Positions 1 to 29,054 of a stretch of DNA of 29,054 nucleotides are shown piece after piece. This DNA comes from a virus. The position numbers were made by a program, and so were the translations under genes. A model generated the notes under the pieces. The model ran no database searches, was not told the origin of the DNA, and saw nothing but the letters and a program-made list of their open reading frames with translations. Location: positions 1 through 29,054 of IMG/VR virus record IMGVR_UViG_3300025137_000185, one strand, 5' to 3'. Every line of letters starts with the position of its first letter. Position 1 is the stretch's first letter.

Positions 1-1
1 T

Positions 2-163
2 GCTCTAGAGAACAAAGTGAATGACTTACAAACTCAAATAAAAGAAAACAGAACATTCTTTACACAAAGACTGGATAGATTAGACAACAGACTGTGGATT
101 ATAATGGCAGGAACTATTACTACACTAGTTACAGTATTAGCAAGTATTGTTGGTGCAATGTAA
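2..163 (+). CDS. C-terminal part of small coiled-coil/membrane protein (partial)
   Basis: This reading frame is open from the window edge and ends at TAA (161-163), giving the last 53 residues of a protein whose start lies outside. The first half is polar and heptad-like (LENKVNDLQTQI, then RLDRLDNRL), followed at once by one hydrophobic segment of about 20 residues at the very C terminus. This layout, an amphipathic coiled coil followed by a tail anchor, is that of XhlA/haemolysin-like phage proteins, which sit next to holins and lysins. The resemblance is by architecture only. Any small tail-anchored phage membrane protein would look the same. Confidence 0.6.
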   Translation, partial: ALENKVNDLQTQIKENRTFFTQRLDRLDNRLWIIMAGTITTLVTVLASIVGAM

Positions 164-216
164 CCAACTTTACCAAGCATACCAACCACATAACAACACC
201 AAAAACATCAAACATA

Positions 217-224
217 GATAAATA
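217..224 (+). promoter_or_regulatory. GATAAATA late-promoter-like motif
   Basis: GATAAATA preceded by TA. It is one of six intergenic [GT]ATAAATA sites in the window and resembles the T4 late promoter core TATAAATA. No -35 element is evident. The next clear gene is 344 bases away beyond a terminator, so any transcript from here would be short and noncoding. Confidence 0.35.
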
Positions 225-246
225 TATATGTTAAAGAGGTATCAAA

Positions 247-269
247 AAAGTAATGTCTCACATTACTTT
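247..269. repeat. Perfect 9-bp inverted repeat
   Basis: AAAGTAATG at 247-255 and CATTACTTT at 261-269 are perfect complements around a 5-base loop (TCTCA). There is no long T run on either side, so it is not a standard terminator. It could be an operator or a small RNA hairpin, being 23 bases after the GATAAATA at 217-224. Confidence 0.45.
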
Positions 270-401
270 CTCCAGTGCTTCTTGCACGTTTTCCTCAGGA
301 TTGAGCTCCTTAAGAAAAACTTCTTTAACCGGATAATAATTTAATTGCCATTAAATTAAGACTCTTAAAGGTAATATATCTTAATCGATTATATTATATT
401 T

Positions 402-440
402 AAAAAACTCCCTTTGCTGACGTTAGGGGAGTTTTTTTTT
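402..440 (+). terminator. Intrinsic terminator, probably bidirectional
   Basis: The arm at 402-412 (AAAAAACTCCC) pairs with 427-437, with a loop of about 14 bases, and nine T residues run from 432 to 440. The A run on the left makes it potentially active on the minus strand too. It isolates the end of the upstream module from the genes starting at 568. Confidence 0.85.
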
Positions 441-473
441 GGTCCGTATTTCTCCCTTTATATTGCGATTATA

Positions 474-481
474 GATAAATA
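474..481 (+). promoter_or_regulatory. GATAAATA promoter-like motif upstream of the 568 gene
   Basis: GATAAATA directly after a terminator and 86 bases before the first gene of a rightward cluster. Its position is what is expected of a promoter that restarts transcription. It shares its core with the sites at 217, 2351, 6408, 9091 and 22693. Confidence 0.5.
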
Positions 482-567
482 ATAGTGTATTAGAAATAAT
501 ACAGAAACTGGAGCTCATAGTTATGTAATGGCAAATACATAACTTTATAATTATTTGAGGAAATAAA

Positions 568-942
568 ATGAAAAACAAACAACACCAACAATATGTAATA
601 GTAAATGTTAACCCATGGGATAAGTCGTCAGCGATACCCGGCAGTTTGGTTAGTATTGTAGAACTATTAGATATTAATAACAATTTTGAGCATTGCTTCA
701 CATACATAAGTGAAAGCAATTGGAACTATGACCAATGGGATAAGATATATCAAGAAGATTATCATAAAGATGCATTAGTTATAGATGGCATGTTTGCTAA
801 ATCAAAAGGCAAAAAGTCCACTAAATTATTTGATAATTCAAAACTTGTTAATGCAGATGCTAAGTTTACTATAACTGAACGTTGTGATAGACATGAAACA
901 TTGTATCAAATTGCAAAGAATCAAGGACTATTAACCGAATAA
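568..942 (+). CDS. Hypothetical phage protein, 124 aa
   Basis: The start is supported by TTGAGG and an A-rich spacer just upstream. The product is soluble and of mixed charge, with no signal peptide or membrane segment. It has a PWDKSS stretch near residue 17 and several aromatic residues in the middle (NWNYDQW near 51). The C-terminal part (AKFTITERCDRHETLYQIAKNQGLL) looks like a compact fold ending in a helix. I do not recognise a family. It is the first gene after the GATAAATA at 474 and is followed 18 bases later by another small gene, so the two are probably co-transcribed. Confidence 0.75.
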   Translation: MKNKQHQQYVIVNVNPWDKSSAIPGSLVSIVELLDINNNFEHCFTYISESNWNYDQWDKIYQEDYHKDALVIDGMFAKSKGKKSTKLFDNSKLVNADAKFTITERCDRHETLYQIAKNQGLLTE

Positions 943-960
943 GAGATAACTATTAACGCA

Positions 961-1302
961 ATGTCAGACATATTAACACAAATAATCCGTAACCAAAGAC
1001 ATGAAAAGGCTGTTAAGCAGTTCCTTAATAACGTCAATGTAGACGAAGCATATATGAACTATGCAAACTTTAAACTGTTTGCTGATGCCAAAAGAACAAT
1101 CAAATTCAATACTGTTAGTAACAATGATACTAGAGTATTAAACAAGTTTTGCAAACGCTGGATACAATTAAAAGGCAATATAAGCCTTAAAGACATAAGA
1201 CGTATACAAAACAAAGTAGTGCATTATGCACACAAAGAACAGAACTTAGCATTGAGAAATGCTAGATTAGAACGGAAGAAGAACAACTTAAAATTGAACT
1301 AG
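961..1302 (+). CDS. Hypothetical basic protein, 113 aa
   Basis: A lysine/arginine-rich, mostly helical protein. The C-terminal third (about residues 78-113) is very basic, with many K and R and a run of charged helices (AHKEQN, RLERKK), which would suit nucleic-acid binding. There is no zinc-finger or HTH motif that I can name. The Shine-Dalgarno is weak (only AGAG near 943). The gene lies 18 bases after the 124-aa gene and directly before the long structured noncoding stretch. Function unknown. Confidence 0.65.
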   Translation: MSDILTQIIRNQRHEKAVKQFLNNVNVDEAYMNYANFKLFADAKRTIKFNTVSNNDTRVLNKFCKRWIQLKGNISLKDIRRIQNKVVHYAHKEQNLALRNARLERKKNNLKLN

Positions 1303-1610
1303 GCATAAAAGCCGATAAATGACAGCCTAAGTAATCAAGATGTAAACAACTTAGGACTCTATGACCATACAACATCCTTTATAATGTTGTGTGTGAGAGT
1401 GTGTGCGGTCAACCAGTGTGTATGCTGGTGGGAGATGATAGTCAACACCTTCCCTGAAATGATGTATAAAGACAGGACAAAGTCCACCGCCCAATTCTAG
1501 CCCTTCGGGGCCAACGAGGTGCAGTAGTAATACTGTTATGAACATACACAAAACCTTTTGAATTGTGCAACTTATTTTTTTTGTTAAAAAATACAGTTTG
1601 CACTCTTCTG
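1303..1610 (+). ncRNA. Candidate structured noncoding RNA
   Basis: No gene fits these 308 bases, but many complementary arms do. These are: 1326-1332/1349-1355; an outer stem 1362-1366/1407-1411 enclosing 1367-1375/1384-1392 (two A/T and G/T end pairs); 1412-1416/1425-1429; an outer stem 1446-1450/1517-1521 enclosing GGAC-AAA-GTCC (1475-1485) and GCCC-TTCG-GGGC (1500-1511, a C(UUCG)G tetraloop); CAGTA-GTAA-TACTG (1522-1535, a GNRA tetraloop); and a long hairpin 1565-1570/1598-1603 with an A/T-rich inner stem. UUCG and GNRA loops together suggest selection on RNA structure. GATAAATG at 1314-1321, one base off the promoter-like motif, lies just before the first stem. The strand is inferred from neighbours. 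No known RNA family was recognised. Confidence 0.5.
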
Positions 1611-1795
1611 ATTAAAAATCATTCAGACCAACCCATTCTTTTTCTTGAGGTGTGCAATACACATCAGTTGTATCTGAACTAATTAAGAAAAGTAATAATA
1701 AATTGTTATTAGATATCTATAACGAGTGTTAACGAGTTATAGGAGATAATACAATTTTAACTGAACGTAGTTCGGTTAAATAACTAGGAGATAAG
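1611..1795 (+). promoter_or_regulatory. Structured leader before the 54-aa gene
   Basis: This noncoding stretch continues the structured region. CTATAAC/GTTATAG (1717-1723/1736-1742) is a perfect 7-bp stem that includes two tandem AACGAGT copies. An 11-bp stem with one G-T pair at 1756-1780 (arms 1756-1766 and 1770-1780, loop GTA) ends five bases before the ribosome binding site. The ten bases TAGGAGATAA occur twice, at 1740-1749 and 1785-1794; only the second is followed by a start codon. Smaller hairpins lie at 1651-1663 and 1664-1677. The layout suits post-transcriptional control of the next gene. Confidence 0.45.
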
Positions 1796-1960
1796 ATGAA
1801 GTTTAAACAATCTAAACCAGCAATACATAAGAATAGCCATGACTATATGATGTGGGATTTGAGAAGAGAATTTGAGAAGTTATTATTAGTTCAAGCAGTA
1901 GTAGATAGTTACACCACACCTTGCATGTTGACCAAACAACGCATATACAGTTCAAACTAG
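1796..1960 (+). CDS. Small hypothetical protein, 54 aa
   Basis: The start ATG at 1796 has an excellent ribosome binding site (TAGGAGATAAG) and the frame ends with TAG at 1958-1960. The product begins MKFKQSKPAIHKNSHDY, has an amphipathic helix (LRREFEKLLLVQAVV) in the middle and ends in a polar tail. No signal or membrane segment is present and no family is recognised. The two hairpins and the duplicated Shine-Dalgarno immediately upstream make it a likely target of translational control. Confidence 0.6.
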   Translation: MKFKQSKPAIHKNSHDYMMWDLRREFEKLLLVQAVVDSYTTPCMLTKQRIYSSN

Positions 1961-1986
1961 CATAATTAACACTATGTTTAATAAGT

Positions 1987-2355
1987 ATGTGTATGGATAC
2001 TTTACACATAGACACTGACTCCGTAGAACACAAACTAGAATATGCACTCAGTATATTTAAAGGCAGTCAAACAACCAACTTAGGTAAGATTCCTAACAAC
2101 ATGAATGTGTGGCACAAGTATACACCTAAAAGATCCTTACCATATCACTTACATCCGGAAGTAAATAGAATAGCATACCGATATGCTAAAACAAACTCAA
2201 TTACTAATCAAGATATGGCATTCATCAATACCATATATAACAACAGTAATGAATGGTTATCAGCAAGAGCCTATATATTAGCACAATGGGTTAAATTCCC
2301 CACAGATAAGCCTAAAACACACAATTTAATTACCGGAAATACCTTTAAAAGATAA
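1987..2355 (+). CDS. Hypothetical phage protein, 122 aa
   Basis: The frame is open from ATG 1987, and ATG 1993 is equally possible because neither has a clear ribosome binding site. The protein is soluble. It has an N-terminal helix, a central aromatic and histidine-rich part (NVWHKYTP, YHLHPEVNRIAYRYA) and a C-terminal helix (NEWLSARAYILAQWVKF). No family is recognised. Its stop codon TAA (2353-2355) lies inside the GATAAATA motif at 2351-2358, so the gene end and the next promoter-like site share bases. Confidence 0.7.
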   Translation: MCMDTLHIDTDSVEHKLEYALSIFKGSQTTNLGKIPNNMNVWHKYTPKRSLPYHLHPEVNRIAYRYAKTNSITNQDMAFINTIYNNSNEWLSARAYILAQWVKFPTDKPKTHNLITGNTFKR

Positions 2356-2358
2356 ATA
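2351..2358 (+). promoter_or_regulatory. GATAAATA promoter-like motif before the packaging genes
   Basis: GATAAATA overlaps the stop of the preceding gene and lies 53 bases before the small terminase start at 2411. It is the same motif that precedes the portal gene at 9091 and the fibre genes at 22693. Confidence 0.55.
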
Positions 2359-2410
2359 ACATTGCAATTACAAGCATAAGGCTTGGCTTACACTAACAAG
2401 TGGATACAAC

Positions 2411-2797
2411 ATGAAGAACAAACCCAATTATCAAGTAAAACAAATCAAATACGGCGAAAAAACCGTAACTGGTAGAGTTGTGGGTAGAAATAAGACTGTT
2501 ATTCCAGAAGATGAGTTTTACAAGTTAGCATGTTTGCATTGCAGTTGGAAAGATCTCAGCGACTTCTTTGGAGTTCCAGCAGGAACATTACGAGACAACT
2601 TCGCGGATCTATACATAAAAGGACAGCAAACGACGAAACAGAAGTTACGTCAAAAGATGTTAGAGACTGCAATGAATGGCGATAGAGTAATGATGATATG
2701 GCTCTCTAAACAATGGTTATCAATGTCAGACAATGGCATACAAGACGGTAGCGAGGAAGATACTATGCTACCATGGACAGAGAAAAATGAAGAATAA
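2411..2797 (+). CDS. terS: Terminase small subunit-like DNA-binding protein
   Basis: The small subunit recognises phage DNA and forms a ring that hands it to the large subunit. Residues about 34-66 form a helix-turn-helix (FYKLACLHCSWKDLSDFFGV, then AGTLRD), and residues about 74-108 form a helical oligomerisation-type segment (LETAMNGDRVMMIWLSKQWL). The pairing of an 'ADFFGVS'-type HTH with an 'xMIWLGKQxL'-type segment is typical of phage small terminases. The 128-residue length fits. An acidic C-terminal tail follows. It lies upstream of the large subunit but is separated from it by inserted endonuclease genes, which is common around terminases. The assignment rests on these motifs and on position. 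Confidence 0.75.
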   Translation: MKNKPNYQVKQIKYGEKTVTGRVVGRNKTVIPEDEFYKLACLHCSWKDLSDFFGVPAGTLRDNFADLYIKGQQTTKQKLRQKMLETAMNGDRVMMIWLSKQWLSMSDNGIQDGSEEDTMLPWTEKNEE

Positions 2798-2829
2798 TTT
2801 TGTGAGGTAAGACCTGGCTGGTGTTCGAC

Positions 2830-2854
2830 GCACAACGTAATAGGAAACGTGTGC
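2830..2854 (+). other. Hairpin with a single bulged A between terS and the next gene
   Basis: GCACA (2830-2834) pairs with TGTGC (2850-2854) and CGT (2836-2838) with ACG (2847-2849), leaving A2835 bulged and the loop AATAGGAA. It sits in the 112-base gap after the small terminase. No T run follows directly; TTTTTT occurs 26 bases later without a matching stem. It might be an RNA protein-binding hairpin or a processing site. Confidence 0.35.
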
Positions 2855-2909
2855 AGATGTCAGCATTTCAGTCAGGCACTTTTTTCACAAAACAATATAG
2901 GATAAAGAT

Positions 2910-3131
2910 ATGAAGATAAGCAAACCCCAAATAAAAGACATTACCGAGTTTCAAACAAACAGAATATGTGGACCATTAAATGTGTTTAGTTTAACAACTA
3001 TCAGCATGGTATGGGGACACATGTTAGGCTTATTGAGTTTATGGTTCTTACCATTAACTTTTTGCCTACTACTTGTTGCATATGGTTCGGAAATACAAAA
3101 ACAAAAACCCGAAAAACAACTTACACTATAA
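2910..3131 (+). CDS. Small membrane protein, 73 aa
   Basis: The start is supported by AGGATAAAG seven bases upstream. Residues about 27-57 are strongly hydrophobic (VFSLTTISMVWGHMLGL, then WFLPLTFCLLLVAY) and would form one long or two short membrane segments. A polar lysine-rich tail follows. No family is recognised; a holin-like or superinfection-exclusion role is possible but unsupported. The stop overlaps the start of the HNH gene by one base (TAATG), so the two are translationally coupled. Confidence 0.65.
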   Translation: MKISKPQIKDITEFQTNRICGPLNVFSLTTISMVWGHMLGLLSLWFLPLTFCLLLVAYGSEIQKQKPEKQLTL

Positions 3132-3718
3132 TGGCTAAAGGCATTAAAAAGTCTGGCCCTCCTGGTGAATACCACCACGTCCACAATATAGAGCAACACT
3201 ATATAGATAAGTTTCATGAACGTTGTGAAGAACAACCAAACGGATGTATATTCTTAATGGGCAACGTTCAAAACAATGGCTACAAGAACTGGTGGTATAA
3301 GTATGATGATGTGGATGGCAGACGTATACGTTACATCACAGCACACAGATTCGGTGCATTAATAAGTGGCAAATTTCCGGAAGCCGAAGTTAATGACTTA
3401 TGTGTGTTGCATGACTGTGACCAAAACTATGACAACAATGATATAACATATAGACAATGTGTTAATCCAGACCACCTCTTCTTAGGAACAGTTAGAGATA
3501 ACATAATGGACTGTATGAAGAAAGGCAGATATGTTAAGTTGCCTAGAAAAATAGGTGCTGACAACTACAATGCCAAACTAACTGAAAAGCAAGTGTTGTG
3601 GGTAATTGAACAACACTACACCATAACACAACAAAAGTTAGGTGAAATACTTAACGTGAATACCTCTACCATAGAAGCAATACACCGTAACAAAACATGG
3701 CGGCACTTACCCAGATGA
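3131..3718 (+). CDS. HNH homing-type endonuclease with C-terminal HTH
   Basis: A free-standing endonuclease of 195 residues that probably nicks or cuts DNA to spread its own gene. The HNH core is clear: AHRFG (about 71-75), CVLHDCDQN (91-99) and CVNPDHLFLGT (110-120) followed by RDNIMDCM. The C terminus (about 146-192: AKLTEKQVLWVIEQH, then KLGEILNVNTSTIEAIHRN) is a helix-turn-helix of the kind found in phage homing endonucleases. The ATG at 3131 is chosen because it overlaps the previous stop; an upstream in-frame ATG at 3011 would add 40 residues that only shadow the membrane gene. It lies between the small and large terminase genes, a known hot spot for HNH genes. Confidence 0.88.
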   Translation: MAKGIKKSGPPGEYHHVHNIEQHYIDKFHERCEEQPNGCIFLMGNVQNNGYKNWWYKYDDVDGRRIRYITAHRFGALISGKFPEAEVNDLCVLHDCDQNYDNNDITYRQCVNPDHLFLGTVRDNIMDCMKKGRYVKLPRKIGADNYNAKLTEKQVLWVIEQHYTITQQKLGEILNVNTSTIEAIHRNKTWRHLPR

Positions 3719-3942
3719 AGATGACTGGATTCAAAAGCAACGACCCAAAAGACTATGAAGCAATAGAACGTGCAATAGATGAATATTTGGAAGAAGCATT
3801 AGATCCAGAAACGTATGCTGTGAGAAAGATGTTTGAAAAGATTAAAAAGCCCACATACACTTGGGACGATGATGATGTTATTATACCACCAGGCGGAGGA
3901 ATGAGACCGCATCCATGGGATAATGACCCTTGGGACAAATGA
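3697..3942 (+). CDS. Small acidic hypothetical protein, 81 aa
   Basis: The start ATG at 3697 lies inside the last codons of the preceding HNH gene (22-base overlap), without an evident Shine-Dalgarno, so expression would depend on coupling. The product is acidic. It has a helical part (DYEAIERAIDEYLEEALDPE), then an Asp-rich and Gly/Pro-rich C terminus (TWDDDD, PPGGGM, PWDNDPWDK). No family is recognised. Its position before the second HNH gene and the large terminase suggests an original phage gene left between two endonuclease insertions. Confidence 0.6.
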   Translation: MAALTQMKMTGFKSNDPKDYEAIERAIDEYLEEALDPETYAVRKMFEKIKKPTYTWDDDDVIIPPGGGMRPHPWDNDPWDK

Positions 3943-3949
3943 GATAAGC

Positions 3950-4453
3950 ATGCCGTATAAAAGAAAAATTAAACCAATCACACAAAAAGACTTAGATAGA
4001 TTTTGGAGTAAAGTAGACATCAGGGAACCGAATGAATGCTGGAACTGGCAACTATCACCTACTAGACATGGATATGGCTTATTTGCCGCAGGAGGCACAC
4101 TACATAGATGCACACGTTTTGCATGGACACATGGGGATGGTCTATATGCAACTCCAATACAAGGTAAGTTAAGAATTACCACATCATGCGGTAATAAAAT
4201 GTGTTGCAATCCTAAACATATGAAGTTAAACAGTCAACAAGAAGTATTTGATAGAATACGTGAAGCAGGCACAATGACAGTTGGTAGCAAACATCGTATG
4301 AGCAAACTCACAGAAGCAGATGTAATCAATATAAGAGCACGTTATATAAGAAGAAGTGATACTGACGGATTAAAAGGTATTGCAGAGGATTATTCAGTAA
4401 CACCAGGCTGTGTCAGAGACATTATTATACGCAAAACATGGAGACATGTTTGA
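3950..4453 (+). CDS. Second HNH homing-type endonuclease
   Basis: A 167-residue relative of the HNH family. Residues about 17-45 carry the FWSKVD, ECWNWQ and RHGYG pattern typical of phage HNH proteins. RFAW (56-59) is followed by TSCGNKMCCNPKHMKL (78-93), the Cys-rich second half of the motif, and the C terminus (about 118-165: SKLTEADVINIRARY, then GIAEDYSVTPGCVRDII) is a DNA-binding helix-turn-helix. The usual His before the first Cys (as in 'CHxCDN') is replaced by Thr-Ser, so catalysis is uncertain. ATG 3950 is chosen over 3923 because it starts at MPYKRK and avoids overlap with the preceding frame. The gene overlaps the large terminase start by 16 bases. Confidence 0.82.
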   Translation: MPYKRKIKPITQKDLDRFWSKVDIREPNECWNWQLSPTRHGYGLFAAGGTLHRCTRFAWTHGDGLYATPIQGKLRITTSCGNKMCCNPKHMKLNSQQEVFDRIREAGTMTVGSKHRMSKLTEADVINIRARYIRRSDTDGLKGIAEDYSVTPGCVRDIIIRKTWRHV

Positions 4454-5676
4454 AACTTTCAAAGCCACAACAAGTAATCAGTAATGATGCTACTAGATTC
4501 AGAATAGTAGTTGCTGGCAGACGTTTTGGTAAAAGTATGTTAGCCATTAATGAGTTAGCAAAGTTTAGTGTTAAGCCCAAACAGAGAGTGTTAGCACTAT
4601 ATTCAACGTATAGACAAGCCAAAACAGTTATACTAGATGAACTATTAGATAGACTGTATGCCAAAAACTGGATCAAAGACGTAAACAAATCAGAACTTAC
4701 TATAACTTTAAAGAATGATAGCAAGATATTCATTAGAAGTGCTGACAACAGAGAAGCATTGCGTGGATCAAGATATGACTTTATAGTAATGGATGAGTGT
4801 GCTGACTTACACCCAGATGTTTGGAGCACAATATGTAGACCTATGTTAGCAGATAGTAATGGACATGCTATGTTTATTGGAACACCAAAAGGAAAAGGCA
4901 ATTGGTTTTATGACCTATATGTGAGAGCAGGTGCTGAACAAGAATGGAACAGTCACGTTTACCGAACAATAGATGGCGGTTGGATTACAGAACAAGAGAT
5001 TGAAAGTGCCAAAAGAGATTTAGATTCACGTGAATTTGCCCAAGAGTTTCTAGCAGAGTTTCAAGACTATAGTGGTATCATATACCATGCATTTACTGAA
5101 GACAACATAGTAGCCGACACATTCCCAGTAGAACAGTTACGCACATTGCATATTGGAATGGACTTTAACAACAGCCCAATGAGTGCTGTTATAGGATACA
5201 TGCCAAAGCCAGACCAATTACAAATTATAGACTTTATTGAAATATACCAATCCAATACATATGAAGTAATACAAGAGATTAAAACACGTTACCCAAATAG
5301 AAACTATATATGTTATCCAGATGCAAGTGGTAGTCACAAGTCAACTAACTCAAACCAATCAGACCACATTATACTTGCTAACAATGGCTTTAAGTTGGTT
5401 GTGGGCAAAACAAATCCGCCAGTATTAGATAGAATAAATGCAGTAAATGGATTGTTATGTAATGCAAAAGGTGAACGCAAGTTATTAATAGATCCTAAAT
5501 GTTCTAAGATAAGAGAGATGTTAATCAAAATGAGTTACAAAGAAGGAACTAGAATACCAGACAAGGACAATGTGTTAGACCACGCCGCTGATGCATTAGG
5601 ATACTTAGTGTATCAAAACTTTGGTATAACACGTCAACGAGATAAAGGCTATGCTCACAGTAGAAGGAGACTATAA
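4438..5676 (+). CDS. terL: Terminase large subunit (ATPase and nuclease)
   Basis: The DNA-packaging motor, which pumps phage DNA into the prohead and cuts it. All motifs are present in its 412 residues: Walker A GRRFGKS (27-33), Walker B FIVMDE (115-120), the coupling motif GTPKGKG (148-154), and the RNase H-like nuclease acidic residues in GMDFNN (D242), YPDASG (D295) and LDHAADALGY (D381, D385). The length is normal for the family. The start at 4438 lies within the last codons of the HNH gene and has no independent ribosome binding site, so it is probably coupled to it. The stop overlaps the next start (TAATG). Flanking genes fit a packaging module. Confidence 0.96.
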   Translation: METCLKLSKPQQVISNDATRFRIVVAGRRFGKSMLAINELAKFSVKPKQRVLALYSTYRQAKTVILDELLDRLYAKNWIKDVNKSELTITLKNDSKIFIRSADNREALRGSRYDFIVMDECADLHPDVWSTICRPMLADSNGHAMFIGTPKGKGNWFYDLYVRAGAEQEWNSHVYRTIDGGWITEQEIESAKRDLDSREFAQEFLAEFQDYSGIIYHAFTEDNIVADTFPVEQLRTLHIGMDFNNSPMSAVIGYMPKPDQLQIIDFIEIYQSNTYEVIQEIKTRYPNRNYICYPDASGSHKSTNSNQSDHIILANNGFKLVVGKTNPPVLDRINAVNGLLCNAKGERKLLIDPKCSKIREMLIKMSYKEGTRIPDKDNVLDHAADALGYLVYQNFGITRQRDKGYAHSRRRL

Positions 5677-5921
5677 TGAAAAAGATTGATAAAGACATTC
5701 AAAAACAAGCAAAAGCAATAGTAGACAAAAACCCTAGACTTAGGGCACTAAAAAGCCACAGTGAAGGAGAGAAGTATTCTGAGATTAACAGTGGTGTAAA
5801 TGACCAAGCATATAAGGATGGATACGACAAAATAAACTGGGGCAAAAGAGATGAGAAGATTAAGCCAAAGTTCCGCGTTAAAGTAAATGGTGTATACCAG
5901 GACGAACAGGATGACCAATAA
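5676..5921 (+). CDS. Small charged hypothetical protein, 81 aa
   Basis: It starts one base inside the terL stop (TAATG) with AGAAGGAGA upstream as ribosome binding site. The product is very polar and rich in Lys, Asp and Gln, with a helical N terminus (KDIQKQAKAIVDKNPRLRAL) and no hydrophobic core that would suggest a membrane protein. No family is recognised. Coupling to terL suggests late expression with the packaging genes. Confidence 0.7.
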   Translation: MKKIDKDIQKQAKAIVDKNPRLRALKSHSEGEKYSEINSGVNDQAYKDGYDKINWGKRDEKIKPKFRVKVNGVYQDEQDDQ

Positions 5922-6072
5922 ACAATGGCATGGAGGAAAGGGCTCAGCACCACGCAAAGGAGCAAACAATAAACAATATGAAGATAACTGGGAAAAGATA
6001 TTTGGCAAGAAAAAGACCAAACCACTCACAAAGCCCAGTCAATCTGATGAAGAAGAAATAGACAAATCATGA
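5911..6072 (+). CDS. Small conserved phage protein with HGGKGS motif, 53 aa
   Basis: ATG 5911 is preferred; it overlaps the previous gene by 11 bases. The protein begins MTNKQWHGGKGSAPRKG and continues QYEDNWEKIFGKKK. The pattern HGGKGS near the N terminus and N(W/Y)xxIFGK in the middle is, to my knowledge, a recurring small protein of unknown function in marine T4-like and T7-like phages, often near structural or replication genes. Its function is not known. The C-terminal tail is acidic (SDEEEIDKS). Confidence 0.7.
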   Translation: MTNKQWHGGKGSAPRKGANNKQYEDNWEKIFGKKKTKPLTKPSQSDEEEIDKS

Positions 6073-6248
6073 TAACAAAAACATACACATTTTATTGGTA
6101 TGATATGAGTAGCATATACCGAAAAAAAGACAGAATTAAAAACGTAAACAAAACATGGACAATGAAAACTGCCAAAGAATTAGACGGATATGCACGTTAT
6201 GAAGCAGGCAGAATAGGCGCATTCAAATATGAGGAATACTTAAGATGA
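6069..6248 (+). CDS. Small hypothetical protein, 59 aa
   Basis: The start ATG at 6069 overlaps the previous stop (ATGA). The product begins MITKTYTFYWYD, is aromatic-rich at the N terminus and basic in the middle (YRKKDRIKNVNK), and ends YEAGRIGAFKYEEYLR. No membrane segment or known motif is present. It belongs to a chain of four short coupled genes after terL. Confidence 0.55.
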   Translation: MITKTYTFYWYDMSSIYRKKDRIKNVNKTWTMKTAKELDGYARYEAGRIGAFKYEEYLR

Positions 6249-6412
6249 GAACAAAACACAGAGCAACAACTAGATACCGTTATGGCAAATACAGAGGCAA
6301 GCACATACCTCATGAAGAAATACAAAGACGTATTGCACAAAGTTACGGATTCAAATTCACATTACCAGAAGCACCAGAACAACAAGAACAAATAGAAACC
6401 ATAACAGTATAA
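6245..6412 (+). CDS. Small basic hypothetical protein, 55 aa
   Basis: The start ATG at 6245 overlaps the previous stop by four bases (ATGA). The N-terminal half is strongly basic (MRTKHRATTRYRYGKYRGKH), then a helix (EEIQRRIAQSYG) and a Gln/Glu-rich end. It might bind nucleic acid, but no family is recognised. The stop TAA lies inside the TATAAATA motif at 6408-6415, so the end of the gene doubles as a promoter-like site. Confidence 0.55.
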   Translation: MRTKHRATTRYRYGKYRGKHIPHEEIQRRIAQSYGFKFTLPEAPEQQEQIETITV

Positions 6413-6415
6413 ATA
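6408..6415 (+). promoter_or_regulatory. TATAAATA promoter-like motif
   Basis: This is identical to the T4 late promoter core. It overlaps the stop of the preceding gene and is followed by about 95 noncoding bases that end in an intrinsic terminator, so it would drive a small RNA rather than a protein gene. Confidence 0.45.
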
Positions 6416-6419
6416 TTGT

Positions 6420-6512
6420 TGTGTTATAAGTTTTATCTTGGGTAACTCTGTCAGAGTTTGTGTGGGCTAATAACATACTAAACCCTATTGTGTGGCCATA
6501 GTAGGGTTTTTT
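6420..6512 (+). ncRNA. Candidate small RNA ending in an intrinsic terminator
   Basis: The stretch between the TATAAATA motif and the terminator has no ORF. It contains a perfect hairpin, AACTCTG-T-CAGAGTT (6444-6458), two copies of TTGTGTGG (6458-6465 and 6489-6496) and the terminator stem at 6480-6509. The combination of a promoter-like motif, a compact structured body and a terminator is what a phage small RNA would show. The transcription start is inferred. Confidence 0.4.
6480..6512 (+). terminator. Intrinsic terminator closing the packaging region
   Basis: AAACCCTA (6480-6487) pairs with TAGGGTTT (6502-6509), with a loop of 14 bases, and T residues run from 6507 to 6512. It marks the end of rightward transcription before the leftward operon. 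Confidence 0.8.
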
Positions 6513-6531
6513 CATGAATAACGACCCTCAC

Positions 6532-6542
6532 AGACGCCGTCT
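6532..6542. repeat. Short dyad AGACG-C-CGTCT
   Basis: A G+C-rich 11-base palindrome with a one-base centre, unusual in this AT-rich region. Its centre is too tight for a good RNA hairpin, so a protein-binding dyad on DNA is more likely. Confidence 0.25.
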
Positions 6543-6587
6543 AAGCAATTATTAAGTTATGGTTGGTAGTTTAGTATAGATAAAATA

Positions 6588-6672
6588 AAAGGGTTATTGA
6601 GCCTAATACACTAGTAACTATTTTAATTGTTAAAATTTATATCCCAAAGGATATGTTACCCAATAACCCTTT
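6588..6672 (-). ncRNA. Three-way-junction inverted-repeat element
   Basis: All arms nest perfectly. The closing stem 6588-6599/6661-6672 is 12 bp (AAAGGGTTATTG with CAATAACCCTTT). Inside it, 6614-6618 pairs with 6655-6659 (5 bp). Inside that are two adjacent hairpins, ATTTTAA-TTG-TTAAAAT (6620-6636) and ATATCC-CAAA-GGATAT (6639-6654). It lies downstream of the leftward operon. On the minus strand the closing stem is followed by CCCTTTTATTTTATC, so it could end that transcript as a structured 3' end. Because it is so symmetric it could also act as a folded single-stranded DNA element. No known family was recognised. Confidence 0.5.
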
Positions 6673-6709
6673 AGTCCGTTGCAACCACCAGTGGACCAGT
6701 CTGGCTATT

Positions 6710-6729
6710 AAAAGGATAAGGACCCTTTT
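6710..6729 (-). terminator. Weak hairpin after the leftward operon
   Basis: AAAAGG (6710-6715) pairs with CCTTTT (6724-6729), with an 8-base loop. It starts four bases after the last leftward stop. On the minus strand the stem is followed by only TTTTAATAG-like sequence, so termination would be inefficient and transcripts would run into the three-way-junction element. Confidence 0.4.
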
Positions 6730-6732
6730 GGT

Positions 6733-7194
6733 TTAAACTTTTATTACAACTTCTTTTTCGCCTCTGCTATTAAATATAGCAATAACATCTTCTGCACTGA
6801 AATACTGTTCGTGTATTATATGATCCTGGCTTCTAACTTGTCGCATTGCAAAGAACTTAGCCTTCTCTTCACTAAAAGTCCAGCTCTGATATTTACCGTC
6901 TAGACTGCCTGCCCTATATAATTTAATAGGCTGTTTGAATATACGATTGATTAATTTCAATTGATATGGGTTATCATACCTGGGCCAAACATCGTTCCAT
7001 ACATGTTGACACTCATATATACTTTCGCTATCTGTCCAAACATCTTCAATTAATTCATTAATGGTTTCATCGTTGAGTGGCAGTTCTAATATTGCCGAAT
7101 GCATTAATAAAGGTCTATTGCCTCTATTACAATCCAGCATTGCATTAAGAACGTCGTTGTCTGTTTCTGCTTGTAATCCGTTATAATATTCCAT
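6733..7194 (-). CDS. Putative ADP-ribosyltransferase (R-S-E type), 153 aa
   Basis: Proteins of this fold transfer ADP-ribose from NAD to a target; T4 Alt, ModA and ModB do this to host proteins during takeover. The C-terminal half carries the order expected of the R-S-E class: LYRAGS with R94, the 'STS'-like SWTFS (104-108) followed by EEKAKFFAMR, and near the end EKE (E146, E148) as the catalytic ExE in FNSRGEKEVVI. The N-terminal 85 residues are acidic and helical and of unknown role. It is the last gene of the leftward operon and is joined to the previous one by the repeated GGAAACAGCGTAATG junction. It lacks the 'ETA' C terminus of its neighbours. The assignment is from motifs only. Confidence 0.65.
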   Translation of the reverse strand: MEYYNGLQAETDNDVLNAMLDCNRGNRPLLMHSAILELPLNDETINELIEDVWTDSESIYECQHVWNDVWPRYDNPYQLKLINRIFKQPIKLYRAGSLDGKYQSWTFSEEKAKFFAMRQVRSQDHIIHEQYFSAEDVIAIFNSRGEKEVVIKV

Positions 7195-7799
7195 TACGCT
7201 GTTTCCTTAACAAAATCCATTCCTTCCTGTATTGATTCAATAAAGGGTGTATTAGTAATAGATTCCAATATTGTTTTATAATGTTCAAAGTCTTTTATTT
7301 CTATACCTAATCTAGCAGATTCTTTATCTTTCATGTTATGCTTATTAAATTCATCTTCGAAAGACTGTTCAAATAATTCTAAATTATCAATTTGCACACC
7401 TATCTTACCATCTCGTGTTACAAAAGAACAACCAGCCGGTGCTTCAGTTGGATTAGCCAACTTAACTATTTCATACTTTGCTCTGCTTATATCAACAGGA
7501 GCATAATAGGCTAAAGACATGTAGCCGTTTTCTGTAAAGGATTTTAGCACGTTATCACATTTATTATCTTTATAATACTTTGTGTTAAGGTCATGTTTCT
7601 TTATGCAAAATATAACAATGTTATCATTAATACCTCGCATACTTAAAAAAGTAGCCGCATAGTTAGGATTGTCTGCTAGAAAAACACAATCACGTTTGAT
7701 AGGCTTTATATAACCTTCTTCTAATATTTGATTTGCATGTGTTACAGTAGTAGCATGATACCACTTCTTAACTTTTTTGAGTTGTTTATAAGTTGCCAT
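7194..7799 (-). CDS. Putative ART-fold protein (Tpt1/PARP-like), 201 aa
   Basis: The N-terminal 110 residues match the ADP-ribosyltransferase superfamily pattern of the H-containing branch. WYHATT has H15 in the first strand, then a helix ANQILEEGY and RDCVFLADNPNYAATF (37-51), the 'VxLaDxxxxA' element seen in Tpt1/KptA RNA 2'-phosphotransferases and related NAD-binding proteins. Strand IVIFCIKKHDL and AYYAPVDISRAKYEIVKL follow. It could modify a protein or RNA with ADP-ribose or act on phosphorylated RNA; which one cannot be told here. The C-terminal 90 residues are acidic and helical and end VKETA. Start and end carry the GGAGACAGCG-type junctions shared by the operon. Confidence 0.55.
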   Translation of the reverse strand: MATYKQLKKVKKWYHATTVTHANQILEEGYIKPIKRDCVFLADNPNYAATFLSMRGINDNIVIFCIKKHDLNTKYYKDNKCDNVLKSFTENGYMSLAYYAPVDISRAKYEIVKLANPTEAPAGCSFVTRDGKIGVQIDNLELFEQSFEDEFNKHNMKDKESARLGIEIKDFEHYKTILESITNTPFIESIQEGMDFVKETA

Positions 7800-8014
7800 T
7801 ACGCTGTCTCCTGTGACATATCAACTACTCTATATAGTTCTTGCATGTCATCTGCCATACTTGACATTTCATTACCATTACCAAATTCTACCTTAAAGTT
7901 AAATCTGGCAAACATAGGATTCTTGCTCTCACCACAATCCATGACTAAGAACTTATTACCAATTGGTGTAGTTGCTTCTTTGTATCCCATCTTTTTCAAA
8001 TGTTTAATATCCAT
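7799..8014 (-). CDS. Small hypothetical protein of the leftward operon, 71 aa
   Basis: Third gene from the promoter. It begins MDIKHLKKMGY and has a beta-rich middle (IGNKFLVMDCG, MFARFNFKVEFGNG), then an acidic helix (MADDMQELYRVVDMSQ) and the shared C-terminal ETA. No family is recognised. The start and the previous stop share one base (TAATG), with GGAG from the end of the previous gene as ribosome binding site. Confidence 0.65.
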   Translation of the reverse strand: MDIKHLKKMGYKEATTPIGNKFLVMDCGESKNPMFARFNFKVEFGNGNEMSSMADDMQELYRVVDMSQETA

Positions 8015-8220
8015 TACGCTGTCTCCGAAAATAGTATGTTACCTATAGGGCCATTTGCGCCTACCAACATAAGTGTGCTATAACTACCTTCTTCAGTCAT
8101 TATAAATGTCGGCATAAAGTCTAACATCTCAATGGCAGATCGTTGAACTGCCTTATCTTCAGTCAGCTCTAATGCTAAAACGATTGCTTCTTGCTTTGTG
8201 TCTACTTTATATTCTTTCAT
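8014..8220 (-). CDS. Small hypothetical protein of the leftward operon, 68 aa
   Basis: Second gene from the promoter. It begins MKEYKVDTKQEAIVLALELT, has a helix followed by strands (FIMTEEGSYSTLMLVG) and ends LFSETA. It is soluble and acidic and matches no known family. Translation is coupled to the neighbours through one-base TAATG overlaps on both sides. Confidence 0.65.
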   Translation of the reverse strand: MKEYKVDTKQEAIVLALELTEDKAVQRSAIEMLDFMPTFIMTEEGSYSTLMLVGANGPIGNILFSETA

Positions 8221-8819
8221 TACGCTATCTCCATTACTTTACCATTCGATAAAATTTCAGCAAACCTACCGTGGCTAATACTGCCAGATGGACAATGTGT
8301 AGTAAAGTCTCCACCAGCATTTGAATAAACACCTCTAACTTTTACATCTGACACTTCTATTGGTCTAAATGCGTCACCAGGAACATTGCTTTCAGTTAGA
8401 CTTTTGGGTGTGCCCAATAATTCAATATTTTGAGCACCTTTGCCTATCTCATTACAAAATTTCAATAGCATTTCTTTGGTTAACCACAATGTGCCACAAA
8501 ACTCTGTGTAATCTTCGTCGCCTATAACACACATAGTATCTGTTAGTTCAATACCATCTTTCCATGCATGATACATACTACCACCAAACTTCTCTTGAGT
8601 TTGCAATGAACCAGCAACAAACTGTGATACATTAATCACAACGCCTGGTGCTCTATTAGTCTTAACAGATATACCTGCGTCGGGTCTAAAATCTTCTGTG
8701 GATGTTGGTGCGTTAAATGTAAAATCCTTAACTGCTTGTTTAACAAAGTGTGCCCTTGCTTCTACGTTTGAACAGTTATTCTCTTTTGCATAACCTCTTA
8801 TTTGTGCTGATGTAGCCAT
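8220..8819 (-). CDS. Hypothetical protein, first gene of the leftward operon, 199 aa
   Basis: It begins MATSAQIRGYAKENNC with a Lys-rich helical N terminus (about 1-32), then an apparently globular alpha/beta part with several Cys and His residues (C97, C108, C121, H175). It ends VMEIA, a variant of the ETA ending in the next three genes. The start has a clear AAGGAG and lies 27 bases downstream of the expected transcription start of the sigma70 promoter. As the promoter-proximal gene it should be the most strongly made of the five. No family is recognised. Confidence 0.75.
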   Translation of the reverse strand: MATSAQIRGYAKENNCSNVEARAHFVKQAVKDFTFNAPTSTEDFRPDAGISVKTNRAPGVVINVSQFVAGSLQTQEKFGGSMYHAWKDGIELTDTMCVIGDEDYTEFCGTLWLTKEMLLKFCNEIGKGAQNIELLGTPKSLTESNVPGDAFRPIEVSDVKVRGVYSNAGGDFTTHCPSGSISHGRFAEILSNGKVMEIA

Positions 8820-8852
8820 ATTAATTACTCCTTTTTTGTTTAATATGTAACT

Positions 8853-8881
8853 ATTATACCGGTTTTCCTGGTAGAAGTCAA
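8853..8881 (-). promoter_or_regulatory. Near-consensus sigma70 promoter of the leftward operon
   Basis: On the minus strand TTGACT (8881-8876) is followed by a 17-base spacer and TATAAT (8858-8853). This is one mismatch from the full consensus with ideal spacing. Transcription should start near 8846 and run leftward through five genes. It is the only such strong host-type promoter I found in the window. Confidence 0.88.
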
Positions 8882-8904
8882 CCTTTTTCTTATCTTTATT
8901 TTAG

Positions 8905-8941
8905 CCAAAAAAAAACTACAAAGGTTATAGCAATGTAGTTT
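8905..8941 (-). terminator. Intrinsic terminator pointing left, upstream of the sigma70 promoter
   Basis: AAACTACA (8913-8920) pairs with TGTAGTTT (8934-8941), with a 13-base loop. On the minus strand the stem is followed by a run of T (complement of the A run at 8908-8915), a standard terminator. It would stop leftward transcripts coming from beyond 8942 before they reach the operon promoter. Confidence 0.7.
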
Positions 8942-8973
8942 CTTTATTTTGTTTTAATCAGAGTAGGAAAGAA

Positions 8974-9012
8974 GTTTCTCGAAAGAAACCGCATACTGTA
9001 TAAACAGTATAC
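8974..9012 (-). other. Two adjacent perfect hairpins
   Basis: GTTTCT-CGAA-AGAAAC (8974-8989) and ATACTGT-ATAA-ACAGTAT (8993-9010) are separated by three bases. On the minus strand the first loop reads TTCG, a UUCG-type tetraloop. Followed leftward by the terminator at 8905-8941, they would form a compact structured RNA of about 110 bases. A minus-strand promoter for it could not be fixed. Confidence 0.45.
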
Positions 9013-9049
9013 TGGACAAGCCCATGCGCCTAATTTAACACTATTACTT

Positions 9050-9077
9050 ACACCTATACACCATATAAACACCTATA
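9050..9077 (+). repeat. Tandem ACACCTATA repeats upstream of the portal promoter motif
   Basis: ACACCTATA occurs at 9050-9058 and 9069-9077, 19 bases apart (about two helical turns). They sit just upstream of the GATAAATA at 9091. This spacing is typical of a binding site for a dimeric or repeated regulator, but two copies of nine bases in AT-rich DNA is modest evidence. Confidence 0.3.
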
Positions 9078-9090
9078 TACTGGTAATTGT

Positions 9091-9098
9091 GATAAATA
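9091..9098 (+). promoter_or_regulatory. GATAAATA promoter-like motif before the portal gene
   Basis: GATAAATAC lies 36 bases before the portal start. The 11 bases GATAAATACAA are shared exactly with the site at 22693. This is the best-placed member of the motif set, at the head of the whole structural operon. Confidence 0.6.
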
Positions 9099-9134
9099 CA
9101 ATCGTATACAATATAAAAAACCCATGGGGAATAT

Positions 9135-10847
9135 ATGAGCCAACCTCTCACCTACGGCGAGTTTATCGCTGACATTCACATCTTATATGCAAGATATCAC
9201 GACACGTGGAATCTTTCCTGGCGTAGCTTCCTCGGTTCCGAGGAGTATAAGCAAGGTCGTTACCTTAAGATGTTCCAAGAAGACCAGCAAACAGGTTCTG
9301 AAGTAATTAACACATATACTGTAGATGAGTTCGGAAACACAACTGGCAAATCCAAATCAAAAGTAACACAACATTACGGTGGCACAGACACAGCATCGGC
9401 TTATGCTGGCAATGAAAGTGATGACAACAGTTACTATGCTGAAAAAATAAACAATGTTAGTTTCTACAACTATGTGAAACTGATTGTTAATGAATACAAT
9501 TCAATCCTATTCAAAAATCCAGCACATAGATTATTACCTGATACACCAGAAATGTTAGCATTTCAACAGAACTGTGATGGAACTGGAAACAGTTTACCAG
9601 AGTTCTTTAGTATGGTTGACACACTAGTAAGTGTATTTGGCGTGAGTTGGTTAAGTGTTGTTAAGCCTAGCGGTTCTGAAATACCTCGTTTTAGTGTTCA
9701 CAATCCACTAGACGTTACCAATTGGGAATTTGGTTATAACCAAGACGGTGACCAAGTGTTGCGTAAGTTAGTAGTTAAAGTAGCAGAAGAACAAAACCAA
9801 ACAGTATATAGATACTTTACACCAGACACAATTGAAACTGTGTTTATGAGTGATGATGAAGATTACTTACCACCAGATATTGAAGGTTTGTTCGAACAAG
9901 AAGAGGGTGTGTTTAGAGTAGTGCAAACAAATGAATTAGGATACATTCCTGTATTTCCAATTTATCAAGGCATACCTACATATCCAGGAGTTGGTAGTTC
10001 ACCAGTATTAGATGCAAGTATTATACAAAAAGAAGTATACAACTTGAATTCAGAAATATACAGTTCAATCAATTACAGCATTCATCCTACACTAGTAGTA
10101 GACGAAGCAACAGACGACCTTAACAATGGCGAGATTGGTGCCTCCGCAGGTAGTATAGTAAGAGTTAACAGTGGATTACAAGGTGAACAAAACTTTACAT
10201 ATGAGTTTAGACAACCAAACACTGATCCAGTAACTGAACTAAAAGACCTAATAGATAACAAAATACAAAAGATGTTAGAAACATGTATGATTAGAAGTGA
10301 TGAACTAATCAAAGCAAGTAGTAGTGCCGCAATGATAGAAACTCTAGATACTAAACTACAAGCATTTATAAGAAAGAAAGCGGTGCAAATGGAAAATGCA
10401 GAAAAACGTGCATTTGATATCTATCATGACTGGACTGGACAAAGCAATGAAGTAGAAATCAGTTATAATAGACAATACAACAACCGTGCTATGGAGCACG
10501 AACTAAAAGAATTAAACATGATGATGGATCTATATGATAGATTCTATCAGAATACTACCCAGTTTGTTGCAAGACACTTTAACAGTAGTCAAGAAGCAGA
10601 GGCTGAAGCACAAAGACTAGGTGGTGAAGGATTTCATACCCATGAAAACGAGAATGGAGAAACAATATTCATGCCATTCAAAACACACAAAGAATACGAA
10701 TTAACATTAGAGGCCAGTAACCCAGGCGTTGACTATGAAGAAAGTCAAAGCATAATGGGCCAAGGCGTCAAAGAAGATTTACGTGACAGACTGCGTGATA
10801 GACTCGAACAGTTATTGACTACGTCAACAACTACTAATAGTTTATAA
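9135..10847 (+). CDS. Portal protein
   Basis: The portal forms the dodecameric ring at one vertex through which DNA passes and to which terminase and tail attach. This 570-residue protein has the expected size, long helical segments and an acidic, glutamine-rich C terminus. The region around residues 335-420 (VVDEATDDL to ETLDTKLQAFIRKKA) resembles the crown/stem part of portals of the SPP1 gp6/DUF4055 type. Its position, directly before an acidic scaffold-like gene and the capsid gene, supports the call. The ribosome binding site is GGGGAA before ATG 9135. No single diagnostic motif exists for portals, so context weighs heavily. Confidence 0.82.
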   Translation: MSQPLTYGEFIADIHILYARYHDTWNLSWRSFLGSEEYKQGRYLKMFQEDQQTGSEVINTYTVDEFGNTTGKSKSKVTQHYGGTDTASAYAGNESDDNSYYAEKINNVSFYNYVKLIVNEYNSILFKNPAHRLLPDTPEMLAFQQNCDGTGNSLPEFFSMVDTLVSVFGVSWLSVVKPSGSEIPRFSVHNPLDVTNWEFGYNQDGDQVLRKLVVKVAEEQNQTVYRYFTPDTIETVFMSDDEDYLPPDIEGLFEQEEGVFRVVQTNELGYIPVFPIYQGIPTYPGVGSSPVLDASIIQKEVYNLNSEIYSSINYSIHPTLVVDEATDDLNNGEIGASAGSIVRVNSGLQGEQNFTYEFRQPNTDPVTELKDLIDNKIQKMLETCMIRSDELIKASSSAAMIETLDTKLQAFIRKKAVQMENAEKRAFDIYHDWTGQSNEVEISYNRQYNNRAMEHELKELNMMMDLYDRFYQNTTQFVARHFNSSQEAEAEAQRLGGEGFHTHENENGETIFMPFKTHKEYELTLEASNPGVDYEESQSIMGQGVKEDLRDRLRDRLEQLLTTSTTTNSL

Positions 10848-10894
10848 TTAGACTGGTTAACGATACTTCGTCGTATTAATAGAAGGAGAAAAAG

Positions 10895-11722
10895 ATGTCA
10901 GAAGACATAAAGCAAGATACAGTAGTTGACACTGGTGAGAGTCAAACAGTTCCAGAGACTGCAAATTCGGAAGAAAATATCTCTGTTAACAGTAATGAAT
11001 CCAAAGTAGAAATACGTGAGGGTCGCTATTTTGTGGATGGTCAACGTATGTTTACCAAAGCAGAAAAGGATGCTATTGCCAAAACGGCAACTAGGGAAGT
11101 AGAGCAACGTTTAGTTAATGAACTAGGTGTTGACAGTTTAAGTAGTGTAAAGCAGGTAGTGAAGGAACTTCAAACCGCGAATATTACAGAAGGTGAAAGT
11201 AGTTTAGATGTTAGTGCATTGAAAAGTGCAGTAGCAAAGAAAGAACAAACTGTAGCCGAACTTAAAGCAGAACTAGAAGGTGTTAAAAGCCAATATGTCC
11301 TAGATGCACACGTAGGAAAATTAAAAGACGTTATGCCAACAGCATGGACGCCTGAACAAAGAAACTCAGTAATCAAATTAATGAATGCTGATAACATGTT
11401 CAAAGTTGAAGGACAAAGTTTTCACATCGTAGATGGCGAAGATTTTATCACAACTGATGAAGGTCTACCTAACTATAGTGCGGCTGTCGAGAAGATGGGC
11501 AAACAATTAGGTTTACAATTTTCCAAAAAAGGAATCGCTACTGTGGATGCACAAAGCACACCAGTTTCTAACAGTAAGAAGGGTTTAGATGAAGCAAGGA
11601 TGAATTCAGAACCTAGATACAGAGAAGCCTATGTTGCATTGCGTAGACAAAACATAAACTTGTCAAGAGATTCTGTAACCAATAAACAGGTTGAAGAATT
11701 TATGACAAAACGTCAAAGATAA
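10895..11722 (+). CDS. Scaffolding protein
   Basis: An acidic 275-residue protein immediately upstream of the capsid gene, as scaffolds usually are. It has an unstructured acidic N terminus (about 1-40), a long coiled coil (about 80-130, ASALKSAVAKKEQTVAELK-like heptads) and a basic C terminus (FMTKRQR) that would contact the capsid protein. It would direct shell assembly and then leave the prohead. There is no visible protease triad, so a separate maturation protease is not encoded here. Strong AAGGAG before ATG 10895. Confidence 0.8.
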   Translation: MSEDIKQDTVVDTGESQTVPETANSEENISVNSNESKVEIREGRYFVDGQRMFTKAEKDAIAKTATREVEQRLVNELGVDSLSSVKQVVKELQTANITEGESSLDVSALKSAVAKKEQTVAELKAELEGVKSQYVLDAHVGKLKDVMPTAWTPEQRNSVIKLMNADNMFKVEGQSFHIVDGEDFITTDEGLPNYSAAVEKMGKQLGLQFSKKGIATVDAQSTPVSNSKKGLDEARMNSEPRYREAYVALRRQNINLSRDSVTNKQVEEFMTKRQR

Positions 11723-11771
11723 CATAATGTTGTCTTTGGAGATAAACAATAAATTATAAAGGAGACCAGAA

Positions 11772-12752
11772 ATGGCAACATCAAGTAGTGGAATTAATGA
11801 TTTATTTACAGCCGTAACAGCAGACTTAGTAGACTTTTATGCAGACGCAGTCTTGCTACCAAACCCGGCTTTAATCAGTAATTCAATAAACATCGAGGAA
11901 GGATCAGGTAATTCTGTAAACTTTCCATTAACAGATGCATGGACAACAGGTGCTTCAGCAATCGCTGAATCCGCCAACGTTGTATCAGCATCAGACCAGT
12001 CCTTTGCAACTTCTGTAGCATCAGCAACAGCAGTAAAAAGAGGAGCAGGAACACAGGTTTCAGAAGAAGCCTTAGAAGACGGACAATTCGACGTTGTTAG
12101 AAATGCAGTAACAACAAGACTTTCAAACTCAGTAGCACAAGCAACTGACGAAGCAGGTTTTAAAGTTATGCTTAACAACACAGAAACTGCACCAACTAAT
12201 GGATCAACATTAGACGGTTCAGGAACAACAGTTGTCCTACTTAACCAAGCAACAATTAACGGTGGATCAACAGGTGCACTAGACGTTAACGTTGTATTTT
12301 CACCAGAAGCAATGGGTTACATGTCTAAAAGAGACATTAGTCTTAAAATGGAAGAAGACGTTAAACATGACCAGTATATTATGACTGGAACTGTAAGAAA
12401 CGGATTCACACACCTAAGACAAAAATTCATTAAAGCAGTTGGTTCTTTAACAGGTTCATATGTAGCCGCTAACAACGTCAACCTAGTTGACTTTGCAGAA
12501 GCAGTTGCAAGACTTAGAGCGGAAAATGCCCCAGCAGACCTTAACGGGTTCTACTATGCAGGTATTACACCTCAAGTTGAATTCTTACTTGCTAATGAAT
12601 TAAACGGCGCAGGTTCTACAGGAACTTCAACTATTGGATCACTAAGTGACATTGGTAACAGAGCTCTTTTAGACGCTGTTATTAGTGAAGCAGTTGGTAT
12701 CAGATGGTTAAGAACTAATAACCTAGTAACTAACATGGCTAACACCATATAA
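11772..12752 (+). CDS. Major capsid protein
   Basis: A 326-residue protein rich in Ala, Ser, Thr and Asn, as highly expressed shell proteins are. Features fitting an HK97-type fold include an N-terminal helix (GINDLFTAVTADLVDFYADA), a loop rich in small residues, a spine helix (EEALEDGQFDVVRNAVTTRL) and a C-terminal A-domain-like part with a SPEAMGYM segment. It lies after the scaffold and before the connector genes. A very good AAGGAG precedes the start, and codon use is dominated by A/T-ending codons. No known capsid family was identified beyond general form. Confidence 0.85.
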   Translation: MATSSSGINDLFTAVTADLVDFYADAVLLPNPALISNSINIEEGSGNSVNFPLTDAWTTGASAIAESANVVSASDQSFATSVASATAVKRGAGTQVSEEALEDGQFDVVRNAVTTRLSNSVAQATDEAGFKVMLNNTETAPTNGSTLDGSGTTVVLLNQATINGGSTGALDVNVVFSPEAMGYMSKRDISLKMEEDVKHDQYIMTGTVRNGFTHLRQKFIKAVGSLTGSYVAANNVNLVDFAEAVARLRAENAPADLNGFYYAGITPQVEFLLANELNGAGSTGTSTIGSLSDIGNRALLDAVISEAVGIRWLRTNNLVTNMANTI

Positions 12753-12766
12753 GTTAGGGAGATAAC

Positions 12767-13324
12767 ATGGCATTTCAGAGAGATGGATCAAATAATGTAT
12801 TGGCTTTTGCAGAAGCAGAAGACATACGAAACTTGGATCAAAGATTGTTTGAAGCGAATGAGATTTCATTTGCTAACTCTGGAACTGCGGCAACAACTTT
12901 AGAAGAATACCTTGACATATTATGTCAACGTGCAACTGACAGAATTACTACAAAGATGCAGGCTAGTCCCGAGTGGGCTACTTACACTAGCAGTAAGAAT
13001 GTCAGTAGCACATCAATTTTGCCGGCTGTCAATAAGAATTTAATTATTGGCAACTTGCAAGATTGGACAGACTTATGTGTAAGTTATGTTTTCAAAGAAT
13101 ACTTGTTACCAAAAGTAGCAGACTTTGGAAACCCAGAAAGTTCAGAAGTTATGAAAATTAACTTCTATGATACCAAGTTTAATAACTTGTTTTCAGAGAA
13201 ACTTGCAGTAATTGTGTGGTATGATGTAGATGCAGATGCAACTATAACATCCGCTGATGAACTGGTCAACTTCAGAAAAAACCGTAGGACTCGTGGCAAA
13301 CGATTTATAACAAGGGTCAGATAA
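12767..13324 (+). CDS. Head completion / head-tail connector protein
   Basis: A 185-residue protein between the capsid and tail-terminator genes, where connector proteins lie. It starts with a helical region (about 10-55) and has an alpha/beta middle with several aromatic residues (WTDLCVSYVFKEYLLP) and a basic C terminus (FRKNRRTRGKRF) suitable for contacting DNA or the portal ring. The ribosome binding site is GGGAG before ATG 12767. The specific family is not recognised; the role is from gene order. Confidence 0.6.
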   Translation: MAFQRDGSNNVLAFAEAEDIRNLDQRLFEANEISFANSGTAATTLEEYLDILCQRATDRITTKMQASPEWATYTSSKNVSSTSILPAVNKNLIIGNLQDWTDLCVSYVFKEYLLPKVADFGNPESSEVMKINFYDTKFNNLFSEKLAVIVWYDVDADATITSADELVNFRKNRRTRGKRFITRVR

Positions 13325-13325
13325 T

Positions 13326-13724
13326 ATGAGTGTAATCAGGGACAGTTTAATAACACAACTTACCACAAACTTATCTAGCAGTAATGTTAGTGTAAGTTCA
13401 GAACTTCCGTTCGAAAGTGGTGGGGACACGTTATATGACAAGAACATGAAAACACTTTATGTTGATGAAGAGCAAATTTCACAAGATACTTTATATGAAG
13501 TATTGGACAGGAATAACCTTAACACCAACACATCTACACTTAACGCATTCGTCACCCTCGATGCCAAAACCCAATTAAGTGATATCAACAGTATAATCAG
13601 TAATGTGTTAAATGCAAAGTCTGTGATTACCAACACTATAACTAGTGAAAGTGATTATGAATCAGACATTGACTTAGACAAGATTACATATACTTTTGAG
13701 TTTCGCTTTGAAAAAACTGTTTAA
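13326..13724 (+). CDS. Tail terminator/completion-like protein, 132 aa
   Basis: It lies one base after the connector gene and directly before the tail tube gene, the usual position of the tail terminator. The beta-strand/helix pattern and the C-terminal TYTFEFRFEKTV strand fit the small alpha/beta fold of that family (lambda gpU-like), which caps the tail tube and joins it to the head. Sequence identity to a known family is not evident to me. Confidence 0.6.
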   Translation: MSVIRDSLITQLTTNLSSSNVSVSSELPFESGGDTLYDKNMKTLYVDEEQISQDTLYEVLDRNNLNTNTSTLNAFVTLDAKTQLSDINSIISNVLNAKSVITNTITSESDYESDIDLDKITYTFEFRFEKTV

Positions 13725-13738
13725 TATAGGAGAACAAC

Positions 13739-14218
13739 ATGGCAGTAATTAATGTAACAGCCGGTCTTCAAGCAACATTAAACCTAGGAACTACAGAAGC
13801 AATGAGCCTCCCAGGAGGCACAGATGTTTTAGCAGTTCCCCTTATGCAAGACGTAACTGTAAATGCATCAACAGGCACAACTCGATACTCAGTATTGAGT
13901 AGTCCAGCCTCCAGTGCATTCACAACAACTAATGAAAATAGTGTTTCTATCAACATGTTGGTAGATGGTGCTACTTTCTTTGGAGATGGTTCCGCAACGA
14001 ACTCTATCCAGAATAAAGGATTATTAGAAACATCAAGTGATAAAACAGAGATCTTTTGGTCTGTGGCTTTCAATGAAGGTAATTCAACTGGTGAATATTA
14101 CGTTAAAGGCAAAGGTTTCTTAACAGGGTTAACTCCAACTGCATCTATGGATGCCGCTGTATGGGTTAGTCCAATGGAAATCGTGGTTAATGGTGAGATT
14201 ACAAAAGTAGTCGTTTAA
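13739..14218 (+). CDS. Major tail tube protein
   Basis: A 159-residue, almost all-beta protein rich in Thr, Ser, Gly, Val and Asn. It starts MAVINVTAGLQATLNLGT and ends in a strand VNGEITKVVV, as expected for a subunit that stacks in hexameric rings to form the tube. Position supports this: after the terminator-like gene and before the chaperone pair and tape measure. A strong AGGAGAA precedes the start. The hairpin after the gene (14247-14269) probably lets this gene be made in excess over the genes downstream. There is no sheath gene next to it, so the tail is probably non-contractile. Confidence 0.8.
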   Translation: MAVINVTAGLQATLNLGTTEAMSLPGGTDVLAVPLMQDVTVNASTGTTRYSVLSSPASSAFTTTNENSVSINMLVDGATFFGDGSATNSIQNKGLLETSSDKTEIFWSVAFNEGNSTGEYYVKGKGFLTGLTPTASMDAAVWVSPMEIVVNGEITKVVV

Positions 14219-14246
14219 ATACCGTAAACAACATATACAAGTTAGG

Positions 14247-14271
14247 CTCCCTCACATAACGTGGGGGAGTT
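14247..14271 (+). terminator. Attenuator-type hairpin after the tail tube gene
   Basis: CTCCCTCAC (14247-14255) pairs with GTGGGGGAG (14261-14269), a 9-bp stem with one G-T pair and a 5-base loop. It is followed by TTTACACTTTA rather than a clean T run, so it should terminate only partly. It could also protect the 3' end of the tail tube message. Confidence 0.65.
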
Positions 14272-14295
14272 TACACTTTAACAAAGGAAACAAAT

Positions 14296-14529
14296 ATGCA
14301 AGATATAAAAGCAAAACTACAAACAATTCTAGACAATGGTCATGATGGCGATACAGTCTATATATACGGTGAAAAGTATAATACTGCTGAACTTGCCAAA
14401 GAGCACGGAATTGATTTACCTAAAGCCAAGAAGGCTAAGAAACAGGTAAATAAAACTGAAGATATACAGGAACAAAGACATGCAGATATGGGAGAGACAT
14501 TCGACCAAGGCGATACTAAAGAGTCTTGA
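14296..14529 (+). CDS. Small hypothetical protein, 77 aa
   Basis: It starts with AAAGGAAAC upstream. The N-terminal half looks folded (DIKAKLQTILDNGHDGDTVY, then YNTAELAKEHGIDLP); the rest is lysine-rich and polar (KAKKAKKQ) and ends acidic (DQGDTKES). Its role in tail assembly is possible because of position only. The last 50 bases overlap the next gene in the +1 frame. Confidence 0.6.
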   Translation: MQDIKAKLQTILDNGHDGDTVYIYGEKYNTAELAKEHGIDLPKAKKAKKQVNKTEDIQEQRHADMGETFDQGDTKES

Positions 14530-14686
14530 AGGCGAAGTAGCAAAAGCACATAACGAAATACGTTGTGCTGAAAAAGATTTAAACAAAGCACAAGGCAGAC
14601 TACAGTTTGCACTTAGTGGAATAAAACATTTAACTGAAGGTAGAGAATACCTTAAAGTTGAAAATAATAAAGATATAAAGGAATAA
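14480..14686 (+). CDS. Small coiled-coil hypothetical protein, 68 aa
   Basis: ATG 14480 has AGGA eight bases upstream. The product is a single amphipathic helix with heptads (LEGEVAKAHNEIRCAEKDL then NKAQGRLQFALSGIKHL) and a charged end. It overlaps the previous gene by 50 bases in another frame. The zero frame ends in TCT TGA; a +1 slip there would join the two proteins, but an independent start is simpler. It precedes the tail chaperone gene by three bases. Confidence 0.55.
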   Translation: MQIWERHSTKAILKSLEGEVAKAHNEIRCAEKDLNKAQGRLQFALSGIKHLTEGREYLKVENNKDIKE

Positions 14687-14689
14687 GAT

Positions 14690-14989
14690 ATGAAGAATTT
14701 ATCAGAATTAGCAGGCAAACCTGAACTAACATCAATCATTATAGACGACAAAGACATCGTAGAGAAATACGGTGAGGAACTACAGTTCTACGTTTATGAC
14801 AAACTACCAATTAGCACATACACTAAACTAGCAAGCCTTGACACAAAGGACGCTGGACAATTATATATGACTGTTAAAGACTTAGTATTGGATGACAAAG
14901 GTATACCTGTAGTAGATGACGAAAAAACATTGCCAATGGACATTATGAACGCGGCTATCATGAAGGTTACAGAAAGCCTGGGAAAATAA
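14690..14989 (+). CDS. Tail assembly chaperone, short form (G-like)
   Basis: The 99-residue zero-frame product. Lambda gpG-type chaperones coat the tape measure while the tube polymerises around it. It has the expected pattern, with LASLDTKDAGQLYMTVKDL in the middle, a predicted strand turn GIPVVDD and a C-terminal helix (MDIMNAAIMKVTESLGK). It is located between tail tube and tape measure genes. Its last sense codons contain the slippery sequence GGGAAAA, and the stop follows at once. The long form made by frameshifting is listed separately. Confidence 0.85.
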   Translation: MKNLSELAGKPELTSIIIDDKDIVEKYGEELQFYVYDKLPISTYTKLASLDTKDAGQLYMTVKDLVLDDKGIPVVDDEKTLPMDIMNAAIMKVTESLGK

Positions 14990-15237
14990 GTCAGGTAGAC
15001 AATACCCTTGACCCTAGAATTCATAATTTAGTATTAATGGTAGATGCAATAGCAGAAACGTATCACGTTCTACCTAGTAAACTGCTAGAAGAAGGCAATA
15101 CGTTAGATATACAAATATTTAACCATGTGCAAACGCACAAGTTAAGAGAACAAAAATTAAAGGCTGGTGAGGATATAACAGATACTTACCGACCAGAGGA
15201 ACTAGAAGCATTATGGCAAGAACGAACGCAACGTTAA
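14690..15237 (+). CDS. Tail assembly chaperone, frameshifted long form (GT-like)
   Basis: Slipping back one base at 14980-14986 (zero frame CTG GGA AAA TAA) continues in the -1 frame from 14986 as ISQVDNTLDPRIHNLVLMVD and runs without a stop to 15237, giving a 182-residue fusion. The T part (AIAETYHVLPSKLLEEGNTLDI) resembles T domains of phage chaperones that recruit tail tube protein. The heptamer matches the X XXY YYZ rule and differs from lambda's GGGAAAG by one base. This gene layout (G, G-T, tape measure) is well known for siphoviruses. Confidence 0.88.
14980..15012 (+). promoter_or_regulatory. -1 programmed frameshift site with downstream stem
   Basis: Slippery heptamer GGGAAAA at 14980-14986. 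A stem follows: GTCAGGTA (14990-14997) pairs with TACC (15003-15006) and TGAC (15009-15012), with a 2-base CT bulge. The spacer is only three bases, shorter than usual, so its contribution is less certain than the heptamer. Confidence 0.85.
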
Positions 15238-15581
15238 ATGCAAGAGCATTTAAAAGAGACCTGAAAAAACTGGATAAGTTTGTTTATGGGCGTTTTGCCA
15301 AGAGCATTTTACAAGAATTTAAAAGAGAAACACCACGTGGAGATACTGGTGTTGCAAAACGTAATGTTAAAGTAAAAGCATCTAGAAGTAAAAAACAAAT
15401 AGCAGTTATAACCAGTTATGGTTATGCTGATGTATTAGATGAAGGATTGTATCCTAATCCACCAAAAGGCGGAACTGGCAAAACAATTGGAGGATACAGC
15501 ACTCAAGCACCAAAGGGTATGAGTGAACCTACACTAAAAGAAGCAAGAAAAGATTTTAATAATTTCGTGAGGAAACTATAA
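15213..15581 (+). CDS. HK97 gp10-like tail/head-tail protein
   Basis: 122 residues with the HK97 gp10-like signature: a helical basic N terminus (FKRDLKKLDKFVYGRFA), TPRGDTGVAKRNVKV (about 40-54), SYGYADVLDEG (about 68-78) and GGYSTQAPKGMSEPTLKEA near the end. This family is usually found near tail-completion genes and is thought to act in tail or head-tail joining. It overlaps the GT end by 25 bases and joins the tape measure with a one-base overlap (TAATG), so it is expressed with them. Confidence 0.82.
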   Translation: MARTNATLNARAFKRDLKKLDKFVYGRFAKSILQEFKRETPRGDTGVAKRNVKVKASRSKKQIAVITSYGYADVLDEGLYPNPPKGGTGKTIGGYSTQAPKGMSEPTLKEARKDFNNFVRKL

Positions 15582-17494
15582 TGGCGGCACCAATCGCAAC
15601 AAGACTAATATTAAATACTAAATCATTTACCAAAGGACTAGGCACAGCAACTAGAGGACTAGGAATGCTTGGCGGAGCATTAGGTAAAGTGGGAGGCATA
15701 ATTGCCAAATTTGGACTGGCATTAGTAGCCGCAACAGCAGGTTTAGCCGCTATAGTAATGCGTAGTGCAAACTATATAGATAGACTGGGCAAAGTATCAA
15801 AAGTAACTGGTGTTGCAACAGACACCTTACAGAAGTTTGGGTTTGCGGCAGAACAAGCCGGTGTTACATCAGACAATGCCGCGTTGGCAATGAGACGTTT
15901 CTCACGTAGATTAGGTGAAGCACAAAAAGGAACAGGTGAACTATTACCAGCATTAAGACGTTTAGGTATTGATGTTAAAGACAGTAGTGGACAATTTAAA
16001 AGTGCAGAACAAATATTATTTGAATTTGCAGATGGTATTCAAAACACAGAAGGCGCATCAGCCAAATTGGCTTTGGCGTTTAAGGCGTTTGACTCCGAGG
16101 GTGCAGAATTAGTAGGAACACTTGAAGAAGGATCAGAAGGCCTTAAGGATTTCTTTAAAAGAGCAGAAGCACTAGGCATAGTATTAGACACTAAAACTAT
16201 TGAAGGTGTAGAAGACTTCAATGACAGTCTTAATGAACTACAACGTTTATTAGGTGGTGTTGTTAATAGAATGGTTGGGGCATTAGCACCAGCACTAGAT
16301 ACTGTTGTTAAAAACATGACAACATTTATTATTGAAACAGCAGAAGCACACGGTGGCTTCGAAGAATTTGGTAAGTTCTTAAAAGACAAGTTCTTAACTG
16401 CATTACAATTATTAGGACGAGGTTTCTTTCAATTATCTAGAATTATTGTCGCTGTGTTTAACGCAATCCTTACTGGATTAAGTCAATTAGGTATCATTAA
16501 TGAAATACAAGGAATAGACAAAGAAATAGCAGACCTTAAAGAACAATCAAACAAAAGCGGATGGTGGAGTAGATTTAACTTTGCTACAGGTGAAGCCGCA
16601 CAAATACTTAAAGATGAATTTGGAACTGCTTTCTTACTCACAGACGAAAACATTGAAAGAGCAATTAAGGCATTAGAAGAAGGAAAGAAGAGAATGAAAG
16701 AGGGCGGTGCTATTAGTATAGATCCTATAGCAATGCCATCAGAAGAAACATTCCAAGCATACTTTGATTTCTTAGAATCATTTAAAGAAAAAACAAACCA
16801 AGCAGGTGAGAATATAACTGAAACTATTGTTACTGCAACCAAAACTCAACAAAACGGTTTTGAAAAGATGCTAGATTCAATATTTGGTGTTGAAAGAATG
16901 GACAAGTTTTATCAAGCAAGTGAAAAACATGCTGAAAAGGCTGTTTCTAATATTGCCGAATTTATAACAGTATCATTTGAAATGTTAGGCAAAACACTTG
17001 GTGAATTCTTTGAAAGTGTAAGAGAAAAACTAGCCGCAAGTGGTGTAGGTGACTTTATGAAAACATTAGAAGATGGCTTTGTTAAAGCAGGACAACTATT
17101 AGAAGATGCACTTACTGATGCAGTATTAACAGGTAAAGCCAGTTTTAGTGACCTAGCAGACCATATTAAGAAAGTGTTAGCCAAAGCACTTATACAAAAG
17201 TTTATCACAGGACCAATACTAGGACTTATGGGACTAGCAGACGGTGGACCAGCAAAAGCAGGAACTCCATATGTTGTTGGTGAAGAAGGACCAGAACTAT
17301 TTGTTCCAAATCAAAGCGGAACAGTTATACCAAATGACGAAATGGCAAGTGGTGGTAGCGGAATGGGTGGACAAACAAATGTTACATACAATATTACGTC
17401 AACTTCCGCCGAATCTTTCAAGCAATTAGTTGCTAGGGATCCCGAGTTCATATTTAACGTTACCCAAGCAGGCGCTAGGAGGCAACCAGCATAA
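15581..17494 (+). CDS. Tape measure protein
   Basis: The tape measure sets tail length and occupies the tail lumen. This 637-residue protein has a Gly/Ala-rich hydrophobic N-terminal region (about 25-60), long helical and coiled-coil stretches (about 70-240 and 390-540), a membrane-type segment around 280-300 (QLSRIIVAVFNAILTGL), and near the C terminus (about 551-585) the ADGGPAKAGTPYVVGEEGPE motif typical of siphovirus tape measures. The length is short, which suggests a short tail of about 90-100 nm if the usual ratio of 1.5 Å per residue holds (inference). It follows the chaperone genes as expected. Confidence 0.92.
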   Translation: MAAPIATRLILNTKSFTKGLGTATRGLGMLGGALGKVGGIIAKFGLALVAATAGLAAIVMRSANYIDRLGKVSKVTGVATDTLQKFGFAAEQAGVTSDNAALAMRRFSRRLGEAQKGTGELLPALRRLGIDVKDSSGQFKSAEQILFEFADGIQNTEGASAKLALAFKAFDSEGAELVGTLEEGSEGLKDFFKRAEALGIVLDTKTIEGVEDFNDSLNELQRLLGGVVNRMVGALAPALDTVVKNMTTFIIETAEAHGGFEEFGKFLKDKFLTALQLLGRGFFQLSRIIVAVFNAILTGLSQLGIINEIQGIDKEIADLKEQSNKSGWWSRFNFATGEAAQILKDEFGTAFLLTDENIERAIKALEEGKKRMKEGGAISIDPIAMPSEETFQAYFDFLESFKEKTNQAGENITETIVTATKTQQNGFEKMLDSIFGVERMDKFYQASEKHAEKAVSNIAEFITVSFEMLGKTLGEFFESVREKLAASGVGDFMKTLEDGFVKAGQLLEDALTDAVLTGKASFSDLADHIKKVLAKALIQKFITGPILGLMGLADGGPAKAGTPYVVGEEGPELFVPNQSGTVIPNDEMASGGSGMGGQTNVTYNITSTSAESFKQLVARDPEFIFNVTQAGARRQPA

Positions 17495-18141
17495 TGAGTT
17501 TACAAACAATAATAGATAACGCAACATACATTGATATCAACAAAGGTAAAGTTGCCGCTCAATCAGTAAGTAGAAGTGGAGTAATCCTAACTGCCGAAAG
17601 AGCAACAAACGTGCCATACAGATTCAAAGTAGGTATGCATAGCGGATTACAATACAGCACTAACAGAGGATTGTTAGAAGATATTGATGCATTGGACATA
17701 ACAGAAGAAACCACAATTGATATTGGTGATACAAACAGCGGACTAAGTTATCTTACAGCATATCAAGGTGGTATAACAAGTGGCACACTAACATTAGTAA
17801 GTGTAAGTGGTAGCACAATAACAGTAAATGCAAGTGGTGTTGGTGGCAGTGGCACATTGTTTAAGAAAGGAGACTTCTTACAACCATTAGTAAGCAGTTA
17901 TAGATATCCTTATCAAGTAACAGCAGATGTTAGTTTTAGCACAGGCAGTAGTGTAGCAATACCAGTTCACAGACCAGTTATAAGCCAAGACGGTGTTACA
18001 TTGTCTAGTGGCAACATAGCAACTGGTAAAGATGTTCACTTCAAAGTTAAATTAACAAAACGACCAGGATACAGAGTAGTCCCACATGATAGAATACAGT
18101 TTCAAAGTGCATTTGAAATGGTCGAAATAATCACAACATAA
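17494..18141 (+). CDS. Minor tail protein (distal tail-like), 215 aa
   Basis: It starts one base inside the tape measure stop (TAATG). It is beta-rich and Gly/Ser/Thr-rich, with an N-terminal helical part and a central YRFKVGMHSGLQYSTNRGLL region, then strands (about 90-160) and a C-terminal YRVVPHDRIQFQSAFEMVEI. The position, directly after the tape measure, is that of the distal tail protein. Similar proteins are found in marine siphoviruses, but I cannot name a family with confidence. Confidence 0.6.
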   Translation: MSLQTIIDNATYIDINKGKVAAQSVSRSGVILTAERATNVPYRFKVGMHSGLQYSTNRGLLEDIDALDITEETTIDIGDTNSGLSYLTAYQGGITSGTLTLVSVSGSTITVNASGVGGSGTLFKKGDFLQPLVSSYRYPYQVTADVSFSTGSSVAIPVHRPVISQDGVTLSSGNIATGKDVHFKVKLTKRPGYRVVPHDRIQFQSAFEMVEIITT

Positions 18142-18150
18142 GGACACAAC

Positions 18151-18834
18151 ATGGCAACAAGTATACCTCCAGTTACCGGCACAAACAATATAAAACATGC
18201 AATGTTGGTTGACCTTACATTGGGTGCAACAACGTATTATATAAGTGGTGCATACAAACCAATTACATATGATTCAAACACCTACACAGAGTTAGGCAGT
18301 TTCTTAGGTGTCAGTGAAATACCTGAAGACATAAGAACAACAAATGGTGACATACAACTTAGTTTAACAGGCATACCTAGTGACCAAGACTATATGGGCA
18401 TAATATTAAGCACCGCAATTAAAGGTGGTGTAGTTAAAATACACAGAGCATTCTTTAATGATGATTATAGTGTAGATGCCGCAAATGTGTTTCAACGTTA
18501 CAATGGCATTATAACTAATTACAGCATCAGTGAAGACTACAACTTTATTGAAGGCAAGAATACTAATAGTGTTGCAGTTAGTTGTGCAAGTGTTAACACC
18601 ATATTAGAAAACAAAGTAGCAGGACAAAGAACTAACTTGACAGATAGACAAAAATACTTTCCAACAGATAACACTTTTGACAGAGTAACAGACTTACACA
18701 ATGTATCATTTGACTTTGGTAAAGAATATAGTGCTAGTTCTGGTTATGGTGGTGGCTACGGTGGAGGCTACGGAGGAATCGGCGGAGGCGGATTTGACTT
18801 TGGTGGCGGCATGGCTGGATACAGAATAAGATAA
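18151..18834 (+). CDS. Tail tip protein, DUF2163-like, 227 aa, with Gly-rich C terminus
   Basis: The N-terminal 160 residues follow the pattern of DUF2163-type tip proteins (gene transfer agent/siphovirus baseplate hub): HAMLVDLTLGATTYYISG, then SFLGVSEIPED, a strand LSLTGIPSDQDY, KGGVVKIHRAF and FQRYNGIITNYSI. About 35 residues at the C terminus (near 192-227) form a glycine/tyrosine-rich tail of GGYGG repeats. This tail could be flexible or bind a neighbour. It is followed by a GNAT gene with a one-base overlap. Confidence 0.65.
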   Translation: MATSIPPVTGTNNIKHAMLVDLTLGATTYYISGAYKPITYDSNTYTELGSFLGVSEIPEDIRTTNGDIQLSLTGIPSDQDYMGIILSTAIKGGVVKIHRAFFNDDYSVDAANVFQRYNGIITNYSISEDYNFIEGKNTNSVAVSCASVNTILENKVAGQRTNLTDRQKYFPTDNTFDRVTDLHNVSFDFGKEYSASSGYGGGYGGGYGGIGGGGFDFGGGMAGYRIR

Positions 18835-19289
18835 TGATTAGACGAGCAACCATACAAGACTATGACAGCATAATGGAAATGATGATTAACTTTGCCAACA
18901 GTTCACCATATAATGCATTACACAATCCAGAATACAATGATATGTATATTAGAAGATTGTTGGATAGTTTTGGAAAAGAAGGTTGCATACTGTTAGGTGA
19001 AAAGAACAATCAAGTAGTAAGCATGTTGATAGCACAAATACAAACAGATGCATGGTTACCAGAAATAAAAACAATGAAAGAAGTTGCGTGGTGGGTTGAA
19101 CCAGAACACAGAATGTCATCATTGGGTTATAGATTACTAAAAGAATATGTGAAAATAGGTAAAACTCTAGTAGAAAAAGAAATAATAGAAGGTTTTACAC
19201 TCACAAACATGGAGATATCGCCAGACTTTGATTTAGAAAAACGAGGTTGGCGACCTATAGAAACAAATTATATATATGAGGGTGTGTAG
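18834..19289 (+). CDS. GNAT-family acetyltransferase in the tail gene cluster
   Basis: 151 residues. It starts IRRATIQDYDSIMEMM, like many GNAT proteins; a strand-turn ILLGEKNNQVVSMLI follows (about 53-67) and AWWVEPEHRMSSLGYRLLKE (about 85-104), where RMSSLGYRLL fits the acetyl-CoA-binding R/QxxGxG/A motif. The end (DLEKRGWRPIETNY) fits the last strands of the fold. It would acetylate an amine, perhaps a virion or host protein. GNAT genes between tail genes are known in several marine phages. It is coupled to both neighbours. Confidence 0.82.
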   Translation: MIRRATIQDYDSIMEMMINFANSSPYNALHNPEYNDMYIRRLLDSFGKEGCILLGEKNNQVVSMLIAQIQTDAWLPEIKTMKEVAWWVEPEHRMSSLGYRLLKEYVKIGKTLVEKEIIEGFTLTNMEISPDFDLEKRGWRPIETNYIYEGV

Positions 19290-22112
19290 ATGGCAGTATT
19301 TACAGCAATAGCAACAGCAATCGTAGGAGCAATCGGTATAAGCGGTATAGCGGCTACTATTGCCACAAGTATTATTAGTGCTGGTTTAGCCTTAGGAACA
19401 GCAAAAGCATTAGGGGTAATGGAACCACCTAAGCAACAGGAAACAAAAGATCCAGGTGTTAAGATACAGTTACCACCAAGCACAGACAACAGAGTTCCTG
19501 TGTTTTATGGACAAAGTTTTACTGGTGCAATCATTGTGGATGCAGAAATTAAAAACCAAAACAACACCATGGTGTATTGTATGGTTATTGGTGAGAAAAC
19601 AGATAGTGGCACAATCACTATCAATGACATTTACAGAGATGATGCAAAGTTAATCTTTAGTGGAGCAACAGTTACTGGAGCAACAGATCCAAATGCTACT
19701 ACATCTAATCAAATTAATGGTAAGATACGTTGTAGAGTATATGCAGGCGGAACAGCGGCAAGTGACCAAGTGTTTCCTACAACTGGTGCAGTAGCGGCTA
19801 CCACATTAATGACCACAATTGATGCAGGCACAAGTTATGCAAACTTAGTTTATTCAGTTATTGAAATGGATTATGATGCTGAAAACGGATTGCAAGGCTT
19901 AGGTGCTATTACATATGATATCAATAACAGTTTAAATGAGCCGTCAAACGTGCTTTTAGACTACTTACAAAACGATAGATATGGTGCTGGTATCAGTAGT
20001 GCTGATATTGATTTAACCTCGTTTAACGACCTCTACGACTATTCTACGGCTAATGTTGAATACAGAACAGCCACTGGTAATATTGTAGCAGGACATCCTA
20101 GATGGCAAATTGATGGTATGTGTTCAACCTACCAACCAGTAAAAAGAAACATTAATGAAATATGTAGAAGTTGTGCGGCATACTTTGCTTACGATCCTAA
20201 ACAAGGTAAGTTTAAAGTTGTGTCAAACAGAGCGGCTACCACCGCAGAAAAGAATGCGGCTTATGTGTTCAATGATGACAACATAACCAGTTCAATTGAT
20301 ATTACGTCAACAGAATTATTCAGTTTATACAACAGTATTGATGCTGAATATCCTAGTGTTGACAAAAAAGACCAAACACAAACTATAGTAATAAGCACAC
20401 CAAGTGGTGATAGAAACAACAATGAGCCAGACAATCCACTAGACACTAGATTTAACTTAGTTAATGATAGAAGTAGAGTGGGTAACTTAGCAAACATTGA
20501 CCTTAACCAAAGTAGAACAAGCACAGTTATAAACTTTACAGCAGACTACAGTTCAATTGTTAATGATGTAGGTGATGTTGTTAAAGTTACAAGCAGTCAA
20601 TACGGATATACAAACAAATTGTTTAGAGTTATGCGTGTTACAGAAGTAGAAACAGCAGATGCTATGTTAGGTGCTAAGTTTACTTGTATTGAATATGACG
20701 ACAGTATATATGCTCACACCGTATTGCAAAGTGATGGTGCAGTAGGAGTAAGTGGTATACCTGGATGGTGGACAGGTATTTGGGGAGGCACCGCTAGTAT
20801 TCCTGTTATAGGTAATATTGTAGTTACAGATCCTGCTAATGCTACAGCAAATATTGTAGACCCAGGTAATGGTAATGTAATTGGCTCACCAATAGATTAC
20901 ACCGCTATTGATTGGCCTAACGTTATAATTGGAGGTGAAGGTGGACAAGGTGGTATTACAACTACGCCTGAAACACCATTAGCATTACTTCCAGTCCAAA
21001 TTCCAGATATTCCAGGACTAGATGAATTAGAATTTGAAGTATCAACTGAAACAGGAACAGGTTCACCAAAACAAAAAATACTTAATAAATTTAAAATTCA
21101 AAACCCATTAGGCGGTAGTTGGAGTCCTTCAGAAATTCCTTTTATTGCATTACCTTTGCCAGAAAATCCTACTTCAGAAAAAGCCGATGGCACAGCATTA
21201 CCAAATTTACCTAATGTAAAAGATCCTAAGTATAACATAAAAGTATTTGGACACGGTATTGGTGAAATGGGTAAATTTACTACTTTGCCATCAATAACAG
21301 TTCCAGAAATTGTGTTAGACAATAAAGGTGGTATTCCAGGAGCATCATTAGCCAGTCAGGCAGTAGGATTTAGTGTTGACGAAGCACCTGCACAGGTTCC
21401 AATGCCATTTGCAGATGATTTAGTTTATACTACAACAGGAGCATTTACAGGAAACACTTTGACATTTAATGAGGAAGGATATCCAAATTTAATTGTAGGT
21501 GGTATATTAAGTGGAACTGGAATTACTTCAGTTACTGTGATAACAGCAGTTACTGGTAACAGCAGTATTACTACAAATTTAAATGTTAATGTAGCCAGCG
21601 GTGCAAGTATAACTGTAAACAATAGAAATGCTACTGCATTAGGAAATTCAGGAAGTTTTATTGTTCCAGCAACTGTATCACCATTAGGTGGAGCAGACTT
21701 AGGAAAATATGGTTTAAAAAGCGACTTTCAACCATTCGGAACATTACCAGGCGGAGGAGCAGACTTAGGTTTTGCATTATTTAATACTGTTGATTACACA
21801 GAAGTTGATGAAACAACTAATGAGCCAACAGGAACTACAATTCAAGATGCACAATCAACTAGTGGAATAGGTGCAACATTTGACCAATTACCACCAGCAG
21901 TAGTTGAAAATGATACTCTTGAAATAAGTGAAGCAAGAGGATTAGCGGCGGCTATAGCGGCAGGAATTACTACAACTGGTAAGAAGTATATACCAAGCCA
22001 AGTAACATCACAGCCTAGTGCAAATAGCACATTGTATCCAAACACCGCTGGTAAACCTAATTTTACATTAGAAAGATTACGAGCAGGTGACAGTTTAAGG
22101 GATCTATTTTAA
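19290..22112 (+). CDS. Tail tip / host specificity protein (lambda J-like), 940 aa
   Basis: It has a hydrophobic N terminus (about 1-42, Ala/Ile-rich) followed by DPGVKIQLPPSTDNRVPVFY (about 54-73), a start seen in many marine siphovirus tip proteins. The hub-like part covers about 75-480, with phage-tail-type sequences such as RWQIDGMCSTYQPVKRNINE and YTNKLFRVMRV. From about 500 onward it is low-complexity Pro/Gly/Thr-rich and repeat-like (LPGGGADLGFALF, LGGADLGKYGLK) and ends with LERLRAGDSLRDLF. It would sit at the tail end, contact the cell and hold fibres. No enzyme motif is visible. Confidence 0.82.
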   Translation: MAVFTAIATAIVGAIGISGIAATIATSIISAGLALGTAKALGVMEPPKQQETKDPGVKIQLPPSTDNRVPVFYGQSFTGAIIVDAEIKNQNNTMVYCMVIGEKTDSGTITINDIYRDDAKLIFSGATVTGATDPNATTSNQINGKIRCRVYAGGTAASDQVFPTTGAVAATTLMTTIDAGTSYANLVYSVIEMDYDAENGLQGLGAITYDINNSLNEPSNVLLDYLQNDRYGAGISSADIDLTSFNDLYDYSTANVEYRTATGNIVAGHPRWQIDGMCSTYQPVKRNINEICRSCAAYFAYDPKQGKFKVVSNRAATTAEKNAAYVFNDDNITSSIDITSTELFSLYNSIDAEYPSVDKKDQTQTIVISTPSGDRNNNEPDNPLDTRFNLVNDRSRVGNLANIDLNQSRTSTVINFTADYSSIVNDVGDVVKVTSSQYGYTNKLFRVMRVTEVETADAMLGAKFTCIEYDDSIYAHTVLQSDGAVGVSGIPGWWTGIWGGTASIPVIGNIVVTDPANATANIVDPGNGNVIGSPIDYTAIDWPNVIIGGEGGQGGITTTPETPLALLPVQIPDIPGLDELEFEVSTETGTGSPKQKILNKFKIQNPLGGSWSPSEIPFIALPLPENPTSEKADGTALPNLPNVKDPKYNIKVFGHGIGEMGKFTTLPSITVPEIVLDNKGGIPGASLASQAVGFSVDEAPAQVPMPFADDLVYTTTGAFTGNTLTFNEEGYPNLIVGGILSGTGITSVTVITAVTGNSSITTNLNVNVASGASITVNNRNATALGNSGSFIVPATVSPLGGADLGKYGLKSDFQPFGTLPGGGADLGFALFNTVDYTEVDETTNEPTGTTIQDAQSTSGIGATFDQLPPAVVENDTLEISEARGLAAAIAAGITTTGKKYIPSQVTSQPSANSTLYPNTAGKPNFTLERLRAGDSLRDLF

Positions 22113-22514
22113 ATGAGTAATTCAACATACATATTTTATAATTCAGTTACAGGAACAATACATGCTAAACGTGTTATGAATCCAAAACAAGCACAAGAAA
22201 ACTGCAAAAGAAATCCTCGATTTAACATGTCTTGTGGTTTAGAAAGTGAATTAGGTTTTGTTTTAAATATGCAAAATAATTACGTGGATGTAAACGTTGA
22301 TCCACCAATAGTAAAAATGAGAGCACCTGTGCCAGAAGATTATGTAGCAAAGCATAGAGCAGAAAGAAATACAAAATTAAAAGCAACAGATTGGACACAA
22401 GGTGCAGATAGCCCACTAAGTGATGCAAAAAAATTGGAATGGCAAACATATAGACAAGCATTAAGAGACGTAACGTTTGAAAAATATATGACTTGGCCAA
22501 GTCCACCACAATAA
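22113..22514 (+). CDS. Tail-fibre assembly chaperone-like protein (Phage_tail_APC type)
   Basis: 133 residues directly after the tip gene. The second half has RNTKLKATDWTQGADSPL and then DAKKLEWQTYRQALRDV, ending WPSPPQ, the signature of the phage tail assembly chaperone family (XkdW-like/Phage_tail_APC). Members occur beside fibre genes and help attach or fold them. The first half has a beta-type start (YIFYNSVTGTIHAKRV). The gene begins right at the previous stop. Confidence 0.78.
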   Translation: MSNSTYIFYNSVTGTIHAKRVMNPKQAQENCKRNPRFNMSCGLESELGFVLNMQNNYVDVNVDPPIVKMRAPVPEDYVAKHRAERNTKLKATDWTQGADSPLSDAKKLEWQTYRQALRDVTFEKYMTWPSPPQ

Positions 22515-22533
22515 AGATATATAGGAGAAAGAT

Positions 22534-22686
22534 ATGGAATTTAGTTTACAAGGTTTAATTTTACAAATGTGGGATGCCGATGGTAATTACAAAGGCCCTA
22601 CAAATAGAGTGCTAGTGTTCAATGGCTTACCATACAATATAGATGATTATGCCGCAGAACATGGCTTTACATTGCCAGATTCTTAA
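22534..22686 (+). CDS. Small hypothetical protein, 50 aa
   Basis: ATG 22534 with a clear AGGAG eight bases upstream; ends with TAA at 22684-22686. The product is MEFSLQGLILQMWDADGNYK followed by a beta-type middle and ends HGFTLPDS. It is a short, probably globular beta protein of unknown role between a tail chaperone and the fibre genes. Confidence 0.65.
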   Translation: MEFSLQGLILQMWDADGNYKGPTNRVLVFNGLPYNIDDYAAEHGFTLPDS

Positions 22687-22692
22687 GATTAC

Positions 22693-22700
22693 GATAAATA
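22693..22700 (+). promoter_or_regulatory. GATAAATA promoter-like motif before the fibre genes
   Basis: GATAAATACAA, identical over 11 bases to the site before the portal. The next start codon is 66 bases downstream, with the leader hairpin at 22722-22743 between. Confidence 0.55.
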
Positions 22701-22721
22701 CAAGCATAACAAATTAAACAG

Positions 22722-22743
22722 CCTGTAGAGAATACTTTATAGG
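22722..22743 (+). other. Leader hairpin with G-U pairs
   Basis: CCTGTAGAG (22722-22730) and CTTTATAGG (22735-22743) pair fully if two G-U pairs are allowed, with the loop AATA. The need for G-U pairs points to RNA rather than DNA. It could affect stability or translation of the fibre message. Confidence 0.4.
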
Positions 22744-22765
22744 TTATTTCCAATAGGAGAGAAGC

Positions 22766-23287
22766 ATGTCAGGAAGAACCTTATCGTTCAAAAACTATCT
22801 AAAGGGCAGTGATAACGTCCAAATGATAGAAATGTTGCCAGAACATCAAAGAACATTCACATACAATTACGGCACAGATATTACAAATTATAATTTTACT
22901 GCAAACTATTCAACACTGGTTGTAGATAGTTTAACATACAATGTAAATACAGGTGAACCTAACTTTGCTACCTCAAATGTTATTGGATATCTAGGAGCAA
23001 CCTCCACAGCAATAGCCGCCGGTAATATTAATAAAACAAATGCCGCCGCAGGACTAGTTGATTTTACCATTCCTAAAAACAGGTATACAGGTTTTATATA
23101 TCCTGATGCTAGAACTAATGTTGTTATTAGTATTGTAGAATTTACATGGGAAAATACTAATCCTACAGTTAATGTTTTTGACAGTCATAGATGGGCAATT
23201 ATAGAACGTTATACACCAGATGTAACAGCAGGCGATCCTACTTCAGCAAACAACTCACCAACATTTAACAATATTGTAGGAGTTTAA
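22766..23287 (+). CDS. Putative virion/fibre-associated protein, 173 aa
   Basis: It has AGGAGAGAAGC before ATG 22766. It is beta-rich, with many Asn, Thr and Tyr residues and no obvious helix except near the start (FKNYLKGSDNVQMIEMLPEH). A TFTYNYGTDITNYNFTANY stretch near residues 30-48 and WENTNPTVNVFDSHRWAIIE near 128-147 suggest a compact beta sandwich. Its place at the head of the fibre transcript and before a large fibre suggests a structural role. No family is recognised. Confidence 0.6.
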   Translation: MSGRTLSFKNYLKGSDNVQMIEMLPEHQRTFTYNYGTDITNYNFTANYSTLVVDSLTYNVNTGEPNFATSNVIGYLGATSTAIAAGNINKTNAAAGLVDFTIPKNRYTGFIYPDARTNVVISIVEFTWENTNPTVNVFDSHRWAIIERYTPDVTAGDPTSANNSPTFNNIVGV

Positions 23288-23288
23288 C

Positions 23289-26200
23289 ATGGCTAATATT
23301 ATAGTCTCAGTTGCTCAAAGCAATGTCACAGTGGATGAAGCAAACAGTAATGTTGCTGTAACTACCACATTAAGTAATGTAGTAGTTGGTGATAGTTTAA
23401 CGGTATCAAATACACTAATTAGAGCCGCGTTAAGTGTAACAGATGCAGGTGGTGATGGTTCATTAGCATATAATAACACATCAGGTGTATTCACATACAC
23501 TGGGCCAAGTGCCTCAGAAGTAAGAAGTCACTTTAGTGCAACAAGCCCTATAACATTAAGTAGTGGTGTAATTGGCATTAATTCAAGTGCTTTATTTACA
23601 GGCAAGACAACAGATGATTTAACACAAGGCTCTACTAACAAATACTTTACAACATCAGGTGCCACAGTAAACACTACTGCTTTACCAGAAGGCACAAATT
23701 TATATTATACAGATGCTAGAAGCAGAGCGGCAATCAGTGCCACATCACCATTAAGTTATAATAGCTCAACTGGTGTTCTCAGTATCACAGAAGTTGGTGA
23801 TATATCAGAAGTTATTGCCGGAGCAGGTTTAACTGGCGGCGGTTCAAGTGGTGCAGTAACATTAGATGCTGTAGGCGGATACGGTATAACTGTAAATGCT
23901 AATGATATTGAACTTACTAACGCAGAAGTTCAAGCACAGGCAAATATTGCAATAGGCAACAACACAACCGACAACCTCACAGAAGGTTCAACTAATTTAT
24001 ACTTTACTAATGCTAGGTCAAATACTGCTATAGCGGCATATACTGGTGCTATGACAAATATGACCGGAGCCTTTACAACAACAGGTAATATTACTGGTGG
24101 AAATTTATCTACAGGTGGAACACTTGCAGTAAGTAATGGTGCAAGTATAACGGGTAATTTGAATGTTACCGGAAACATTAATTCAGAAACTGTAACAGAC
24201 TTGTTTGTTGAAGATAGAAACATTACATTACAGTTTGGACAAGTTGGAACACCAAGTGCAAACAGTCAAATCTTTATTGACAGAGGTGATGAAACAGACA
24301 CTTACATTAAATGGGATGAAACTGGAGATGTTTGGAAATTTACTAATGATGGTAGCACAGAATATAAAATAGCGGCTAGCACTAGTGACCTAGCAGAAGG
24401 CACAAATTTATATTATACAAACGCAAGAGCAGATGCAAGAGTTAACTTACAAACAGGAACAAACTTAGACCTAAGTTCAAAGTCAACAAGTGACCTATCA
24501 GAAGGCACAAACTTATACTTTACTGGTGCAAGGGCTAGAGGCAACATAAGTGTTGGAACTCCAGCAAGTGCAAGTAGTGGAGGTGCATTAGCATACGATA
24601 GCGGAACTGGTGTATTTACATTTACTCCAGCAGACACTCAAACAGATTCAGAAGTAAGAGCATTACTAAGCACAACTACAGCAGGTGCAAGTGGTGGTGG
24701 AAGTTTAGCATATGACAACAGTTCGGGTGTATTTACTTTTGCCCCAGCAGATGATACTGCCGGCGTAATTGCAATCACAGATGATACTTCAACAGATGCC
24801 TCACATTTTGTAACACTAAGTCCAACTGCTAGTGGTGATAATGCGTTAGAAGTAAGTTCAACTAAATTATCATTTAATCCTAGTTCAGGAGTATTACAAA
24901 CAGACCACATAAGCAGTGATAGTGGTCAACCTTTACAACTTAAAGGACAAACAAACGGTCTTAAATTAGACAAAACTATTAGTAGTGCAGATGCTAGAAT
25001 AGTAGATTTTGACACAACTGGATACGGGTTACAAAGTGCAGATTTTCACACAGGCGCTATTGTATCAGACAATGTTCCTGGATTCTTATTACATGCATCT
25101 GCGGCTAGTGGTCAAAACACAATGACTGTGACTAATCTAATAGGTAATGCCGCATTATGGGCAGGTAAACAAACAAGTGCTACAAATTATTTTACTGCTT
25201 TTGTTTTATCAAACTTTGGAACAGGAAATGTTTTAGACGCCACGTTTGCTGGCGCAATAGGAAGACAGGTTGCAGACTTCCAAGATAAGGGTTGGATATG
25301 GTTTGATAGCACAACAGGTTCAACTATTGGTGTTTTACCTCCAACTGCTCACGTTACAGGAATAAGTGGTAATGTAATTACATTCAGTGAAAACTTTACA
25401 ACAGCAGTTAATTTAAGTGGAAATGGATATAATGGTATACTATTCCCAGGTGCATTTAGTAGCACACAAGAAATTGGAATGGCTATAACAGGTGATACTA
25501 CTAATGCTTCAATACCATTTAGTGCAACTACACCTAGATTGAATACATATACATTACCAGAAACATTAGCAAACGTAACTCTAGATAGAGTAAGTTACGG
25601 TGCTACAACAGTAGACCTTGCAAACGTTGTGTTAAGACATAGTGCAGAAGCAACTGTAGGAACAACAAGTGCTATAAAAACAGATAGAGCAATTCTTATT
25701 GGTGCAAACACAACACCTGATTTATTAAGTGTAGGAACAGCAGACATTTTACCAGCAACAAGCACATTAGGTATTACAATAGAACAAGATGGATTAACAG
25801 ACTTTGGTGGCGTAAGTGATAAACCTCAAATGAAGTTTATGATGAACAACTACAAAACTAATAGTTTAGGTAGTGAAACAACATACCCAGCATGGAGTGA
25901 GTTCTTAGGTGAAACAGGTAATGCTACATTAGATATGCCTTACTTAGGTGCACCAAACTTTAACTTTAAAATATTAGGTGGAACAAAAACAAATAAAGGT
26001 GCTACAGCGGCTGGTGATATTCCAGGTAGAATTACATGGAACACACTAACAGGCTCAACCACAGCTGGTGCAGACCAATTTAATCCACCAGCAAGTATTG
26101 TTACAAGAATTAATGATGCAACAGCAGGTAACGTTACCACAATGGCTAACGTGGATATGTATTTCCAAAGTTCATATCCTACATCATTTAGAAATGGAAC

Positions 26201-26933
26201 AACAAATGCTACTGGTTCAATACCAAGAACATTCTTAGGTAGTGATGCAGGTAATACTGTTATTGCCGCTAAAACAGATGGTAAAATAACATTACGTCCA
26301 GTAAGAGATTATGGTGATGCAGGAACAGATACAAGTTATGTTGATAACAGACGGGCACATGAATTACATGAATATCATGAATTCTTAGGTGCTGGATTCT
26401 TAAGTAGCAAAACAGGAACACTGGTAGAGATACAATCTAAGTCAGGTGAAACTGGCGGTAGCAGTAACTTTAATTATGATTCAAAAGGCAATGCTACACT
26501 AAGAATAAGCACACATGAAGCCAACAATGCCGTTAAAGCACAATGGGATATTACTAATGAACAAAGCACAGGTAATTTAGTAATTGCTAAAGGCGGTGCA
26601 GACTTAATTGATATTACAGCCGATACTGCAATATTCACTCAAACAATTGGAAGTCCAGCGGCAACAGATACTGGTGCAGTAATTAATTTTGTAAAACCAA
26701 CAATATTTGGTAGTCCTACTACAGCCATTACAGCAAACATAACAAACGATTTAACAAATGCTAAATTAGGTATAGTTCAAAAAATATATCACAATAATAG
26801 TTCAGAACCCACTTTCCCAGGCACATGGGTTAAATTAGGAGAAACAAGTTATGTCGGTAGTGTTAGAAATATTATATATTGCGAGTGGTGTGAGGGAACG
26901 AGAGTAGAATACTGGTATGTGCAGGAAGGCTAA
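23289..26933 (+). CDS. Large repeat-containing tail fibre, 1214 aa
   Basis: The N-terminal 490 residues contain a repeated fibre unit, DL(T/A/S)EG(S/T)NLYYTxAR, at about 109-121, 131-144, 229-243, 367-380 and 402-415, and a second unit GGxLAYDxxxGVFTFxPAD at about 56-73, 431-448 and 470-487. These resemble repeats in T4-like cyanophage and pelagiphage fibres. Between them, at about 298-360, lies a VEDRNITLQFG and IFIDRGDETDTYIKWDE region typical of such fibres. The rest (about 500-1214) is beta-rich without clear repeats and ends in RVEYWYVQEG, likely the receptor-binding end. The repeats are also partly conserved at the DNA level. Confidence 0.85.
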   Translation: MANIIVSVAQSNVTVDEANSNVAVTTTLSNVVVGDSLTVSNTLIRAALSVTDAGGDGSLAYNNTSGVFTYTGPSASEVRSHFSATSPITLSSGVIGINSSALFTGKTTDDLTQGSTNKYFTTSGATVNTTALPEGTNLYYTDARSRAAISATSPLSYNSSTGVLSITEVGDISEVIAGAGLTGGGSSGAVTLDAVGGYGITVNANDIELTNAEVQAQANIAIGNNTTDNLTEGSTNLYFTNARSNTAIAAYTGAMTNMTGAFTTTGNITGGNLSTGGTLAVSNGASITGNLNVTGNINSETVTDLFVEDRNITLQFGQVGTPSANSQIFIDRGDETDTYIKWDETGDVWKFTNDGSTEYKIAASTSDLAEGTNLYYTNARADARVNLQTGTNLDLSSKSTSDLSEGTNLYFTGARARGNISVGTPASASSGGALAYDSGTGVFTFTPADTQTDSEVRALLSTTTAGASGGGSLAYDNSSGVFTFAPADDTAGVIAITDDTSTDASHFVTLSPTASGDNALEVSSTKLSFNPSSGVLQTDHISSDSGQPLQLKGQTNGLKLDKTISSADARIVDFDTTGYGLQSADFHTGAIVSDNVPGFLLHASAASGQNTMTVTNLIGNAALWAGKQTSATNYFTAFVLSNFGTGNVLDATFAGAIGRQVADFQDKGWIWFDSTTGSTIGVLPPTAHVTGISGNVITFSENFTTAVNLSGNGYNGILFPGAFSSTQEIGMAITGDTTNASIPFSATTPRLNTYTLPETLANVTLDRVSYGATTVDLANVVLRHSAEATVGTTSAIKTDRAILIGANTTPDLLSVGTADILPATSTLGITIEQDGLTDFGGVSDKPQMKFMMNNYKTNSLGSETTYPAWSEFLGETGNATLDMPYLGAPNFNFKILGGTKTNKGATAAGDIPGRITWNTLTGSTTAGADQFNPPASIVTRINDATAGNVTTMANVDMYFQSSYPTSFRNGTTNATGSIPRTFLGSDAGNTVIAAKTDGKITLRPVRDYGDAGTDTSYVDNRRAHELHEYHEFLGAGFLSSKTGTLVEIQSKSGETGGSSNFNYDSKGNATLRISTHEANNAVKAQWDITNEQSTGNLVIAKGGADLIDITADTAIFTQTIGSPAATDTGAVINFVKPTIFGSPTTAITANITNDLTNAKLGIVQKIYHNNSSEPTFPGTWVKLGETSYVGSVRNIIYCEWCEGTRVEYWYVQEG
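23686..23711 (+). repeat. 26-bp direct repeat in the fibre gene (copy 1)
   Basis: An identical copy lies at 24394-24419, 708 bases (236 codons) downstream and in the same frame. It encodes the EGTNLYYT part of the fibre repeat. Identity including third codon positions suggests recent duplication or gene conversion. Confidence 0.75.
24394..24419 (+). repeat. 26-bp direct repeat in the fibre gene (copy 2)
   Basis: Second copy of the repeat at 23686-23711. Recombination between the two would delete exactly 236 codons and keep the frame. Confidence 0.75.
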
Positions 26934-26935
26934 TC

Positions 26936-28675
26936 ATGAGCAGTCGTTATAGAAGTTTAACATCTAATAGTGTTTCAGAAAGACTCTTTACTTTAAATAT
27001 ACAACCACAAACAGGTCCCGGGACTTCAACTAATAATCAAGCCAATATTGCATTTATAGGCACATCAGGACAAGATTTTACTGTTTTTTGGGAGGCAGGA
27101 GTCAGCAATACTTATACTCATACAGGTAGTGTGCTTAGAGTAACACATACTTACACTAATACAGATCCAAAAAGTATATCAGTTCAAGGTGCAATGGGTA
27201 AATTAGCAGATCCAAGTGTTGCTGGTAGTATACCACCAGACTATGCTTCAATAACATCATGGGGCAATGTTACTCTTATTGCAGATCAAAGTGGACTTGG
27301 AACTTATGCAAACTTAATTCAAGCAGGACAACCAGACGGATTATCACCACCTACTTCAAGTTATACAGATTGGCCTTTGCTTGTTGCAAACTCAAATTGC
27401 ACTCAAATGTTTTCTGGTCAGAGTGCAGGGACCTTTGCACCTAGATTAGATACTGATCCTCTCCGATCAGCAGGATTCGGTTGGCCTTCATACATTACTG
27501 GAAATATTATAAACATGTCAAGTATGTTTAATAGTGCATTTGGCAAAAGTCAAACAGGAATAGGAAGTGTTAGCAAAAGGACTGCATCTTTAAATGGCTG
27601 GGACACCGGAAATGTTACCAACATGAATAGTTGTTTTGCCGGTTCTGGATATATAAATAAATTATCAAATTGGAATACTATAAATGTTACTGACATGGGT
27701 AGTATGTTTGCAAATATACGCCCAGACGAAATCGTTGCAACAGATGCCTTATTTGTAACTAGTTCTACTCAACAAATAGGTGATGTAGGCATTGACCAAT
27801 GGAACGTTAGTAATGTTGCAAATATGAGTCTAATGTTTGAAAATACTAGCGGAAATTTAGGAAATTTATCACAATGGAATACTCAAAGTGTTACAAATTT
27901 ATCAGGCACGTTTTCTAAAAGTAATGTTGAACCTTTTGTTGCATGGAATACAGGCAATGTAACTACTCTTAGCGATACATTTTTTGGCGCTGAGGGTAAT
28001 ATAGATTGTAGTGGTTGGAATACTATAAATGTTACAAACATGTCAAAAACATTTGGAACAAACTTTGGTTATGTGTTCCCTTTAGGTGCTTTTGTTAATA
28101 AGTCCAAAGTAAAAAGAGATTTGTCGGGTTGGAATGTAAGCAATGTAACTAATATGGCTAATATTATGAATGGATATAATGGTGATCCACAAATTGATAG
28201 TTGGGACGTTAGTAGTGTAACAGATATGAGTTATGCCTTTGGTGCGGCTTATTTGAGAACAAGTGATCCAGGTGGTAATCCTATAAATGCAGATTATAAT
28301 AGTAGTATAACAATGGATCCAAGTGGATGGGTAACAAACAGTTTAACCACCGCTCAAAACACATTTAGCGGTAGCACACTTAATAGTAATCTAGGAGCAT
28401 GGAATTTAAGTTCAATAACAACTATGGCAAATATGCTTGATGATAGTGCTATGAGCACAGAAAATTACAGCAAAACACTAATTGGTTGGGCAAATTTTGT
28501 AAGTAATGCTGGTGGTTCACCGTCAAGCATAACATTAGGAGCCGCAAATGTTACATACAATAACACAACTTATACAGGCTCACCATACAATGATGCAGTA
28601 GCCGCCAGAGCATATTTAGTAAGCTCAGGAGGTTCAAACCCAGGTTGGACAATTACAGATGGTGGACAAGCATAA
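26936..28675 (+). CDS. BspA-type (DUF285-like) repeat surface protein, probable adhesin
   Basis: 579 residues with a repeated W(N/D)(T/V)xxVTxMxxMF unit, clearest at about 222, 246, 289, 314, 337, 361, 399, 423 and 489, in units of about 24-40 residues. This is the pattern of BspA-like surface proteins (DUF285). The C terminus (about 511-579: SKTLIGWANF, NVTYNNTTY, AARAYL, GWTITDGGQ) also matches the usual end of these proteins. The first 190 residues are an unrelated beta-rich part that probably anchors the protein to the virion. There is no signal peptide, which fits a virion protein rather than a bacterial lipoprotein. It follows the big fibre by two bases and likely binds the host surface. 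Confidence 0.82.
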   Translation: MSSRYRSLTSNSVSERLFTLNIQPQTGPGTSTNNQANIAFIGTSGQDFTVFWEAGVSNTYTHTGSVLRVTHTYTNTDPKSISVQGAMGKLADPSVAGSIPPDYASITSWGNVTLIADQSGLGTYANLIQAGQPDGLSPPTSSYTDWPLLVANSNCTQMFSGQSAGTFAPRLDTDPLRSAGFGWPSYITGNIINMSSMFNSAFGKSQTGIGSVSKRTASLNGWDTGNVTNMNSCFAGSGYINKLSNWNTINVTDMGSMFANIRPDEIVATDALFVTSSTQQIGDVGIDQWNVSNVANMSLMFENTSGNLGNLSQWNTQSVTNLSGTFSKSNVEPFVAWNTGNVTTLSDTFFGAEGNIDCSGWNTINVTNMSKTFGTNFGYVFPLGAFVNKSKVKRDLSGWNVSNVTNMANIMNGYNGDPQIDSWDVSSVTDMSYAFGAAYLRTSDPGGNPINADYNSSITMDPSGWVTNSLTTAQNTFSGSTLNSNLGAWNLSSITTMANMLDDSAMSTENYSKTLIGWANFVSNAGGSPSSITLGAANVTYNNTTYTGSPYNDAVAARAYLVSSGGSNPGWTITDGGQA

Positions 28676-28718
28676 AAATAACAAACAAATAACGATATAG
28701 GATACAACAACGGAGAAT

Positions 28719-29054
28719 ATGAATGGCTTACATGAAAACAAAAAAGAAGAAAAAGAAAAAGAACAGAGGAACAAAGAAGTAGATTGGGGTGCTTACTTTG
28801 ACAGAATTGCCAAAGTATGTCCTTGGTCAAGGCAGTATTATATGCAGGATAAAATCCTCCATGCTAAAGTTGGTAAACCAGGAACGGAACTAACTTTTGT
28901 TGCTGGCTTTTGTGCTAGTGAGCACGAAGCATTGTTATTAGAATACAATGAAGGAACTAGTATTGATACATTGTTATCAGTAGTAGAAAAAATAGAAAGT
29001 AAGTATTTGCACTTAGCGGCATTTTGGAGTCATCCAGATGAGAAGGATTTGAAC
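28719..29054 (+). CDS. Hypothetical protein, 3' end beyond the window
   Basis: ATG 28719 with GGAG five bases upstream; the frame is open through the window end (112 codons seen). The N terminus is very charged (NKKEEKEKEQRNKE), then DWGAYFDRIAKVCPWSRQYYMQDKILHAK and a beta/alpha segment with CASEHEALLLEYN. No membrane segment is present. The position after the adhesin gene might suggest a fibre assembly role, but no family is recognised. Confidence 0.65.
   Translation, partial: MNGLHENKKEEKEKEQRNKEVDWGAYFDRIAKVCPWSRQYYMQDKILHAKVGKPGTELTFVAGFCASEHEALLLEYNEGTSIDTLLSVVEKIESKYLHLAAFWSHPDEKDLN

What the first reader, a model, noticed from the sequence alone, without database searches (positions are those of the whole stretch)
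6733..7799. Two adjacent ADP-ribosyltransferase-like genes in one early-type operon
The sequence shows, side by side, a protein with the R-S-E order (R94, SWTFS, EKE near the end) and one with an H-type ART beginning (WYHATT, then VFLADNPNYAATF). They come from different branches of the ART superfamily, so this is not a tandem duplication. T4 uses Alt, ModA and ModB to modify host RNA polymerase and translation. Here the pair sits in the middle of a siphovirus structural region, on the opposite strand, with three unknown small proteins. One transferase and an RNA-directed or reversing partner is one speculative reading.
Basis: partly seen in the sequence, partly recalled or inferred. Interest (0 to 1): 0.85.

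Follow-up and report, generated by a model that had tools for sequence, protein, structure and literature searches.

The report
Phage operon with two ADP-ribosyltransferase-like genes
A marine phage carries, in a swappable early-promoter gene island, one well-supported but never-annotated ADP-ribosyltransferase next to a second protein that looks like the NAD-binding half of an RNA-repair enzyme, suggesting it chemically tags host molecules early in infection.

Summary
ORF1 (6733-7194, minus, 153 aa) and ORF2 (7194-7799, minus, 201 aa) are the last two genes of a five-gene, translationally coupled operon behind one near-consensus sigma-70 promoter, antisense in a siphovirus structural region. 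ORF1 belongs to an unannotated phage family (phrog_4776; mycobacteriophage cluster L, Gordonia and marine phages). Over 38 aligned homologues R94, S104, E146 and E148 are essentially invariant. A fairly confident AlphaFold model puts them in R-S-E order on ART-like strands; its best PDB matches are mostly ARTs, at modest Z (4-5). I judge ORF1 an R-S-ExE mono-ADP-ribosyltransferase, probably arginine-directed. ORF2 is weaker but real: its first ~80 residues match only the C-terminal NAD lobe of Tpt1/KptA (20.2 bits against at most 7.8 in 2000 shuffles), keeping His, Thr and both Arg that contact ADP-ribose. It lacks the RNA lobe, so it cannot be a canonical 2'-phosphotransferase; nothing supports a reversing role. 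The pairing is not conserved: related phages lack the cassette, or (one contig) carry a different YH-starting gene in ORF2's place. The island, its promoter and a structured RNA absent from Rfam are conserved. New variant of a known kind; moderate interest.

The parts
6733..7194 (-). ORF1, 153 aa: R-S-ExE ADP-ribosyltransferase-like protein (phrog_4776 family); R94, S104/T106, E146/E148
7194..7799 (-). ORF2, 201 aa: residues ~4-80 like the NAD lobe of Tpt1/KptA (H15, T17, R36, R55), then ~120 aa of unknown relation
7799..8014 (-). 71-aa gene of the same operon, function unknown
8014..8220 (-). 68-aa gene of the same operon, function unknown
8220..8819 (-). 199-aa first gene of the operon, function unknown
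8853..8881 (-). sigma-70-like promoter TTGACT-17-TATAAT (11 of 12) ahead of the operon; equivalents at the same place in relatives
7192..7206 (-). coupling junction GGAAACAGCGTAATG (Shine-Dalgarno plus stop/start overlap) between ORF2 and ORF1
7797..7811 (-). coupling junction GGAGACAGCGTAATG
8012..8026 (-). coupling junction GGAGACAGCGTAATG
8218..8232 (-). coupling junction GGAGATAGCGTAATG
6587..6672 (-). long hairpin followed by T-rich sequence downstream of ORF1, likely operon terminator; shared with cassette-free relative L011

Best explanation
The cassette is an accessory (moron-like) operon transcribed antisense to the late genes by host RNA polymerase from a strong sigma-70 promoter, so probably made early or independently of late transcription (inferred). 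ORF1 folds as an R-S-E ADP-ribosyltransferase: R94 on the first strand holds NAD, S104-W-T106 shapes the pocket, and the E146-K-E148 loop positions an acceptor, most likely an arginine of a host protein (residues shown, fold predicted; acceptor inferred from the ExE rule that also describes T4 ModA and ModB). ORF2 is a stand-alone relative of the NAD lobe of Tpt1/KptA that should still bind NAD (His15, Thr17, Arg36, Arg55 retained) but lacks the RNA lobe, so it would transfer ADP-ribose to something other than an RNA 2'-phosphate, or act as a small-molecule NAD user; its ~120-residue C-terminal part would set specificity (inferred). Together they would alter host machinery or defence early in infection.
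For: ORF1: phrog_4776 match E 4.8e-14; homologues in 85 phage records and 48 viral contigs; near-invariant R, S, E, E; AlphaFold pLDDT 78, pTM 0.70 with strands at 90-95 (R94), 102-106 (S104), 148-152 after the EKE loop; the great majority of the top 50 VIA-align rows are ART superfamily (ExoS Z 5.3, rmsd 4.1, 110 aligned; KptA/Tpt1 4-4.9; ART2.2 4.8; Vis 4.8; C3bot2 4.6; VIP2 4.1) or the VIP2-like domain of anthrax lethal factor; profile-profile alignment with T4 Mod proteins puts R on R and SWT..A..FA on SFS..A..FA and beats 200 of 200 column shuffles. ORF2: NCBIfam KptA E 3.2e-4, Pfam PTS_2-RNA E 0.0032, shuffle test, retained contact residues by alignment against the Tpt1 structure paper PMC6333775. 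Operon: promoter, TAATG couplings, same-place promoter in five relatives.
Against: No sequence search, even with the 38-row profile, reaches a named ART in PDB or Pfam; Z scores of 4-5 are in the range the tool calls common. Foldseek's own PDB E-values are all above 0.05. ORF2's structure could not be predicted (pLDDT 42.5), its second Tpt1 histidine is Phe40, and it has no relatives in any collection searched. The pair is not conserved together outside this phage. No target, activity or expression data.
Confidence: 0.62

Rival explanations
1. ORF1 is an active ART but ORF2 is a catalytically dead or non-ART helper (antitoxin-like binder, substrate adaptor or NAD sensor).
For: Second catalytic His of Tpt1 replaced by Phe40, no relatives to show conservation of H15, low-confidence model. 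ORF2 is translated directly ahead of ORF1 with stop/start overlap.
Against: H15, T17, R36 and R55, all at NAD-lobe contact places of Tpt1, line up; the score is far above shuffles.
Confidence: 0.25
2. A phage-borne toxin-antitoxin-like module: ORF1 is a toxic ART and one of the upstream small proteins (68 or 71 aa) is its antidote, giving superinfection exclusion.
For: Small coupled ORFs in the same operon; ART toxins with small partners occur in phages (PMC9503650).
Against: None of the small proteins matches an antitoxin, macro or glycohydrolase family; the 68- and 71-aa genes are not adjacent to ORF1; in L001 ORF1 is kept but a 110-aa and a 130-aa gene stand where ORF2 and the 71-aa gene are in the window.
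Confidence: 0.12
3. ORF1 is packaged in the virion and injected, like T4 Alt, rather than made early.
For: It lies between terminase and portal, where many phage ARTs sit (PMC9503650); homologues occur inside very large proteins (L041 1003 aa, L072 at least 1798 aa).
Against: It is on the opposite strand with its own promoter, not in the late operon; the window protein has no MuF or head domain.
Confidence: 0.1
4. ORF1 has an ART-like fold but not ART activity; the conserved WTDSEN motif marks another function.
For: W53, D55, E57 and N58 are as conserved as the catalytic set; weak structural Z.
Against: The complete R-S-ExE set is invariant, with no degenerate members except one Q for R (L072).
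Confidence: 0.08

Closest known systems
T4 ModA and ModB (NC_000866 11908-13130)
   Same: Two ART genes side by side, 4-base overlap, minus-strand operon with small genes; R-S-ExE active site (PMC10468400)
   Different: ModA and ModB are related to each other (27% identity); here the two proteins come from different branches, ORF1 is more compact (R to S 10 residues against about 25) and only remotely alignable to Mod
Tpt1/KptA RNA 2'-phosphotransferase
   Same: ORF2 residues 4-80 match the NAD lobe with YH.T, R..V.L and ..R
   Different: No RNA lobe, no Arg18-His19-Arg68 equivalents, second His is Phe, extra ~120 aa at the C-terminus
phrog_4776 proteins (mycobacteriophage cluster L gp114-136, Gordonia phage Octobien14 gp9)
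   Same: ORF1 is a short member of this family, about 26-33% identical, same invariant residues
   Different: The actinophage members carry a longer N-terminus and lie near tRNA or integrase genes with no ORF2-like neighbour; all are annotated 'hypothetical protein'

Membership tests
R-S-E clade of ADP-ribosyltransferases (ORF1) | Arg on first core strand | tested here: met
   R94 in strand 90-95; 37 of 38 homologues
R-S-E clade of ADP-ribosyltransferases (ORF1) | S-x-[ST] on second strand | tested here: met
   S104 38/38, T106 36/38 (S in the other two), strand 102-106
R-S-E clade of ADP-ribosyltransferases (ORF1) | [EQ]-x-E loop before last strand | tested here: met
   E146 and E148 37/37, strand starts at 148
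R-S-E clade of ADP-ribosyltransferases (ORF1) | ART split beta-sheet fold | tested here: inconclusive
   Top structural matches mostly ARTs but Z 4-5.3
R-S-E clade of ADP-ribosyltransferases (ORF1) | Catalytic residues meet in one NAD pocket | not testable with these tools
   Model coordinates not available
R-S-E clade of ADP-ribosyltransferases (ORF1) | NAD-dependent transferase activity | not testable with these tools
   needs assay
T4 Mod family (ORF1) | Sequence-profile homology | tested here: inconclusive
   hhalign P 0.011, motif residues aligned, beats 200/200 column shuffles
Tpt1/KptA (ORF2) | NAD lobe with H-x-T, R, R contacts | tested here: met
Tpt1/KptA (ORF2) | N-terminal RNA lobe with Arg-His-Arg of the tetrad | tested here: not met
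   ORF2 starts at profile position ~91; lobe absent
Tpt1/KptA (ORF2) | Second His (V-H-L) | tested here: not met
   Phe40 at that place

The most novel reading that the evidence does not exclude
A two-enzyme phage operon in which an arginine-type R-S-ExE transferase is coupled to a stand-alone Tpt1 NAD lobe re-targeted to a new acceptor, the second enzyme being exchangeable between phages at a repeated junction (ORF2 here, an unrelated YH-starting 110-aa protein in L001), so the two act as a combinatorial NAD-dependent attack or counter-defence set.
Probability: 0.17. Interest if true: 0.72.

Novelty: new variant of a known kind. Interest (0 to 1): 0.5.

Why it matters
A whole phage protein family (phrog_4776, present in many sequenced mycobacteriophages that can be grown and edited) goes from 'hypothetical' to a testable ADP-ribosyltransferase. 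ARTs were counted in only about 3% of siphoviruses and podoviruses in a 2022 survey (PMC9503650), and two from different branches in one small operon would be a useful case of phages combining NAD-using enzymes. A free-standing Tpt1 NAD lobe would show how an RNA-repair enzyme can be re-purposed.

Tried and rejected
Sequence searches of ORF1 and of its 7- and 38-row profiles against PDB and Pfam: no named ART. ORF2 against phages, plasmids, viral contigs and bacterial genomes: no relative. ORF2 structure from a single sequence: pLDDT 42, PDB matches meaningless. Idea that the ORF1-ORF2 pair is a conserved module: rejected; no other ORF near ORF1 homologues scores as KptA-like and neighbours vary. 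Idea that L001's 110-aa YH protein is a diverged ORF2: BLASTP E 35, KptA profile 0.7 bits, so unproven. Tandem duplication rejected. Portal scan for more islands gave only known contigs. First RNA-motif scan used a wrong gap length and hit chance sequences. VIA-align lists for ORF1 do not exclude families not shown.

Full report
What is there. The window is an IMG/VR virus record of 29,054 bases with terminase (4438-5676), portal (9135-10847) and tape-measure (15581-17494) genes on the plus strand, i.e. a tailed phage of siphovirus type; the terminase is nearest to Pelagibacter and Vibrio phages at about 40% identity. Between terminase-side small genes and the portal lies a minus-strand operon of five genes, 8819 down to 6733: 199, 68, 71, 201 and 153 aa. 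A single near-consensus promoter, TTGACT-17-TATAAT at 8881-8853, precedes it. Each of the four internal junctions is a copy of GGAGAYAGCGTAATG, a ribosome-binding site with overlapping stop and start; no other place in the window matches it with at most one mismatch, and shuffles give 0.8 matches at up to three mismatches against 7 observed.

ORF1. It matches phrog_4776 (E 4.8e-14), a family without function, and 85 phage records at about 30% identity, mostly mycobacteriophages (those examined are of the cluster L subfamily Lclasvirinae), where it is annotated 'hypothetical protein'. A profile scan gave 48 viral contigs. In the 38-row alignment R94 is kept in 37, S104 in 38, T106 as T or S in 38, E146 and E148 in all 37 that reach that far; a second motif, W-T-D-[ST]-E-N around residue 57, is equally conserved. 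This is the R-S-ExE signature stated for the arginine-specific T4 enzymes ModA and ModB (PMC10468400). AlphaFold (38-row alignment, pLDDT 78, pTM 0.70) gives five helices then strands 90-95, 102-106, 127-132, 137-141 and 148-152, so R, S and the ExE loop occupy the places expected in R-S-E enzymes. Structural alignment lists ExoS, Tpt1/KptA, ART2.2, Vis toxin, C3bot2, VIP2, BECa, HopU1, iota, C2-I and the VIP2-like domain of anthrax lethal factor almost to the exclusion of other folds, though at Z 3.5 to 5.3. Profile-profile comparison with the T4 Mod family scores 24.0 against a maximum of 20.4 in 200 column-shuffled controls and superposes the motifs. Purifying selection is indicated against the L001 copy (dN 0.061, dS 0.229).

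ORF2. NCBIfam's KptA model (E 3.2e-4), Pfam PTS_2-RNA (E 0.0032, below its curated cut-off) and a PHROG of unknown function all match its first 80 residues. A profile built from E. coli KptA and seven phage KptA proteins scores it 20.2 bits; 2000 shuffles reach 7.8 and 2621 other phage ORFs reach 8.5. The alignment covers only the C-terminal NAD lobe of Tpt1. In the CthTpt1 structure that lobe is residues 86-182, His101 and Thr103 hold the ADP-ribose and Arg121 and Arg139 the phosphates, while the essential Arg18, His19 and Arg68 lie in the RNA lobe (PMC6333775). By alignment ORF2 keeps H15, T17, R36 and R55 at the NAD-lobe places (matching of R36 to Arg121 and R55 to Arg139 is my inference from the alignment), has Phe40 for the second His, and has no RNA lobe at all. 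It is therefore Tpt1-lobe-like but fails membership of Tpt1/KptA.

How general is the pair. Relatives with 72-99% identical portals have the island without the cassette (L009, L011, L014, L015, L019). One contig, L001 (terminase 83%), keeps ORF1 at 90% but has a different 110-aa gene starting MILYH in ORF2's place, with a similar junction; its ART nature is unproven. Among all loci fetched with ORF1 homologues, no other KptA-like neighbour exists. So the pairing is a local assembly in an exchangeable island, not a conserved two-component system. Every complete island examined nevertheless carries the same minus-strand promoter, 11 or 12 of 12 to consensus.

Mechanism. Shown by sequence: coding, conservation, operon layout, promoter consensus. 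Predicted: the ART fold of ORF1. Inferred: arginine as acceptor, early expression, host targets, NAD use by ORF2. The most likely account is an accessory early operon whose ORF1 mono-ADP-ribosylates a host protein, with ORF2 a second, differently aimed NAD-using enzyme. Structural prediction jobs were limited to two and ORF2's failed, so its fold remains open.

Novelty. ART pairs in phages are known (T4 modA/modB), and viral ARTs are surveyed (PMC9503650; its supplements could not be read, so this family may be listed there under another name). New here, as far as the held databases show, are the assignment of phrog_4776 to the R-S-ExE class and the stand-alone Tpt1-type NAD lobe beside it. 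That makes it a new variant of a known kind.

Noticed in passing
L009 6894-6997 minus; L015 1679-1781 minus; L019 1084-1186 minus; L014 8417-8539 minus; L011 10245-10345 minus; L096 6130-6234 plus; L100 7108-7231 plus; L001 1336-1466 plus: A structured RNA of ~105-125 nt plus terminator, each behind a consensus sigma-70 promoter, conserved at the same island in phages whose portals are only ~47% identical. A model built from six members found a further one, L001, at 48.8 bits, E 1.9e-7. Four of 16 consensus pairs show compensatory change. No convincing Rfam match. Not found in the window, where the ART cassette sits. Looks like a new phage small RNA.
   Followed up: partly
window 7192-7206, 7797-7811, 8012-8026, 8218-8232; L001 near 506 and 843: Repeated coupling junction GGAGAYAGCGTAATG at every gene boundary of the cassette, also at the L001 boundaries in altered form; could serve as homology for gene swapping.
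   Followed up: partly
L014 8594-8665 minus: A tRNA gene (Asn by its GTT anticodon as read by eye) in the same island.
   Followed up: no
L096 4110-6082 plus: Island of this relative carries a 305-aa P-loop ATPase-like and a 351-aa gene antisense to the portal, ahead of the RNA.
   Followed up: no
L041 1612-4623; L072 1-5397: ORF1-type ART domains inside 1003-aa and at least 1798-aa proteins, the latter with HELGH-like metalloprotease motifs; possible polyvalent injected proteins. L072 has Q in place of the catalytic R.
   Followed up: no
L001 506-838 plus: 110-aa MILYH protein gives a weak PADLOC DpdH match (E 2.3e-5) whose meaning is unclear.
   Followed up: no
window 7018-7036 minus (ORF1 residues 53-58): W-T-D-[ST]-E-N motif in the helical N-terminal part of the ORF1 family is as conserved as the catalytic residues; role unknown.
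   Followed up: no
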